Shown here one piece after another: positions 1 through 64,000 of a stretch of DNA of 64,000 nucleotides. Location of the stretch: the NCBI RefSeq assembly GCF_003367315.1, contig NZ_CP031415.1, forward strand, positions 3,594,001 to 3,658,000, written 5' to 3'. The translations under genes were made by a program, and so were the position numbers. Source of the stretch: Saccharospirillum mangrovi (lineage in GTDB: Bacteria; Pseudomonadota; Gammaproteobacteria; Pseudomonadales; Natronospirillaceae). Under the pieces are notes generated by a model. It was not told the DNA's origin and searched no databases. It worked only from the letters and a program-made list of their open reading frames with translations. The number at the start of each line of letters is the position of its first letter. Positions within the stretch are counted from its first letter, which is position 1.

Positions 1-994
1 CGCGCGGGTCGTAGAACTTCTTGTTCGGCTTGTCGTCGCCTTCCGGGTTGCCGATCTGGCTTTGCAGATAGCCTTCGTTTTCCTGGTAGTACTGACGAAT
101 GCCGTCCCAGTTTGCCCACTGCGTATCGGTGTCGATGTTCATCTTGATGACGCCGTAGCTGATCGCTTCCTTGATTTCCGCCTCGGTGGAACCGGAACCG
201 CCGTGGAAAACAAAGTTCAGAGCGTTTTTACCGAGACCGAACACTTCCGAACAGTGCGCTTGGGAATCACGCAGAATGGTCGGCTTCAGTTTAACGTTGC
301 CCGGCTTGTACACGCCGTGCACGTTGCCGAAAGACGCGGCGATGGTGAAACGCGGGCTGATGGCATTCAGCGTTTTGTAGGCGTAGGCCACGTGCTCAGG
401 TTGGGTGTAGAGGCTGGATTCGTCGGCACCGCTGTTATCGACGCCGTCTTCTTCACCGCCGGTGACACCCAGTTCAATTTCCAGCGTCATGCCCATCTTG
501 CTCATGCGCTCCAGGTATTGGGCGCAGGTAGCAACGTTGTCTTCCAGGCTGTCTTCCGACAGGTCAATCATGTGTGACGAGAACAACGGCTTGCCGGTTT
601 CGGCGTAGTGTTTTTCACCGGCGTCGAGCAGGCCGTCGATCCACGGCAGCAATTTACGCGCAGCGTGGTCGGTGTGCAGGATCACCGGCACGCCGTAGGT
701 TTCAGCCACGGTATGCACGTGGCGAGCACCGGCCAGCGCGCCCAGAATGGCGTTGCCCTGACCTTCGAGTTTCAGGCCCTTACCGGCGAGAAAACCAGCA
801 CCGCCATTGGAGAACTGAATGATCACCGGCGAGCCAACGCGTGCAGCGGCTTCTAATGTGGCGTTGATGGTATCGGTGTTGACGCAGTTGACCGCTGGCA
901 GCGCAAAGCCTTCGGCCTTGGCGATTTCAAAAATCTTCTGCACATCGTCGCCAGTGGCAACGCCGGGTTTGACGACATCGAATACTTTGGTCAT
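1..994 (-). CDS. fba: class II fructose-bisphosphate aldolase, 3' end outside window
   Basis: Cleaves fructose-1,6-bisphosphate to dihydroxyacetone phosphate and glyceraldehyde-3-phosphate, and condenses them in gluconeogenesis; cytosolic. About 331 codons are visible and the C-terminus lies beyond the left edge. The start MTKVFDVVKPGVATGD follows an AGGAGG ribosome site. Metal-binding HTDHAARKLLPW and the segment SSHMIDLSEDSLEDN are typical of the zinc-dependent, E. coli FbaA-like class IIA enzymes. The gene lies 48 bp downstream of pgk on the same strand, a classical glycolytic pair, so co-transcription is likely. Confidence 0.96.
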   Translation of the reverse strand, partial: MTKVFDVVKPGVATGDDVQKIFEIAKAEGFALPAVNCVNTDTINATLEAAARVGSPVIIQFSNGGAGFLAGKGLKLEGQGNAILGALAGARHVHTVAETYGVPVILHTDHAARKLLPWIDGLLDAGEKHYAETGKPLFSSHMIDLSEDSLEDNVATCAQYLERMSKMGMTLEIELGVTGGEEDGVDNSGADESSLYTQPEHVAYAYKTLNAISPRFTIAASFGNVHGVYKPGNVKLKPTILRDSQAHCSEVFGLGKNALNFVFHGGSGSTEAEIKEAISYGVIKMNIDTDTQWANWDGIRQYYQENEGYLQSQIGNPEGDDKPNKKFYDPR

Positions 995-1013
995 GGCTGG
1001 AACCCTCCTGTTG

Positions 1014-1030
1014 GGGCGGCCGGGCCGCCC
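1014..1030 (-). promoter_or_regulatory. GC-rich stem-loop between pgk and fba
   Basis: A perfect 7-bp stem GGGCGGC/GCCGCCC with a 3-base loop sits in the pgk-fba gap, just ahead of the fba ribosome site. No U-run follows on the minus strand, so it is not a standard terminator. It may be an mRNA processing or stability element that separates pgk and fba expression; that role is inference. Confidence 0.45.
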
Positions 1031-1042
1031 ATCGGTATTATT

Positions 1043-2206
1043 TTAGTCTTGGGCGCGTTGCTCGAGAATTTCAACGGCTGGCAGTTTCTTACCTTCAACG
1101 AATTCCAGGAAGGCTCCGCCGCCAGTGGAAATGTAGGAGAAGCGATCTTCCATATCGAATTTCTGTACAGCGGCGATCACATCGCCACCGCCCAATACCG
1201 AAAACGCACCGCTGTCGGCAATGGCTTCGGCGACGGCTTTGGTACCTTCGGCGAAATTATCGAACTCGAACACGCCACACGGGCCGTTCCACAAAATGGT
1301 CTTGGCGCCTTTCAGAATCTCGGCGTATTTAGCCGCTGTTTCCGGACCCAAATCCATGATTTCTTCGTTGTCCTGAACCTGATCAACCGGCTTGATGGTT
1401 GCCTTGGCGGACGCGCTGAATTCGGTACCGACGCGCACGTCGATCGGCTCCGGAATATCCAGTTTTTCCATCAGCGCTTTGGCATCGGGAATCAGGTCTT
1501 TCTCGTGCAGCGACTGGCCGACGTTGTAACCGCGCGCGGCCACAAAGGTGTTGGAAATGCCGCCGCCGACAATCAGTCGATCGCAGATTTTCGACAGGCT
1601 TTCCAGCACCGTCAGCTTGGTTGAAACTTTAGCGCCACCGACGACAGCAACCATCGGCCGTTGCGGGTTATCCATCACTGCGCCGAGCGCTTCCAGTTCA
1701 GCCGCCAGCAGCGGACCGGCGCAAGCGATGGGTGCGAACTTTGCAACACCGTGAGTCGAGGCCTGGGCGCGGTGTGCGGTACCGAAGGCGTCCATCACAT
1801 AGACGTCGCACAGCGCCGCCATTTTCTTCGACAGGCCATCATCGTTTTTCTTTTCGCCGACGTTGAAACGCACGTTTTCCAGCATGACTACCGGCGCATC
1901 GCTGTTAACGCCGTCGATCCAGTCTTTGATCAGCGGGATGTCGCGGCCGAGCAGTTTGCCCATGTACTCAGCGACCGGAGCCAGTGATGCGGCGGCATCG
2001 TATTGGCCTTCTTCCGGACGGCCCAGGTGCGACATGATCATCACCTGCGCGCCTTGCTTGAGCGCCACTTCGATGGTGGGCAGGGAGGCGCGGATGCGCT
2101 TGTCCGAGGTCACTTGGCCGTTGTCGTCCAGCGGGACGTTCAGATCCTGACGAATCAGTACGCGTTTTCCGGCCAGATCGAGGTCGGACATCTTGATCAC
2201 AGACAT
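1043..2206 (-). CDS. pgk: phosphoglycerate kinase
   Basis: Transfers the acyl phosphate of 1,3-bisphosphoglycerate to ADP in glycolysis; cytosolic monomer. The 387-residue length equals the E. coli enzyme. The N-terminal substrate region has [19 protein letters not shown], the middle has [11 protein letters not shown], and the C-terminal nucleotide-binding region has LGGGDVIAA. The start [11 protein letters not shown] at 2206 is chosen because AAAGGA lies just upstream; an in-frame extension to 2269 has no homologous character. It is followed by fba on the same strand and is divergent from udk. Confidence 0.97.
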
Positions 2207-2373
2207 GGCAATTCCTTTCGGCGAAAATGTTGGGGACGCCATTGTAGACCCTGAGGCGGGTGGAATCATCCGCTTTGTAATTTTCCTACATTTTAGCCGT
2301 CACAAAGACAGTTTCGCGGCGCTTTGTTACACTGCGCACCCAGCTTGCCCACCCACTTCTCGCTGGATTCTTG

Positions 2374-3009
2374 ATGAACACCGCTCCTATTTTTATCGGC
2401 ATCGCCGGCGCCTCTGCCTCTGGTAAAACGCTGCTCTCAGCCACCGTCTACGAAGAATTGCGCCGCGAACTCGGTGACGACGCCATCGCCATCATCAAAG
2501 AAGACAGCTACTACCGCGACCGCAGCGAACTGACGTTCGAAGAACGCGAGGCCATTAATTACGACCACCCGAACGCCTTCGATCACGATTTACTGATCGA
2601 ACACCTCGATCAGCTCAGCGCCGGCCAGGACGTTGAAATTCCCATCTACGATTTCACCGTGCACAACCGCTCACCGGAAACTTTTCCGCTGAAACCGGTG
2701 CGGGTGATCATCATCGAAGGCATTTTGATTCTGCACGACAAGGCGATTCGCAAACGTCTGGACGCCAAGGTGTATATGGATACGCCGCTGGATATTTGCT
2801 TAGTGCGCCGGCTGCAACGCGACATCGCCGAACGCGGCCGTACCGTCGAATCGATCATCGAACAGTACAAACGCACGGTGCGGCCGATGTTTCTGGAGTT
2901 CATTGAACCGACCAAACAATTCGCCGACATCATCGTGCCGCGCGGCGGCAAAAACCGCGTCGCCATCGAGATGATCAAAGCGCGGATTTTGCAGATGCTT
3001 GGTCACTGA
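2374..3009 (+). CDS. udk: uridine kinase
   Basis: Phosphorylates uridine and cytidine to their monophosphates in pyrimidine salvage; cytosolic. The 211-residue product begins MNTAPIFIGIAGASASGKT, containing the P-loop GASASGKT. KEDSYYRD, YDHPNAFDHDL and PIYDFTVHNR are characteristic of bacterial Udk. An in-frame TTG three bases earlier is possible but the ATG is preferred. The gene is divergent from pgk and ends 9 bp before the convergent permease gene. Confidence 0.95.
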   Translation: MNTAPIFIGIAGASASGKTLLSATVYEELRRELGDDAIAIIKEDSYYRDRSELTFEEREAINYDHPNAFDHDLLIEHLDQLSAGQDVEIPIYDFTVHNRSPETFPLKPVRVIIIEGILILHDKAIRKRLDAKVYMDTPLDICLVRRLQRDIAERGRTVESIIEQYKRTVRPMFLEFIEPTKQFADIIVPRGGKNRVAIEMIKARILQMLGH

Positions 3010-3018
3010 AACACTGAG

Positions 3019-3873
3019 TCACTGAGACCGGCGCAACGTCGCCATCGCTAATAACGCCGACACGGCCATCAACAACAAGGCCACCGCATTCAACACCGGC
3101 GTTGAACCTTCGCGCAGGCGGTTGAACAGCGCCACGGTTAACGGCGTATCGCTGCCGGTCAGCATGACGGTGGTGTTGAAGTTCTCGAACGACATCAAAA
3201 ACGCCATCGCCGCCGCGCCGAAAATCGCTGGCAGCAGCCAGGGCAAGGTAACGGTAAACCAGGCAACGATCGGGGTTGCTCCGAGATTCAACGCCGCTTC
3301 TTCCAACTGCGGATCGAACTTGCGCAAACGGGCAGCGATGATCAGCGTGGAGAGCGTGGTGATAAACGCTACCTGGCCGCCAATCACCAGCGGCAGACCA
3401 GGCCGGAACAGATCGAGTTCGATGCCCCAACGCAGCGATACCTCGTTCGCCAGACCGCTGTAAAACACCAGAATTGACACGCCCAGAATCACACCCGGAA
3501 TCACCAGCGGCAGCAGCATCACCAGATACAACACTTCCTTGCCGCGAAACTCGATGCGCTCGAACAACACCGCATTAACGCAACCGAGCGCGACCGAAAT
3601 CACCGTCACCCAGAACGCCACCAACACACTGACCCAAAGCGCCGACAACAAACCCTGATCGTGAAACAGGCCGGTGCGGTTGCCGCTTTCGGCAGCGTTG
3701 GCGAAGTACCAATCGACGGTAAAACCCTGCCAGGGCAAGGACGGGAAATTGGAATCGTTGAACGCAAAGACGGCCGTTACCAGCAACGGCAGCGCGAGAT
3801 AAATAAAGAACGCCAACAGATACAGCAAATAGAGACTGTTAAAGACGCGCGAACGCGGTACCGAGCGAATCAT
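3019..3873 (-). CDS. polyamine-type ABC transporter permease (PotC/PotI-like)
   Basis: Inner-membrane permease of a type I ABC importer. The 284-residue protein has six predicted membrane segments, beginning with LYLLYLLAFFIYLALPLLV. The cytoplasmic EAA loop, which couples to the ATPase, is EEAALNLGATPIVAWFTVTL. The segment FPSLPWQGFTVDWY resembles the periplasmic start of PotC-family proteins. It is the last gene of a four-gene operon and overlaps the preceding permease by 4 bp. The substrate is inferred as spermidine or putrescine from family and neighbours; another small cation cannot be excluded. Confidence 0.88.
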   Translation of the reverse strand: MIRSVPRSRVFNSLYLLYLLAFFIYLALPLLVTAVFAFNDSNFPSLPWQGFTVDWYFANAAESGNRTGLFHDQGLLSALWVSVLVAFWVTVISVALGCVNAVLFERIEFRGKEVLYLVMLLPLVIPGVILGVSILVFYSGLANEVSLRWGIELDLFRPGLPLVIGGQVAFITTLSTLIIAARLRKFDPQLEEAALNLGATPIVAWFTVTLPWLLPAIFGAAAMAFLMSFENFNTTVMLTGSDTPLTVALFNRLREGSTPVLNAVALLLMAVSALLAMATLRRSQ

Positions 3874-4730
3874 CCCAACACCTTACGCAAATTCTGGCCG
3901 GTTAAACGCAGCCCCAACCAGACCAGCAGCGACGACAACACCAGCAACAACACACCCAGCGCCGCACCCTGTTCCCAGTTAAAGCGGGTGATGAACTGAG
4001 TGAAAATCTGCTGGGTAAACCAGGCGCTGTCTTTGCCGCCCATCAGCGTGGGTGTGAGGTAGGAACCGAGCGTCAGCATAAAGACGACGATGCAACCGGA
4101 CACAATGCCCGGCATGGCCCAGGGCACAACGATGTCGCGCAGCACATGCCAGTGATTGCCGCCGAGGTCGTAGCCGGCTTCAACCAGATTGTCGTCGAGG
4201 CCATCGAGCGTTGTAACCAGCGGCACCACCATAAACAGCAGGGCGTTGTAGACCAGCCCGACGATGACGGCGACGTCGTTGTATAAAAATTCCACCGGCC
4301 CATCGACCCAACCCAACGCTTGCAGCCAACTGCTGAACAGACCGCTTTCGCGCAGCAAAATCATCCAGCCGTAAGTGCGTACCAGCTCGCTCGCCCAAAA
4401 CGGAATCAGGCAGGCCAGAAACAGCAAACCCCGAGCACGGCCGCGCGCCAGTTTGGCGATGTACCAGGCAATGGGAAAACCGATCACCAAAGTCAGCGCC
4501 GTAGTCAGCAACGACATCACGCCGGTGCGAATGAAAGTGCGCCAGTAATAGGATTCGGCGAAGAAATTGCTGTATTGGGTGACACCCCAATCGAGGCTGT
4601 CCCAGCTTTCGCGCACCTGAAACGAGATGCGCAGCATCTGCACGTGCGGCAACAACACCAGCAGAACAATCCACAGCACAAAGGGCGTCAGCAATAACAG
4701 CAGCGAGAGTTTGCCGGCGGTACGGTTCAC
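3870..4730 (-). CDS. polyamine-type ABC transporter permease (PotB/PotH-like)
   Basis: First inner-membrane permease of the importer, 286 residues. It has an N-terminal membrane anchor LLLLLTPFVLWIVLLVLLP, further hydrophobic segments, and an EAA-type loop around EAGYDLGGNHWHVLRDIVVP. PotB-family proteins share the early ESWDSLDWGVTQYSNF-like periplasmic region. It overlaps both the ATPase gene and the second permease gene by 4 bp, indicating translational coupling and a permease heterodimer. Confidence 0.88.
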   Translation of the reverse strand: MNRTAGKLSLLLLLTPFVLWIVLLVLLPHVQMLRISFQVRESWDSLDWGVTQYSNFFAESYYWRTFIRTGVMSLLTTALTLVIGFPIAWYIAKLARGRARGLLFLACLIPFWASELVRTYGWMILLRESGLFSSWLQALGWVDGPVEFLYNDVAVIVGLVYNALLFMVVPLVTTLDGLDDNLVEAGYDLGGNHWHVLRDIVVPWAMPGIVSGCIVVFMLTLGSYLTPTLMGGKDSAWFTQQIFTQFITRFNWEQGAALGVLLLVLSSLLVWLGLRLTGQNLRKVLG

Positions 4731-5809
4731 AGGCTGGCCTCGGCAAACACCGTCGCGCGCTGCGGTTCCCAGCCGAGAGTGACGGCAGAACCCGGTTGCA
4801 AATCGCCCACCGAACCATCCTGCGGCAAACGCGCAAACAACTCGCGCTCGCCCAGACGGGTTTCGATGCGGCTGTTGGCGCCGTCGAACAAAGTAGTACT
4901 CAGTTGCGTTTCAACCCGACTGAACGACGCTGGCAGTTCGCTGCCAATCAGCATCGATTCGGGACGGATAAACAGCGATGCCCGCTGGCCCACACTCAAG
5001 TCAGCCGATACCCGGCCACTGACTTGCGCGCCGCTGTCCAATTGCAGCTGCGCCATGCCGTTGTCGAGACTCAGCACTTCGCCATCAAGCCGGTTGTTGT
5101 CGCCTACAAAACTCGCCACGAACGGCGTTGCCGGTTCGCGATACAACACATCCGGTGCCGCGACCTGATCGAAGCGACCATTGCGCATCACCGCCACCTG
5201 ATCGGACATCACCAGCGCTTCGGATTGATCGTGCGTGATGTAAACGAAGGTGGTGCCGAAGGCTTTCTGCAAATGTTTGAGTTCGACTTTCATCTGCTCG
5301 CGCAGTTTTAAATCGAGCGCGCCGAGCGGTTCGTCGAGCAACAACAAGGTCGGTTCCAGCACCAGACAGCGCGCCAGGGCAACGCGTTGACGCTGGCCGC
5401 CGCTCAACTGCTGCGGCATGCGATCACCCAGACCGGGCAAGCCGACTTGTTCCAGCACGCGCTCTGTTTTCTGGCGGCGTTCGGCCGCGGCGACTTTGCG
5501 CCGTTTCAGGCCGTAACCGATGTTGTCGGCAACGCTCATGGTCGGGAACAACGCCAGGTGCTGAAACACCATGTTCACCGGCCGCTTGTTCGGCGGCACG
5601 GTGTTCATGCGTTGATCGCGAATGAAGATGTCGCCGGAATCCGGCCGGTCGAAACCGGCCAGCAGGCGCAGCAAAGTGGTTTTGCCGCAGCCTGACGGGC
5701 CGAGAATCGAGAAAAACGAACCGGCCGGTACGTCCAGCGAAATCCGGTCCACCGCTTGGTGATCACCAAAACGGCGGACCAGCTCGGTACAACGAAGATC
5801 CGAGGCCAT
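4727..5809 (-). CDS. polyamine-type ABC transporter ATPase (PotA/PotG-like)
   Basis: Cytoplasmic ATPase powering the importer, 360 residues. It has Walker A GPSGCGKTTLLRL, Q-loop region NMVFQHLALFPTM, signature LSGGQRQRVALARCL, Walker B LLLLDEPLGALD and the switch histidine in YITHDQSEAL. A C-terminal TOBE-like region follows from about residue 240. Start 5809 (MASDLRCTELV) is chosen because the fold begins there and a GAGG site precedes it; the 210-bp upstream extension overlaps the binding-protein gene and looks like a shadow. It lies 7 bp after the binding-protein gene. Confidence 0.9.
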   Translation of the reverse strand: MASDLRCTELVRRFGDHQAVDRISLDVPAGSFFSILGPSGCGKTTLLRLLAGFDRPDSGDIFIRDQRMNTVPPNKRPVNMVFQHLALFPTMSVADNIGYGLKRRKVAAAERRQKTERVLEQVGLPGLGDRMPQQLSGGQRQRVALARCLVLEPTLLLLDEPLGALDLKLREQMKVELKHLQKAFGTTFVYITHDQSEALVMSDQVAVMRNGRFDQVAAPDVLYREPATPFVASFVGDNNRLDGEVLSLDNGMAQLQLDSGAQVSGRVSADLSVGQRASLFIRPESMLIGSELPASFSRVETQLSTTLFDGANSRIETRLGERELFARLPQDGSVGDLQPGSAVTLGWEPQRATVFAEASL

Positions 5810-5816
5810 GGCGACC

Positions 5817-6884
5817 TCAGTTCGCTGCCTGGATGCGATCCAGAACCTGACCTTCGAGGGCTTCCAGACCCGGCGGAACCGGCGGATACCAGTTGATGTT
5901 GTCGAGCGCTTCCTGGTTGAAACTGACGCGATAGGCATCGCGCAGTTCAGCGCGCACAAACGCATCAGCGCCGACAGCGGCGGTGAAGTTACCGGACTGG
6001 TTGGTGATCTGGGCAGCAATTTCCGGTCGGTTCACGAAGTTGATCCACTGATAGGCAGCATCGACGTTTTCCGCACGGCGCGGCAACGCGAAGGTATCAA
6101 TCCAACCCAGTGCACCTGATTCCGGGGCCACGAAATTGATCGACGGATTTTCCGCGTGCAGCGTCCAGCCACCGGCATCCCACGCCATAGCGGCGGTCAC
6201 TTCGCCGGTGCGCAGCAAGGCCAGCAATTCATCGCCGCCACTCCAGTAGGTTTTCACGTTGGCTTTGCACTCGATCAGCGCCGCTTCAACTTTCTCCAGA
6301 ATGGCGCGGTACTCACCTTCGTTGTCGTAAGCGGCAAACGGATCTTCACCCATGGCGAAGGCGAAACCGATCAATGTCGGGCGCTTCAGACGGTAAGACA
6401 CACGACCGGCCACAGCGTCAGCACACAAATCGGTGTAATCGGTAACCACATTCGCAGCAGGACCCGCCACGATCAGACCGCTGGTGCCCCACACCGCCGG
6501 CACGCCGTATTGGCCGCCGTTCATGGAAGTGGATTCACGAGTGGCGTTCAGCATGGAGGTTTGAATCAGGCCGGTATCAATGCGGCTCATATCCAGCGGC
6601 TGATAAATGTTGAACTGGCGTTGTACGCCGATGATGCGATCCTGGCTCGGCTGCGCCAGATCGAAACCGGCACCGCCTGTGGCGCGCAGTTTGGAAATCA
6701 TGTCTTCGTTGTTCGACAGCGTGACCTGAACGTCGATGCCGGTTTCTTTTTCAAACTGGGCCACAACGGCGTCCGGGGCGTAGCCACCCCAGGTCAACAA
6801 ACGCAATTCTTCAGCCTGCACAGCGCCGGTTGCGACAGTCGCAACCACGCCAGCCGCCAGGGCAAAACGGGTAAAAGCGGTCAT
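5817..6884 (-). CDS. periplasmic polyamine-type binding protein (PotD/PotF-like)
   Basis: Captures the substrate in the periplasm for the importer encoded by the next three genes. The 355-residue precursor starts MTAFTRFALAAGVVATVATG with a Sec signal peptide cleaved near AVQAEE. The mature start EELRLLTWGGYAPDAVVAQF and the segment FEKETGIDVQVTLSNNEDM are typical of spermidine/putrescine-binding proteins. AGAGGAAA just upstream fixes the start; an upstream extension lacks signal features. First gene of the operon and divergent from the DUF924 gene, with 200 bp between them for both promoters. Confidence 0.9.
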   Translation of the reverse strand: MTAFTRFALAAGVVATVATGAVQAEELRLLTWGGYAPDAVVAQFEKETGIDVQVTLSNNEDMISKLRATGGAGFDLAQPSQDRIIGVQRQFNIYQPLDMSRIDTGLIQTSMLNATRESTSMNGGQYGVPAVWGTSGLIVAGPAANVVTDYTDLCADAVAGRVSYRLKRPTLIGFAFAMGEDPFAAYDNEGEYRAILEKVEAALIECKANVKTYWSGGDELLALLRTGEVTAAMAWDAGGWTLHAENPSINFVAPESGALGWIDTFALPRRAENVDAAYQWINFVNRPEIAAQITNQSGNFTAAVGADAFVRAELRDAYRVSFNQEALDNINWYPPVPPGLEALEGQVLDRIQAAN

Positions 6885-7084
6885 AGGGTTTCCTCTGTTT
6901 CCAGTACGGATTTCAGGACGGTTCAATTCGACCCAACTACGCTATGAGTCCGATGTGTCAGCTTGATGACGATAAACCGATTGTGACGGCGGTCAAGGTG
7001 GCGCAAATGTGCTGGACTGAGCGCTTGCGCACTCTGGTACACTGCACCGCTCTTGCTCAGCCGCCCCACGCCCCGGAGACGCCG

Positions 7085-7678
7085 ATGACACCCTGGCAAT
7101 CCATTCTCGATTTCTGGTTCGGTGACCAGGAACCGCCCGAACCGGTGTTTCGCAAACGCTGGTTTACTGGCGGGGCCGAACTCGACCAGCAGATTGCCGA
7201 ACGCTTTGGCGAACTGCACCAGCGCGCGGTTGACGGCGAGTTAGACGCTTGGTTATCGCACCCGCACGGGCGTTTGGCGTTGATCTTGTTAATCGACCAA
7301 TTCAGCCGCAATCTCTATCGCGGCCGCGCCGACGCCTTCGCCTGGGACGACCGGGCGCGGCAGTGGAGCTTGGATGCACTGAATGGCGACCATTATTCAG
7401 CCCTGGCCGTCAGTGGCCGGATGTTCTGCTTAATGCCGCTGATGCACGCCGAAGACCGGGCGCTGCACGACCAATTGCACCAGGCCATCGAACAATTGCT
7501 GACGGATTTCCCCGACCAACACGACTTTCTCGACGGCATGAAAACATCCGCCGTCGAACACCGGGATCTGATTATTCGTTTTGGCCGTTATCCGCACCGC
7601 AATACCGTGCTGGGCCGAACCTCGACACCCGAAGAAACCGACTATTTAAGTGGCAACGCTGCCCGCTTTGGGCAGTAA
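7085..7678 (+). CDS. DUF924 family protein
   Basis: A 197-residue cytosolic protein of the DUF924 family, whose biochemical role is not established. Family hallmarks are the opening MTPWQSILDFWFGD, the central LILLIDQFSRNLYRG and the later FCLMPLMHAEDRAL. The family is helical and TPR-like. Start 7085 matches the family start and has a GGAGAC site upstream; an in-frame extension back to 6944 would run into the divergent promoter region. It precedes the secreted DsbA-like gene by 77 bp. Confidence 0.85.
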   Translation: MTPWQSILDFWFGDQEPPEPVFRKRWFTGGAELDQQIAERFGELHQRAVDGELDAWLSHPHGRLALILLIDQFSRNLYRGRADAFAWDDRARQWSLDALNGDHYSALAVSGRMFCLMPLMHAEDRALHDQLHQAIEQLLTDFPDQHDFLDGMKTSAVEHRDLIIRFGRYPHRNTVLGRTSTPEETDYLSGNAARFGQ

Positions 7679-7755
7679 ACCTGCGTACATTTTCTGGAAC
7701 CTTGGCGGAAGGGCCGGGTCCAACCCGTTTAAGACTCACACCGATTGGAGACAGC

Positions 7756-8493
7756 ATGATCAAACTCACCCTGCGCCCGCTCGCCCTGTTGGTTGCCCTG
7801 GCGCTAGCCAGCCTCGCCGCCCACGCCGATGAACTGACCGAAGCCGACGTCGAACAACTGGTGCACGACTATCTGCTGGCACACCCCGAAGTGGTGCAAG
7901 AAGCGCTGGATCGTCTGCAACAGCAACAACAAGCCGCGCAAGCCGCCGCCGAACAACAACGCCTGAGTTCCCTGAACGAACAACTGGTCAGCTACCCGCA
8001 CGACCCGGTCGGCGGTAACCGTGATGGCGAACTGACGTTGATCGAATTCTTCGACTACAACTGCGGCTACTGCAAACGCGCCAACGCAACGCTGCAAGCC
8101 TTGATGGAAGACAACCCGAATCTGCGCGTCGTTTATAAAGAATTCCCAATCCTCGCGGAAACTTCGGTCACCGCCGCGCGCGCGTCGCTGGCCTTGAACA
8201 AGCTGTATCCGGAACACTACGAAACCTTCCACCGCAGCCTGCTGGAACGTCGCTCGGGTCTGCAAAAAGACGACGATGTCTGGGACGCCATTGAAGAACT
8301 GGACGGCGTCGACACCGCTGCCATCCGCGCCGAAAGCCAGGCCGACTGGGTACAACAAACCCTCGCCAGCAACTACCAACTGGCACGCCAACTGAACATC
8401 AGCGGCACCCCAACCTTTGTGATCGGCGACAACATGCTGCGCGGTGCGTATCCGCAAGCGGATATTCAAGCGGCGATTGACGAAGCGAGCTGA
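7756..8493 (+). CDS. secreted DsbA/Com1-like thiol:disulfide oxidoreductase
   Basis: Probable periplasmic disulfide oxidoreductase or isomerase of 245 residues. A signal peptide (MIKLTLRPLALLVALALASL, cleaved near AHA) is followed by a charged helical N-domain with a glutamine/alanine-rich stretch at residues 55-68, as in Com1 and ScsC-like proteins that oligomerise. The thioredoxin fold carries the active site CGYC at residues 103-106 and the cis-proline in SGTPTFVIG. DsbB is encoded at 40832. The last 291 bp are duplicated at 10912-11202. The start at 7756 is set by the signal peptide and an upstream GGAG. Confidence 0.9.
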   Translation: MIKLTLRPLALLVALALASLAAHADELTEADVEQLVHDYLLAHPEVVQEALDRLQQQQQAAQAAAEQQRLSSLNEQLVSYPHDPVGGNRDGELTLIEFFDYNCGYCKRANATLQALMEDNPNLRVVYKEFPILAETSVTAARASLALNKLYPEHYETFHRSLLERRSGLQKDDDVWDAIEELDGVDTAAIRAESQADWVQQTLASNYQLARQLNISGTPTFVIGDNMLRGAYPQADIQAAIDEAS

Positions 8494-8506
8494 GCTTTAA
8501 GTAACC

Positions 8507-8529
8507 AAAAAAGGGCCGTTAAGGCCCTT
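8507..8529 (-). terminator. intrinsic terminator after kelch gene 1
   Basis: The stem AAGGGCC/GGCCCTT with a 5-base loop is followed on the minus strand by six U residues. It lies about 55 bp past the stop of kelch gene 1 and also just after the plus-strand dsbA-like stop, so it could serve both convergent genes. An exact counterpart exists at 11216-11239. Confidence 0.8.
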
Positions 8530-8583
8530 CATAGTTGGAAGTAAATAGAAAGCGATTATCGGAAAGCTCATAAAAAACAAACG

Positions 8584-10671
8584 TCAATCTGCAACCACCC
8601 AGGGTTCCAATTCCTGCCAATTCCACCCATCGGATGACCGCCAAAAGGTCTTGCCGATCACCCAGAATTGATTATCGAACCTCAACGCCTGATGTCCTTC
8701 GATTGTTTTATCTTTGAACGCAGAATCACTATCACTAGGGTTTGTACTTACCCAATGTTTGCCATCCAGAGTTGACCAAACTCGGCTGATAAAAAAACTG
8801 TGCCCTCCGATAAACCAAAGTCGCTCACCGGTTGCTTCTAGAGTTATTACCGTTTCACTGCCAAATAGCTCCCAAATACTGAAAGGTACTTCTACTTGGC
8901 CGGGATCCATCGAACCGTTGCCGTTTGGCGATTGAATAAAGTAGGTTGCTAATTTATCTACCGGTTGCCGGTGCCATTGGCGGCCATCATTCGATGTCCA
9001 TACATCATCGTATTGATGAGACAGGTAACGATCACGAGTGCGTATACCGTCTGGACCTTCGCCACCGATCACCCACAGCAGACCGTTAAAGGCGATCGCT
9101 TGGTGATTTGCCCGCGCCGGAAAAATTGTTCCCGATGCCACCCCCATTAACCGGCCCACCCGATGGATTATTGACGACAGGAAACTACGATCACCTGTCG
9201 TTTCCTGTATCCAATCAGTGCCGTTAACAGACGACCAGACATCATTTAACGACTCATCCGCTCCCCGACCGCCAATCACCCAAAGCCGCTGATCAAACAC
9301 CACCAACTCGTGGTTCAAACGCGCACTGAAAGGAGCATGTTCCAGGACCTGCTGCCAATGAATGCCATCCTGACTGGTCCAAACATCGTTATAAACACCG
9401 TCTCTGCCACCACCCACCAGCCATAGCCTTTGATTGAACAAGGCTATCCTGTGACCACATCGAGGTGAGAAATCGGCATGGCTTCGATGCCGTTGCCAGC
9501 GCAGACCATCGGTAGAGGACCAGATGTCGTTCTCGCACTCGTATTCATCATTAAGCCCACCCACAACCCAAATGCGATCGGCAAAGGCAAAAGCCTGATG
9601 GTCGGCTCGCCCTTTAAAGTCGGTACCGATCATATGAGATTGCCAATCTGTGCCATGAGTCCACGACCAGATGTCATTCAATGTCCGGCCCGCGGCATCT
9701 TCACCACCAACGACCCAGAGCCGATCATTAAAGTCGACCACGCCATAGCCCGCTCGTCGCGAGTAATCAATCTCTCCTGGCTGCTCCTGCCAATGAATTC
9801 CATCGTTGGACAACCACAGGTTCCTTCGATAACCATTGAAGTATTCACCGCCCGATAGCCACAGTTGTTCACCACGACCATCGTTGCTGACGACAATTTG
9901 GTGGCCCCGACGCTCCGTGAAACCGGGCCGGTCAGTTTCCAATGTCCACATCTTTCCATTAACTGAGGACCAAACGTCGTTGTTGTACTCCTGGTCGGCA
10001 GTCCAGCCTCCAATCACCCATAACCGATCCTGAAAAGCGATGGCCTGGTGTTCTTTTCGACCGGAAAACGAATAAGCGGAATCCGGTGGCAATACTTCCT
10101 CCCACTGGCGGCCGTCAAACGACCAGACATCGTTGTAAAACCTATTTGTCTGGCTAGCATGCCCACCAATTAGCCAAAGCCGTTCTTCGCCTTTTGGTGT
10201 GACAGAGACCACTACTTGACTGTGTTCCCGGCCATTAAAACTTGCACCAATGGCCTCTTGGCTTTGCCAAGCCAAACCATCCGCAGACGACCAGACGGAG
10301 CCTTCTAAACCATTAATCAGCCATAGTTGATTTTGAAATACCACAACCTGACTGGTCGTTGTTACTGTGCCTGGGAAGGCATTCGAAACCGATCTCTGCG
10401 TCCAGACATCGCCATCCTGAGATGACCAAACTTCGTCAGTGCCAACATTTCCGCCAAACAGCCAAAGCTGACCCTGGAACGTCACCAACGACATTTTGGT
10501 GCGCCCACGAAATCGTTTGGACTCCACGCCAGAGAAGTACGATCCGTCCGATTGCGGATGTAATGTTCCCAGTTGTTCAGCAGCGGCGACTTCAATGCAA
10601 AAAACGCAGAGTACAAAACAAAAAAGGAGGGGGTGAACGGTATGACGGAAAAGGCGAATTAATTGAGACAT
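8584..10671 (-). CDS. secreted kelch-repeat protein 1 (12 repeats)
   Basis: A 695-residue exported protein of unknown function. Start MSQLIRLFRHTVHPLLF, preceded by GAGGAA, leads into a signal peptide ending near VAAAEQ. The rest is 12 kelch-like repeats of about 50 residues, with pattern F..R..H....F...LW..GG...NDVWSS.DG..W, enough for two six-bladed beta-propellers. An extra stretch after repeat 9 (SSIIHRVGRLMGVASG) is absent from the paralog. Base composition is clearly more AT-rich than its neighbours, suggesting acquisition. Repeats 7-10 are nearly identical to the paralog while repeats 1-6 are diverged. Likely a surface or periplasmic binding protein; no enzyme motif was seen. Confidence 0.85.
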   Translation of the reverse strand: MSQLIRLFRHTVHPLLFCFVLCVFCIEVAAAEQLGTLHPQSDGSYFSGVESKRFRGRTKMSLVTFQGQLWLFGGNVGTDEVWSSQDGDVWTQRSVSNAFPGTVTTTSQVVVFQNQLWLINGLEGSVWSSADGLAWQSQEAIGASFNGREHSQVVVSVTPKGEERLWLIGGHASQTNRFYNDVWSFDGRQWEEVLPPDSAYSFSGRKEHQAIAFQDRLWVIGGWTADQEYNNDVWSSVNGKMWTLETDRPGFTERRGHQIVVSNDGRGEQLWLSGGEYFNGYRRNLWLSNDGIHWQEQPGEIDYSRRAGYGVVDFNDRLWVVGGEDAAGRTLNDIWSWTHGTDWQSHMIGTDFKGRADHQAFAFADRIWVVGGLNDEYECENDIWSSTDGLRWQRHRSHADFSPRCGHRIALFNQRLWLVGGGRDGVYNDVWTSQDGIHWQQVLEHAPFSARLNHELVVFDQRLWVIGGRGADESLNDVWSSVNGTDWIQETTGDRSFLSSIIHRVGRLMGVASGTIFPARANHQAIAFNGLLWVIGGEGPDGIRTRDRYLSHQYDDVWTSNDGRQWHRQPVDKLATYFIQSPNGNGSMDPGQVEVPFSIWELFGSETVITLEATGERLWFIGGHSFFISRVWSTLDGKHWVSTNPSDSDSAFKDKTIEGHQALRFDNQFWVIGKTFWRSSDGWNWQELEPWVVAD

Positions 10672-10687
10672 AGTCAATTCCTCGAAC

Positions 10688-10721
10688 GAGTGACACAGCT
10701 TGTCCAACGGACAGGTCACTC
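10688..10721 (-). repeat. composite inverted repeat in kelch 1 leader
   Basis: Outer arms GAGTGAC/GTCACTC enclose inner arms TGTCC/GGACA, immediately upstream of the ribosome site of kelch gene 1. The same 34-bp structure is kept in front of kelch gene 2 at 13305-13338. It could be an RNA hairpin controlling translation or a protein operator. Confidence 0.6.
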
Positions 10722-10835
10722 CAAACTACTGGCTCACCATTTGAAAAATCGTTTAAAAACAGGACGAAAAGCACAGGCCTCAAATAAAACTGCGGAATGG
10801 TTCTCGAAGCGGGCTGGGTTGTTTTCTTGTCCCAT

Positions 10836-10860
10836 AAAAACCGGCAGGAGGCCGGTTTTT
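10836..10860 (-). terminator. duplicated plsC terminator (left copy)
   Basis: The stem CCGGC/GCCGG is flanked by A5 and T5, making a bidirectional intrinsic terminator. It is the copy of the plsC terminator at 13454-13481. Here it has lost its gene and sits upstream of kelch gene 1, where it may still insulate that gene from upstream transcription. Confidence 0.7.
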
Positions 10861-10869
10861 AAGAACTGA

Positions 10870-10912
10870 GCACGGTCGATGGCGATGGGACGCAGCAGCG
10901 AAAATGTCCAAC
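10870..10912 (-). pseudogene. 43-bp relic of plsC
   Basis: These bases match 13890-13932 inside intact plsC with one mismatch. It is the left-over end of the plsC part of the left duplication unit, joined at its right end directly to the dsbA relic and at its left end to sequence equivalent to 13490. It is non-functional but marks the duplication and deletion junctions. Confidence 0.9.
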
Positions 10913-11202
10913 TGTATCCGGAACACTACGAAACCTTCCACCGCAGCCTGCTGGAGCGTCGCTCGGGTCTGCAAAAAGACGACGATGTCTGGGACGCCAT
11001 TGAAGAACTGGACGGCGTCGACACCGCTGCCATTCGTGCCGAAAGCCAGGCCGACTGGGTACAACAAACCCTTGCCAGCAACTACCAACTGGCACGCCAA
11101 CTGAACATCAGCGGCACCCCAACCTTTGTGATCGGCGACAACATGCTGCGCGGTGCGTATCCGCAAGCGGATATTCAAGCGGCGATTGACGAAGCGAGCT
11201 GA
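10912..11202 (+). pseudogene. 3' relic of the DsbA-like gene
   Basis: This is a copy of bases 8203-8493, the last 96 codons of the DsbA-like gene including the cis-proline motif SGTPTFVIG, but without the CGYC active site or signal peptide. Four differences are seen in 291 bp, all silent (GAA/GAG, ATC/ATT, CGC/CGT, CTC/CTT). It is fused in frame to an upstream ATG at 10879 within the antisense plsC scrap, giving a possible 107-residue reading frame. No promoter or ribosome site supports expression, so it is called a pseudogene. Confidence 0.85.
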
Positions 11203-11215
11203 GCTTTAAGTAACC

Positions 11216-11239
11216 AAAAAAAGGGCCGTTAAGGCCCTT
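11216..11239 (-). terminator. intrinsic terminator after kelch gene 2
   Basis: The stem AAGGGCC/GGCCCTT is followed by seven U residues on the minus strand, 54 bp past the stop of kelch gene 2. It is the duplicate of 8507-8529 with one additional A. Confidence 0.8.
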
Positions 11240-11293
11240 CATAGTTGGAAGTAAATAGAAAGCGATTATCGGAAAGCTCATAAAAAACAAACG

Positions 11294-13288
11294 TCAATCT
11301 GCAACCACCCAGGCCTCTAATTTCTGCCAGCTTCTTCCATCGGATGAATTCCAAATATATCCATTAAAAAACTCACCATCCGTTCCACCAATGACCCAGA
11401 GTTTGTTATCAAACACCAACACCTGATGACCCTCAATTGCTGTGTCGTTGAACCTTGAATCAACAGGATTTCTATTTACCCAATGTTCGCCGTCTAGGGT
11501 TGACCAGCCTTGGTTGCCATAGTGCCCTCCTATTAACCAGAGTCGCTCGCCGGCTGTTTCATTGGTTACCACCACTTCACTGCCAAATTGGGTCCAAATA
11601 CTGAAAGGTACTTCTCCTCGGCCAAGTTCCATTGAACCGGCTTCGTTTGGTGATTGAGTCAAGTGGGTTGCTAATTTATCTACCGGTTGCCGGTGCCATT
11701 GACGGCCATCGTTCGATGCCCATACATCATCGTATATATGAGACTGGTGACGATCACGCAGGCGTGTACCGTCAGGACCTTCGCCACCGATTACCCAGAG
11801 CAGACCGTTAAAGGCAATAGCTTGGTGTCTTGCCCGCGCCGGGAAACTACTATCACCTGTCGTTTCCTGTATCCAATCAGTGCCGTTAACAGACGACCAG
11901 ACATCGTTCAACGACTCATCCACCCCCCGACCGCCAATCACCCAAAGCCGCTGATCAAACACCACCAACTCGTGATCCTTTCGCGCAAAGAAAGGAGCAT
12001 GTTCCACTACCTGCTGCCAATGAATGCCATCCTGACTGCTCCAAACATCGTTATAAACACCGTCTCTTCTGCCACCACCCACCAGCCATAGCCTTTGATT
12101 GAACAAGGCTATCCTGTGACCACATCGAGGTGAGAAATCGGCATGGCTTCGATGCCGTTGCCAGCGCAGACCATCGGTGGAGGACCAGATGTCGTTCTCG
12201 CACTCGTATTCATCATTAAGCCCACCCACAACCCAAATGCGATCGGCAAAGGCAAAAGCCTGATGGTCGGCTCGCCCTTTAAAGTCGGTACCGATCACAT
12301 GAGATTGCCAATCTGTGCCATTTCGTGAGGACCAAACATCGTCGAAATACTCGAGCAAATCATCACCACCCACTACCCAAAGTTGTGAGTCAAAAACGGC
12401 AACCGCGTGCCCAGTTCGGAATGGATATTGGGTTTCTGCCTGACGCAGCACCCAGTGGGTTCCATCGTGTGAAGACCAGACGTCTTTCAGACCGCCGTCA
12501 CCGATTCCGCCAATCAGCCACAGTTGTTCGCCGCTGCCATCGTTAAATACGACAACTTGATGTTCTCTTCGAACTGAAAACTCGGCATGGGCCGTTTCGA
12601 GTCGCCATTCTTTACCATCAATTGAAGACCAAACATCGTTGTTAAAAACACCATCTTCAGTCCATCCGCCGATCACCCAAAGCCGCCCCAAAAAGAAAGC
12701 GACTTGATGATCTCGGCGGCCGGTATAAGAATGGGCGGAATCTGATGGAACAACTTCCTCCCATTGGCTGCCATCGAACGCCCAGACATCGTTGAAAAAC
12801 TTATGTGGAAAATTAGCCCCCCCAATCAGCCAAAGTCGTTCATCGCCTTCAGAGCTGATAGAGACGACTAATCTACTTGATCCTCGACCGACAAAGCCGG
12901 GGCCAATAGCACCTTGGCTTTGCCATTCCAAGCCATCCTTTGACGACCAGACGGAACCTCCAAAACCATTAACCAGCCAAAGCTGATTTTGAAAAACCAC
13001 AGCCTTATGGCCCGGAGCCTCTATCTGAATCTGAGTCCAGATATCGCCATCCGGTGATGACCAAATTTCATTGGCACTGTCGGTGCCACTATCGTCTGTA
13101 CCACCAAACAACCAAAGCTGATCTTGAAACGCTACTAGAGAAGCATACGCCCGTCCGGAAAACCGCTCGGGCCTTTCTGCTGAAAAGCTTGGTTCCTCAG
13201 CAAAGGCAGTAGAGCAAAAGAAACTGAGTGCAAAACAAAAAAAGCACGGGTAAACGGCAACGCGGAAAAGGCAAAGTAATTGAGACAT
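11294..13288 (-). CDS. secreted kelch-repeat protein 2 (12 repeats)
   Basis: A 664-residue paralog of the protein at 8584-10671. It has a signal peptide from MSQLLCLFRVAVYPCFF to about STAFAEE, then 12 kelch-like repeats with the same F..R..H and NDVWSS.DG..W pattern, ending in the shared AWVVAD. Repeats 7-8 are essentially identical to the paralog (GTDFKGRADHQAFAFAD and following), and repeats 9-10 are close. Repeats 1-6 and 11-12 differ strongly with changed loop lengths. Start at 13288 is set by GAGGAATCGACT ahead of the ATG. AT-richer than flanking genes. Function unknown; a ligand- or surface-binding role is inference. Confidence 0.85.
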   Translation of the reverse strand: MSQLLCLFRVAVYPCFFCFALSFFCSTAFAEEPSFSAERPERFSGRAYASLVAFQDQLWLFGGTDDSGTDSANEIWSSPDGDIWTQIQIEAPGHKAVVFQNQLWLVNGFGGSVWSSKDGLEWQSQGAIGPGFVGRGSSRLVVSISSEGDERLWLIGGANFPHKFFNDVWAFDGSQWEEVVPSDSAHSYTGRRDHQVAFFLGRLWVIGGWTEDGVFNNDVWSSIDGKEWRLETAHAEFSVRREHQVVVFNDGSGEQLWLIGGIGDGGLKDVWSSHDGTHWVLRQAETQYPFRTGHAVAVFDSQLWVVGGDDLLEYFDDVWSSRNGTDWQSHVIGTDFKGRADHQAFAFADRIWVVGGLNDEYECENDIWSSTDGLRWQRHRSHADFSPRCGHRIALFNQRLWLVGGGRRDGVYNDVWSSQDGIHWQQVVEHAPFFARKDHELVVFDQRLWVIGGRGVDESLNDVWSSVNGTDWIQETTGDSSFPARARHQAIAFNGLLWVIGGEGPDGTRLRDRHQSHIYDDVWASNDGRQWHRQPVDKLATHLTQSPNEAGSMELGRGEVPFSIWTQFGSEVVVTNETAGERLWLIGGHYGNQGWSTLDGEHWVNRNPVDSRFNDTAIEGHQVLVFDNKLWVIGGTDGEFFNGYIWNSSDGRSWQKLEAWVVAD

Positions 13289-13304
13289 AGTCGATTCCTC
13301 GAAC

Positions 13305-13338
13305 GAGTGACACAGCTTGTCCAACGGACAGGTCACTC
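13305..13338 (-). repeat. composite inverted repeat in kelch 2 leader
   Basis: Copy of the element at 10688-10721: GAGTGAC/GTCACTC around TGTCC/GGACA. Both inverted-repeat arms are intact in both copies. Confidence 0.6.
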
Positions 13339-13453
13339 CAAACTACTGGCTCACCATTTGAGAAATCGTTTAAAAACAGAACGAAAAGCACAGGCTTCAA
13401 ATAAAACTGTGGAATGGTTCTCGAAGCGGGCTGGGGTTGTTTTCTTGTCCCAT

Positions 13454-13481
13454 AAAAAAACCGGCAGGACGCCGGTTTTTT
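13454..13481 (-). terminator. intrinsic terminator of plsC
   Basis: The stem CCGGC/GCCGG with loop AGGAC is flanked by A7 and T6. It lies 24 bp past the plsC stop and has U-runs on either strand. Confidence 0.85.
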
Positions 13482-13504
13482 AAGAACTGAAATGCTCGCG
13501 ACGG

Positions 13505-14269
13505 TTAAACAACCGCCGCTGATTCATCAGACTGCACCGGCGCCGTTTCGCCGTGAATCCGCGCCAGACCTTCACCGATTAAACGCTCGGCTTCTTTCAT
13601 GACATCGACGGCGGTCCGGTCACCAACCGATATCGGCGGATGAATGATTACATCAATAGTGCCTGGCAATTTTACGAAGCGTTTGTTCAACCAATAATCG
13701 CCGGAATTATGAGTCACGGGAATGATGGGAACATCAGCGGCCTTAGCTAAGACAGCACCGCCGCGCTGGAAAGGCCGCAGGGCATGTGGTTCCGCACGCG
13801 TGCCTTCGGGGAAGATCAGCACAAAGACGCCATCGCGCAGCTTGGGCACGCCCTGCTCCATGATTTGCGTCATCGATCCTTTGCGGTCGGCACGGTCGAT
13901 GGCGATGGGGCGCAGCAGCGAAAATGTCCAACCAAAAAACGGAATGCGCAGCAGGCTTTTCTTAACCACCTGAGTTTGTGGCCGGAACAAGCGCTGCAAG
14001 AAAAACGTTTCCCAGGCACTTTGATGATTCGACACGACTACGCCAGCCGTACCATCGAGGTGTTCCAAGCCGGTCACTCGATAATTAATACCGAGAATCC
14101 AACGGGTGCCCCAAACGGCAACCTTGGCCCAGGTGCCAATCACAAAGTGATAGCGCAGCCGGTACGGCAACAGGAAGGCAAAAAAGCCACAGAAACTGGC
14201 CCAGGCGATGGTGAAAGGACCATAAAAGAATGCATAGAAAACAAAAGTTCGCAGATAAGCCAGCCACAT
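13505..14269 (-). CDS. plsC: 1-acyl-sn-glycerol-3-phosphate acyltransferase
   Basis: Acylates lysophosphatidic acid to phosphatidic acid in phospholipid synthesis; inner-membrane associated. The 254-residue protein has N-terminal hydrophobic segments (FVFYAFFYGPFTIAWASF), the catalytic block NHQSAWE (an H-x4-E form of the usual H-x4-D) and the phosphate-binding motif FPEGTRA. The internal segment at 13890-13932 was the end point of the kelch-region duplication, but this copy is intact. It lies 146 bp past the end of glyS on the same strand. Confidence 0.9.
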   Translation of the reverse strand: MWLAYLRTFVFYAFFYGPFTIAWASFCGFFAFLLPYRLRYHFVIGTWAKVAVWGTRWILGINYRVTGLEHLDGTAGVVVSNHQSAWETFFLQRLFRPQTQVVKKSLLRIPFFGWTFSLLRPIAIDRADRKGSMTQIMEQGVPKLRDGVFVLIFPEGTRAEPHALRPFQRGGAVLAKAADVPIIPVTHNSGDYWLNKRFVKLPGTIDVIIHPPISVGDRTAVDVMKEAERLIGEGLARIHGETAPVQSDESAAVV

Positions 14270-14374
14270 AGCGCCGGTTCTCGCCCATATTCGACACGAA
14301 TACGCAGTTTAACGGCAATTTGCCAAACTACGGTGTCGAAAAAGTGAATTGATCCTTTCCCGAGCGGAAAGAAG

Positions 14375-14396
14375 TGCGCCGCCCGTAGGCGGCGCA
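14375..14396 (-). terminator. probable terminator after glyS
   Basis: A 9-bp stem TGCGCCGCC/GGCGGCGCA with a 4-base loop starts about 20 bp after the glyS stop. On the minus strand it is followed only by a weak pyrimidine tract (CTTCTTTCC), so termination may be partial. Confidence 0.5.
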
Positions 14397-14415
14397 TTCA
14401 AAGTTAGAGCGGCCG

Positions 14416-16485
14416 TTATTGTTGCAGCAGCGAAATGTCGGCCACTTGCAGGAACAAGTGCCGCAGCCGCGCCAGCACCGCCAGGCGATTGGCGCGCACG
14501 GCGGCGTCTTCGGCCATGACCATCACGCCATCGAAATAGGCGTCAACGCTGTCGCGCAATCCGGCCAGGCGTTGCAGTGCGCCTTGGTAATCGCTGGTCG
14601 CCAGCAATGGCGATACATCCGCTTCGGCCGACTGAATGGCATTCCACAACTGGCCTTCCGGCGCTTCGCTGAACAAGCCGGCATCCACATTAGCCGCCAC
14701 TTCATCGCCGGCTTTGCTGAGCAAATTGGAGACGCGTTTGTTGGCGGCGGCCAGGGCTTCGGCCTGATCAAGCACCGAGAAATTGGCGACGGCTTTAACG
14801 CGGCGGTCGATGTCCAGCGGGCGGCTCAGTTCCAGCGCGCGCACGGCCTGGAATACATCGGCACGAATGCCGGCGTCGTTGTACCAGGCGCTGAAACGAT
14901 CGAGCGCGTAGCTGACCACTTGCTCGACCACGGTGGCACGTTCGGGCAGATCGGCGTGTTGATCGGCGGCGAAAGTGACCAGATCGCGCAGGTCCAAATC
15001 CAGCTCACGTTCGACCAGAATGCGCAGCACACCCAGGGCGGCGCGGCGCAGTGCGAACGGGTCTTTGGTGCCGGTCGGCGGCTGACCGATGCCGAACAGG
15101 CCGGCCAGGTTGTCGAGACGATCGGCCAAAGCGACCGCCATACCGGCGCGGGTAACCGGCAGGTCGTCACCGGCACCAGCCGGGCGATATTGCTCGGCGA
15201 TGGCCTGGGCCACTTGCGCGTCTTCGCCATCGTTCAGCGCGTAGTAGTAACCGGCGATGCCCTGCATATCGTCGAACTCGAACACCATGTCGGTGACCAG
15301 ATCGGCCTTCGCCAGCCAGGCGGCGCGTTCGGCCTGGTTTACGTCGTCACCCAAACGGCGGGCAATCTCGGCGGCGGTGGCTTTAAGGCGTTCGGCCTTG
15401 CCGTAAAGCGTGCCCAATTGCTGTTGGAAGGTGACGGCTTTGAGTTTTTCGACGCGGTCGGCCAGCGGTGTTTTGCGGTCGGTTTCCCAGAAGAAGGCCG
15501 CATCGGCCAGGCGCGGACGAATGACTTTTTCGTTACCGGCAATCACCTGACTCGGGTCGCGGCTTTCCAGGTTGGCGATGAAGACGAAGCTCGGTGCCAG
15601 TTCGCCCTGGGCGTTTTGCGTCGGGAAATATTTCTGGTGTTCCTGCATGGAAGACACCAGCGCTTCGGACGGCACTTCCAGAAAACGGTCTTCAAAACGG
15701 CCGAGCAAGGCGACCGGCCATTCGTTCAGCGAGGTCACTTCGTCGAGCAGATCGTCGTCGATCACCACCTGCACACCGGCGTCGCTGGCGACCTGTTCGG
15801 CATCGCGGCGAATGCGTTCGCGGCGTTCGTTGAAGTCGGCCAATACATAGGCTTTTTTCAGCGCTTCGGCGTAGTCGCTTGGCTGATTCAGCGTAATGGC
15901 TTCCGGCGCGTGGAAACGGTGGCCGCGGCTCTCATTGCCGGATTCGACGCCATAGACTTCCGCGGGCACGACTTGATCGCCCAGCAACATCACCAGCCAT
16001 TGCACCGGGCGGACGAATTCAATGCGGCTGCTGCCCCAACGCATGCGCTTGGGAATCGGCAGCGCGTCCAAGGTTTGTTGCACCAGTTCCGGCAGCAATT
16101 CCAAGGTCGCCTTGCCCGGTTCGACGCCGCGATAGACCAGCCACTCGCCTTTGTCGGTCGCCATTCGTTCCAGTTGATCGACGCTGACGCCGTTGGAACC
16201 GGCAAAGCCTTCAGCGGCCTTGGTCGGCTTGCCGTCGGCATCGAAGGCGGCTTTCACGGCTGGGCCGCGACGTTCAAAGGCTTCGTCCGGTTGCGCCAGT
16301 TGCAAATCTTTGACCCACAACGCCAGGCGACGCGGCGCGCCATAGCGGTGGCTGTCGCCGTGGCTCAGACCGGCCGCTTCCAGGCGTTGCAACAGGCCAT
16401 CGGCAAAGGCGTCCTGCAAAGATTTCAGCGCCTTGGGGGGCAGCTCTTCGGTGCCCAGTTCGATCAGAAAATCAGCCTGTGTCAT
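14416..16485 (-). CDS. glyS: glycyl-tRNA synthetase beta subunit
   Basis: Beta subunit of the bacterial alpha2-beta2 glycyl-tRNA synthetase, responsible for tRNA recognition. The 689-residue length matches the family. The opening [20 protein letters not shown] is diagnostic. Later family segments include [20 protein letters not shown] and [20 protein letters not shown], and the C-terminal region resembles the anticodon-binding DALR domain. It overlaps glyQ by 4 bp, giving coupled translation of the two subunits. Confidence 0.97.
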
Positions 16486-17447
16486 GCGTCTTGATCCTTG
16501 CTGTCGGCGTCGGCGCCGAGAATTTCATCACGCAGCGCCTGCGGCGCCATCGGGAAGCCCAGCGCTTTGCGGGCGTCGTAATAGGATTGCGCCACCGCTC
16601 GCGACAAAGTGCGTACACGCAGGATGTAACGCTGACGTTCGGTCACCGAAATGGCGTGGCGGGCGTCGAGCAAATTGAAGGTGTGGCCGGCTTTGAGAAT
16701 CTGCTCGTAGGCGGGCAACGGCAGATTGGCGTCGATCAGTTTTTTGGCTTCGCCTTCGTGGTATTCAAATTGGCGGAACAGGTTATCGACGTCGGCGTAT
16801 TCAAAGTTGTAGGTCGATTGCTCGACTTCGTTTTGCAGGTAGACATCGCCGTAGGTGACTTCGGTGCCGTCCGGGCCGATGGTCCAGATCAGGTCGTAGA
16901 CGTTATCGACGTCCTGAATGTACATCGCCAAGCGTTCCAGACCGTAGGTCAACTCGCCGGAAATCGGATAACACTCGATGCCGCCCACCTGCTGGAAGTA
17001 GGTGAACTGGGTGACTTCCATACCGTTCAGCCAGATTTCCCAGCCCAAACCCCAGGCACCCAGCGTCGGGTTTTCCCAGTTGTCTTCAACAAAGCGAATG
17101 TCGTGCACCAGCGGGTTGATGCCAATGGCTTTCAGCGATCCCAAGTACAACTCCTGAATGTTGCTTGGGTTCGGCTTCAAAATGACCTGATACTGATAGT
17201 AGTGCTGCAAGCGGTTGGGGTTTTCGCCATAGCGGCCATCGGTTGGCCGGCGCGACGGCTGCACGTAAGCGACGTTCCAGGTTTCCGGGCCGAGCGCACG
17301 CAAAAAGGTCGCTGGGTGACTGGTACCCGCGCCGACTTCCATATCCAGCGGTTGCAGAATGACGCAACCCTGGTCCGCCCAGTATTGCTGGAGCGTCAGG
17401 ATCAGACCTTGGAAGGTCAGGCGATTGTTGGCGGTGGTATCGGTCAC
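16482..17447 (-). CDS. glyQ: glycyl-tRNA synthetase alpha subunit
   Basis: Catalytic alpha subunit that activates glycine. The 321-residue protein has the highly conserved class II synthetase segments [36 protein letters not shown] and [19 protein letters not shown]. First gene of a glyQ-glyS operon with a good promoter upstream. The C-terminus ([13 protein letters not shown]) overlaps the glyS start by 4 bp. Confidence 0.97.
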
Positions 17448-17505
17448 AGCGGTTGGCCCCGGTGCTGGTTAAAATTCAGTGAGTTGGTCAAAAACAGAGC
17501 GCCGC

Positions 17506-17534
17506 ATTATACATAGGCGGGCACAGTCGGTCAC
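17506..17534 (-). promoter_or_regulatory. sigma-70-type promoter of glyQS
   Basis: On the minus strand a perfect -10 TATAAT (17506-17511) is preceded at 17 bp by GTGACC (17529-17534), which has four matches to the -35 consensus. It lies about 60 bp before the glyQ start. Confidence 0.65.
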
Positions 17535-17558
17535 CGAAGCTAAGGGCAGTACACAGGA

Positions 17559-19007
17559 TCAGCTGCGCCAGAATTGAGGCGAGAACAGCACCAGCAGCGT
17601 GAAGATTTCCAGCCGGCCAAGCAGCATGGCGAAACACAGCAGCCATTTCGCCAACGCCGGAATGTCGGCGTAATGGGCGGCGACATCGCCCAGGCCCGGA
17701 CCGAGGTTGTTGATCGAAGCGCCGACGGCAGACCAGGCGGTGTCGAAATCGAGGCCGGTGCCGAGCAAGGCAAACAACAGCGCCGCATAGGTGATGACGT
17801 AGAAACTGAAAAATCCCCACACCGATTCGACCACGCGGTCTTCAATGCGGCGGTTGCCGATCTTGATTGGAAACACCCCGGCCGGGTGCACCAGCCGACG
17901 AATTTCCCGCAGGCCTTGTTTGATCAGCAACAGGGCGCGAATCACCTTAATGCCGCCGGCGGTCGAGCCGGCGCAGCCGCCGATGAACGACGCCATCAAC
18001 AACATAAATGGCAGGAACAACGGCCAGGTGGAAAAGTCGGCAACGCCAAAGCCAGTGGTCGTTAGCACCGAGACCGATTCAAACAGGCCATAACGCAGCG
18101 AATCGCTGAGGCCGTAAGTGCCGCCCAGCCACAACACCAGCACGACGAGCGCGACCAGGCCAAAGGCGATGACCAAAAAAAAGCGGTATTCCGGGTCGAA
18201 AAAATAATGCCGCAAACTGCGCATGCGCCAGGCAACAAAGTGCAACCCGAAGTTGGCGACCGACAACAACATAAAAGCGACGGCAATCAGCTCAATGGCC
18301 GGACTGTCGAAATAGCCAATGCTGGCGTCGTGCGTAGAAAATCCGCCGATGGCGACAGTGGCAAAGGCGTGGCCGATGGCGTCGAACAACGACATGCCAG
18401 CCGCCCAATACGCCAGTGCGCAAATCACCGTTAACGCCAGATAGACGTACCAGAGCGCCTTCGCCGTTTCGGTAATGCGTGGCGTCAGTTTGTTGTCTTT
18501 CATCGGCCCCGGCGTTTCGGCGCGGTACAACTGCATGCCGCCGATGCCCAACATCGGCAACACCGCGACCGCCAATACGATGATGCCCAAGCCGCCCATC
18601 CATTGCAGTTGCTGGCGATAGAACAACAGGCTTTTAGGTTGGTCGTCGAGGCCGGTGATAACGGTGGCGCCGGTCGTGGTCAGGCCGGAGAAACTTTCGA
18701 AGAAGGAGTCGGTGAAGGTGGTGGTCGCCGCCGGCGCGAGCGTAATCGGAATGGAGCCGGCAAGGCCCAGTACGATCCAGAACAAGACGGTGATGACAAA
18801 ACCATCACGCGTGCGCAATTCGGCTTGGTGGCGCCGCACCGGCAGCCAGAACACGAAACCGACGGTCAGCGTTAACAGAAAACCCAGCACGAAAGCGTTG
18901 TGAATGCCGTCGCTGTAGATGAACGACACCAGCACCGGCGGCAGCATCGACAAACTGAACACCATCAGCAGCAGGCCGAGTACCTTGAGCGTCAGTCGAA
19001 AGTGCAT
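17559..19007 (-). CDS. trkH: Trk potassium uptake channel TrkH
   Basis: Inner-membrane potassium-translocating subunit of the Trk system. The 482-residue protein has about ten membrane segments and the repeated pore-loop type motifs seen in TrkH, for example SGLTTTGATVITGLDD, ATVAIGGFSTHDASIG and SVLTTTGFGVADF. It is 10 bp downstream of trkA, its cytosolic regulator, on the same strand. Trk uptake is the first response to osmotic upshift, which fits the ectoine genes elsewhere in the window. Confidence 0.95.
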   Translation of the reverse strand: MHFRLTLKVLGLLLMVFSLSMLPPVLVSFIYSDGIHNAFVLGFLLTLTVGFVFWLPVRRHQAELRTRDGFVITVLFWIVLGLAGSIPITLAPAATTTFTDSFFESFSGLTTTGATVITGLDDQPKSLLFYRQQLQWMGGLGIIVLAVAVLPMLGIGGMQLYRAETPGPMKDNKLTPRITETAKALWYVYLALTVICALAYWAAGMSLFDAIGHAFATVAIGGFSTHDASIGYFDSPAIELIAVAFMLLSVANFGLHFVAWRMRSLRHYFFDPEYRFFLVIAFGLVALVVLVLWLGGTYGLSDSLRYGLFESVSVLTTTGFGVADFSTWPLFLPFMLLMASFIGGCAGSTAGGIKVIRALLLIKQGLREIRRLVHPAGVFPIKIGNRRIEDRVVESVWGFFSFYVITYAALLFALLGTGLDFDTAWSAVGASINNLGPGLGDVAAHYADIPALAKWLLCFAMLLGRLEIFTLLVLFSPQFWRS

Positions 19008-19017
19008 GCTGGCCCCA

Positions 19018-20394
19018 TCAGAAGAAGGTCAAACCTACCTGGAACAGACGTTCGACATCGCCGATGCGCCGCTTGTCGATCAGGAACAGAATCACGTGGT
19101 CGTCCGGTTCAATCACCAGATCGCTCTGCGCAATCAGCACTTCGTCGTTACGGACGATGGCGCCGATGGTGCAGCCTTCCGGCAGGTCAATGTCTTCAAC
19201 AGCGCGACCCACCACTTTCGATGAACGCGCATCGCCGTGCGCAATGGCTTCGATGGCCTCCGCCGCGCCGCGCCGCAATGAATGCACGTTGACGATGTCG
19301 CCCCGGCGCACGTGCGTCAGCAAACTGCCGATGGTGGTTTGCGAGGGTGAAATGGCGACATCAATTTCGCCGCCCTGCACCAGATCGACATAAGCGGAGT
19401 TGTTGATCAGCGTCATCACTTTGCGTGCGCCGAGCCGCTTCGCCAGCATCGAGGCCATGATGTTGGCTTCGTCGTCGTTAGTCAGCGCCAGGAAAATATC
19501 GGTGTCTTCGATGTTTTCATCGAGCAGTAATTCCTGATCCGACGCATCGCCACGCAACACAACGGTCTGGTTCAGGTATTCGCTGAGCAACCGGCAGCGC
19601 TCTTCGTTGTGCTCGAGAATTTTCACCGAGTAACGGCCTTCGAGCACCGTCGCCAACCGGAAACCGATGTTGCCGCCACCGGCGATGATGATGCGTTTGT
19701 AATTGCGTTCCTTGCGGCGCAACTCGCTCATCACGGCGCGAATATCGGATTTCCCGGCAATAAAGAAGACTTCGTCTTCGGCTTCAATCACCGTCGAGCC
19801 TTCGGGAATGATCGGCCGGTCTTTGCGGAAAATTGCTGCGACGCGCGTCTGCACCGACGGCATGTGTTGCTTCAAAAAGCGCAATTCCTGACCGACCAGC
19901 GGGCCACCGTGATAGGCCTTCACCGCCACCAGTTGCAGCTTGCCGTCGGCGAAATCGAGCACCTGCAACGCCCCCGGTGTTTCGATCAGACGCTGAATGT
20001 AATTGGTCACCAACTGTTCGGGGCTGATCAACACATCGACCGGCACCGCTTCGGGCGCGAACAGTTTTTCGCTGTGCTTGGTGTATTGCGGGCTGCGGAT
20101 GCGGGCGATTTTGGTGGGCGTGCGGAACAGGGTGTAGGCGACCTGACAGGCGACCATGTTGGTCTCGTCGCTCGGCGTGACGGCAATCAGCAAGTCGGCG
20201 TCTTCGGCACCGGCCTGGCGCAGAATGTTGGGCAACGAGGCCACGCCCTGAACGGTGCGAATGTCGAGCCGGTCCTGCAATTCACGCAAGCGGCTGCCAT
20301 CGAGATCCACCACTGTGATGTCGTTGTCTTCGCTGGCGAGATTTTCCGCCAGAGTGGCACCGACCTGGCCGGCACCGAGCAAAATGATTTTCAC
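19018..20394 (-). CDS. trkA: Trk system regulatory protein TrkA
   Basis: Peripheral membrane regulator that binds NAD(H) and gates TrkH. The 458-residue protein has two RCK units. The first nucleotide-binding motif is [17 protein letters not shown] with the acidic strand end DITVVDLD; the second is [18 protein letters not shown]. Each is followed by a C-terminal RCK_C domain. It lies between rsmB and trkH, in the common rsmB-trkA-trkH order of gammaproteobacteria. Confidence 0.96.
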
Positions 20395-20403
20395 GTCTAA
20401 TCC

Positions 20404-21702
20404 TTACGCCGCCGGCGTCGGGTCAATCTTTTCCAGTAACGCGAAATAAAAACCATCGTGACCGCCGGGTTGAGGCAGCCACTGTACTCCGAACTCGGTT
20501 GGCGCGTCACCCGCCAACGCCAGTGGCAGCAAGCGCGCGTCCGATTGTTTTTGCAAAAAGGCGGCAATGCGCTCGCTGTTTTCGCGCGGCAAAATCGAAC
20601 AGGTGGCGTACAGCAATCGGCCACCGGGTTTCAGTGTGCGCCACAGTTGCGCCAGCAGGCGGTCCTGCACCTGGGTGAGGAAATCGACGTCTTTGGGTCG
20701 GCGCAGCAATTTGATGTCGGGGTGGCGACGAATCACGCCGGTGCCGCTGCACGGGGCGTCGAGCAGAATGCGGTCGAAGGCGTTGCCGTCCCACCAGGCA
20801 TTGATATCGGCGGCATCGGCGGCGATTTGCCGAGCGTTCAGACCGAGTCGATCGAGGTTTTCGGCAACGCGTTGCAGCCGGCTTTCATCGACGTCCAACG
20901 CGGTCATGTCGATGTCCGCGCATTCCAGTAAATGGCCGGTTTTGCCACCGGGCGCGGCGCAGGCGTCGAGCACACGCTCACCGTTTTGCGGCGCCAGCAA
21001 CAGCGCACATTGTTGCGCCGCTTCGTCCTGCACGCTGACATCGCCGTCGGCAAAACCGGGCAGTGCAAACACCGGCGCCGGTTGCGCCAGCGTCACGGCG
21101 CTGTCGGTTAACTCACAAGCAAAGGCTTCCAACCCTTCGGCTTCGGCCCGCGCCAGCCACTCAGCCCGATCCGCCTTGCGACGGTTAACGCGCAATGTCA
21201 TCGGGCCTTGCACGTTGCCGGCGGCCATCACGTCTTGCCATTGCTCTGGATACGCCTGGCGCAATTGGCGCGTCAGCCAACCGGGATAACCAGCGGCGTT
21301 TTGCAGGCCGTCGATTAATTCATCGCCTTCGCGCTGAAAGCGTCGCAAGGCGGCGTTGAGCATTTTCGCCGCCCAGGGTTTTTTCAGCGGTTTGGTGGCA
21401 TCGACGGTTTCATACAGTGCCGCATGTTCCGGCAAATCGAGTTGCCACAACTGATACAGACCAACCACCAACAGCATGTGCACGACGCGTTCTTTGTGCG
21501 CAATCGGTTTGTTGAGCAGCTTGCGGGTGAGTTCGTCGAGGCTCAGATAATGGCGCGCGCAACCGTAGACCAGTTGCTGATAAAAGCCGCGTTCTTCTTC
21601 AGGCAATTGCTCGCGTGTGGCAGGCAGCAGGTCGGCCAGCGAACGGCCTTGATCGACCAGTTGCACCAGAGTTTGGGCCGCCAGGGCGCGACTGTTGATC
21701 AT
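20404..21702 (-). CDS. rsmB: 16S rRNA m5C967 methyltransferase
   Basis: Methylates C967 of 16S rRNA using S-adenosylmethionine. The 432-residue protein has an N-terminal NusB-like RNA-binding domain (residues 1-140) and a Rossmann methyltransferase domain. Motif I is [16 protein letters not shown], the catalytic-cysteine blocks are [17 protein letters not shown] and [13 protein letters not shown]. The start overlaps the fmt stop by 4 bp (ATGA), so translation is coupled in def-fmt-rsmB-trkA-trkH. Confidence 0.96.
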
Positions 21703-22655
21703 GCCTTGGCCTCAATACCGAAGCGCGGTTCGGCTTCAAAATCGGCGCGACGAGCGCGCAGCACTTCGGCGACGTCCATGGCTTTTTTGCCCGGCAACTG
21801 GATGCGTTGCAGACGCAACACGCCCTCGCCGCAGGCAACGTCCAAACCGGCGTCACTGATGTGGATAACGTCACCGGGTTGAGCATTCGACTGAGTATCC
21901 AGCGGCTGCGCTTGCTGCACTTTTAAGGTGTCGCCCTGCCAGTGGGTGTAGGCGCCGGGCCAGGGTGTGAGGCCGCGAATCTGGCGGTCGAGCTTGGCGG
22001 CCGATTGCGTCCAGTCCAGTTCGCCTTCGGCTTTGCTCAGTTTGCTGGCGTAGGTGGCCAGTGCATCGTCTTGAACCTCGCCGTGCAAGGTGCCGGCTTC
22101 CAGGCTATTCAAGGCGTCGATCAGTGCCGGTCGGCCCAGTTCGATCAGCCGGTCGTGCAGGCTGGCGCTGGTGTCGTCGGCGCGAATGTCGCATTCGGCT
22201 TTGAGCAGCATGGTGCCGGTGTCCAGGCCCGCATCCATCTGCATGATGGTGACGCCCGTGGTGGCATCGCCCGCCAACAGCGCCCGATGAATCGGCGCCG
22301 CGCCGCGCCAACGCGGTAATAAGGAAGCGTGCACATTGATGCAGCCGAGACGCGGCGCATCGAGCACCGCTTGTGGCAGCAACAAGCCGTAAGCGACGAC
22401 AACCATCAGGTCGGCATTCAACGCCGCCAGTTCCGCCTGGGCGTCGGCGGTTTTTAAGCTTTGGGGTTGGTAGACCGGAAGGCCGGCGTCAATGGCGACG
22501 CTTTTTACCGGCGACGGCGTCAATTTGCGGCCCCGCCCGGCCGGACGATCCGGCTGGGTGTAGACCGCGATGACGTTATGGTCGGACGACAACAAGGCTT
22601 TCAGATGCTCGGCCGCAAACTCCGGCGTGCCGGCGAAGATAACGTTCAATGCCAT
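21699..22655 (-). CDS. fmt: methionyl-tRNA formyltransferase
   Basis: Formylates initiator Met-tRNA with 10-formyl-tetrahydrofolate. The 318-residue protein begins [18 protein letters not shown]. The substrate loop is [15 protein letters not shown] and the folate/catalytic block is [20 protein letters not shown], followed by [12 protein letters not shown]-terminal OB-like domain follows. It lies 3 bp after def, its functional partner. Confidence 0.97.
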
Positions 22656-22658
22656 CGA

Positions 22659-23165
22659 TCAGGAGACCGTCAGCTTATGCTGCTTCTCCAGCTTCTTGCG
22701 AATGCGGGTGCGCTTGAGGTTGGACAGATAATCGACAAACAGTTTGCCGTCCAGATGATCAATTTCATGCTGAATGCAGATGGCAAACAGGTCTTCGGCT
22801 TCGAACTCAATGGCTTCGCCCATCTCGTTCAACGCGCGCACGCGAATCTTGTCGGAACGGCTGACACGCTCGTAATAGCCGGGCACCGACAGGCAGCCTT
22901 CCTGAGATTCCACCGGGTTGCCGAGTTTGTCGTATTCGGGGTTGATCAGAATGTGCGGATCGTTCTGATCTTCTGAAACATCGACCACGATCAAGCGTTC
23001 GTGCACGTCAACCTGGCTCGCAGCCAGGCCAATTCCGGGCGCGTCGTACATGGTTTCCAGCATGTCCGCTGCCAGGGTGCGATGACGTTCTTCCACCTTG
23101 GCCACCGGCTTGGCCTTGGTGCGCAGGCGCGGATCGGGGTATTCGAGAATTTCTAATTTGGCCAT
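22659..23165 (-). CDS. def: peptide deformylase
   Basis: Iron/zinc enzyme that removes the N-formyl group from nascent proteins. The 168-residue protein shows the three hallmark motifs: [16 protein letters not shown] and QHEIDHLDG, the last carrying the metal-binding histidines and the catalytic glutamate. It is the first gene of def-fmt-rsmB-trkA-trkH and is divergent from dprA. Confidence 0.97.
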
Positions 23166-23510
23166 GGGCTTATTCGCTTCCTGACAACCGAATGAGAGTC
23201 GTTATTGTACAGTATGTAGACAGATTTCGTAGTTTCAATTATCGGTCATTCCTAACGCTGATAGCTCAGCACTATTAAGAATGTCGACAGCGGCGAGCAC
23301 TGTGATAGGCCGCTCAATTCCAACCGCTAACCGCCGTCCTGGCTTGGCGCCAACGCCGTCGCTGGTAGACTGCCGGGCTCGCCCGGGGCGCGGATTGTAA
23401 CGGCAAAGCCGGCACATGGAAATTCGCACCGCCAGCGCCCGCCCAACTCAACTGGAACCTTCACGACACAGCGGCACGGATTGCCCTGTTTTGACACGGA
23501 GTCACCGATC
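23166..23510. promoter_or_regulatory. def/dprA intergenic region with a candidate dprA promoter
   Basis: No gene is seen in these 345 bp. In many relatives a LysM-protein gene lies between def and dprA; none is present here. A plausible dprA promoter is TTGGCG (23344-23349), 16 bp, TAGACT (23366-23371). A small hairpin CCGGGC/GCCCGG follows it at 23373-23386. The def promoter could not be assigned. Confidence 0.4.
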
Positions 23511-24602
23511 ATGGACGACGATCGTCTGCTTTGGCTGCGCTGGGTGCTGACGCCCGGCCTCGGGCTGAAACGCAGCCACGCCCTGCTCAATATCCTGACC
23601 GACCCGGCGGAGTTGTTCGTCCGGCCCGAGCGTTGGTCGCTGCCGCAAAACATCACCGATTGTCTGCAACAGATGGCGCGACTGGGCGACCAGCACCCGG
23701 TGCATCGTCAGGCACTGGCACAACTGCACTGGGCCGAACAGGACTCGCAACATTTAATCAGCTTGGCCGATCCGCGCTATCCGCCGTTATTGCGCGAGAT
23801 TCCCGACCCGCCGCTGATGCTCTGGGTCAAAGGCAACGCGGACTTATTGCGGCAAACCCAAATCGGCGTGGTTGGCAGTCGCAATGCGACGCTGGCGGCG
23901 CGCCAGCACGCGGAACATTTGTCACGCGAACTGAGCCTCGCCGGCTTTGTCATCACCTCCGGTGGCGCCGCCGGCATCGACGGTTGCGCGCACGACGGCG
24001 CTTTGCACGGCAGCGGTGAAACGCTGGCGGTGCTCGGTTGCGGCGTCGATGTGGTGTATCCGAAAACGCACCGTTCGTTGTTTGAGCGCATTGCCAAAAC
24101 CGGCGCGCTGATTTCTGAACACCCGCTCGGCACCCAGCCCAAACCGGGGCATTTCCCGCGTCGTAATCGGCTGATCAGCGGCTTGAGTGACGCCATCGTT
24201 GTGGTTGAGGCGGCCGAACGCAGTGGCTCGCTGATCACTGCCGAACACGCGCTGGAACAAGGACGCGATGTGTTTGCGTTGCCCGGCGACATCAACAATC
24301 CCAACGCCGCGGGCTGCCATCGGCTGATTCAGGACGGCGCTTACTTGCTCACCGGCGCCAACGATGTGTTGCAGGTCTTGTCGCCCGGCAAGACGATCAG
24401 CCCGGCCCGACAACGTGTCGAAGCGGTTGAACTGCCACCGCAACAACAAGCCTTGCTGGCGCTGTTGTCGAGCGAACCGCAGCCGCTGGACGTGATCTGC
24501 CATTTGCTCGGCTGTTCGGCGCAGTCGCTGCTGGAGCCCTTGCTGGAACTGGAACTCGGCGGCTGGATTCAACAACAACCGGGCGGCTATTGCCGGCTTT
24601 AG
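23511..24602 (+). CDS. dprA: DNA processing protein DprA
   Basis: Binds incoming single-stranded DNA and loads RecA during natural transformation. The 363-residue protein has an N-terminal SAM-like region, a Rossmann-like DprA domain with IGVVGSRNATLAARQHAE and ITSGGAAGIDGCAHDGAL, the later segment FPRRNRLISGLSDAIVVVEA, and a C-terminal winged-helix domain (PQPLDVICHLLGCSAQ). The ATG at 23511 has GGAG upstream; an in-frame TTG at 23481 is less likely. It is followed by tsaC after 68 bp. Confidence 0.95.
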   Translation: MDDDRLLWLRWVLTPGLGLKRSHALLNILTDPAELFVRPERWSLPQNITDCLQQMARLGDQHPVHRQALAQLHWAEQDSQHLISLADPRYPPLLREIPDPPLMLWVKGNADLLRQTQIGVVGSRNATLAARQHAEHLSRELSLAGFVITSGGAAGIDGCAHDGALHGSGETLAVLGCGVDVVYPKTHRSLFERIAKTGALISEHPLGTQPKPGHFPRRNRLISGLSDAIVVVEAAERSGSLITAEHALEQGRDVFALPGDINNPNAAGCHRLIQDGAYLLTGANDVLQVLSPGKTISPARQRVEAVELPPQQQALLALLSSEPQPLDVICHLLGCSAQSLLEPLLELELGGWIQQQPGGYCRL

Positions 24603-24670
24603 CCGCCTTAATTGTCAGCCCTGCCACATCTGAGTACCCTTGCGGCGACTTCCAGCCCGAGAGCCGCGCC

Positions 24671-25234
24671 GTGTCCGATCACCACAGCTACCATCTGCGT
24701 CTGGCGTGCCACGCCGTCTGGTCTGGCGGCGTTATCGCCTACCCGACCGAAGGCGTCTGGGGCCTCGGTTGCGACCCGGACGACGCCCAGGCGGTGTACC
24801 GCATTCTGGCGATCAAAGACCGGCCGATGGACAAAGGGCTGATTCTGATCGGCGCCGACTGGGCGCAACTCGAACCCTGGCTGGCGCCGCTGGCCGCCCA
24901 GGACATCGACCGGATACAAGCCAGTTGGCCCGGTCCCAACACCTGGGTCGTACCACACAATGGCCGCTTGCCCGACTGGCTGACCGGCGGCCGCGACACC
25001 CTGGCAGTGCGCGTTTCCGGCCACCCGCTGGCGCGGCGTTTATGCCAGCATCTGCGCAAGCCATTGGTCTCGACCAGCGCCAACCGTTCCGGCCAGGACG
25101 CCTTAACCGACCAGAACGCCGTGCGCTGGCAACTCGGTGCCGAGATCGACTATTTACTGCCCGGCCGTGTACAGACGCCGGGCCAGAGCAGCCAGATTCG
25201 CGACCTCAGCAGCGGCGCTACTCTGCGGTCTTAA
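24671..25234 (+). CDS. tsaC: threonylcarbamoyl-AMP synthase
   Basis: Makes threonylcarbamoyl-adenylate for the t6A37 modification of tRNAs. The 187-residue YrdC/Sua5-like protein has GGVIAYPTEGVWGLGCDP, KDRPMDKGLILIG, SWPGPNTWVVP and VSTSANRSGQDA, the usual substrate-pocket motifs. The start is GTG at 24671, which gives the length of E. coli TsaC and has GAGA upstream; the longer upstream reading has no family similarity. The dprA-tsaC-hemF order is common in gammaproteobacteria. Confidence 0.93.
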   Translation: MSDHHSYHLRLACHAVWSGGVIAYPTEGVWGLGCDPDDAQAVYRILAIKDRPMDKGLILIGADWAQLEPWLAPLAAQDIDRIQASWPGPNTWVVPHNGRLPDWLTGGRDTLAVRVSGHPLARRLCQHLRKPLVSTSANRSGQDALTDQNAVRWQLGAEIDYLLPGRVQTPGQSSQIRDLSSGATLRS

Positions 25235-25237
25235 TGA

Positions 25238-26191
<954 letters not shown>

Positions 26192-26274
26192 AAAAAGCCC
26201 GAAGGTCACGTGCACAACAGCGACGCTTGTGCCAGATTGAGCGTCGTCTTTCTGCGCATTGAACCGGAACCGCC

Positions 26275-26898
26275 ATGGCCTCTTTATTTCGCCCCGCCAA
26301 ACCGACGCTGACGGCTGAGTCGTTACTGCCTGGCGATCACCTTTGGGTGCAGTGCACCGGCTACAGCCATCATGGCCTGTATCTGGGCGATGGCCGGGTG
26401 GCGCATTACGCCGGCTGGGTTGAGGGTTTTCGCGCCGGGCCTTTGGTCGAAACCAGCCTGGATGAGTTTCGCGACGGCCGCCGCCTGCATCGCCGTCATC
26501 ACGCCAGGCGCACTTACAGCCGCGCCGAGAGTGTCGAACGGGCGCGCAGCCGGCTTGGCGAAAACCGCTACAACGTGCACGCGAACAATTGCGAACACTT
26601 CTGTTACTGGGCAATTCATGGCGAGCATCACAGCCGCCAGATGGATTGGGTCGATCTGGGTCTGGGCCTGTTGCACCCCGGTTTGGAAGCCACGCGCAAA
26701 ACGCTCGGTCGCGGTTATCGGCCCGACGGTCGCGACACCGTGACGCCCATCATCGGCCAGTTGGTGCTCGACTGGGGCGTGAAATCCGCCGCGCGCTGGG
26801 CCACCGGGCCGTATGGCCTGGCAGTGTATGCGAGCTATCGTCTCGGTCGCAGCTGGCTGTCACGCCGACGTCAAAAAAACCATCGAAACGAGCGCTGA
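26275..26898 (+). CDS. LRAT/NC-domain (NlpC/P60-related) hydrolase or acyltransferase
   Basis: A 207-residue protein with the LRAT-type papain-like fold. His33 and His44 in HHGLYLGDGRVAHYAG and Cys106 in NNCEHFCYW form the expected catalytic set. The early LLPGDHLWVQCTGYSHHG matches the LRAT-type start. Family members act as thiol acyltransferases, phospholipases or deubiquitinase-like hydrolases; the bacterial substrates are unknown. No signal peptide is evident; a moderately hydrophobic C-terminal third (residues 160-200) may touch the membrane. It sits alone between hemF and argB. Confidence 0.75.
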   Translation: MASLFRPAKPTLTAESLLPGDHLWVQCTGYSHHGLYLGDGRVAHYAGWVEGFRAGPLVETSLDEFRDGRRLHRRHHARRTYSRAESVERARSRLGENRYNVHANNCEHFCYWAIHGEHHSRQMDWVDLGLGLLHPGLEATRKTLGRGYRPDGRDTVTPIIGQLVLDWGVKSAARWATGPYGLAVYASYRLGRSWLSRRRQKNHRNER

Positions 26899-27004
26899 CA
26901 GTACAGGACCGCAGCGCGTAAATTGCGTATCATCAACGCCTTGCCCAGGTGCGCTTTGGCCTTGCGCCCAGACCACTTGCCGGCTCGTCTCAGACCGCAG
27001 CTGA

Positions 27005-28551
<1,547 letters not shown>

Positions 28552-28564
28552 ACACGCGCCCACA

Positions 28565-28593
28565 TTGGGACTCATTTGAGCATCGGCTATACT
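28565..28593 (+). promoter_or_regulatory. sigma-70-type promoter for the PAS-GGDEF gene
   Basis: TTGGGA (28565-28570), a 17-bp spacer and TATACT (28588-28593) precede the start at 28623 by about 30 bp. Confidence 0.55.
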
Positions 28594-28622
28594 CGGCGCC
28601 ACATTCCAATCTAATCGCTCAC

Positions 28623-29573
28623 ATGGACGCCTGGATCAGCCACTACAGAACGCTGCCCACCGACGGCGAACGCGATGCCTTTTTCAACGGCCTGGTCAGT
28701 CATTATTCCGAGTTGTTTGACGCCACCGGCAGCGGCTATGTGTTGCTCGACGCCGACCAACGCGTCATCGCCTGGAACGACACGACCGCCACCTTGCTCG
28801 GCCACCAGCCTGTGGTCGGCGAAGCCATGCCCAAGCCGGGCGATTTATTCGAGCTGGAACACCGCAACGCCGATGCCGGCGAATTAATTGACGCCAGTCT
28901 GGCGAGTCAGGAAGCGCAGCAAGCCATTTGGGAAGTGCGGCGCGAAGGCGAGTCGCATTGGCTGCGGCTGACTATCCTGCCGTTAACCTTGGTCGACCGC
29001 CCCCAGGCACTGGTGATTTTTAAAGACATCAGCGCCGAAAAACGATTAGAAGCCGACCTGCAAGCGCAACAAGCCGCACTCGACGACGCCCGCGTTCGCG
29101 ACCCACTCACCGGCCTGCACAACCGTCGCTTTATTCTGGAACATCTCGATCACCTGAACGCCCAGGCCAAGCGCTATGGCAACACCTTTTCACTGGCGCT
29201 GATCGATCTTGATCACTTTAAAAGTGTGAACGATACCTACGGCCATCAAGTGGCCGATCAGGTGTTGTGTTCGCTGGCTAATTTGATTCGTGACGACTTG
29301 CGGGAGGCCGACGTAACGGCGCGCTATGGCGAAGAGGAGTTTCTGGTGGTGCTGCCGGAAACCGACATCGAAGCGGCGGTCAACGTCATCAACCGTTTGC
29401 GCCAACGTTTTACCGAAAGCCGCATTCCCGGCATCAAACGTTCGCTGACGTTGAGCGCCGGGGTGATGAGTTGGGAGCCGGGTTTGTCGCTGGAACAGTT
29501 GATGTTCAAAACCGACCAGCGCTTGTCGATGGCCAAGTACGCTGGTCGTAATCAGGTGTGCGGCGAAATTTAA
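28623..29573 (+). CDS. PAS-GGDEF diguanylate cyclase
   Basis: Likely makes cyclic di-GMP in the cytosol in response to a signal sensed by its PAS domain. In 316 residues, a PAS-like region (about 25-140: GYVLLDADQRVIAWNDT) and a short coiled linker are followed by a GGDEF domain from DPLTGLHNRRFILEHL. The metal-binding FSLALIDLDHFKSVNDTYGH is intact. The signature loop reads RYGEEEF instead of RYGGEEF, so the second glycine is glutamate and activity is not certain. The gene is convergent with the TPR gene and overlaps its end by 4 bp. Confidence 0.85.
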   Translation: MDAWISHYRTLPTDGERDAFFNGLVSHYSELFDATGSGYVLLDADQRVIAWNDTTATLLGHQPVVGEAMPKPGDLFELEHRNADAGELIDASLASQEAQQAIWEVRREGESHWLRLTILPLTLVDRPQALVIFKDISAEKRLEADLQAQQAALDDARVRDPLTGLHNRRFILEHLDHLNAQAKRYGNTFSLALIDLDHFKSVNDTYGHQVADQVLCSLANLIRDDLREADVTARYGEEEFLVVLPETDIEAAVNVINRLRQRFTESRIPGIKRSLTLSAGVMSWEPGLSLEQLMFKTDQRLSMAKYAGRNQVCGEI

Positions 29574-30481
29574 CTGGCCGGTGCCGAGCCTTCGGCATCA
29601 ACCTCGGTCAGCGCTTTGAATTCCTGCAACGGTCGCAGTTCTTTGAACGATGCATCGGTACGCGCTTCGTCACGATAAGACGGCGCCAGACCGATGGCTT
29701 TTTCCAGATATTCCAACGCCACTTTGACGTCATTTTGCTGCGCATAGGCGCACGCCATCTGGTAATAGGCGTGGCCGTGTTCGGGGTCGATGTCCAGCGC
29801 CTGCTCACTCAAGCTGATCGCCCACTGGGTTTCATCCAGATCCAGAGCGGCATCGGCTTTGTAGGTTAATGCTTCGGTATCGAACGGGCGCAGCGCCAGA
29901 ATCTGATCGTAAACCTGAATTTTTCCCTGGGCGCTGGTTTCCTGACTGGCGCGTAACCACAACGAGTGAATTTCGTTGGTGCGCTCAATTTCCTCGCGGT
30001 TTTCTTCAATAACCTGGGTTTTTTCCTTGAGGTTTTGTTCCAGCGCTTTGAGGCGTTTTTCGTACGACGACACCAACTTGGTTACTTCGCGGTCGGCGTA
30101 GGTGTGCGCCTTTTCTTTGATATCGCGAATGTTGGCGTAACCAACCACAACCAATAGCGATGTCACGCCGGCGATCAGATAAAAGAAGTAGGTAATGGTG
30201 TCGATCGAATAGGTCACCGACTGAGTCGCCAGTTCCAACTGTTTGGCGTTGAGTTTGTCGGAATATTCGACGCGGAAATTCATCATTTCCTGACGCAGTG
30301 ACCGCACTTCATCGAGCAGATAACGTTCAATAAAGGGGTTGTACATCGGCTCATCAAGGTTGTTGATGGCGTTGGCGACGTCGGCGTCGGTGGTGTTATT
30401 GGAAGTGTTGGGGTTGGTGGTCTGCTCACCCCAGGCCGGGGCGAGCATTAAAACCAGCATCAGCCCGATCAGGCTACGCAT
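29570..30481 (-). CDS. membrane TPR protein with coiled coil at the end of the ectoine operon
   Basis: A 303-residue protein of unknown function. It has a signal-like N-terminus (MRSLIGLMLVLMLAPAWG), a low-complexity N/T-rich stretch, a membrane segment near residues 99-120 (FFYLIAGVTSLLVVVGYANI), a coiled coil of about 55 residues (YEKRLKALEQNLKEKTQVIE), then two or three tetratricopeptide repeats (DPEHGHAYYQMACAYAQQ). The start codon lies inside the last codons of ask (13-bp overlap), so it is probably co-translated with the ectoine genes. A role in protein assembly or sensing at the membrane is only inference. Confidence 0.75.
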   Translation of the reverse strand: MRSLIGLMLVLMLAPAWGEQTTNPNTSNNTTDADVANAINNLDEPMYNPFIERYLLDEVRSLRQEMMNFRVEYSDKLNAKQLELATQSVTYSIDTITYFFYLIAGVTSLLVVVGYANIRDIKEKAHTYADREVTKLVSSYEKRLKALEQNLKEKTQVIEENREEIERTNEIHSLWLRASQETSAQGKIQVYDQILALRPFDTEALTYKADAALDLDETQWAISLSEQALDIDPEHGHAYYQMACAYAQQNDVKVALEYLEKAIGLAPSYRDEARTDASFKELRPLQEFKALTEVDAEGSAPAS

Positions 30482-31905
30482 TCGGCTTTATCCTGTTTGG
30501 CGGGTTCGATCAACGCGCCGTGCAGGGTTTGCAGCGCGACCTCGTATTGATCGTCTTCGACCACTACCCGGATGTCAACCTGACGCATGCCCTGGTGAAT
30601 GGCGAGCACGCTGATGTCGTTGTCGGCCAGTGCATTGCTCAATCGCGCCAGAATACCGGGCACATTCATGTCGCTGCCGATGACTGAGACCATCGCCACT
30701 TTGCGGCTGGAAATGTCGGCACCTGGGTAGTAACGCTCCAGTCGTGTCTTGATGCGCTTGATCACTTTCAGGCCGGTATCGAGATAGAGCGTCACGGTGT
30801 TGGCGTTGTGCTCTTTCGCCAGCAGCGGCACGTTGAAATCCTGCACCAGTTTCTGGATTTCCAGAATGTGGTTCGGTTCGCCAACGATGTCCTGATCGAA
30901 CACGTCGATGGCGAAGATGTGCGGCTTGCCGGCGACGATTTCCACGGTCGGTTTTTCGCTGCGGTAATCGTTGGTGATCAAGGTGCCGTCGTGGTCAGGC
31001 TCGTAAGTATTTTTCACTCGCAGCGCGATGCCTTTCTGGCGCAAACCTTTGGCCGCTTTCGGGTGAATCGCTTCCATGCCGATCAACGATAACTGGTCAG
31101 CCACGTCGTAATTGGTGCGACCGATGGGCACTACTTTGTCGGCACCGACCACTTTCGGGTCGGCCGTCGAGAGGTGATATTCCTTGTGGATCACCGCTTC
31201 GCGCGCGTCCGTCAGTTCGGCAATTTTCGAGAAAGTGATTTCGGAATAGCCGCGATCGAAGGTTTTCATCAAGCCTTCTTTGCACTGGGTATAACCGGTG
31301 ACGATCGGCATTTCCTGGCTCAGATCGAATTTGCTGAAAATGCGATGGATTTTTTCGTCCATCAATTGGTTGTCGGGCTCGCGCCAGCCGGTCAAATCGA
31401 CAAAGCGGGCGTTGATGCCTTCGGCCTGCAACAGCAAGGCGGTGTTGAACGCCGAATGCGCTTCGCCGACACCGGCGAGCATTTCACGCACCGTTGCCAG
31501 GTGCTCTTCAATCTGAAAGTGGCCGTAGGAACAGACGCGCTGCAAATCGAGCAGACAGGAACGAATGCCTTCCATGCGCTCGGTAATGAATTGATCGGCC
31601 TGTTTGCGCGCGTGTGGCAATTCGAACAGTTTGGCGTTCATTTCGCGCATGGCTTTGGCGGCGTCGGTCAGGCGCTCGCTCCATTGCCAATCGGAATCGT
31701 TGTTGGCGAACAGGGCGTAGACGCCCGGTTCTTTCGACTTTTTGTGTTCCAGCAATAAGTTGGTGATGCCGCCGTACGCCGACACCACAAAAATGCGTTG
31801 ATACAGGTCTGCCGGGTCGCGTTGCACTTGAATGATGTTGTCGCGAACGGCGTTGTAATCGCTCATCGACGTGCCGCCGATTTTTTCGACCGTATGGTTC
31901 GCCAT
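30469..31905 (-). CDS. ask: aspartate kinase, ectoine-cluster type
   Basis: Phosphorylates aspartate, supplying aspartate-semialdehyde for ectoine synthesis. The 478-residue protein belongs to the Ask_Ect type: the start MANHTVEKIGGTSMSDYNAV has the kinase motif VEKIGGTS, and FVVSAYGGITNLLLEHKK is typical. Two C-terminal ACT domains include VSVIGSDMNVPGILARLSNAL. A strong AAGGAGGT ribosome site precedes it. It follows ectC after 216 bp. Such cluster-linked kinases usually escape normal lysine/threonine feedback inhibition; that is family knowledge, not seen here. Confidence 0.93.
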   Translation of the reverse strand: MANHTVEKIGGTSMSDYNAVRDNIIQVQRDPADLYQRIFVVSAYGGITNLLLEHKKSKEPGVYALFANNDSDWQWSERLTDAAKAMREMNAKLFELPHARKQADQFITERMEGIRSCLLDLQRVCSYGHFQIEEHLATVREMLAGVGEAHSAFNTALLLQAEGINARFVDLTGWREPDNQLMDEKIHRIFSKFDLSQEMPIVTGYTQCKEGLMKTFDRGYSEITFSKIAELTDAREAVIHKEYHLSTADPKVVGADKVVPIGRTNYDVADQLSLIGMEAIHPKAAKGLRQKGIALRVKNTYEPDHDGTLITNDYRSEKPTVEIVAGKPHIFAIDVFDQDIVGEPNHILEIQKLVQDFNVPLLAKEHNANTVTLYLDTGLKVIKRIKTRLERYYPGADISSRKVAMVSVIGSDMNVPGILARLSNALADNDISVLAIHQGMRQVDIRVVVEDDQYEVALQTLHGALIEPAKQDKAECVA

Positions 31906-32121
31906 GGGGCCTTACCTCCTTCGGCTCCGCTGCTGTCTGTCGGTGGCGAACCGACGCAACAACGGGCCTGCTTTGAATCAAATTTGCGTATTCTGCCGCC
32001 GGGCCTGGGTTGAAAACCGGCTTCGGGCACTGGCTGCCATCAGCCAACGCTCGGAACCCTTCTCGATCTTGCCAAGCCACGGCACGACGAAGGCCCTGCA
32101 GAGCCTTCGCCGTCACTGCGG

Positions 32122-32520
32122 TTATTCGGCGACTTCGTCCGCTTCCAGCGGATAAGCGCCATCGGGGCCGTGCGTCTCTTTGCCGTTCAACGGCGGGTTG
32201 AATGCACAAGCCAGTTGCAGCTCGCTCCCGGCTTTCAGAATGTGGTCGTCGTGTTGGTCGAGAATATAGATGGTTCCCGGTTTGATGTCGTGCTCGATGC
32301 CAGTGGCTTTATCGAGAATCGAGCCTTCGCCGGAGATGCAGTACACCGTCTCCAGGTGGTTCTTGTAGTGAATCGGTGTTTCGGTGCCGGCATAAATAGT
32401 GGTGATGTGGAACGAAAAACCCATGCCGTCGTTTTTCAGCGACATGCGCACGCTGTTCCAGGTTTCGGCGTCTACGCGGCGTTCGGAATTGCGGCATTCT
32501 TCCAGGGTGCGAACAATCAT
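32122..32520 (-). CDS. ectC: L-ectoine synthase
   Basis: Cyclises N-gamma-acetyl-diaminobutyrate to ectoine. The 132-residue cupin has the canonical EctC start [17 protein letters not shown] and the metal/substrate region [18 protein letters not shown], then [14 protein letters not shown]. An AGGAGAG site lies upstream. An intrinsic terminator lies between ectB and this gene, so its expression may be partly uncoupled. No ectD hydroxylase is present nearby. Confidence 0.97.
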
Positions 32521-32550
32521 TCGATGTCTCTCCTAACCAATAAATATTCT

Positions 32551-32576
32551 AAAAAAAGCCCGCCTTTTCAGGCGGG
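32551..32576 (-). terminator. intrinsic terminator between ectB and ectC
   Basis: On the minus strand the stem CCCGCC/GGCGGG with a 6-base loop is followed by C and seven U residues. It lies 31 bp after the ectB stop and 31 bp before the ectC start, inside the otherwise conventional ectABC operon. Confidence 0.8.
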
Positions 32577-32606
32577 ACCAGGCTCACACTGTGATGAAAC
32601 CGCGAC

Positions 32607-33884
32607 TCAACTGGCTTTGGCCTTCAATTCCGGCAATACCTTGGCAAAGGCGTTTTCCAGGATATCGAGGCCCTGCTTGAGGTCTTCAAGCGGAATGGTC
32701 AGCGGACACAGACATTTAACGACTTCGCCGTAAGCGCCACTGGTTTCGATGATCAAGCCGTGGGCAAAGGCATCGCGGCAGATTTGTTCGGCGGTGTCGC
32801 CATCGGGCACTGCGACGCCGCGCATCATGCCGCGACCTTTCAGCGTTATCACGTCTTCACCGAAGCGTTTGATGATGTCGGTAAAGCGTTTCTCCACCAG
32901 CGCGGCGCGTTCGGCGATCTGCTGTTCAAAATCGCGATTCTGCCAATATTCTTCCAGCGCCACCCGGGCGGTGACGAACGCCAGGTTGTTGCCGCGGAAG
33001 GTGCCGTTGTGTTCGCCCGGCTTCCATTGGTCCAGTTCCGGACGCATCAGCGTGACCGCGAACGGCAGGCCATAACCACTCAGGGATTTCGACAGCGTTA
33101 CCACATCCGGTTTGATGCCGGCCGGTTCAAAACTGAAGAAGGTGCCGGTGCGGCCGCAGCCAGCCTGGATGTCATCGACAATCAACAGCATGTCGTGTTT
33201 GCGGCAGACGCTTTCCAGCTCTTGCAGCCATTCCATACGCGCAGCATTCAAACCGCCTTCGCCCTGCACCGTTTCAACGATCACACCGGCCGGGGTTTCG
33301 ACGCCGCTGCCGGGGTCGGTCAACAACTGGTCGAGCAGTTTCAGACCCATGAAGTCGTCGCCGTCGTCGCCATAGCCGTCGTAGGGAATGCGGGTGACAT
33401 CGGTCAGCGCCACGCCGGCACCACCGCGCTGGCCTTTGTTGCCGGTCGCGGCCTGAGCGCCGAGCGTGCAGCCGTGATAACCGTTGGTGAACGAAACAAT
33501 GCCGCTGCGACCCTTGGCTTTGCGGGCAATCTTCAGCGCCACTTCGACGGCGTTGGTGCCGGTCGGGCCGGTGAACTGGACTTTGTAATCCAATTCGCGC
33601 GGTTTGAGGATGATGTCGTTAAACGCCTGCAAAAAGCGCTCTTTGGCGTCGGTGAACATATCCAGGCCGTGGGTAACGCCATCGGCCTGGATGTAATCGA
33701 TCAACGGTTGCTTGAAGCGGTCGTTATTGTGGCCGTAATTCAGCGTGCCGGCCCCGGCCAGAAAATCGATGTACGACTGGCCTTCGCGGTTCACCAGACG
33801 GGCGTTCTTGGCCGTGGTGAATACGGTCGGAAAGCTGCGGCTGTAAGAGCGGACCTGAGATTCAAGTTGTTCGAAAATTTCCAT
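32607..33884 (-). CDS. ectB: L-2,4-diaminobutyrate aminotransferase
   Basis: PLP enzyme converting aspartate-semialdehyde and glutamate to diaminobutyrate, the first committed ectoine step. The 425-residue protein has FLAGAGTLNYGHNND, VQFTGPTGTNAVEVALK and SFTNGYHGCTLGA of EctB. The cofactor lysine lies in VVTLSKSLSGYGLPFAV and the aspartate in LLIVDDIQAGCGRTG. GGGGAG precedes the start. It follows ectA after 50 bp. Confidence 0.97.
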   Translation of the reverse strand: MEIFEQLESQVRSYSRSFPTVFTTAKNARLVNREGQSYIDFLAGAGTLNYGHNNDRFKQPLIDYIQADGVTHGLDMFTDAKERFLQAFNDIILKPRELDYKVQFTGPTGTNAVEVALKIARKAKGRSGIVSFTNGYHGCTLGAQAATGNKGQRGGAGVALTDVTRIPYDGYGDDGDDFMGLKLLDQLLTDPGSGVETPAGVIVETVQGEGGLNAARMEWLQELESVCRKHDMLLIVDDIQAGCGRTGTFFSFEPAGIKPDVVTLSKSLSGYGLPFAVTLMRPELDQWKPGEHNGTFRGNNLAFVTARVALEEYWQNRDFEQQIAERAALVEKRFTDIIKRFGEDVITLKGRGMMRGVAVPDGDTAEQICRDAFAHGLIIETSGAYGEVVKCLCPLTIPLEDLKQGLDILENAFAKVLPELKAKAS

Positions 33885-33934
33885 GGTGGTGTCTCCCCTT
33901 GGAGTTGTAACAAGTGATGGATGGCCTCGGCGCC

Positions 33935-34495
33935 TCAGCGGCGGATAGGGCCGATCCGGTACAATTCTTCGTTGTCGTGCTGGCCGCCGAAGTGGGTGTC
34001 TTTGTCGAACAACACACTCACGTCCAGATCGGCTTCCCAGTCACGCGCCAGTGATTTAAATAATCGCTGCGATGGTTCGTTGTCCGGGGTAATGGTGGTT
34101 TCCAGAAAACGCACGCCTTGCAGCGTCGGACGGTCCATCAGCGACTGAACCATGCGTTTAGCCAGCCCCTGGCCCCGGGCCGCTTCGCCCACCACTACCT
34201 GCCACAGAAAGTAGGTGTCGGTTGCATCGGGCTTGAGATAGCCGGAAACAAAGCCGACCAGTTCGCCCTCCATTTCCGCCGCCACGGCGGTGTCGCCAAA
34301 GTGGCTGGCCTGCAACAGGTTGCAGTACAGCGAGTTGGTATCCAGCGGCGGGCTGCTGGCGACCAGGCGATGCACCGCCAGGCCGTCGTCAGAAACCGCA
34401 GGTCGCAATGTGATGTCCATGTTCAGCGTCAAACCTCGTATCCAAGCTGACCGTTCCATGCCGACAGTGGCTTGGGGGATTAGTTGATTCTTCAT
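33935..34495 (-). CDS. ectA: L-2,4-diaminobutyrate N-gamma-acetyltransferase
   Basis: GNAT enzyme acetylating diaminobutyrate, second step of ectoine synthesis. It has DITLRPAVSDDGLAVHRLV, SLYCNLLQASHFGDTAVAAE and the acetyl-CoA loop VGEAARGQGLAKRMVQSL. The 186-residue form starting MKNQLIPQATVG is used; a start at MDITLRPAV (about 25 codons shorter) is also possible because no strong ribosome site distinguishes them. First gene of the operon, divergent from ectR, with a candidate promoter directly upstream. Confidence 0.93.
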   Translation of the reverse strand: MKNQLIPQATVGMERSAWIRGLTLNMDITLRPAVSDDGLAVHRLVASSPPLDTNSLYCNLLQASHFGDTAVAAEMEGELVGFVSGYLKPDATDTYFLWQVVVGEAARGQGLAKRMVQSLMDRPTLQGVRFLETTITPDNEPSQRLFKSLARDWEADLDVSVLFDKDTHFGGQHDNEELYRIGPIRR

Positions 34496-34516
34496 CTAAT
34501 CTTTCGTGTGCGAAGC

Positions 34517-34547
34517 ATTTTAGCACGATGCACGACAAAAAATGCAA
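34517..34547 (-). promoter_or_regulatory. candidate ectA promoter
   Basis: On the minus strand TTGCAT (34542-34547) is followed after 19 bp by TAAAAT (34517-34522), about 22 bp before the ectA start. The long spacer fits a regulated or alternative-sigma promoter, as is usual for osmotically induced ect genes. Confidence 0.4.
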
Positions 34548-34622
34548 CCTTAAGCCGTCATTTAGGCCGTAAACTCCTTAGCACACTAAAATAAGTCTTG
34601 GATTTTCACGCGTTGAAAGACT

Positions 34623-34637
34623 AACCTAGCTTAGGTT
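34623..34637. promoter_or_regulatory. palindromic operator candidate for EctR
   Basis: The arms AACCTA and TAGGTT separated by GCT form a 15-bp inverted repeat in the ectA-ectR intergenic region. It lies between a TTGAAA (34613-34618) and a TAAAAT (34640-34645) on the ectR strand. The size and position suit a MarR-type dimer repressing its own gene and perhaps ectA. Confidence 0.5.
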
Positions 34638-34729
34638 TCTAAAATGTTTCATTAGAGGACGAACCTTTTAAGATGCGATACAATCTCGCGCTTATGGGGG
34701 ACTGCACCCCAGTGGTAAAGGATCAGACA

Positions 34730-35218
34730 ATGAAACGAGTGGATGAAGTTCTGGTGTCGCTGCGACGTATTATTCGTGCCACCGATATTCATTCTAAGAA
34801 GTTGAGCAAGCACAGCGGCCTGACTTCGCCGCAATTGCTGATCCTGATGGCCATCGACAAATTAGGCGACGTCACCATTGGCACCGTGGCCAAAGACGTA
34901 AACCTGTCTCAGGCGACTGTGACCACCATTCTCGACCGGCTGGAAAAGCGTGGTTTGGTGCAGCGCATACGCAGCGATGTCGACCGCCGTCGCGTCCACG
35001 CCAAGCTCACCGATGAAGGCTTGAAAATCGTCGAAGACGCGCCCAGCCCGCTGCAAGAAAGCTTTGTGGCGCGGTTTGATACGTTACCGGAATGGGAGCA
35101 GACGATGATTTTGTCGTCGTTGCAGAAGCTGGCCGAACTGATGCAGGCCACCGACATTGATGCGTCGCCGGTGCTGCACGTGGGCGACGTTACGCACAAT
35201 TACAACGGCCAGAATTGA
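34730..35218 (+). CDS. ectR: MarR-family regulator of ectoine genes (EctR-like)
   Basis: A 162-residue winged-helix regulator encoded divergently from ectABC-ask. The recognition region is TVAKDVNLSQATVTTILDRLEKR, followed by the wing RSDVDRRRVHAKLTDEG. EctR of methylotrophs and halophiles represses the ect operon at low osmolarity; the same role is inferred from position. The start MKRVDEVLVSLRR at 34730 has AAGGA 8 bp upstream. An in-frame ATG at 34673 would add 19 residues. The palindrome at 34623 is a likely target. Confidence 0.85.
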   Translation: MKRVDEVLVSLRRIIRATDIHSKKLSKHSGLTSPQLLILMAIDKLGDVTIGTVAKDVNLSQATVTTILDRLEKRGLVQRIRSDVDRRRVHAKLTDEGLKIVEDAPSPLQESFVARFDTLPEWEQTMILSSLQKLAELMQATDIDASPVLHVGDVTHNYNGQN

Positions 35219-35228
35219 GGCGGCCCGG

Positions 35229-35759
35229 CTAAGCGGCCGCCTTTGAAATCGAGTACAGCACGCCTTCCTCGCCATAATACCGATCCGTGGTTTCCACATA
35301 GTGCATGCCGAGCCGTTGCATCACGGCGGTCGAGGCGGCGTTGTTCGGATCGGCCACCGCCCAGATCGTATCCAGCCCTAACACTTCGAAACCATAAGTC
35401 AGCAACGCCTGGGCAGCTTCGGTCGCCAGACCCTGGCCCCAAAAAGGATTCGCCAGGTGCCAACCGATTTCGATCCGATCGGAAAAACGCCCGTCGCCAT
35501 AAGGCATGGCTTTGAGCAACAGCAAGCCGACGTAATCTTCCTGATCGTGCAGACGTACGCTGAATGCGCCGGAACCGGGGGTGTGCGCCTGCCAGCGTTT
35601 GGCGCGTTCGATGTAGAGTTCACGCAACTCGCTGAGCGCCGGCGGCACCGGCCAGGACAAAAACCGACGCACTTCGGCCGATTGATAAATGGCCTGATGC
35701 CCCGGCATGTCGGCTTCTGTGTATGGGGTGATTCGGCAACGTTCGGTTCGCAATTCCAT
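35229..35759 (-). CDS. GNAT-family acetyltransferase (RimJ/RimL type)
   Basis: A 176-residue N-acetyltransferase of the ribosomal-protein-alanine acetyltransferase group. The opening MELRTERCRITPYTEADM, the central IGWHLANPFWGQGLATEA (acetyl-CoA loop) and the end NNAASTAVMQRLGMHYVE are typical. The true substrate cannot be told from sequence. It lies 6 bp after the membrane-protein gene and is convergent with ectR, 10 bp apart. Confidence 0.85.
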   Translation of the reverse strand: MELRTERCRITPYTEADMPGHQAIYQSAEVRRFLSWPVPPALSELRELYIERAKRWQAHTPGSGAFSVRLHDQEDYVGLLLLKAMPYGDGRFSDRIEIGWHLANPFWGQGLATEAAQALLTYGFEVLGLDTIWAVADPNNAASTAVMQRLGMHYVETTDRYYGEEGVLYSISKAAA

Positions 35760-35765
35760 TCGTCA

Positions 35766-36419
35766 TTATTCCTCTGTTCGATGCGTCTTCAGCACCAGCA
35801 ACAGCAGTGATCCACGGGTAACGATACTGGCGCCGTTCAATAACAGCAGCGGCCAACTTTGCGTCAGCGGCATGGTGAGTGCAAAAGCGAGCGTTGAGGC
35901 ATCTTTGGTTAAGGTGAACAGCAACATCCGGCGCGACAACACCCCGGCCGACTGCGCACGGTGCACCACACGAATTTGCTGAACCGTGCCTTGAACCAGC
36001 ACCAAGGTCATCAGCACGATCACACCATTGGCGACACTCAACAACGCCGGCAACGGGCGAACCGCCAGCACCACGAATCCCGCCAGCAGCAGAAACTCAC
36101 CAACCATTAAAGCCGAAAGTGACAGCAACGAACGCCGCTCCCACCAGATCCAGAACAGAATATTCAGAATCAGCAACAAGGCGGCCAGCCGTGTCCAAAC
36201 CAGATAATGGTTCAACACCGGCACCGCCAGACCGAACAGAAAGTTGCCGTAAAAGGCGACGTAGCTGGAGAAAAACTGGTTAACCGAGAGTCGGTCTGTG
36301 GCGGGGAAATGCCTGGCGCGACGACGCTGGCGAATCTTGTTCAGTTGAATCCACAGGCCGTACACCGTCAGCCCAAACAGCACCGAGCTGATGCTGCCCC
36401 ACAGATGGTAAGCACTCAT
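35766..36419 (-). CDS. unrecognised multi-pass membrane protein
   Basis: A 217-residue protein with about six or seven membrane segments, for example ISSVLFGLTVYGLWIQLNK and LLLILNILFWIWW, and a basic first cytoplasmic loop (RQRRRARHF). The even spacing of the helices recalls small SWEET/PQ-loop or DUF-type membrane proteins, but no signature motif was identified. It precedes the acetyltransferase by 6 bp, so the two are probably co-transcribed. Function unknown. Confidence 0.7.
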   Translation of the reverse strand: MSAYHLWGSISSVLFGLTVYGLWIQLNKIRQRRRARHFPATDRLSVNQFFSSYVAFYGNFLFGLAVPVLNHYLVWTRLAALLLILNILFWIWWERRSLLSLSALMVGEFLLLAGFVVLAVRPLPALLSVANGVIVLMTLVLVQGTVQQIRVVHRAQSAGVLSRRMLLFTLTKDASTLAFALTMPLTQSWPLLLLNGASIVTRGSLLLLVLKTHRTEE

Positions 36420-36525
36420 CCGCCCACCTCATTCTGGCCCCGCCCGCACTTTGCAAAGGGTAACCGGCTGTGGCTTTTTGTAAGATCGGCAGTCAAACGC
36501 AGCCTCTTGGTCTAAGGTGGTCAGC

Positions 36526-36619
36526 GAAGTTTGGCGCAACGCCGAACTTCACCTGTGCTGGGGGCGAACCCCCAAAGTGGGCGGCTGGGCTGGCTGCCGC
36601 CAGGCTTGACCTGGTGGCA
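36526..36619. ncRNA. three consecutive stem-loops in a non-coding gap
   Basis: Within the 234-bp gap 36420-36653 there are three adjacent inverted repeats: GAAGTTTGGCG/CGCCGAACTTC (36526-36550, 11 bp with one G-U), TGGGGG/CCCCCA (36559-36574, loop CGAA) and TGCCGCCAGG/CCTGGTGGCA (36595-36619, 10 bp with one G-U). No U-run follows on either strand and no gene is seen. It may be a structured RNA, a processed leader or a small repeat element. The type assignment is tentative. Confidence 0.35.
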
Positions 36620-36653
36620 CCCGCCGCCCCGTTCACGGCATCAATTACAGTAA

Positions 36654-37883
36654 TTACAGTGGCCGGACCGACAATTGGCCGTTACTCAACCGCACCTGCA
36701 ACCGCTCAGTACTTTGCGCCGGTACCGTCAAGCTGAAACCTGCTTCGGCGTTGCTGTTGTTGTCCCAATGTGACAAATCCAGAATCGCTTCGACGCTGCG
36801 GCTGTTGCGGTTGGTCAACACCAGTTCCCATTCGCTGGCACCGAGCACTTCGGTTGCCAGCGTCATCATGTCCGATGATCCCAAGGCTACTTGAGCGCGG
36901 GTTTCCTGCTGCGGCTGATATTGGGTTTCCAACAGAGCAACCTGCTGATCCCAGACGGCAATCTGCACCGGCCCGGCAATGGCCGGCAAATCGTCTTCCG
37001 ACACCAGCGTCAGCGACCACTGACCGGGCATTGTTTCGGTCTGACGCGTGTTCCAGCTAAAGCGGTAATGATGACGGATGGCGCTCAGTTCGGTGTCGTC
37101 AACCGACAGCCAGGCGTGGCTGCCTGCGGGCAATTGCACCGGCTGATCCGATTGCAACGTCGCCTGGCCGGCACTGTCGCCCGACTTGGGCACGGCCACC
37201 GCCATGTCTGACATCGCCATGGCCTCGGCACCGCGCGCCAGCATCACCCGACCTTGGGAACGACTTTGCGCAAAGCTGTAACCGGGCGCACTCAGGCTGT
37301 AATCGCTGTTGTTGTGCAGCACCAGTTGCTGACGCAAGGTCGGACGTGCCGCTTCGATATCCAGGCTGTAACGGACTTCTGCGCCCAAGCTGCCATCGAA
37401 CCAGGCGTAGCGGAATGCGTTGTTCGCGGCGGTAGCCTGAGTCACGCTCAGTGCAAACGCCGGGTCGCTGTCGCCGCTGGACAACCAGCTGAGGCGATAC
37501 CATTGATCCGCCGGCAAAGCGCGCTGCACGCCATCCTGCGCCAGGATCAACAGGTTCGAACGCAACTCGGTGACTACCCAGGAACCGGACCAATCATCGA
37601 CCTGCACCGACTGGTCCACCGCCAGCCAATCGCTCAATTTTGGTGTCTGCCAACTGAGCAGGATGTCGTTGTTATCGGCCTGCCACCAAAAGCCGGACGC
37701 TGACAGATCAGCCACCGGCAATGGCAGTTGTTCCTGGGTTTGCGTCAACACCGCTGAGCGTTCAATCCAACTGCCCTGAGTGGTCAGATACAGCCAGTCG
37801 GCCGTGACGTTTTTATCGTCGGCCTGAACCCATTGGCTGGTCAGCAACAGCGCTGAAATTGACCAAAGAAGGGATTTGTTCAT
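36654..37883 (-). CDS. exported protein, DUF4139-like
   Basis: A 409-residue secreted protein. The start MNKSLLWSISALLLTSQWVQ with AGGAG upstream gives a signal peptide cleaved near VQADD; a longer upstream reading lacks one. The rest is beta-rich with no membrane span. The middle (VRYSLDIEAARPTLRQQLVL, HNNSDYSLSAPGYSFAQS) and the terminal FSLTVPAQSTERLQVRLS resemble DUF4139-type proteins, which have no established activity. That match rests on general pattern only. It is separated from the next gene by a hairpin-rich gap. Confidence 0.7.
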   Translation of the reverse strand: MNKSLLWSISALLLTSQWVQADDKNVTADWLYLTTQGSWIERSAVLTQTQEQLPLPVADLSASGFWWQADNNDILLSWQTPKLSDWLAVDQSVQVDDWSGSWVVTELRSNLLILAQDGVQRALPADQWYRLSWLSSGDSDPAFALSVTQATAANNAFRYAWFDGSLGAEVRYSLDIEAARPTLRQQLVLHNNSDYSLSAPGYSFAQSRSQGRVMLARGAEAMAMSDMAVAVPKSGDSAGQATLQSDQPVQLPAGSHAWLSVDDTELSAIRHHYRFSWNTRQTETMPGQWSLTLVSEDDLPAIAGPVQIAVWDQQVALLETQYQPQQETRAQVALGSSDMMTLATEVLGASEWELVLTNRNSRSVEAILDLSHWDNNSNAEAGFSLTVPAQSTERLQVRLSNGQLSVRPL

Positions 37884-38030
37884 TCGCCTTACTCCTGCGA
37901 GATTCAATTTTTGTGGCGCCAGTCTAGCGTCGCTCACTGACACTGTCTTGCAGCATAAATGCGCGGGCTGAATCCCAACCAAACACCCAGGTTCACAGTC
38001 GCTGACACGGCGGGCAATCTATGCTTTGCT

Positions 38031-39218
38031 ATGCCCAACTTCTGGTTCACTGGCGCGATGTCGGGCCAGAATCACCGTTGGATTTCGAGGTCCGCTTTGT
38101 CTGAAAGTCCGCTGTATCGGTTGTCTTCGGCTTTTCTGTCTCACTTCGATGGATTGGCAATTTCACCCGCCACCTGGGTGTTGCTGGCCACGGCCGTCCT
38201 GGCGATGGTGTTTCATCGCACTGCCTGGCTGACACTGTTGCTGGTGTTGCTGACGGTCTGCCTGAGTCAGGAAATGCTCACCGAGCCCGGTCCGGCACTG
38301 GCCGTCTGGCTGGCCTGGCTGTGGGCTTTCTGGCGCCCGGACAAACCCCTGCGTCTGACGGGCAGTTGGCTGCCATTGGCGATTCTGCTGATCATGGCGC
38401 TCTGGCCCTGGTTGCCTTTCCTACCCGCCAACATTCAGCAATGGCCCAACGTAAAATGGCCGGACATTCTGCCCATCGTGAATGTCTCGCCCGTCATTCT
38501 GACGCTGATTTTTTTATCGGGATTGTCGGCGCTGTTCCGCTTCGTATTGAAGCCATCGGCCAGTTGGCCCTGGCACGGTTTGGGCGTGTTGCTGACCGCC
38601 ATTCTCAGCTGGCAGGGTGAACAGGCGGCGTCGCTGGTTTGGATAGCGCTTTCATTGGTCATCGGCGCCACCATTCTGACCGACGCCTATTCGGTCGCCT
38701 ATCGTGATGCGCTGACCAACATTCCCAACCGCCGCGCACTGAGCCAGGCGTTGCGCACCTTGGGCCGGCGTTACGCCATCGCCATGGCGGACGTCGATCA
38801 TTTCAAATCGTTTAACGACACCTGGGGCCACGAAACCGGCGATCAGGTGCTCAAAGTTGTCGCCAGCATTCTGACCAAACACCACATGCCGGTGCGTGCT
38901 TTTCGTTACGGCGGTGAGGAATTCACACTGGTGTTTCGCGGCATGACGCGCGAAGAAGCCACGCCAATTCTGGACGAGTTGCGCGAGCGCATTGCGGAAT
39001 ATCCGTTGATGGTGCGCAAGTCGGACCGACCAACGTCGAGAAAGGACGGTAAACGCCAACGCGGAGCCACGACCAGCGCCAAACAGGTCAACATTTCGGC
39101 GTCCTTTGGGGTCAGCGACAATCGCCACGCCCACTCACCGGAAGACGCCATCCAGCGCGCCGACAAAGCGCTCTACAAAGCCAAGCAAGCCGGCCGCAAC
39201 TGCGTGCGTTCCGGCTAA
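38031..39218 (+). CDS. membrane GGDEF diguanylate cyclase
   Basis: Likely inner-membrane cyclic di-GMP synthase, 395 residues from the chosen start. Five or so hydrophobic segments (for example WVLLATAVLAMVFHRTAWL and IWIALSLVIGATILTDA-like stretches) precede a GGDEF domain beginning near DALTNIPNRRALSQALRTL. It has intact AIAMADVDHFKSFNDTWGHE and the signature RYGGEEF. A basic insert (SDRPTSRKDGKRQRGATTS) lies after the signature. The start is uncertain: ATGs at 37959, 38031 and 38058 are in frame and none has a convincing ribosome site. Confidence 0.85.
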   Translation: MPNFWFTGAMSGQNHRWISRSALSESPLYRLSSAFLSHFDGLAISPATWVLLATAVLAMVFHRTAWLTLLLVLLTVCLSQEMLTEPGPALAVWLAWLWAFWRPDKPLRLTGSWLPLAILLIMALWPWLPFLPANIQQWPNVKWPDILPIVNVSPVILTLIFLSGLSALFRFVLKPSASWPWHGLGVLLTAILSWQGEQAASLVWIALSLVIGATILTDAYSVAYRDALTNIPNRRALSQALRTLGRRYAIAMADVDHFKSFNDTWGHETGDQVLKVVASILTKHHMPVRAFRYGGEEFTLVFRGMTREEATPILDELRERIAEYPLMVRKSDRPTSRKDGKRQRGATTSAKQVNISASFGVSDNRHAHSPEDAIQRADKALYKAKQAGRNCVRSG

Positions 39219-39238
39219 GCCTGCCTGGGTAAACCGAG

Positions 39239-40120
39239 TCAGTCGTTACCCGGATACGGCACGTAGCCGGCATCACCGGGAACGGGCGGGAAGCGATGCG
39301 CTTGCCAGTCGCGACGGGCCTGATCAATCAAGGCATCGTTAGTGGCAACAAAGTTCCAATCGATGCGCCGCGCGCCCAACGTGCGACCACCAAACAACAC
39401 AAAATGACTGTCCGCCTGCCAGGAAAAAGTCACCGCCTGATTGGTCACGCCGAGGTGATATTGCGGCAAGGGTTGGCCCTGCCACTGCACCGCCCCGGAC
39501 AACGGATACAAACCCCATTCCCAATCGCTGCCCTGACTCGGCAGTTCCAGCGACCCAGCGCGCTGCGTGCGCACATCCAATAACGCCAGTTCCGATTCGA
39601 CCTGCACCGGCGAACGCTGTTGTTGCCACTGACCAGCGATCAGAGTCCAACTCGCTTGCTCGTCCTGCCAGGTCGGCAATTGCTCGCGGGCGTGGTGTTC
39701 AAAGCGCGGCTCGCCGGTCTCAGCCGATTGCGGTTGCGCCACCCAGAACTGCAAACCTTCAACGTGAGATTCCGCGGCGCGTTCGTCGTCCGGGCTGCGT
39801 TCGGAATGCACGATGCCACGGCCGGCGGTCATCCAATTCACTTCGCCCGGACGAATGATTTGCACGCTGCCGAGCGAATCCCGGTGCTCAAACTGACCGG
39901 CATACAGCCAGGTCAAGGTCGATAAACCGATGTGCGGATGCGGTGGTACATCCAATCCTTCGCCCGGTGCCAACGTGTGCGGCCCCATGTGATCGAGAAA
40001 CACGAACGGTCCGCAGTGGCGCTGGCCGCGCCAGGGCAACACTCGACGAATCGGTAAACCCATCAAAGACTGCTTGCGTGGGGCAATCACCAGATCAACA
40101 ACATCAATAGGGGTGTTCAT
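39239..40120 (-). CDS. pirin family protein
   Basis: A 293-residue bicupin of the pirin family. The metal-binding cupin has PPHPHIGLSTLTWLYAG and the later HSERSPDDE; the family opening RRVLPWRGQRHCGPFVFLDH is also clear. Some bacterial pirins act as quercetinases, others as metabolic regulators; which applies is not known. The start MNTPIDVVDLV at 40120 has GGAG upstream. It overlaps the end of the PilZ gene by 17 bp, suggesting coupling. Confidence 0.9.
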   Translation of the reverse strand: MNTPIDVVDLVIAPRKQSLMGLPIRRVLPWRGQRHCGPFVFLDHMGPHTLAPGEGLDVPPHPHIGLSTLTWLYAGQFEHRDSLGSVQIIRPGEVNWMTAGRGIVHSERSPDDERAAESHVEGLQFWVAQPQSAETGEPRFEHHAREQLPTWQDEQASWTLIAGQWQQQRSPVQVESELALLDVRTQRAGSLELPSQGSDWEWGLYPLSGAVQWQGQPLPQYHLGVTNQAVTFSWQADSHFVLFGGRTLGARRIDWNFVATNDALIDQARRDWQAHRFPPVPGDAGYVPYPGND

Positions 40121-40760
40121 TGAGTTTCTCCAAGACAAAGGCCTGAAGGGCGATGCTGTCGTTAGTGGCAACATTCACCCACTGCAAACCCAGCGTACTT
40201 TGTTTGTCTTCCGGGTTCGCAATGATTGAGCGGATCAGTGCGTTCAGCCGCACCACCTTTTCAATTCGCCCCAGGGTCAGGCGCAAGCCCACTTCAATTT
40301 CCTGGCCGGTATCGAAGCCGGGGAAATCGGTGCGGATACGGCCGCCATCGACCGATAAATCCATCAACTCAACATTGACTCTTTCTTCGCCAAACCAGAT
40401 CGCCGCTGGCAGTTTCACGCGGGCGCGCACTGCCTTGCGAATTTCACCGATGTACAACTGCTTGGGCATCGCCAGATGCAGATGCGCAAACGGCAGCGTG
40501 GCGATAAAAATCACTTGGGAGCGGAAGGCGCAGACGCCGTTCAGACGATTGGCAAACAGCCGGACGTTGACGCCGGTTTCCAATCGCACCGGCACCGGTC
40601 GGCCTTTTAGCGTCGGGGTGGTAACAAGAATGGTGCTGCTCGGGCGATAACCGACCAGAGTGCTGCGATCACGATCGCGTTTGTGACCGTCCAGCTCTAA
40701 TTGCAACGGCTGCCCCGGCACCAGTTGCAGTGATTCAAAGGTGGGTTGTCGAGCCGACAT
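40104..40760 (-). CDS. YcgR-like PilZ-domain c-di-GMP effector
   Basis: A 218-residue cytosolic cyclic di-GMP receptor. The N-terminal half is a PilZN/YcgR_2-like beta domain (VPGQPLQLELDGHKRDRD). The PilZ domain begins at RKAVRARV, giving the RxxxR motif, and continues with DLSVDGGRI, giving the (D/N)xSxxG motif, so ligand binding should be intact. Such proteins often slow flagellar motors. The start at 40760 follows AAGGATTCTTTG. It fits with the two GGDEF genes in the window. Confidence 0.85.
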   Translation of the reverse strand: MSARQPTFESLQLVPGQPLQLELDGHKRDRDRSTLVGYRPSSTILVTTPTLKGRPVPVRLETGVNVRLFANRLNGVCAFRSQVIFIATLPFAHLHLAMPKQLYIGEIRKAVRARVKLPAAIWFGEERVNVELMDLSVDGGRIRTDFPGFDTGQEIEVGLRLTLGRIEKVVRLNALIRSIIANPEDKQSTLGLQWVNVATNDSIALQAFVLEKLNEHPY

Positions 40761-40831
40761 CAAAGAATCCTTGTGTTTCTTTGAGCCATAAGACTAGACG
40801 AACCCAAGCCGACTCGCCGGGGCAGATGCCT

Positions 40832-41341
40832 TCAGGTACGGCGCAACAACAGCGCAATCATGCCCAGCGCAGACACCAGCAACGCCAGTACCGAACCGTA
40901 GGTCAGGGTTTCCACCATGGTCAGACCGAACGGCATGATCGGTGAATAGCCGCACATGGTCCAAACCTGAAACACGTTCGGAAACCAATCGTCGAGCGCA
41001 AACCAGGCCGGGAAACCGGGGTCCATGCCACAGGCGCCTTCGTACAAGCCGCGTTCAATCTGTACACCGACCCAGGAGCGTTCCAGCAAGCCCAAAAGGC
41101 TGACAATCAACACCGACTGCGCCGCCACCAAACCCCACCAATGCCGACGCAGCGCCATGCCCAGCCCACCGGCCAATAAAATGCCCAACACCCACAAACG
41201 CGCGTGAATACACAGCAAACACGGCGGTTCATTCAAGACGTGCTGATAAAACAGCGCGATGCCTTCCAGCGCCAAGGCACCCACGACCAGCGCCAACCAA
41301 TACCAACGTGACCCGATAAACCGCACCACTCGATCGATCAT
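40832..41341 (-). CDS. dsbB: disulfide bond formation protein DsbB
   Basis: Inner-membrane quinone reductase that reoxidises DsbA. The 169-residue protein has four membrane segments. The first periplasmic pair is Cys41/Cys44 in PPCLLCIHARLW and the second is Cys104/Cys130 in EGACGMDPG and TMCGYSP, the same positions as in E. coli DsbB. Start MIDRVVRFIG at 41341 has GGGAG upstream; four further in-frame codons to an upstream ATG are possible. A DsbA-like partner is encoded at 7756. Confidence 0.95.
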   Translation of the reverse strand: MIDRVVRFIGSRWYWLALVVGALALEGIALFYQHVLNEPPCLLCIHARLWVLGILLAGGLGMALRRHWWGLVAAQSVLIVSLLGLLERSWVGVQIERGLYEGACGMDPGFPAWFALDDWFPNVFQVWTMCGYSPIMPFGLTMVETLTYGSVLALLVSALGMIALLLRRT

Positions 41342-41428
41342 AACGACTCCCATCACAGCGAAAGGGGCATTCTAGCGACACCCAGGGATGCCGCCACGCC
41401 GGGCCTTCCGGCTTTACCGGATCATGAC

Positions 41429-42295
41429 TCAGCCTTCGTCCAGCGCCTTCATAAATTCCGGCGGATTCAGCGCACCGCGATGCACACCGGCGTTGTAATA
41501 GAAGGTGGCAAAGGCTTTGTTTTCTGCGTCGGTTTCGCGGAAGGCGCGCACGTCCAAACCAGCGCTGGCGAGCGTGCAACTCCACCAGCCGGACGGGTAA
41601 ATCGGCTGCGGAAACGGCAACGTCAATTGATTCGTCAAACCCGCCGCCGCCAATTCGGAACGCATTTCGCGAATCAGCGAATGGGTGTGAAACAGTGGGC
41701 TTTCGCTTTGCTGGACCAGCAAGCCATCGCGGCCTAAAGCACGCAGGCAATGACCGAAAAACTCGCGGTTAAACAGTCCCGCTGCAGGGCCGACCGGATC
41801 GGTCGAATCGACGATGATCAAATCCAGCTCGCCCGGTTCGCAGTTGCGAATCCAGGCGATGCCGTCTTCAAACAACAATTGCGCACGTGGATCATTATTG
41901 GCTTCACACAACGCCGGGAAATACTGCTCGGCCAGACGTGTTACGCGCTCGTCAATTTCCACCTGCCAGACGCGTTCAACGCCCGGGTGGCGCAACACTT
42001 CGCGCAAGGTGCCGCAATCGCCGCCGCCAATGATCAATACTTTTTTGGGATTCGGATGGGTAAACAACGCCGGGTGGGTCAGCATTTCGTGGTACAGAAA
42101 ATTGTCGCGGTCGGTAACCATGTAACAGCCATCGAGCACCATCAGCTTGCCCCAATGCCGGGTCTGATAGATTTCAATGTGCTGAAACTCGCTGCGTTCT
42201 TCGTGCAGTTTTTCAGTCACTTCTAAAGAAAACGCCGAGCCTTCGGCCGACCAGACTTCAGTGAACCAGCTTGCTGAGGCAGGAAATTCGGGCAT
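41429..42295 (-). CDS. speE: spermidine synthase
   Basis: Transfers aminopropyl from decarboxylated S-adenosylmethionine to putrescine. The 288-residue protein has VLDGCYMVTDRDNFLYHEML, the nucleotide-binding VLIIGGGDCGTLREVLRH and the catalytic aspartate region IIVDSTDPVGPAAGLF. Together with the importer at 3-7 kb it indicates polyamine use. No speD lies in the window. Confidence 0.95.
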   Translation of the reverse strand: MPEFPASASWFTEVWSAEGSAFSLEVTEKLHEERSEFQHIEIYQTRHWGKLMVLDGCYMVTDRDNFLYHEMLTHPALFTHPNPKKVLIIGGGDCGTLREVLRHPGVERVWQVEIDERVTRLAEQYFPALCEANNDPRAQLLFEDGIAWIRNCEPGELDLIIVDSTDPVGPAAGLFNREFFGHCLRALGRDGLLVQQSESPLFHTHSLIREMRSELAAAGLTNQLTLPFPQPIYPSGWWSCTLASAGLDVRAFRETDAENKAFATFYYNAGVHRGALNPPEFMKALDEG

Positions 42296-42373
42296 AACGC
42301 ACCCCTCAATTCAGGATGCGCAGAGCTTAGCGCAGGACGAACCCGGATAACACTTCAGGCCGGCGGGTCGGCA

Positions 42374-44566
42374 TCATTGCGACACAATAACCCGCTCGCC
42401 GGTCTCCAGATCAATGGCAACCAACGCGCCGTACATGCTGTCGATAACCAGTGCTCGATTGTTGATCGGATCAAGCGCTATATCGAAGGGTCGGCCAATG
42501 ATGTTTTCCGCATTCGGCGTTACCCGATCGGCAATCACGCGTCGATTACCGGAAACTACATCAACCGCCATAATGGCATCCAGACCAATATCTCCAATCA
42601 GCACTTCAGGTTTGGAACGATTAAGCGCCATTACTGAGGGGTTGTTAAATATTGGCGCACTGGCCGGAAGCGCGCCATCCAAAATAATCCGCCATTCCTG
42701 CTTCGATAAATCCAACGATAAGAGCGCGCTGTAATCGGTGCCATCGACCAAGGCGTATAGTTGGTCACCGCCGTCACCCATGGCGATATCCTTAATTCCC
42801 GATAAGACTGGGCCTGAATCCGATTCAACCTCATCGAACATCGCGGTTCGGCTGCCAGTCTCCAGGTCCACACCAACCAAATGTGGCAATCTACTGTTTG
42901 CAACCAACACCTGCTTTAAACCATTGTCACGAAATGCTACGGCTATCGGCAGTTCTCGTTCACTGCCAGTTTTGCCACTGGCAGACAACAACCTCCGCCG
43001 TCCGGTTATCAAATCCACATCAAGCAACCCATCAATGTTTCTATCCGCCATCATCAATTGGTCATAGCTATTGTTCAGCGCAATACCGCCAATGTTTGAA
43101 ATGGCATGGTCGCTATTTGGTAAGTCGAGGCCCGACAGAACGGTTCGCTCGCCGGTCACCAAATCTACGGACAACAACGCTTTCAGACTGTTCTCAAAAA
43201 CCAATGTTCTGTTGTTTGGCTGATCAAACGTCACCGTAAGCGGCGACATTAAAGTCAGCACTTCATCTGGTACAAAAGCCGCCGAAACTGTGGACCGTTC
43301 ACCATTGGTCACATCAACCGAATACAGAGCGCCGTGCGCAGGGCTGGCGACCAGGATACGTTGGTTGGTCGCATCGAATGCCAGGCCGTTGGTTTGCGCG
43401 AAGACATTAGAATCACTGGCACCGGTTCGATCCAGCAGGCGAATGTGCTCACCGCTGTGCAAATCCACTGCCAACAGTTTTCTAATATCCCCGGCTATGG
43501 CCCAAACCCGATTGGTATTGCTGTCGAGCGCGATTTTGGGTGATGTGTGGTTCGGCCCCAGCTCATCGTCGGTATAGCTCGCCAGTACAGTACGTTTGCC
43601 CGTATCCAATGCCACAGCCAAAATCTTTTTAAGGTTCTTATCGATCACCAATACCCGGTCGTTGGCTGCATCGAGCACCATGTCGCTCGGCGAATTAAAC
43701 GGGTTTTCACCATTGTTGGCCGCATTGTTGGCCGAGACCACCGTGCGCTCGCCGGTGTTCAGATCGACCGCCAATAACCGCCTGCTGGAACTGTCGAGAA
43801 CCAACGCCCTGGGTTGAGCAAGGCCAGTACGGTCATCCAGAACGATTGCTGCGGGTCCACTAAAGGCATTACTGGAATTAGACGTGGTGTTATCGGACAG
43901 CAGTTCTCGCTTGCCGGTCGTTAAATCCACCGTCAATAAAGTCCTCCTGGTTTTATCCAGCACCAGTGCCCGGTTGTTAGCCAGGTCCAGCGTAAACGCA
44001 CTTGGTTCATCAAAGGGATTGCCGCCATGGGGCGTATGAGGGCCTGAGATTAAGCTGCGCCTGCCCGTGTGTGGGTCTACCTCGACCAATGTCTTGCGGG
44101 CTTGATCCAGCACCAGAATTCGGTCGTTGACGCTGTCCAGAACAGCAGCGACTGGTTGCTGCAACAGCACCGGCGAATGGATCACTTTTGCCTGGGCCGC
44201 GACGCTGTTGGTGTGGCCGTTTTGATCGGTCACACTGACCGCCAGAATATTTTCGCCATAGACCAACGGCACTTCGACTGACCAATGCGCGAACTGGTCT
44301 TGGGTATCCGCCGCTACGCCATTGACCGCCAGCGCCGTCGCCGGCTCTCCGGTAACGATACCGCGCATGCGCAGGGTGTCGCTTTCGGTCAGCGCTATCA
44401 GTGTGGGGAACTGGATCGTCACCTTGGGCGGGCCGGGATCGGGTTGTTCAACAATGGTCGGCGGAGCATGTTTTGAGTGCGATTTACCACCTGAATCGCA
44501 CGCAGCCAACAATAACAGCCCCTGAATTAACAGGCCGAGGCAGCACAACGGTCTGATTGGCGTCAT
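42374..44566 (-). CDS. lipoprotein with 12 propeller-like repeats
   Basis: A 730-residue lipoprotein of unknown function. Start MTPIRPLCCLGLLIQG has AGGG nine bases upstream (ATG at 44575 is an alternative). The lipobox LLAAC is followed by a proline-rich linker, one Ig-like domain (residues 45-125), then 12 repeats of about 50 residues built on ALVLDxxxxxLLAVDLxTGERTVVS. Twelve repeats would make two six-bladed YVTN/NHL-like propellers. Lower GC than neighbours. Likely an outer-membrane or periplasmic binding protein; not homologous in motif to the kelch proteins at 8.6-13.3 kb. Confidence 0.8.
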   Translation of the reverse strand: MTPIRPLCCLGLLIQGLLLLAACDSGGKSHSKHAPPTIVEQPDPGPPKVTIQFPTLIALTESDTLRMRGIVTGEPATALAVNGVAADTQDQFAHWSVEVPLVYGENILAVSVTDQNGHTNSVAAQAKVIHSPVLLQQPVAAVLDSVNDRILVLDQARKTLVEVDPHTGRRSLISGPHTPHGGNPFDEPSAFTLDLANNRALVLDKTRRTLLTVDLTTGKRELLSDNTTSNSSNAFSGPAAIVLDDRTGLAQPRALVLDSSSRRLLAVDLNTGERTVVSANNAANNGENPFNSPSDMVLDAANDRVLVIDKNLKKILAVALDTGKRTVLASYTDDELGPNHTSPKIALDSNTNRVWAIAGDIRKLLAVDLHSGEHIRLLDRTGASDSNVFAQTNGLAFDATNQRILVASPAHGALYSVDVTNGERSTVSAAFVPDEVLTLMSPLTVTFDQPNNRTLVFENSLKALLSVDLVTGERTVLSGLDLPNSDHAISNIGGIALNNSYDQLMMADRNIDGLLDVDLITGRRRLLSASGKTGSERELPIAVAFRDNGLKQVLVANSRLPHLVGVDLETGSRTAMFDEVESDSGPVLSGIKDIAMGDGGDQLYALVDGTDYSALLSLDLSKQEWRIILDGALPASAPIFNNPSVMALNRSKPEVLIGDIGLDAIMAVDVVSGNRRVIADRVTPNAENIIGRPFDIALDPINNRALVIDSMYGALVAIDLETGERVIVSQ

Positions 44567-44789
44567 ATTCAACATCCCTGTTTAGGCCAGACAAATCCCG
44601 GCATTTACCGGAGAAGCTGTCGCACCTGGCGCTATGAAACAGCGCTTGCAACGCGACAGCGCGCAGCCTAAACAAACGCCGTTTGAGGGAATGTTTGAAC
44701 AAACGATGGAATTGCGACGAATAATGGAAAAATGGCGGGAATCGTTTAAAAACGATTAAAAAAATAAGACGGGAGCTACCTGGCTTCGG

Positions 44790-46901
44790 TCAGCCCTGAA
44801 CCCGTTCGATACTGCCAACCGCTGGCAGGCCATGCAGACGACGAATCACCCGCGCCAAATGCTGACGACTGGTAACCGAAACGGTGAGATTGAGACGGCT
44901 GGTGGTGGCATCGCGTTCCTGCATTTCGATGCTCTCGATGTTGGCATCAGCTTGCGATACCGCATTGGCAACGCCGGCCAACACACCGCGGCTGTTGCGC
45001 ATTTCCACGCGCAGATCGACGACGAATTCGCCTTCCATCGATTTATCCCAGCGCAGGTGCACACAGCGGTCCGGGTCTTTGCGCATCTCGACGATGTTCC
45101 GGCAATGCTCGACATGAATCACCATGCCCTTGCCTTTGCTGATCAGACCGACAATGGGATCGCCCGGAATCGGCCGGCAGCATTTGGCGTAGGTCACCAA
45201 CATGCCTTCGGTACCGCTGACGGTCATCGCTTTGTCGCTGCTTTCTTCGGACGCTTCGGCACAGTCGTTCAATAAGCGCCGCGCCACCACATAGGCAACG
45301 CGATTGCCCAGACCGATGTCTTCGAGCAAATCGTCCAGCTTCGCCAACTGATATTCACTGAGCAGACTGTTGATGCTGGCGTCGGACACGGCATCCAATT
45401 CAGTGTCGAAATTGCGCAAGGAATTGTTCAGTAACTTGCGACCCAGCTCGACTGAATCCTGCTTTTTCAGATTCTTCAGGAAATGGCGAATGTTGGAGCG
45501 CGCCTTGGCGGTGATGACGAAATTCAGCCAGGCCGGGTTCGGGCGCGCGCCCGGCGCGGTGATGATTTTGATGGTGTCGCCGCTGTTCAGCGGCTGGCTC
45601 AGCGGCGCGATCTGGCGGTTCACCAGACAACCGACGCAGGCGTTGCCGATGTCGGTGTGCACGGCGTAGGCGAAATCGACTGCGGTCGCGCCCTTGGGCA
45701 CTTCGAGAATTTTGCCTTTCGGGGTGAAGACGTAAATCTCGTCCGGGAACAGATCGATCTTCACGTTCTCGATAAATTCGACCGGGTTGCCGGCGCGTTC
45801 CTGCATTTCCAGCAGGCCTTTTACCCAGCGGCGGGCGCGGGCGTGCGTCGGGCTGTTGTCTGAACTGTCTTCGTTCTTATACAGCCAGTGCGCGGCAATA
45901 CCGTGGTTCGCCATGTCTTCCATTTCCTGAGTGCGGATCTGGATTTCGATGGGCACGCCATTCATGCCGATCAAGGTCGTGTGCAGGCTTTGGTAGCCGT
46001 TCGCCTTGGGAATGGCGATGTAATCTTTGAAGCGGTTCGGCACCGGTTTATAAAAATTATGCACCACGCCGAGCGTGCGGTAACAGGCATCGACCGACTG
46101 GGTGATGATGCGGAAACCGTAAACGTCGAGGATTTCCTGCAACGTCTTTTTCTGGTCCTTCATCTTGGTGTAGATGGAGTACAGATGTTTTTCCCGACCA
46201 ATCACCTGAACGTCGATGCCTTCGGCACCCAGCCGTTCACTCAACGCCTGACGAATCTGCCCGACCAGTTCCTTGCGATGCCCACGGCTTTGTTTGATCG
46301 CCTTGGCAATGCGCTGAGCGCGCAGCGGATACAGCGATTCGAACGCCAGGTTTTCCAACTCGATGCGCAAATCGTTGATGCCCAAACGCAGCGCGATGGG
46401 CGCGTAAATATCCAGCGTTTCGCGGGCTTTGCGGCGTTTTTTCTCTGGCGGCATGGCACCGAGGGTGCGCATGTTGTGCAAGCGGTCGGCGAGTTTGACC
46501 AGAATGACGCGGATGTCTTTCGACATCGCCAGCACCATTTTCTGGAAGTTTTCCGCCTGTTCTTCTTTCTTGGTTTCGAATTCCAGGTGCGTCAGCTTGG
46601 ACACGCCATCGACCAGTTCCGCCACGCCGGCGCCAAACTGTTCAGCCAGTGCTTCTTTGGAGACGGCGGTGTCTTCGATGACGTCGTGCAGCATGGCGGC
46701 CATCAGGCTTTGATGGTCCATGTGCATTTCACAGAGGATATTGGCGACCGCCAGCGGGTGGGTGATGTAACGCTCGCCACTGCGTCGCATCTGGCCTTCG
46801 TGGGCTTGCTCGGCGTAATAATACGCCCGCCGGATACGACGAATGTTATCCGGTTCCAGATAGCTCTCTAGCCGTTTGGCTAAGGCATCGACGGTGAGCA
46901 A
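44790..46901 (-). CDS. spoT: bifunctional (p)ppGpp synthetase/hydrolase SpoT
   Basis: Makes and degrades the alarmone (p)ppGpp. It has the HD hydrolase domain (ITHPLAVANILCEMHMD, MLHDVIEDTAVSKE), a synthetase domain (YRTLGVVHNFYKPVPNRFKDY), a TGS domain (VFTPKGKILEVPKGATAVDFAY) and a C-terminal ACT domain. The start is taken as TTG at 46901 with AGGAAG nine bases upstream, giving 703 residues against 702 in E. coli; an upstream in-frame start at 46961 falls near the rpoZ terminator. It follows rpoZ, as in most gammaproteobacteria. Confidence 0.95.
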   Translation of the reverse strand: MLTVDALAKRLESYLEPDNIRRIRRAYYYAEQAHEGQMRRSGERYITHPLAVANILCEMHMDHQSLMAAMLHDVIEDTAVSKEALAEQFGAGVAELVDGVSKLTHLEFETKKEEQAENFQKMVLAMSKDIRVILVKLADRLHNMRTLGAMPPEKKRRKARETLDIYAPIALRLGINDLRIELENLAFESLYPLRAQRIAKAIKQSRGHRKELVGQIRQALSERLGAEGIDVQVIGREKHLYSIYTKMKDQKKTLQEILDVYGFRIITQSVDACYRTLGVVHNFYKPVPNRFKDYIAIPKANGYQSLHTTLIGMNGVPIEIQIRTQEMEDMANHGIAAHWLYKNEDSSDNSPTHARARRWVKGLLEMQERAGNPVEFIENVKIDLFPDEIYVFTPKGKILEVPKGATAVDFAYAVHTDIGNACVGCLVNRQIAPLSQPLNSGDTIKIITAPGARPNPAWLNFVITAKARSNIRHFLKNLKKQDSVELGRKLLNNSLRNFDTELDAVSDASINSLLSEYQLAKLDDLLEDIGLGNRVAYVVARRLLNDCAEASEESSDKAMTVSGTEGMLVTYAKCCRPIPGDPIVGLISKGKGMVIHVEHCRNIVEMRKDPDRCVHLRWDKSMEGEFVVDLRVEMRNSRGVLAGVANAVSQADANIESIEMQERDATTSRLNLTVSVTSRQHLARVIRRLHGLPAVGSIERVQG

Positions 46902-46962
46902 GGCGGCGCACTTCCTGACGGTGACTGCGTTTAAGTGTAATGAATGCGGGTAGTGCAGCAAT

Positions 46963-46990
46963 AAAAAAACCGGGACAAGCCCGGTTTTTT
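46963..46990 (-). terminator. intrinsic terminator after rpoZ
   Basis: The stem CCGGG/CCCGG with loop ACAAG is flanked by A7 and T6, giving a U-run on the minus strand. It lies 15 bp past the rpoZ stop, so spoT depends on read-through or its own promoter. Confidence 0.85.
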
Positions 46991-47004
46991 AACTATCAGA
47001 GTTA

Positions 47005-47244
47005 TTACTGATCGAAATCGACGTCGAAGTCGTCTTCTTTGCCTTCGGCCAGAATCGCTTCCGGAGAAATCTTTTTCTCGGCGATTTCGCGCAGTGCGAT
47101 GACCGTCGGTTTGTCGTTTTCTTCCGGCACCAGCGGCTCAACGTTGTCGTTGGCAATCTGACGAGCGCGTTTGCTGGCCACCATGATCAATTCAAAGCGG
47201 TTGGCCACGTTTTCCAGGCAATCTTCAACAGTGACACGAGCCAT
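47005..47244 (-). CDS. rpoZ: RNA polymerase omega subunit
   Basis: Omega subunit that helps assemble RNA polymerase and forms part of the ppGpp site. The 79-residue protein starts [20 protein letters not shown] and has [13 protein letters not shown], both diagnostic, with an acidic tail [13 protein letters not shown]. In most relatives gmk lies directly upstream; here the 10-kb guanidine operon is between them. Confidence 0.97.
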
Positions 47245-47341
47245 CAGGGTCTCCTCAGTAAACAGGCCGGGTTGCGAGCCGGCGAATTGTACGGACTTTA
47301 ATCAAAACCACAAGCCCGCCCGGCCCTTTCAGCGCGCCGAC

Positions 47342-49141
47342 TTAGCCCGTTAAATAGGCACGCCAGCCGCCAAACTGGCTGATGTCGGTCGCCCCCGCCA
47401 GGCCGGCGCCTTCGCAGATAAAGCCACTGACCCAGCGGCCGTCGGCCAGTTCCAGTTTGCCGATGCCCAACGGCGCCGGGATATCGGCGACAAAACCGCC
47501 CAATTGATCGGCCGGTACCGACCAGAGTTCGACTTCGATTGCCACGCCGTTCGCCTCATCGCGCACCAGCCCAGGGCGATACGGCGGGCCGCCAGCCAGC
47601 GCGTAAAACCGATAACAGGCGGCGGTTTGGGTGCGCTCGCTCAGCGTCGCGCCACGTTCGGTCAGTTGGAAGTTCAGCGGCAAGCCATCCAGGTGCGCGC
47701 CGCAGACGGCGATTTCGATTCGGTCGCGCGCCTTGGCGGCTGGCGCGTCGATGCTCAACGGTTTCAAACCCAGTGCGCCTTGAGTCAGTTCCAACTGACG
47801 CTGCAATCGCTTGGCAATCGACAGCAGCGCCCGGTCACGAAACGCCGGCGCGCTCAGCGTGATACCAAAGGGCCGGCCGGAGTCGGTAAACGCCGTCGGC
47901 AACGCCACCGCCGCCCAATCGATCAGGTTCATAAAGTTGGTGTAATAACCCAGCTCGCTGTTGTGCTGCACCGGCTCGGCGAGCATTTCCGCGATGGTGA
48001 AATGGCGCCCGGCGGTCGGCGTCAGCAGCGCATCAATCCCCGCCAACTGCGCCCAGCAAGTGCGTTTCAGCGCGTTTAACCGATATTGGGCGCGGAACAA
48101 GTCGGTCGCTTTGGGGTCGCGGCCACCGGCGATGATGTCGTGCACCACCGGAAATACCTGTTCCGGCTGGGTTTCCATCATCGTTTGAATCGCCAGATAG
48201 CGTTCGCTGACCCAGGGGCCTTCGTAGAGCAGCCGCGCGGCTTCATCGAACGGCGCGTAGTCGATCTCGACCCAGTCGATGTCGGCGTTATCGAGCGCCG
48301 CCAGCGATGTTTGATAGGCCGCTGCAAAGTCGGCGTCGCCAAAGAATTTCAAATCCTGCTCACGCAACCGACCGATTCGCAGCCGACCCTGGCGCTGGCC
48401 GTAATGACGGCTGTGATTGTCGTAAATATTGGCACGGCTGTACGGATCGGCTTCGTCCAGCCCTTCGGCGCAGGCCAGCACGGTATTGGCGTCGTCGCAG
48501 TCGAGCGCAAACACACTGACGCAATCCAGGCTGCGACAAGCCGGCACCACACCCGTGGTCGGCAACAAACCGATGCTCGGTTTCAAACCGACCAGATTGT
48601 TCAGCGCCGCCGGCACCCGGCCGGAACCGGCGGTATCGGTGCCCAGGCTGAACGTCGCCATGCCCAGCGCCACAGCCACCGCCGACCCGGAACTGGAGCC
48701 GCCGCTGATGTAGCTCGGATCGAACGCATTGGCGCAGGCACCAAGGGGCGAGCGCGTGCCGTTCAGGCCGGTGGCGAATTGATCAAGATTGGTTTTGCCG
48801 ACGGGTATGGCGCCAGCGTCGATCAAGCGTTGCACCACCGTCGCTGATTCTGTCGGCGTATAAGCGAAAGCCTCGCAGCCCGCTGTGGTGGGGATGCCCG
48901 CTAAATCGATGTTGTCTTTGATCGCAAAGGGAATGCCCCACAGCGGCGTGGTAGCCGGGTCTTTCGCTGCCAGCGCGTCCAGATATGGCTGGCGTTCGGC
49001 GGCGCTGAGCCGATGAATCCAGATGTTGTGCCCAGCATAACGGTCGGCTTGCTGATCAATCTGTGCCAGCACGGCCGCCGGCGTCAGCGTGCCGGATCGA
49101 TAAGCCGCGCTTAGGCGAACAATGCGGGTATCCAGGGTCAT
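47342..49141 (-). CDS. atzF: allophanate hydrolase
   Basis: Hydrolyses allophanate to two ammonia and two CO2, the last step of guanidine (or urea) breakdown by the carboxylation route. The 599-residue protein has the amidase-signature triad: lysine in IPFAIKDNIDL and serines in ISGGSSSGSAVAVAL, with SLGTDTAGSGRVPAAL. A C-terminal domain of about 130 residues (IEIAVCGAHLDGLPLNFQLT) is typical of AtzF. It overlaps the carboxylase gene by 4 bp. Last gene of the riboswitch-controlled operon. Confidence 0.93.
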   Translation of the reverse strand: MTLDTRIVRLSAAYRSGTLTPAAVLAQIDQQADRYAGHNIWIHRLSAAERQPYLDALAAKDPATTPLWGIPFAIKDNIDLAGIPTTAGCEAFAYTPTESATVVQRLIDAGAIPVGKTNLDQFATGLNGTRSPLGACANAFDPSYISGGSSSGSAVAVALGMATFSLGTDTAGSGRVPAALNNLVGLKPSIGLLPTTGVVPACRSLDCVSVFALDCDDANTVLACAEGLDEADPYSRANIYDNHSRHYGQRQGRLRIGRLREQDLKFFGDADFAAAYQTSLAALDNADIDWVEIDYAPFDEAARLLYEGPWVSERYLAIQTMMETQPEQVFPVVHDIIAGGRDPKATDLFRAQYRLNALKRTCWAQLAGIDALLTPTAGRHFTIAEMLAEPVQHNSELGYYTNFMNLIDWAAVALPTAFTDSGRPFGITLSAPAFRDRALLSIAKRLQRQLELTQGALGLKPLSIDAPAAKARDRIEIAVCGAHLDGLPLNFQLTERGATLSERTQTAACYRFYALAGGPPYRPGLVRDEANGVAIEVELWSVPADQLGGFVADIPAPLGIGKLELADGRWVSGFICEGAGLAGATDISQFGGWRAYLTG

Positions 49142-52100
49142 AGGGTGCCCTCTTCAAGCGGTTCAGGTTGCACGATCACAATGGGTTGGCCGGCAGCGAC
49201 GCGGCTGCCGGCTTTCGATAACAAGCGAATCACCCGGCCATCGCAGGGTGCGGTGAGCGGAATTTCCATCTTCATCGATTCAAGAATCACCAGGGTGTCG
49301 CCGGCCTTCACGGGCGCGTCCAGTTCAACTTCGTACTGCCAGACGCTGCCCGCGACCGGGCTTTCCAGCACGCGGCTGCCCTCGGGCCAGCTTTCCGGTT
49401 CCGGCTCGGGTTCCGGTTCCGGCGGCTGGAAGTTGAACTGCCCGGTGGCGTGCCAGTCGGCCAATTCGGTTTCGAAGGCCGCCTGGCGACGGGTACGGAA
49501 GGCGTCGATGTCACTCTGGTTGGCGTCGATAAAGGCCTGATAGTCGGCCAGGCTGAAGGTGGTTTCCTCGATGCGCAGCGGGTATTGGCCCAGCGGGAAG
49601 TCGGCGCGGATTTGCAGCAACTCGTCTTGGCTGACCGGGTAGAAACGAATCTGGTCGAAAAAGCGCAGCAGCCAGGGCCGTTCAAATTCGGCGGTCTGGC
49701 GGTAGCGGTTCCACATTTGCAGCGTGCGACCGACAAACTGATAGCCGCCCGGCCCTTCCATGCCGTAGACGCACAGATAAGAGCCGCCGATGCCGACCGA
49801 GTTCTCCGCCGTCCAGGTGCGCGCCGGGTTGTATTTGGTGGTCACCAAGCGATGGCGCGGGTCAATCGGCGTCGCCACCGGCGCACCCAGATAGACATCG
49901 CCCAGCCCCATCACCAGATAGGACGCTTCGAACAGCACGGCTTTCACCGCCTCGATGTCGTCCAGGCCATTGATGCGGCGGATAAACTCCAGATTGCTCG
50001 GGCACCAGGGCGCATCGCGGCGCACCGATTGCTGATATTTCTGGATCGCCAGCCGGCAGGCTTCGTCGTCCCACGACAGCGGCAAATGCACGATGCGCGA
50101 CGGCACGCTCAGTTCATCCAGCCGCTGCGCCAGCTCGCGCTCACCGGCTTGCAGATGATCGAGCAACTGCGCCAGCGGCAGTTGCTGGCTGTCGTAATGC
50201 ACCTGCAACGAACGAATGCCTGGCGTCAGTTCGCGCATGCCCGGCAACGGATGCTGCTGTAGCCATTGCATCAGCGTGTGGGCGCGAAAGCGCAGCCGGA
50301 TATCCAGCACCGGCTCGCCGTATTCGACCAGCAGGAAATGGTCGCCCGCGGCGCGATAAACCACCGCCTCGTCGCCATCCAGCGTGCATAACACCGGCGT
50401 TTCAACCGATGCGGTTTGCCACTCGACCGGTTTCGGCGCGAGTTCGGCGATGGCTCGCTGTTGTGCCGCTTCCAGCGCGACCGCTGTTTCAATCGATACC
50501 GGCACAAAGCGAATCCGGTCGCCGGCGCGAAGTTGTCCGAGCATCCACAAATCCGCGCTGATGACCGTCGCCGGGCAGACGAAACCGCCCAACGATGGCC
50601 CGTCCGGCCCGAGAATCACCGGCATATCGCCAGTGAAATCGACGCTGCCGAAGGCGTAGGCGTTGTCGTGAATGTTGGACGGATGCAACCCGGCTTCGCC
50701 GCCATCGGGCCGCGCCCAGTCGGGTTTCGGGCCGATCAGACGAACGCCGGTGCGGCTGGAGTTGTAGTGCACTTCCCAGTCGGTGTTGAAAAAGGTGTCG
50801 ATGTCGGTCGGGGTGAAAAAGTCCGGCGCGCCGTGCGGGCCGTAGACAACGCGCAGTTGCCAGTCACAGCCCAGAGCGGGTTTTAAGTCTGCCGGTAATG
50901 TGCGTTGCGGAACCGGCTCAGTCGCGGCCGACAGATGCAACACATCGCCCGCCAGCAAGGCCCGGCCGTTATGGCCGCCAAACTGCCCAAGCGTGAAGGT
51001 CGCGCGCGAACCCAGATAGGCCGGGCAACCGATGCCGCCGCGCAAACAGACATAGCTGCGCGCGCCGGTATCGCTGACTTTGCCCAGCGTCAGTGTCTGA
51101 CCGGCGGCCACGTCAACCACTTGCCACATTTCGATCACGTTGCCGTCCAGTTCGGCGGCAATGTCGGCACCGGCGAGCACAATTTGGGTCGCCACGCTGA
51201 ACCGCAGTGTCGGTCCGGTCACGGTGATTTCCAGTCCGGCGGCGTCCGCAGCGTTATCGAGCAGGCGATTGCCCAGCCGGAACGAATGGCTGTCGAATGC
51301 GCCACTCGGCGGTACGCCGACGTCCCAGTAACCGAGCCGGCCGCTGGCGTCCTGAATCGTCGTCTGAGTGCCGCCGCTGAGTACATCGATGCGCGCCGGC
51401 AGTGCGCGAAAGTCGTTCAGATAGCGCGTCGTCATGCGGCCACTTTGCAACGCCGGATCGGCGACTAACGCACGCAGATAACCCAGATTGGTTTCGATGC
51501 CGTACAGCCGTGTCTCGGCCAGCGCCCAATCGAGCTTGCCCAGCGCGGCTTCGCGGTCAGCGCCGTGGACAATCAATTTCGCCAGCATCGGGTCGAAAAA
51601 CGGCGGCACTTCCAGGCCAGCATCGATCCAGTGGTCGACGCGCACACCGTCGCCGTCGGCAAAGGCGACTTCGGTCAGCAAACCGGCGGCTGGCTGGAAA
51701 TCGCGGTACGGGTCTTCGGCGTAGAGGCGCACTTGAATCGCATGGCCTTGTGGCGTCAGTTTCGGCGCGCTGGCTAATGGCGAATCGCCGGCCGCCTGGC
51801 GCAGCATCCATTCGACCAGATCGACGCCAAAGACTTCCTCGGTAACGCCGTGTTCAACCTGAAGGCGAGTGTTCACTTCGAGGAAATAGAAGTCGTCGGA
51901 ATCGGCATCGACAATGAATTCGACAGTACCGGCGTTGCGATAATTCACCGCCGCCAACAAACGTTCGGCGGTCTGGTGCAACGCCGTCGCCAATTCGGGT
52001 TTCAGATTCGGTGCCGGGCATTCTTCGACCACTTTCTGGTTACGCCGCTGGCTGGAGCAGTCGCGTTCGCCAATTGCCAGCGTTGTGCCCGCGCCATCGC

Positions 52101-52740
52101 CAAACACCTGCACTTCGATGTGCCGCGCCCGGTCGATGAATTTCTCCAGGAAAACGCCGTCGTCAGCGAAGTTCTGCCGGCCAAGGCGTTTTACTCGTTC
52201 AAAAGCGTCGTCCAATTCAGCCGCGCTGTTGCAGCGCTGCATGCCAATGCCACCGCCGCCGGAAGTGGCTTTCAGCATGATCGGAAAACCGATGCGGTCG
52301 GCTTCGCGCTGCGCCATTGGCAAATCGGTCAATAAAGCCGTGCCCGGCACCAGCGGCACACCAGCGCGTTCGGCCAGTTCGCGGGCGCTGTGTTTCAAGC
52401 CGAAAGTTTCCATTTGATCGGGCGTTGGGCCAATAAAGGCGATGGCAGCGGCTTCGACGCGGCGCACGAAATTGGCGTTTTCGCTGAGAAAGCCGTAACC
52501 GGGATGAATCGCTTTGGCGCCGCTGTCGCGGGCAATCTGCAAAATCTTATCGACGTTCAAATAAGTATCGCTGGCACCGCCGTCACCGAGCGGCCAGGCT
52601 TCGTCCGCCAGGCGCACGTGCAGGCTGCGCGCATCGCTGGCGGCATAAACCGCGACTGAGCGAATGCCGAGCCGTTTCAGCGTGCGAATGATGCGCACAG
52701 CGATGGCACCGCGATTGGCGATCAGGACTGTGTCGAACAT
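49138..52740 (-). CDS. biotin-dependent guanidine (urea-type) carboxylase
   Basis: Carboxylates guanidine (or urea) with bicarbonate and ATP. In 1200 residues: biotin carboxylase (1-445; ATSGGGGIGMQRC, HIEVQVFGDG, EVNTRLQVEHGVTEE), a KipA/KipI-like carboxyltransferase (about 460-1090; GWQ-free region with HYNSSRTGVRLIGPKPDWAR and GEAGLHPSNIHDNAY) and a biotin carrier domain with the lysine in LESMKMEIPL. The start MFDTVLIANRGAIAVRI at 52740 matches the fold; the ribosome site is weak. Sequence alone does not separate guanidine from urea carboxylase. The ykkC riboswitch and the DUF1989 pair argue for guanidine. Confidence 0.92.
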   Translation of the reverse strand: MFDTVLIANRGAIAVRIIRTLKRLGIRSVAVYAASDARSLHVRLADEAWPLGDGGASDTYLNVDKILQIARDSGAKAIHPGYGFLSENANFVRRVEAAAIAFIGPTPDQMETFGLKHSARELAERAGVPLVPGTALLTDLPMAQREADRIGFPIMLKATSGGGGIGMQRCNSAAELDDAFERVKRLGRQNFADDGVFLEKFIDRARHIEVQVFGDGAGTTLAIGERDCSSQRRNQKVVEECPAPNLKPELATALHQTAERLLAAVNYRNAGTVEFIVDADSDDFYFLEVNTRLQVEHGVTEEVFGVDLVEWMLRQAAGDSPLASAPKLTPQGHAIQVRLYAEDPYRDFQPAAGLLTEVAFADGDGVRVDHWIDAGLEVPPFFDPMLAKLIVHGADREAALGKLDWALAETRLYGIETNLGYLRALVADPALQSGRMTTRYLNDFRALPARIDVLSGGTQTTIQDASGRLGYWDVGVPPSGAFDSHSFRLGNRLLDNAADAAGLEITVTGPTLRFSVATQIVLAGADIAAELDGNVIEMWQVVDVAAGQTLTLGKVSDTGARSYVCLRGGIGCPAYLGSRATFTLGQFGGHNGRALLAGDVLHLSAATEPVPQRTLPADLKPALGCDWQLRVVYGPHGAPDFFTPTDIDTFFNTDWEVHYNSSRTGVRLIGPKPDWARPDGGEAGLHPSNIHDNAYAFGSVDFTGDMPVILGPDGPSLGGFVCPATVISADLWMLGQLRAGDRIRFVPVSIETAVALEAAQQRAIAELAPKPVEWQTASVETPVLCTLDGDEAVVYRAAGDHFLLVEYGEPVLDIRLRFRAHTLMQWLQQHPLPGMRELTPGIRSLQVHYDSQQLPLAQLLDHLQAGERELAQRLDELSVPSRIVHLPLSWDDEACRLAIQKYQQSVRRDAPWCPSNLEFIRRINGLDDIEAVKAVLFEASYLVMGLGDVYLGAPVATPIDPRHRLVTTKYNPARTWTAENSVGIGGSYLCVYGMEGPGGYQFVGRTLQMWNRYRQTAEFERPWLLRFFDQIRFYPVSQDELLQIRADFPLGQYPLRIEETTFSLADYQAFIDANQSDIDAFRTRRQAAFETELADWHATGQFNFQPPEPEPEPEPESWPEGSRVLESPVAGSVWQYEVELDAPVKAGDTLVILESMKMEIPLTAPCDGRVIRLLSKAGSRVAAGQPIVIVQPEPLEEGTL

Positions 52741-52846
52741 GGCTGTTTGTACCAAGAGAGCCGCCTCAAAACGGGCCGTCCCGTATGCAGAATCGAGCGA
52801 CGGCAGCGGTCGTCCGCTGCCGGAATGGATTGACACCGCGCGCCGG

Positions 52847-53509
52847 TCAGGCGTCCCAGATCAACACACCCAGCGGCGTCGGGTTAAAACCGCTGCACGG
52901 GTTGTTCAACTGCGGGCAGTTGGAAATCAGCAGAACCACATCCATCAGCGCCGTCAGTTCGACGTACTTGCCAGGGCCGGACAGGCCATCCTGAAAACTC
53001 AGGCCACCGTCGGGCGTGATTGGCACGTTCATAAAGAAGTTGATGTTGTGTCCAATATCGCGCTTGTGCAGACCAAACTCCGGGTGTTCTGCAATGGCGA
53101 GCATCCAACTGTCGCGGCACGAGTGCATGCAGCGTTTTTCCAGGTCGTACCGCACGGTGTTGCTCTCGCCGGCGCAGGCACCGCCGAGGGTATCGTGGCG
53201 GCCGCAGGTGTCGGCGACGATGTCGAGCATCGGCCGGTTCAGGTTGGAACGCAGCTGGCTGCCGGTGCTGAGGTAAACGTTGCCTTGCTCGCGCACAGTG
53301 TCCATGGCGCTGTAGCGTTCGCTCGGATCATCAAGGCTGAAGAACAGCGTATCGGCGGCTTCGTTGCCTTCGATGTCGACAATGCGCACCGTCTGGCCGG
53401 CCATGACCGGATGGATGAAATAATCGCCGGCCATAATGGCTTCGTTAAAGATCGCTGTGTCCATCTGGCGCGGGCTTTCGGCCAGATGTTGCGGAGCTTG
53501 TATGGTCAT
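52847..53509 (-). CDS. DUF1989 protein, second carboxyguanidine deiminase subunit (UAAP2-type)
   Basis: A 220-residue DUF1989 protein, long annotated as urea-amidolyase-associated protein 2. In characterised operons the two DUF1989 proteins together deiminate carboxyguanidine to allophanate (CgdAB). Visible family blocks are [26 protein letters not shown]-like [13 protein letters not shown] and the cysteine-rich [18 protein letters not shown]. The C-terminus [18 protein letters not shown] is also conserved. It overlaps the partner gene by 4 bp and precedes the carboxylase. Confidence 0.88.
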
Positions 53510-54249
53510 ACCGCCTCCGAAAATTGGCCGAGGTAATAGAGGGCGTTGTTGCGGAAACCGCGTTGGTTTTCGTCGCAGAAATTGCGGCAGTAGTCGTCGT
53601 CGCGCACCGGCTCGGCGGTGCCGAGTTCGACTTTGACCGGCCGCGCCGGGTAGCTGCTGGCGGTGTCGAGCGGGTGCGGGCAGGCGTGCAGCAACACCAG
53701 GGTATCCATCTCAAACCGCAGCGTGACGCTGTTGCCTGCCTGGCTGTGACCGGCGACGCGGCTCATCCGGCCGTGGTCATCAACGACAACCTTGTTGAAG
53801 AAATTCACGTTGGCGGGCAAATCGGCCAGGTCCATACCGTATTTCGCCATTTCCACCAGAAAGGCGTCGTGGCCGTTCTGGTGCCAGGCGTTGCGGTCGT
53901 TCTGGAAATCGCGGGCGCCCCAGCGTTCGTTGACAAGTTCAGCGTGGCTGTTGCCGCAGACGCTTTCGTGCCAGCCCAGGTCGTCTTCGATGATGGAGGC
54001 GAACACCCGGCCCATGTCGGAATACAGGCAGTTGCCGCGCGTCAGCTTGAAAGTGTGTTGGCATTTCAGGGTGTCGGGCGCGTTGTAACGCTCGAGCAGG
54101 TTGTCGGGGTTGAACATCAGCAGGCCAAGATTGGCGTCGCCAGTGATGTCAGTCAGCCGCATCACGGTGCCGCGCCGCAGCCGCAGCGACCAATGGCCGC
54201 CCGGGGCGATCTCGGTCTGGTAATCGATGGATCGGATCAGATCACTCAT
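53506..54249 (-). CDS. DUF1989 protein, first carboxyguanidine deiminase subunit (UAAP1-type)
   Basis: A 247-residue DUF1989 protein, partner of the next gene in the presumed carboxyguanidine deiminase. Family segments include [39 protein letters not shown] and the cysteine/histidine-bearing [16 protein letters not shown]. The start [18 protein letters not shown] at 54249 gives a 4-bp overlap with the ABC ATPase gene; the longer upstream reading is an overlap artefact. The tight spacing of transporter, deiminase and carboxylase genes supports one pathway. Confidence 0.88.
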
Positions 54250-55016
54250 GCGTGAATCCTTTGAATCAGTTCGTCGTCGAGCACATCGAGCGTGACCGCA
54301 TCGCGCTGCCCAACAGGTAAGTCGTAAGTGATGCGCGCGCCGTAGGCGTTGGGCGCTTGCGGATCGTGGCGCACCTTGTCGAACACCCACAGCCGGGTGC
54401 CGAGGTGAAAGCCTTCTTTGATGTCGTGCGTGACCATAAAGACGGTCAACTGGTATTCACGCCACAGCCGCAACACCAGTTCGTGCATGTCGGCGCGGAT
54501 GCCGGGGTCGAGCGCGCCGAAGGGTTCGTCGAGCAATAAGATGCGCGGCTTGTTCAGCAACGCCTGGGCAATCGCCAAACGCTGGCGCATACCGCCCGAC
54601 AGTTGATGCGGGTAGCGATTCAGCGCGTGGCCGAGACCAACTTCCTCAAGCAGCGCTTTGGCGTCTGCAACGGCCGTGCGTTTTTTCGCGCCGAATAAGT
54701 GACCGCTCCAGCCGCTTTGTTCAAATGCGCGGGCCGCCACGACGTTGTCGAGCACGGTCAGATGTGGGAAGACGGAATACTGCTGGAAGACGATGCCGCG
54801 GTCCGGCCCCGGTTCGTCTGGAATCGGTTGGCCGTCGAGCAACAGTTCGCCACGACTGGGCGCTTCGACGCCGAGCAGCAATTTCAAAAAGGTGCTTTTG
54901 CCGCAGCCGGACGCGCCGACCAGCGTGATGAATTCACCTTCGCTGACGGTCATGCTGACCCGCTCCAGCACCTGGGTATCGCCATAATTTTTCCAGACGT
55001 TACGCGCTTCGATCAT
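54246..55016 (-). CDS. guanidine-type ABC transporter ATPase
   Basis: Cytosolic ATPase of a NitT/TauT-family importer. The 256-residue protein has Walker A VGASGCGKSTFLKL, signature LSGGMRQRLAIAQALL, Walker B ILLLDEPFGALD and switch MVTHDIKEGFHLG. It lies between permease and deiminase genes with 4-bp overlaps on both sides. The substrate is inferred as guanidine from the riboswitch and enzymes. Confidence 0.9.
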   Translation of the reverse strand: MIEARNVWKNYGDTQVLERVSMTVSEGEFITLVGASGCGKSTFLKLLLGVEAPSRGELLLDGQPIPDEPGPDRGIVFQQYSVFPHLTVLDNVVAARAFEQSGWSGHLFGAKKRTAVADAKALLEEVGLGHALNRYPHQLSGGMRQRLAIAQALLNKPRILLLDEPFGALDPGIRADMHELVLRLWREYQLTVFMVTHDIKEGFHLGTRLWVFDKVRHDPQAPNAYGARITYDLPVGQRDAVTLDVLDDELIQRIHA

Positions 55017-55834
55017 GATTCAGCCCCCGCTTTGTGCCACGGGAACAACCAACGGTTGGCGCGCGCCAGCAGTTGGTCGAGCACAAAGGCCAGCAAGGTA
55101 ATCCAGGCGACGTACGGCAGGATGATGTCCATCGACAAATAGCGCCGCACCAGAAAGATCCGATAACCCAGGCCGTCGGTGGCGGCGATGGCTTCGGCAG
55201 CGATCAAAAACAGCCAACCGCTGCCGAGCGACAACCGCACCGCCTCGATCAGGCGCGGCAGAATTTGCGGCAGCAAGACGCGGCACAGAATCTGGCTGGT
55301 GTTGGCGCCGAGCGTCTGCGCCTTGATCAACTGCTGCGCCGGAATTTCCTGGGTGCGTTGCAGAATGTCGCGGGCGATAAAGGGGGTGATGCCCAAAGCA
55401 ATCAACGCCACTTTCGACAATTCGCCGAGGCCGACAACGATGAACAGAATCGGCAGCAAGGCCAGCGGCGGCACCAGCGAAATCACCGTCAGCAGCGGCG
55501 AGATACCGGCCGTTAACAACGGCAATGCGCCGGTCAGCAAACCGACCACCAGACCGATCAGGGCGGCGATGGCAACGCCGATCAACAACCGCTTCAGGCT
55601 GCTCAGCGTATCGACCCAGAACAGGTAATCGCCATTGCGTTTGCTTGGCTCCAGCGCCAGCGCATGCAGGGCGTTGCCCATCTGTTCGACGCTGGGCAGC
55701 AGCTTGTCGTTCGGGTTCGCCGCCAGCCGCGCATCCGATGCCAGCAGATACAGCACCAGCAGCAACGCGAAGGGCAGCAAACCGAGCAGCCAGCGGCCAC
55801 GCAAACCCGGCGTTCGGTTGATCAGCCGTTTCAT
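55013..55834 (-). CDS. guanidine-type ABC transporter permease
   Basis: Inner-membrane permease of 273 residues with about six membrane segments (LLGLLPFALLLVLYLLASD, LLTVISLVPPLALLPILFIV). The EAA-like coupling loop is around QTLGANTSQILCRVLLPQIL. It is related to the TauC/SsuC permeases. It follows the binding-protein gene by 31 bp and overlaps the ATPase gene by 4 bp. Confidence 0.9.
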   Translation of the reverse strand: MKRLINRTPGLRGRWLLGLLPFALLLVLYLLASDARLAANPNDKLLPSVEQMGNALHALALEPSKRNGDYLFWVDTLSSLKRLLIGVAIAALIGLVVGLLTGALPLLTAGISPLLTVISLVPPLALLPILFIVVGLGELSKVALIALGITPFIARDILQRTQEIPAQQLIKAQTLGANTSQILCRVLLPQILPRLIEAVRLSLGSGWLFLIAAEAIAATDGLGYRIFLVRRYLSMDIILPYVAWITLLAFVLDQLLARANRWLFPWHKAGAES

Positions 55835-55865
55835 TCTCGTTCCTCAGTCAGTCTGGCGTTCTGGC

Positions 55866-56915
55866 TCAAAGCGCGCCGTCGGCTGCCATCTGCATAAAGC
55901 TCGGATCGAAACGGAACTGGACATTGCCCGCATCGCCAAAGGTGCCAGCCGGCATTTCGATGCCGATAAAGCCGGCGTCCGGTGCGCCCATGCCGAGCAG
56001 GCCGTGATCGAACGAGAATTCCGCGACGTTGCTCATGGTGCTGACCAGGGTGTCGCTGTTCGCCAGTTCTAAAGCTTGCTCAGGGCTGTAGAACATTTCG
56101 GTGCTGGCAAGCTGAGCGTCGTAACCGGCAAGGTCGGTACCGGAAGCCACAGCCATGGCGGTACGCGCTTCGATGGCGGCGGCGGAATCGCCCTGCATGG
56201 TGCTCATGATTTCGTACCAGGCGCCTACTAAGGCTTTGCCGAAGTTCGGGTTTTCCGCCAGCGTTTCGGTGTTCACCACCAGCATGTCGATGATTTCGCC
56301 CGGAATTTGCGCGGAATTGAACACTTCGGTGCTGTTGTCCATCGCATTGATTTCGCTCAGCAACGGGTTCCAGGTGACCACGGCGGTTACGTCGTCAGTG
56401 GTATAGGCTGCAACCATGTCGGCGTCCGAGGTGTTGACCACTTCAACGTCGGCTTCGCTCAAGCCCACGCTATCCAAGCCACGCGCCAGCAAGTAATGCG
56501 ACACGCTCAGCTCAACCAGATTGACCGACTGGCCTTCGATGTCGGCCAGCGTTGAACCGTTCTTCAATACGATGCCGTCGTTGCCGTTGGAGTAATCGCC
56601 CAGAATCAGGCCGGTGCTGTCGACGCCGCTGGCGGCCGGAATGGTCAGCGCATCCATGTTGGTCATGGTGCAGCCGTCGAATTCACCGGCGGTGAATTGG
56701 TTGATCGATTCGACGTAATCGTTGATCTGCACAACGTCGATGTCGATGCCGTATTTGTCGGCCCATTTATCGACAATGCCCGCATCGGCACCGTAGGCCC
56801 AGGGCATCCAGCCGACGTAAATCGACCAGCAGATGGAGAAGGAATCTTTCGCGTTCGCTGCGGTCGCAGCCAGGGACGTGCAAAGCAACAGGGGGATCAG
56901 ACGAGTCAGTTTCAT
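55866..56915 (-). CDS. guanidine-type ABC transporter binding protein
   Basis: Periplasmic binding protein of 349 residues. MKLTRLIPLLLCTSLAATAA forms a signal peptide cleaved near ANAKD. The mature start DSFSICWSIYVGWMPWAYG and the downstream FDGCTMTNMDALTIPAASG are characteristic of binding proteins in ykkC-controlled carboxylase operons. GAGAGG lies 6-8 bp before the ATG. First structural gene of the operon, 73 bp after the riboswitch aptamer. Confidence 0.9.
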   Translation of the reverse strand: MKLTRLIPLLLCTSLAATAANAKDSFSICWSIYVGWMPWAYGADAGIVDKWADKYGIDIDVVQINDYVESINQFTAGEFDGCTMTNMDALTIPAASGVDSTGLILGDYSNGNDGIVLKNGSTLADIEGQSVNLVELSVSHYLLARGLDSVGLSEADVEVVNTSDADMVAAYTTDDVTAVVTWNPLLSEINAMDNSTEVFNSAQIPGEIIDMLVVNTETLAENPNFGKALVGAWYEIMSTMQGDSAAAIEARTAMAVASGTDLAGYDAQLASTEMFYSPEQALELANSDTLVSTMSNVAEFSFDHGLLGMGAPDAGFIGIEMPAGTFGDAGNVQFRFDPSFMQMAADGAL

Positions 56916-56964
56916 GGCGTGCCTCTCAGTGGTTTTACAGTCGGTCTCGGTTGTTGGCTCAGGA

Positions 56965-57129
56965 GTACTCTTGGCAATGCGCCAAACAAGTCTCCCGGGC
57001 TTTTGTCCCGCCGTGTAACCCTTCACTGAAAGGTCGAGTGCTCTCGGACCAGACGCCGTTGCAACGGCAACGACCGGAACCCTAGCGCTCTATTTTCCGA
57101 ATTGTGATGTCCGGTATTGCCAAGAGTAC
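56965..57129. repeat. 14-bp inverted repeat bracketing the riboswitch
   Basis: GTACTCTTGGCAAT at 56965-56978 and its exact complement ATTGCCAAGAGTAC at 57116-57129 flank the aptamer, separated by 137 bp. In the leader RNA the two can form a perfect 14-bp closing stem. The promoter-distal half can alternatively form a local 5-bp hairpin (56971-56985, GCCAA/TTGGC). Confidence 0.75.
56989..57089 (-). promoter_or_regulatory. guanidine-I (ykkC subtype 1) riboswitch
   Basis: On the minus strand, in order: CTAGGGTTCCG (near 57085-57075), CTGGTCCGAGAG (near 57055-57042), ACACGGCGGGA (near 57016-57004) and AAAAGCCCGGGAGA (near 57004-56991). These are the conserved blocks of the guanidine-I aptamer, with variable stems between them. 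It precedes the importer, deiminase, carboxylase and allophanate hydrolase genes, the typical regulon. No intrinsic terminator follows, so control may be at translation or through the flanking inverted repeat. Confidence 0.93.
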
Positions 57130-57144
57130 GGACGCAAGTCGCTT

Positions 57145-57160
57145 TACAAGCTCTGTGCCA
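57145..57160 (-). promoter_or_regulatory. sigma-54-like promoter of the guanidine operon
   Basis: On the minus strand TGGCAC, 5 bp, TTGTA resembles the -24/-12 consensus TGGCAC-N5-TTGCW, with the -12 C replaced by T. It would start transcription near 57133, just ahead of the inverted repeat and aptamer. Nitrogen control would suit the pathway. Confidence 0.45.
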
Positions 57161-57196
57161 AAGGCGACGGAAGCCAACCAAATCAAGCAGTTAGCG

Positions 57197-57208
57197 GCAC
57201 GTTCGTGC
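57197..57208. repeat. short palindrome upstream of the guanidine operon
   Basis: GCACG/CGTGC arms with a TT centre, about 65 bp upstream of the predicted transcription start. It could be an activator site, but the arm spacing does not match the usual NtrC site. Confidence 0.3.
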
Positions 57209-57298
57209 ACAAAGGAATGGAGCGATGGAACCAGAACGCACCGCCATCGCGCAGCGGCGCACTCTCAGAGGGCATATCGAAGGGAAAGAGACGTCGGT

Positions 57299-58000
<702 letters not shown>

Positions 58001-58047
58001 TTACCCGCCAGAAACAGGACCGGTTTTCCAGACTACTTAGCTTCCGG

Positions 58048-58248
58048 AAAAGCGTAGCCGAGCGACTTGCTGGTTTGCAGCCCCAGACTCGCCAACGCAT
58101 CGACGCCATCGACAGCCGCGATCCGAACAAGGCGGTGCAGTGCATGCGCCACCATCTGCACGATCTGGAGCAGCATTTGAATCTGGATTTCTGGGAGACG
58201 CGCAGCGTCGATTTGCAGGCGGCGCTGCGTCCACTGGACGCGGAATAA
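58048..58248 (+). pseudogene. C-terminal relic of a GntR-type FCD-domain regulator
   Basis: The plus-strand frame ending TAA at 58246-58248 reads RQRIDAIDSRDPNKAVQC then MRHHLHDLEQHL, the last helices of an FCD ligand-binding domain. No start codon or DNA-binding domain lies upstream; gmk is encoded on the other strand from 57952. It is therefore a truncated remnant, probably left by the rearrangement that also rebuilt this locus. It is too short to appear as a normal gene. Confidence 0.6.
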
Positions 58249-58362
58249 ATCGCTCAGACGACTTGCCACTCTGCGTAAGGCAACCGACGATGGACACTCT
58301 GTGCACACAGCGATGAATCCTGCGCTGACCACCGCCACCCCTGGTACCAAACGGAGACCGTT

Positions 58363-58992
58363 ATGCTCGGCATCAATGATCTGTGGTTGTTTGTAATTTC
58401 CGGCATCGTGTTGAACATTCTGCCGGGGCCGGATTCGCTGTACATCGTCAGCCGCAGTGCCAGCCAGGGGTTTAAAGCCGGTTCGGCGGCGTCGCTCGGC
58501 ATTGGCAGCGGCACCTTTGTGCACATCTTCGCGGCAGCCTTGGGTTTGTCGGCGGTGCTGGCGACTTCGGCAACGGCCTTTACCGTCGTGAAAATCGTCG
58601 GCGCGCTCTATTTGATCAGCATTGCCGTGCCGATGATTTTCAGCCGCGTCCGGCAAACGCAGACCGTGCAAACCGTCGCGCCAACGCGGTTGAGCAAAAT
58701 CTATCGCCAGGGTTTTCTGACCAACGCCTTGAACCCAAAAGTGGCGTTGTTTTTCCTCGCCTTCGTGCCGCAGTTCATCGACCCGGCGTCCGACAACAAA
58801 GCACTGGCGTTTATCGTGCTTGGGCTGATTTTCAATCTGAACGGCATGATCTGGGCGCACTTGCTGGCCTGGACCAGCGCCCACGCCAGCCGGCGGGTAA
58901 AACAAAACCCCATACTGACGCTGTGGTTAACCCGGCTGGCCGGTGGCTTGTTCGGGTATTTCGGCGTCAAGCTGGCGTTCAGTGCGCAGTAG
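58363..58992 (+). CDS. LysE/RhtB-family exporter
   Basis: Inner-membrane exporter of amino acids or related small molecules, 209 residues with about six membrane segments. The family opening LWLFVISGIVLNILPGPDSL contains the conserved G-x-x-x-N-x-x-P-G-P. The middle has GALYLISIAVPMIF and KIYRQGFLTNALNPKVALFF. The substrate is unknown. It follows the FCD relic, which may once have been its regulator. Confidence 0.88.
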   Translation: MLGINDLWLFVISGIVLNILPGPDSLYIVSRSASQGFKAGSAASLGIGSGTFVHIFAAALGLSAVLATSATAFTVVKIVGALYLISIAVPMIFSRVRQTQTVQTVAPTRLSKIYRQGFLTNALNPKVALFFLAFVPQFIDPASDNKALAFIVLGLIFNLNGMIWAHLLAWTSAHASRRVKQNPILTLWLTRLAGGLFGYFGVKLAFSAQ

Positions 58993-59016
58993 TGAACCGG
59001 GCTTGGCTCGCACCTT

Positions 59017-59030
59017 GTTGACATATCAAC
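59017..59030. promoter_or_regulatory. MarR operator 1
   Basis: Palindrome GTTGACATATCAAC, arms GTTGA/TCAAC around CATA, overlapping the -35 box of the MarR gene promoter. A near-identical palindrome lies 31 bp downstream centre to centre. Confidence 0.7.
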
Positions 59031-59045
59031 CTCCACAACTAAACT
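59018..59045 (+). promoter_or_regulatory. promoter of the MarR/epoxide hydrolase operon
   Basis: A perfect -35 TTGACA (59018-59023), 16 bp, then TAAACT (59040-59045). Transcription would start near 59052, inside the second operator, so repressor binding should block it. Confidence 0.65.
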
Positions 59046-59047
59046 AG

Positions 59048-59061
59048 GTTGATACATCAAC
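59048..59061. promoter_or_regulatory. MarR operator 2
   Basis: Palindrome GTTGATACATCAAC, arms GTTGA/TCAAC around TACA, covering the predicted transcription start of the MarR gene. Confidence 0.7.
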
Positions 59062-59076
59062 TTCCTGGTTTTTCCG

Positions 59077-59514
59077 ATGCCATTATTGTCCCCCGAAGAG
59101 CTTGCCCTCTGGCAAGCCATCAAGGTTTTGGGCGATGAAGCCTGCCAGGCTGTTGGCCGAGATATAACGGCCAAAACCAGCCTTTCCGGGGCGGATTTCG
59201 CCGTGCTGTCGAAACTCGACGAACTTGGTGACGGCCAATTGCAACAGCGCGATTTGCTCACCGCTCTGGGCTGGGACAAGAGTCGCCTGTCGCACCAGCT
59301 CAGGCGCATGGAGGATCGAGGGCTGATCACGCGCAGTTCCGGGCCGGGTACTGTCGAAGCGACGCTGACAGCCGCAGGGCGAACAGCGCTCCGTGCCACC
59401 AGGCCGGTGCATGCGGCGGCCATTCGTGATCGCGCCTTGCGCCATATCCAGCCGCAGGAACGCGCGGCGCTGCTCGCTGTTGCGCAGCGGGTTACCCAGG
59501 TACTGAGTGAATGA
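59077..59514 (+). CDS. MarR-family transcriptional regulator
   Basis: A 145-residue winged-helix repressor. The recognition region is QQRDLLTALGWDKSRLSHQL followed by RMEDRGLITR, and the wing SSGPGTVEATLTAAGR. It overlaps the epoxide hydrolase gene by 4 bp (ATGA), so it presumably controls that gene and itself through the two palindromes upstream. The inducer is unknown. The ribosome site is weak. Confidence 0.87.
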   Translation: MPLLSPEELALWQAIKVLGDEACQAVGRDITAKTSLSGADFAVLSKLDELGDGQLQQRDLLTALGWDKSRLSHQLRRMEDRGLITRSSGPGTVEATLTAAGRTALRATRPVHAAAIRDRALRHIQPQERAALLAVAQRVTQVLSE

Positions 59515-60737
59515 GCCAACCAGAAAGCATGGCAATGAAACCCGAACCCTTTAGTGTCCAGGTTAGCGAACAAACTCTCGACGACCTGAAAGCGCGGATT
59601 CACTCCACCCGCTGGCCGGATGATCCAGGCAACCAGGATTGGTCCTACGGAGTCGAGGCCAACTATCTGCGCGACCTTTCCCACGACTGGGCTGAACATT
59701 TCGATTGGCGCGCCGTGGAGGCGCGGATCAATGCCTGGGACAACTGGCGCGTCGAGATTGACGGCATTCCCATCCATTTTTTGCGCGTGGCCGGCAAAGG
59801 GCCGGCGCCCAGACCGCTGATTCTGACTCACGGCTGGCCTTGGTCCTTCCTCGATATGGAAAGAGTCATCGCCCCGTTGACCGATCCTGCGGCTCACGGA
59901 GGTGATGCTGCCGACGCTTTTGAAGTCATCGTGCCGTCACTGCCCGGCTATGGTTTTTCCGGCCCGGTACCACGCGCGGGCCTCAGCTTTTGGCAGATCG
60001 CCGATCTCTGGCATCGACTGATGACCGAAGTGCTCGGCTTTAATCGCTATGCCACCAGCGGAGGCGACTGGGGAGCGCTGATCTCATCGCAACTGGGCCA
60101 TAAATATGCCGACCACCTGCTCGGTGTGCATATCATGCATCCGATGCTGCTGGATCAATTCAATTCGACCATGCCTTGGAACGTGGCTGCCCGCGCCTGG
60201 GATACCCAGACAAAATTACCCGAGAGCATCACCAAATTCGCCGCTCACTTCGCCGTGCACGTGCTCGACCCCCAAACGCTGGCGTATGCACTCAACGATT
60301 CACCGGTAGGTTTGCTGGCCTGGCTGCTGGAACGTTGGCGCGCCTGGGGCGATACCCGAGATGAAAACGGGCAGAAAACCGGCGATCCGGAGCGAGTCTT
60401 CACACGCGAGCACATGCTTGCCAACGCCACTATCTATTGGGTGACCGGTACTGCTGGATCTTCGATGCGAGCCTATGCCGACGCAGCACGACAGCCGTGG
60501 TCACCTTCCCACAATCGCACCCCGGTGGTTGAAGCTCCGGTGGGTATCACCTTCGTGGGTGGAGAAAACCCGGTTGGCGTTGCTACCCAGGACAGAGCCC
60601 AACTGTTTGCCAAAGGGCCACGCGCGGCCTTCTTCAACACGACCTATTTGAACGCGCATGAACGCGGTGGCCATTTCGGCTATTTCGAAAACCCTGAAGC
60701 CGTTGTACATGACCTGCGCGCCATGTTCCGTATCTAG
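59511..60737 (+). CDS. epoxide hydrolase (alpha/beta hydrolase, EHN type)
   Basis: A 408-residue enzyme of the microsomal-type epoxide hydrolase family. It has the N-terminal EHN region (LDDLKARIHSTRWPDDPG), the oxyanion motif LTHGWPWSFLDME, and the nucleophile aspartate in ATSGGDWGALISSQLG. The catalytic histidine is probably in ERGGHFGYFENPEAVV. It probably hydrolyses an epoxide or lactone; the substrate is unknown. Start overlaps the MarR gene by 4 bp, indicating a repressor-enzyme detoxification pair. Confidence 0.88.
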   Translation: MSQPESMAMKPEPFSVQVSEQTLDDLKARIHSTRWPDDPGNQDWSYGVEANYLRDLSHDWAEHFDWRAVEARINAWDNWRVEIDGIPIHFLRVAGKGPAPRPLILTHGWPWSFLDMERVIAPLTDPAAHGGDAADAFEVIVPSLPGYGFSGPVPRAGLSFWQIADLWHRLMTEVLGFNRYATSGGDWGALISSQLGHKYADHLLGVHIMHPMLLDQFNSTMPWNVAARAWDTQTKLPESITKFAAHFAVHVLDPQTLAYALNDSPVGLLAWLLERWRAWGDTRDENGQKTGDPERVFTREHMLANATIYWVTGTAGSSMRAYADAARQPWSPSHNRTPVVEAPVGITFVGGENPVGVATQDRAQLFAKGPRAAFFNTTYLNAHERGGHFGYFENPEAVVHDLRAMFRI

Positions 60738-60823
60738 CGTTCTGGCATAAGACATTCACCATCACTGGTAACGGACACCATTCAATCGCGGTAATGTCTG
60801 ATTAGTTCAGACTGTGCTCATAA

Positions 60824-62503
60824 CTAAGCCGACCACCACTGCCACAGCAACGCCAGCGCCAGCAGCGCGGAAATGCCCTGCCAGACGCGCACCGGGTGAC
60901 GCTCCAATAAAGGTCGCCGGTCGGTTTTCAGGTTCGGGTTGGGGTGGCGTAAGTCGTAGAGGAATTCCGACAGCTCGGCATAGCGCCGTTCCGGTTGTAT
61001 CGCTAACGCCTTGGCCAGGGTGGCGTCGAACCAGGCTGGCAGTTCGCTGTGCGCATCGCGCAGCGGTCGGTAACGCAACTTGCTTTGCTGTCCGGCGCTG
61101 CGCGCTTTCGCCACGGCCGTGCCGTAAGGGTGCGAACCGCTGAGCAGGAAGTAACCGAGCAGTGCGAGGGAAAACTGGTCGGCGCGTTCATCGCCGAATT
61201 CGCCGAGAAAATACTCCGGCGCGGTGTAGAGCGCGGTGCCAAGCAGAGCCGGTTCGTCGTCGGTTTCGGCCAATCCGGCGACGCGCGTGGAGCCAAAATC
61301 GATCAACGTGACGTGGCCGTGGCGGTCGATCATCAGGTTGTCGGGTTTGATGTCTTGATGCAGCAAGTCGCGCCGATGCATCGCCTGCACCGCCCGCCCG
61401 GCTTGGTCGAGAATATCGCGCACCGCGTCGAGCGACGGTGACGCTTGTTCGCGTTGCCAGGCGTCCAGCGTCTGGCCGTCGATCCATTCCAGCAGAGTGT
61501 ACAGATAACGACGCGGCCGTTCGGGCAAAGCAACGCCTACGATGTGCGGGCTGTCGAGTTGCCGGCCGATCCATTCTTCCAACAGAAAACGACGCAGATA
61601 GGCCGCGTCTTCCTGGCCTTCGCGCGAGGGCAATTTCAGCAGTACGGTTGCGCCGCTGGCGTCGTCAATCGCCTGGAACACCCGGCTGCGCGGGCTGGTA
61701 TGAATCGACTTCACCAACGTCAGGCCATCGAGGTGGTCGCCTTCATCGACATCCGGCGCGAATGGGCGCTGGGCGAGTTCAGTGTCGATCCAATCGACGC
61801 TGCTGTTGTCCAGGGCATCGATGCGCACCAGTTGCAGGCTGAGGTTGTCGTCGCTGCCGCGCGCCAGCGCCAGTTGCAACAGCCGCTGGGTGTGCGCGGC
61901 GACATCGGTGTCATTCAGCGACGCGGCCCAATCGCGGTCGTCGAGGAAGTCGTGCACGCCGTCGCTGCTCAGTACAAAGACATCGCCAACGGCGAGATCC
62001 AACATCCGATAATCGACCGATACCGATTCCGCCGCGCCCAATGCCCGCGCCAGGCAGGAACGTCCATTGCCCAACCAGGCGCGATGATCTTGCGTCAGGC
62101 ACTCCAGCCGCTGCGCGCGCCAGCGATACAGCCGGGTATCGCCGACGTGAAACAAATGCGCCTGCCGGCCTTTTAATACCAACGCAGTGAAGGCACAGAC
62201 GTAGCCTTTGTCGCGATCATCGCTCAACCCCTGCGCCAGACTTTCCTGGCGCAACCGTTCGTTAATCGCGTCCAATACCTGTACACCAGCACTGCGCACC
62301 GTCATCAGTTCATTCATCCGGCGCATGACGGCGATGAATTCGTTCACCGCATGCTCGGCCGCCATCGCGCTGACGGCGCTGCTGCTGACGCCGTCGGCCA
62401 GCGCAAACACCGCTCCGGTACGGGTGCGCTGGCTGGCGCAGAAATCCTGATTCTGCGCCTTACGCCCGGCCAGACTTTGCGCGGCTTCGGTGAGTTTTAA
62501 CAT
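60824..62503 (-). CDS. fused PP2C phosphatase/serine-threonine kinase
   Basis: A 559-residue signalling protein with both activities. The PP2C domain (about 1-235) has VFALADGVSSSAVSAMAAEH and FVLSSDGVHDFLDDRDW. The Hanks-type kinase (about 260-525) has the catalytic loop LLHQDIKPDNLMIDRHG and the metal loop LIDFGST. HQD replaces the usual HRD. A C-terminal membrane anchor (WQGISALLALALLWQWW) follows. Such fusions recur beside nitrate-assimilation genes, and here it follows the FNT channel gene by 61 bp; the target is unknown. Confidence 0.88.
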   Translation of the reverse strand: MLKLTEAAQSLAGRKAQNQDFCASQRTRTGAVFALADGVSSSAVSAMAAEHAVNEFIAVMRRMNELMTVRSAGVQVLDAINERLRQESLAQGLSDDRDKGYVCAFTALVLKGRQAHLFHVGDTRLYRWRAQRLECLTQDHRAWLGNGRSCLARALGAAESVSVDYRMLDLAVGDVFVLSSDGVHDFLDDRDWAASLNDTDVAAHTQRLLQLALARGSDDNLSLQLVRIDALDNSSVDWIDTELAQRPFAPDVDEGDHLDGLTLVKSIHTSPRSRVFQAIDDASGATVLLKLPSREGQEDAAYLRRFLLEEWIGRQLDSPHIVGVALPERPRRYLYTLLEWIDGQTLDAWQREQASPSLDAVRDILDQAGRAVQAMHRRDLLHQDIKPDNLMIDRHGHVTLIDFGSTRVAGLAETDDEPALLGTALYTAPEYFLGEFGDERADQFSLALLGYFLLSGSHPYGTAVAKARSAGQQSKLRYRPLRDAHSELPAWFDATLAKALAIQPERRYAELSEFLYDLRHPNPNLKTDRRPLLERHPVRVWQGISALLALALLWQWWSA

Positions 62504-62564
62504 CGTCTACATCCAACGCAGACAACCCGACCGAGGCCGGGTTGAAGAGCAAAGGTTGGTTGCC

Positions 62565-63416
62565 TCAGGCGGTTTTCGCTTCGGCGGTATTCAGCGGCGC
62601 ACGGTTTGCCAACTGGCGCTTGGGCGCCGTTTTGTAGTGCGTGCTGAACAAGGTCAGGCCGGTGAACGCCAGGCCGCCGACCAGGTTGCCCAGAGCGGTC
62701 GGAATTTCGTTCCAGATGAAGTAGTCGGCGATGGAAAAATTGCCGCCCATGATCAGCGAGAATGGGAACAGGAACATGTTCACCACCGAATGCTCGAAGC
62801 CCATAAAGAAGAACAGCATGATCGGCATCCACATGGCGATGACCTTGCCGGACACACTGGTCGACACCATGGCACCGACCACGCCGAGCGACACCATCCA
62901 GTTGCACAACATGCCGCGAATGAAAATGGTGAACCAACCGGCCGCGCCGTACTGGGCGTAACCGACGGTACGGCTTTCACCAATGGCCGCCACCTTGGCG
63001 GCAATGGCACCGCCATCGGTGTTATAGCCGTAGGTGAAGATGAACGACATCATGAAGGCGACCGTCAGCGCGCCCGCAAAGTTGCCGAGAAACACCAGAC
63101 CCCAGTTGCGCAACACTTGCGGCACGGTGACACCGGCGCGGCGGTCGAGCAGCGCCAGCGGTGTCAGCATGAACACGCCGGTCAGCAGATCGAAACCCAT
63201 CAGATAGAGCATGCAGAAACCGACCGGGAACAGCACCGCGCCCAGCAGCGGGCTGCCGGTGGCAACGGCCACAGACACCGCAAACACCGCCGCCAGCGCC
63301 AGAATCGCCCCGGCCATAAAGGCGCGAATTAAGGTATCGCGCGTGGACATATAAATTTTCGATTCGCCCGCATCGACCATCTTGGTCACGAACTCGTTCG
63401 GCAGTAAGTAAGACAT
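62565..63416 (-). CDS. nirC: formate/nitrite transporter (NirC-like)
   Basis: Inner-membrane FNT-family channel, 283 residues with six membrane segments. The family blocks AGAILALAAVFAVSVAVAT, FPVGFCMLYLMGFDLLTGVF and FMMSFIFTYGYNTDG-like residues are visible, with the helix-breaking loops of FNT channels. Start MSYLLPNEFVTKMVDAG has GAGAGGAAA upstream. Nitrite is favoured over formate because of the kinase/phosphatase and nasR neighbours. A terminator sits inside its leader. Confidence 0.85.
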   Translation of the reverse strand: MSYLLPNEFVTKMVDAGESKIYMSTRDTLIRAFMAGAILALAAVFAVSVAVATGSPLLGAVLFPVGFCMLYLMGFDLLTGVFMLTPLALLDRRAGVTVPQVLRNWGLVFLGNFAGALTVAFMMSFIFTYGYNTDGGAIAAKVAAIGESRTVGYAQYGAAGWFTIFIRGMLCNWMVSLGVVGAMVSTSVSGKVIAMWMPIMLFFFMGFEHSVVNMFLFPFSLIMGGNFSIADYFIWNEIPTALGNLVGGLAFTGLTLFSTHYKTAPKRQLANRAPLNTAEAKTA

Positions 63417-63868
63417 GGCTTTCCTCTCTTGCAGTCGCGTTGGTTGTGGTCTTTGTTCATGAACCGCCGACGTTTTACAGGCACTGGCTTTATGGACAAA
63501 AAATCGCAGCCATAAAAAAAGCGCCCACCCGATTGAACGCAAAAACGCTCAGTCGAGGTGGACGCCATTATCCGAGTGCACAGATTGTCAGCGGGTTTTC
63601 ACCCTTGCTGGGCTTCGCCAGAGCAAAGTCGAGGCCAAGTTTAATTTTTGTGCCAGTTTTGTCTTTTAAGTCAGACAGTTAGCCAAGGCTTGGATTTTCT
63701 AACGCCGGTTTTGTTGGCCGTCGCTCTGTTCCGTCTTGGTGCACTGCAAGCCGGCAGTGCCTCCAGAACAGACATAAAATTGTGCGTTATTAACCGTCGC
63801 TTCCACTGACCAGTGTTATGGAGCAATCCTTGCCTTAAAGAACGCATCACAGCCGAGTTGACCCCGTT
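63417..63868. promoter_or_regulatory. nirC/nasR divergent intergenic region
   Basis: No gene is seen in these 452 bp. It holds the leader of nirC with an intrinsic terminator (63514-63565). Upstream of that on the minus strand is a bulged hairpin, CTTTG..CTGG pairing with CCAG..CAAGG, then a GGGT/ACCC hairpin with a GAAA loop (63589-63633 region). A TGGCAC (63650-63655) resembles a sigma-54 -24 element, but the -12 element is poor. A promoter for nasR was not identified. Confidence 0.5.
63514..63565 (-). terminator. intrinsic terminator inside the nirC leader
   Basis: On the minus strand GCGTCCACC pairs with GGTGGGCGC (one G-U), extended by CGACTGAGCG pairing with CGTTCAATCG (one mismatch), loop of about seven bases, then seven U residues. 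It lies 98 bp before the nirC start in the direction of transcription, so it would attenuate nirC rather than end an upstream gene. The divergently encoded ANTAR-type NasR is the obvious candidate antiterminator. Confidence 0.8.
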
Positions 63869-64000
63869 ATGAGCCCAAGGCCCCGCGCCACCGAACAGTT
63901 TTTGCTGGCCGCCAAACAGTCGGAAATGACCAGTCTCGCGGAGCTTGCTGATACCTGCGAAGTGGTTACCGCGGTCAGCGAGTTGATTCATCAATTGCAG
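63869..64000 (+). CDS. nasR: nitrate-responsive antiterminator NasR, 5' part only
   Basis: The first 44 codons are present and the gene runs off the right edge. The reading MSPRPRATEQFLLAAKQSEM and TCEVVTAVSELIHQLQ matches the start of NIT-domain nitrate sensors of the NasR type, in which the next residues are usually RERGxS. Full-length NasR has an N-terminal NIT sensor and a C-terminal ANTAR RNA-binding domain that prevents leader termination; neither can be checked here. Divergent from nirC. Confidence 0.7.
   Translation, partial: MSPRPRATEQFLLAAKQSEMTSLAELADTCEVVTAVSELIHQLQ

Follow-up and report, generated by a model that had tools for sequence, protein, structure and literature searches.

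Why should a single bacterial mRNA carry two different classes of guanidine sensor, and does the operon that carries them serve guanidine or, as its database names would have it, urea? Both questions are raised by the minus strand of the window (the whole stretch of 64,000 nucleotides that was analyzed, from Saccharospirillum mangrovi), where seven genes spanning 47342-56915 lie directly downstream of a Guanidine-I riboswitch aptamer; all features named below are on this strand. Judging from the sequence, we put the probability that this is a guanidine uptake and assimilation operon, with the control layers proposed below, at roughly 90%.

The genes run, 5' to 3', from importer to hydrolase. 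An ABC substrate-binding protein, predicted to belong to a guanidine importer (55866-56915, start ATG 56915; NCBIfam TIGR03427, 551 bits), is followed by an ABC permease (55013-55834; a BPD_transp_1 match, with no NCBIfam model above its cut-off) and an ABC ATPase (54246-55016; an ABC_tran match, with none of the 25 NCBIfam matches listed above its cut-off). Next come two adjacent DUF1989 proteins, UAAP1 (53506-54249; TIGR03425, 324 bits, cut-off 206) and UAAP2 (52847-53509; TIGR03424, 307 bits, cut-off 285); such a pair, with both members above cut-off, is what we looked for in the carboxyguanidine deiminase subunits CgdA and CgdB, which they are respectively predicted to be, the letters being assumed from gene order. 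The last two genes encode a predicted guanidine carboxylase, annotated as urea carboxylase (49138-52755 from the preferred start TTG 52755, or 49138-52740 from the possible start ATG 52740; TIGR02712, 1827 bits, cut-off 1304), and an allophanate hydrolase (47342-49141; TIGR02713, 785 bits, cut-off 511). Curated NCBIfam cut-offs are exceeded by the binding protein, both UAAPs, the carboxylase, and the allophanate hydrolase. Neighboring genes overlap by 4 bp at four of the six junctions, among them that of carboxylase and hydrolase, with no genes between; the binding protein and permease are separated by 31 bp, and UAAP2 and the carboxylase by 91 or 106 bp, depending on the start codon. An earlier note on this DNA had claimed these seven genes, with most of them overlapping by 4 bp, and the profile matches and junctions agree with it.

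The aptamer (56990-57096) matches the Rfam model RF00442 over its full length (1-107), at 90.9 bits (E 4.7e-15; gathering score 63), and is the sole RF00442 match in the 3.69-Mb genome; the covariance search that the earlier note had called for thus upholds its claim of a Guanidine-I aptamer. Among the 80 nearest related loci fetched for comparison, 72 have Guanidine-I, and 6 of the 8 misses are on contigs that end early. What would drive transcription of this leader? At 57145-57160 lies a sigma-54-type -24/-12 promoter-like motif, TGGCAC-N5-TTGTA, which has the -24 GG and a GT in place of the consensus -12 GC, and which scores 18/21 against the usual consensus with weights of our choosing. 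On this scale, 53 of 73 leaders (the 72 related loci and the window) score at least 18/21, with 0.8 expected from mononucleotide shuffles. The transcript would be expected to start at about 57134. An NtrC-like enhancer half-palindrome, also sought with the usual consensus, is found at 57258-57274, weak and with 2 mismatches; sites with at most 2 mismatches between -320 and -80 occur in 36 of the 73 leaders, against 1.3 expected from mononucleotide shuffles. A sigma-70 promoter scan of 56850-57320 found no site, and two terminator-like matches at 57256-57237 were rejected as lying upstream of the expected transcript start. Sigma-54-type promoters are common in nitrogen assimilation, and this motif argues against a pathway that serves mainly detoxification or methylguanidine use, to which we return.

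The 107-position Rfam model leaves out two flanking arms that appear to form a helix, P0, in which the leader upstream of the aptamer pairs with the segment immediately downstream of it. The 5' arm, GTACTCTTGGCAAT (57116-57129), is complementary to the 3' arm, ATTGCCAAGAGTAC (56965-56978), and covaries with it across relatives. The 3' arm also makes up most of the 3' side of a competing hairpin, H (56961-56996, -16.0 kcal/mol), which is built from the GGGAG end of the aptamer and downstream sequence and is likewise mostly outside the Rfam model. When the flanks of 37 leaders were compared with permuted flanks, P0 covariation stood at z 12.4 (0 of 10,000), with controls at z 0.1 and 0.3. A second sample, 28 leaders from the window's class, gave z 6.6, and z 5.1 after removal of two leaders resembling the first sample; seven leaders outside the window's class gave no signal (z 1.0). 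RNAalifold recovered eight P0 pairs unprompted. The 44 double-changed cells were matched by none of 500 shuffles, and two of the five counts made were less striking (pairs with a double change, 5/500; further pair types, 68/500). A leader's own 3' flank is strictly its best P0 partner in 11 of 37 cases and in the top tenth in 22, and several leaders have no convincing P0 helix.

Could the inverted repeat instead be a regulator's DNA site, or a product of chance, with no RNA helix at all? The 5' arm does sit near where the transcript is expected to begin, perfect repeats in some genomes would suit an operator as well, and the repeat is absent from some leaders. However, the arms vary in sequence and keep their complementarity, G-U pairs included, and different genomes can have unrelated arms; these observations speak against operator or chance, as do the permutation result, with its null controls, and the fall in pairing from 83% to 39-45% when one strand is slid by a single column. 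We therefore regard a DNA site or coincidence as unlikely and continue with P0 as an RNA helix. Its competitor, H, has 90% of its cells paired across relatives, with 12 double-changed cells, and its support by permutation is weak (53/10,000). P0 and H are mutually exclusive, and P0 is compatible with the aptamer. Ligand-free folding of the full-length leader did not form P0 (-84.1 kcal/mol free versus -63.1 kcal/mol with the aptamer enforced); that fold is non-native, and so folding energies were used only for the compatibility of P0 with the aptamer and its exclusivity with H. The search for an intrinsic terminator, that is, a GC-rich hairpin followed by a U-tract, found H in the window and no U-tract after it; in a few relatives (e.g., L034), a U-tract does follow H. 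Given its covariation, its recurrence, and its exclusion of H, P0 is probably an antiterminator. A further upstream hairpin, U, around the 5' arm of P0, has modest support (z 3.7, 4/10,000).

Is the carboxylase a guanidine or a urea enzyme? Its biotin carboxylase, carboxyltransferase, and biotinyl domains were all detected, giving the architecture of the urea carboxylase family, and it aligns over query residues 2-1190 with a member of the same family, the urea amidolyase of K. lactis (PDB 5i8i, 3va7). The published mark of a guanidine carboxylase is Asp at K. lactis positions 1330 and 1584 (PMC11410670). An alignment along the lines that the earlier note had proposed gave Asp at both: D701 aligns with Asn1330 of the K. 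lactis enzyme (PDB 5i8i), where the two proteins differ, and D948 corresponds to D1584. Asp occupies both positions in all 80 related loci. The note had also foreseen the mislabeling; the NCBIfam name is indeed "urea carboxylase," so misnaming of the operon is likely. Those names (urea carboxylase, urea amidolyase associated proteins, putative urea binding protein) would favor a urea-degrading, urea amidolyase operon in which riboswitches sense guanidine merely as a side signal, but both specificity residues are of the guanidine carboxylase type, two guanidine riboswitch classes lie within the operon, and a separate, intact urease alpha gene elsewhere in the genome (995 bits) probably makes urea carboxylation redundant; we consider a urea operon very improbable. 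By riboswitch, signature residues, and layout, all read from sequence, the operon is predicted to handle guanidine, despite its "urea amidolyase" database label.

The second switch is a Guanidine-II (mini-ykkC) riboswitch in the gap between UAAP2 and the carboxylase (52771-52821; RF01068, 40.3 bits, cut-off 32), the sole match genome-wide among the matches listed, with 150 of 340 first-look candidates scored. The earlier note was right about the gene set and Guanidine-I and overlooked this internal element. Its two hairpins have the loops ACGA and ACGG, both of the form ACGR, and 3 bases past P2 stands GAGG (52767-52764), the predicted ribosome-binding site of the carboxylase. The P2 loop lies at -24 from the TTG start or -39 from the ATG; in the ten nearest relatives, it lies at -21 to -23. 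Folding of the gap gave an energy no better than shuffled (z -0.5), and we therefore claim no anti-Shine-Dalgarno pairing. By descriptor match, Guanidine-II directly precedes the carboxylase in 67 of the 80 related loci, and 62 have both riboswitches. In 10 of the 72 loci with Guanidine-I, the descriptor detects no Guanidine-II ahead of the carboxylase, so the second switch is dispensable; cmscan places one at that position in locus L089 and another ahead of cgdA in locus L039.

The pathway, its misannotation, and the layout with two riboswitches have all been published before. A review describes that layout for Klebsiella, Raoultella, and Erwinia, which are different bacteria from the window's, with importer and deiminase behind Guanidine-I and carboxylase and hydrolase behind Guanidine-II, as in the window; NtrC and sigma are absent from its main text (PMC12186494). 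In the gca operon of Vreelandella boliviensis, riboswitch binding has been measured and guanidine is an inducer; like the window, it has an ABC importer, cgdA/B, gca, and allophanate hydrolase, with Guanidine-I at the front and Guanidine-II between cgdB and gca (PMC12508155). A word search of the paper's main text finds an intrinsic terminator mentioned once and neither sigma-54 nor NtrC (PMC12508155). A pathway mainly for detoxification or for methylguanidine use, rather than nitrogen supply, might be suggested by the V. boliviensis Guanidine-II, which also binds methylguanidine (PMC12508155), and by an SMR-family gene elsewhere in the window's genome, possibly a guanidine exporter (112 bits), but the operon encodes an importer, needless for detoxification, and its carboxylase/hydrolase junction, the one place compared, has none of the mgdH/mgdL that V. 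boliviensis carries between gca and hydrolase, so that we give this alternative very little credence. Nitrogen supply from guanidine remains our reading, and what may be new here is the P0 helix and the sigma-54-like promoter; a limited literature search found no description in print of either P0 or a sigma-54-type promoter of a guanidine operon.

We posit the following model. A sigma-54 promoter, probably under NtrC, would start transcription at about 57134, and only under nitrogen shortage. Once the Guanidine-I aptamer has bound guanidine, it would retain its own GGGAG end, and 57129-57116, the 5' arm in the leader, would pair with 56978-56965 to form P0; with P0 formed and GGGAG held by the aptamer, H would be blocked, and RNA polymerase would therefore read on. 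Without guanidine, H would form, and transcription would be stopped or weakened, perhaps with the involvement of Rho in the window because no U-tract follows H. Guanidine on Guanidine-II would free the carboxylase ribosome-binding site, so that the ATP-consuming step would be made only while guanidine is still present. As for the chemistry, the ABC transporter would import guanidinium, the biotin carboxylase would spend ATP to convert guanidine to carboxyguanidine, the two DUF1989 proteins would deiminate this to allophanate and ammonium, and the hydrolase would release ammonium and CO2 from allophanate; the gene identities fit this route, which the earlier note had also laid out. The combined logic would be nitrogen shortage AND guanidine for transcription, AND guanidine again for carboxylase translation.

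The window is a clear, complete example of a guanidine operon filed in databases as "urea amidolyase." We give about even odds to a more general proposal: that Guanidine-I of guanidine operons in the window's class (Gammaproteobacteria, judged from named relatives) has a conserved expression platform of which we found no description, in which the 3' end of the aptamer and a decoy arm, placed at the extreme 5' end of an mRNA driven by sigma-54, compete to pair with one arm of a stop hairpin, and which, with Guanidine-II, makes a three-input gate. P0 and the sigma-54-type promoter suggest why two classes of guanidine sensor share one mRNA. If this is true, three things would each be under separate control: the response to nitrogen status, the commitment to transcription, and the production of the enzyme that consumes ATP.

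We are confident that the window genes constitute a guanidine assimilation operon, which occupies 57096-47342 of the minus strand and comprises an aptamer and seven genes. The Guanidine-I aptamer that the earlier note had placed before these genes scores 90.9 bits against a cut-off of 63 in an Rfam covariance search of the window, and all seven genes it had named are present, in the order binding protein, permease, ATPase, UAAP1 and UAAP2 (DUF1989 proteins, predicted subunits CgdA and CgdB of a carboxyguanidine deiminase), carboxylase and allophanate hydrolase; the 4-bp overlaps described between most of them occur at four of the six junctions. This picture of aptamer and genes stands, but it had overlooked an internal Guanidine-II riboswitch at 52821-52771 on the minus strand (40.3 bits; cut-off, 32), in the gap between UAAP2 (stop at 52847) and the carboxylase gene. 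The element is hidden because the mechanical carboxylase open reading frame (GTG 52836) extends across it. Each riboswitch is the sole match of its class listed in the 3.69-Mb genome, with 150 of 340 first-look candidates scored for Guanidine-II. The final gene of the operon is followed, 380 bp downstream, by a RelA/SpoT-family gene (44790-46961, minus strand, listed with a TTG start).

The carboxylase scores 1827 bits with TIGR02712, and no other gene in the genome exceeds that model's cut-off. In the part of PMC11410670 available to us, the mark of a guanidine carboxylase is Asp at the sites equivalent to K. lactis 1330 and 1584. The earlier note had proposed a pocket alignment with characterised carboxylases; when the window enzyme is aligned to PDB 5i8i, its D701 falls opposite Asn1330 of K. 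lactis and its D948 opposite D1584, so that it carries Asp at both discriminating positions, as in guanidine carboxylases. Each of the 80 related loci examined likewise has Asp at both. At other places the genome encodes a urease alpha subunit and an SMR-family protein, with another, weak SMR match at 24.5 bits.

Where does this enzyme begin? If the A of the start codon is numbered zero, the first base of the Guanidine-II P2 loop falls between -21 and -23 in the ten closest relatives; among the 67 loci with Guanidine-II, whose overall range is -19 to -70, 49 place it between -20 and -25. In the window it lies at -39 from ATG 52740 and at -24 from the in-frame TTG 52755. Because the latter spacing fits the relatives and a GAGG stands 8 bases upstream of the TTG, TTG 52755 is the better guess for the start than ATG 52740 would be.

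The two-switch layout itself is already known. As far as the accessible text of PMC12186494 goes, Raoultella, Erwinia, and Klebsiella carry Guanidine-I before the importer and deiminase genes and Guanidine-II before those for carboxylase and allophanate hydrolase, an order identical to that of the window; the accessible part of PMC12508155 gives the same order for Vreelandella boliviensis, where binding and induction were measured. Thus, the window operon is a further example and not a new type.

By descriptor, Guanidine-I lies upstream in 72 of the 80 related loci (the best 80 of 370 relatives), and 67 have a Guanidine-II no more than 110 bases from the carboxylase gene, with both switches in 62, Guanidine-I only in 10, Guanidine-II only in 5, and neither in 3. 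Most record titles name genera that we take to be gammaproteobacterial; one reads Acidimicrobiales. Six of the eight loci without Guanidine-I (L030, L032, L035, L050, L069, and L084) sit on early-ending contigs, and in the other two (L054 and L076) it is absent by both descriptor and Rfam. The Guanidine-II descriptor matched nothing in shuffled upstream regions and, elsewhere in 1.69 Mb scanned on both strands, just two other sites, each of them on the plus strand. Rfam checks, which took in 20 of the 80 loci, put Guanidine-I above cut-off in 18 and Guanidine-II before the carboxylase gene in 6 (L016, L034, L045, L054, L088, and L089); the descriptor finds the latter in 8 of the 20 (L011, L014, L016, L020, L033, L034, L045, and L088). 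Descriptor alone and Rfam alone each under-call Guanidine-II here, since four loci (L011, at 26.8, L014, L020, and L033) fall below the Rfam cut-off and two (L054 and L089) are missed by the descriptor. Clear Guanidine-II-like double hairpins are visible upstream of the carboxylase gene in those four.

Several loci depart in detail. Among the 20 checked, Rfam places Guanidine-II before cgdA in L039 (8466-8509, 34.2 bits, and not before the carboxylase gene) and L088. The L088 leader (3368-3625) holds Guanidine-I (104.2 bits), Guanidine-II some 100 bases later (49.6 bits), and then cgdA, with a second Guanidine-II at 5103-5150 (40.5 bits) before the carboxylase gene; PMC9481103, in the portion accessible, reports no tandems observed with any guanidine riboswitch class. 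In L066, only one P2-like GGGACGGCCC hairpin can be seen directly upstream of the carboxylase gene at 10001, P1 is not recognizable, and Rfam makes no Guanidine-II call; the hairpin is possibly a one-hairpin remnant of Guanidine-II. In L028, L045, and L088, Guanidine-I separates cgdA from ABC transporter genes that are located upstream and encoded on the other strand; in L088 these are just the ATPase and binding protein genes.

A promoter scan found no sigma-70 site upstream of the operon. A sigma-54-type motif at 57160-57145 (minus strand) scores 18 of 21 under a presumed consensus. Such motifs score at least 18 in 53 of 73 leaders (0.8 expected), and NtrC-like sites with at most two mismatches to a likewise presumed consensus occur in 36 of 73 (1.3 expected), where the expectations come from shuffles keeping single-base content only and the related genomes are not independent. 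Transcription initiating 12 bases downstream of the -12 element would begin near 57134, so that the mRNA would carry the 5' arm of an outer helix, P0, right at its 5' terminus.

P0 flanks the aptamer and pairs GTACTCTTGGCAAT (5' arm, 57129-57116) with ATTGCCAAGAGTAC (3' arm, 56978-56965), both on the minus strand, perfectly complementary, and outside the Rfam model. Taking the best helix between 5' and 3' flanks, with flanks permuted among genomes as the null, all 73 leaders average 25.8 with their own partner versus 19.2 permuted (z, 14.3), and a redundancy-reduced 37 average 26.7 versus 18.5 (standard deviation, 0.66), a value reached in 0 of 10,000 permutations; control stretches give z values of 0.1 and 0.3. 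For 11 of the 37, no other 3' flank pairs as well as their own, and for 22 the own flank ranks within the top tenth. P0 is not in every leader: L041, L067, and L074 are among those scoring no better than permuted pairs. A second, phylum-wide draw (Guanidine-I in 27 of 249 genomes, including the window's own) gave 28 usable leaders with a z of 6.6, or 5.1 minus two leaders resembling the first sample (each 0/10,000). Its 21 leaders of the window's class reach 6.9 versus 1.0 (1,809/10,000), no P0 signal, for the 7 outside it, so P0 seems to characterize this class and not Guanidine-I RNAs in general. In 28 hand-picked, mostly window-like leaders, RNAalifold, unprompted, drew eight P0 pairs. The 14-pair helix is 83% paired, with 44 double-changed cells and a covariation score of 0.364 (each 0/500 shuffles), nine pairs with double change (5/500), and 23 further pair types (68/500); slid by one column, it is 39 to 45% paired, and its inner-end pairs (columns 21 to 25) are often broken.

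The P0 3' arm also supplies the bulk of the 3' strand of a competing hairpin, H (-16.0 kcal/mol), which also takes the GGGAG end of the aptamer. When the aptamer is enforced, the predicted fold contains P0; without constraint, the best fold shifts from P0 at transcript lengths of 170 to 175 to H at 180 and beyond, and P0 and H therefore look mutually exclusive in these folding models. H is 90% paired in the alignment counts (further pair types, 85/500), and permutation support for it alone is weak (53/10,000), perhaps because the GGGAG side hardly varies. A U-tract directly after H marks it as a terminator in a few relatives (L034, L092, and L097); a simple U-tract pattern flags 6 of 73 leaders, some not directly after H. 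Since no U-tract follows H in the window, a transcription stop there would be Rho dependent or otherwise achieved.

As far as the literature could be searched, we found no description of the P0 platform or of sigma-54 control. Both are well supported by comparison, and we infer from sequence what function they may have.
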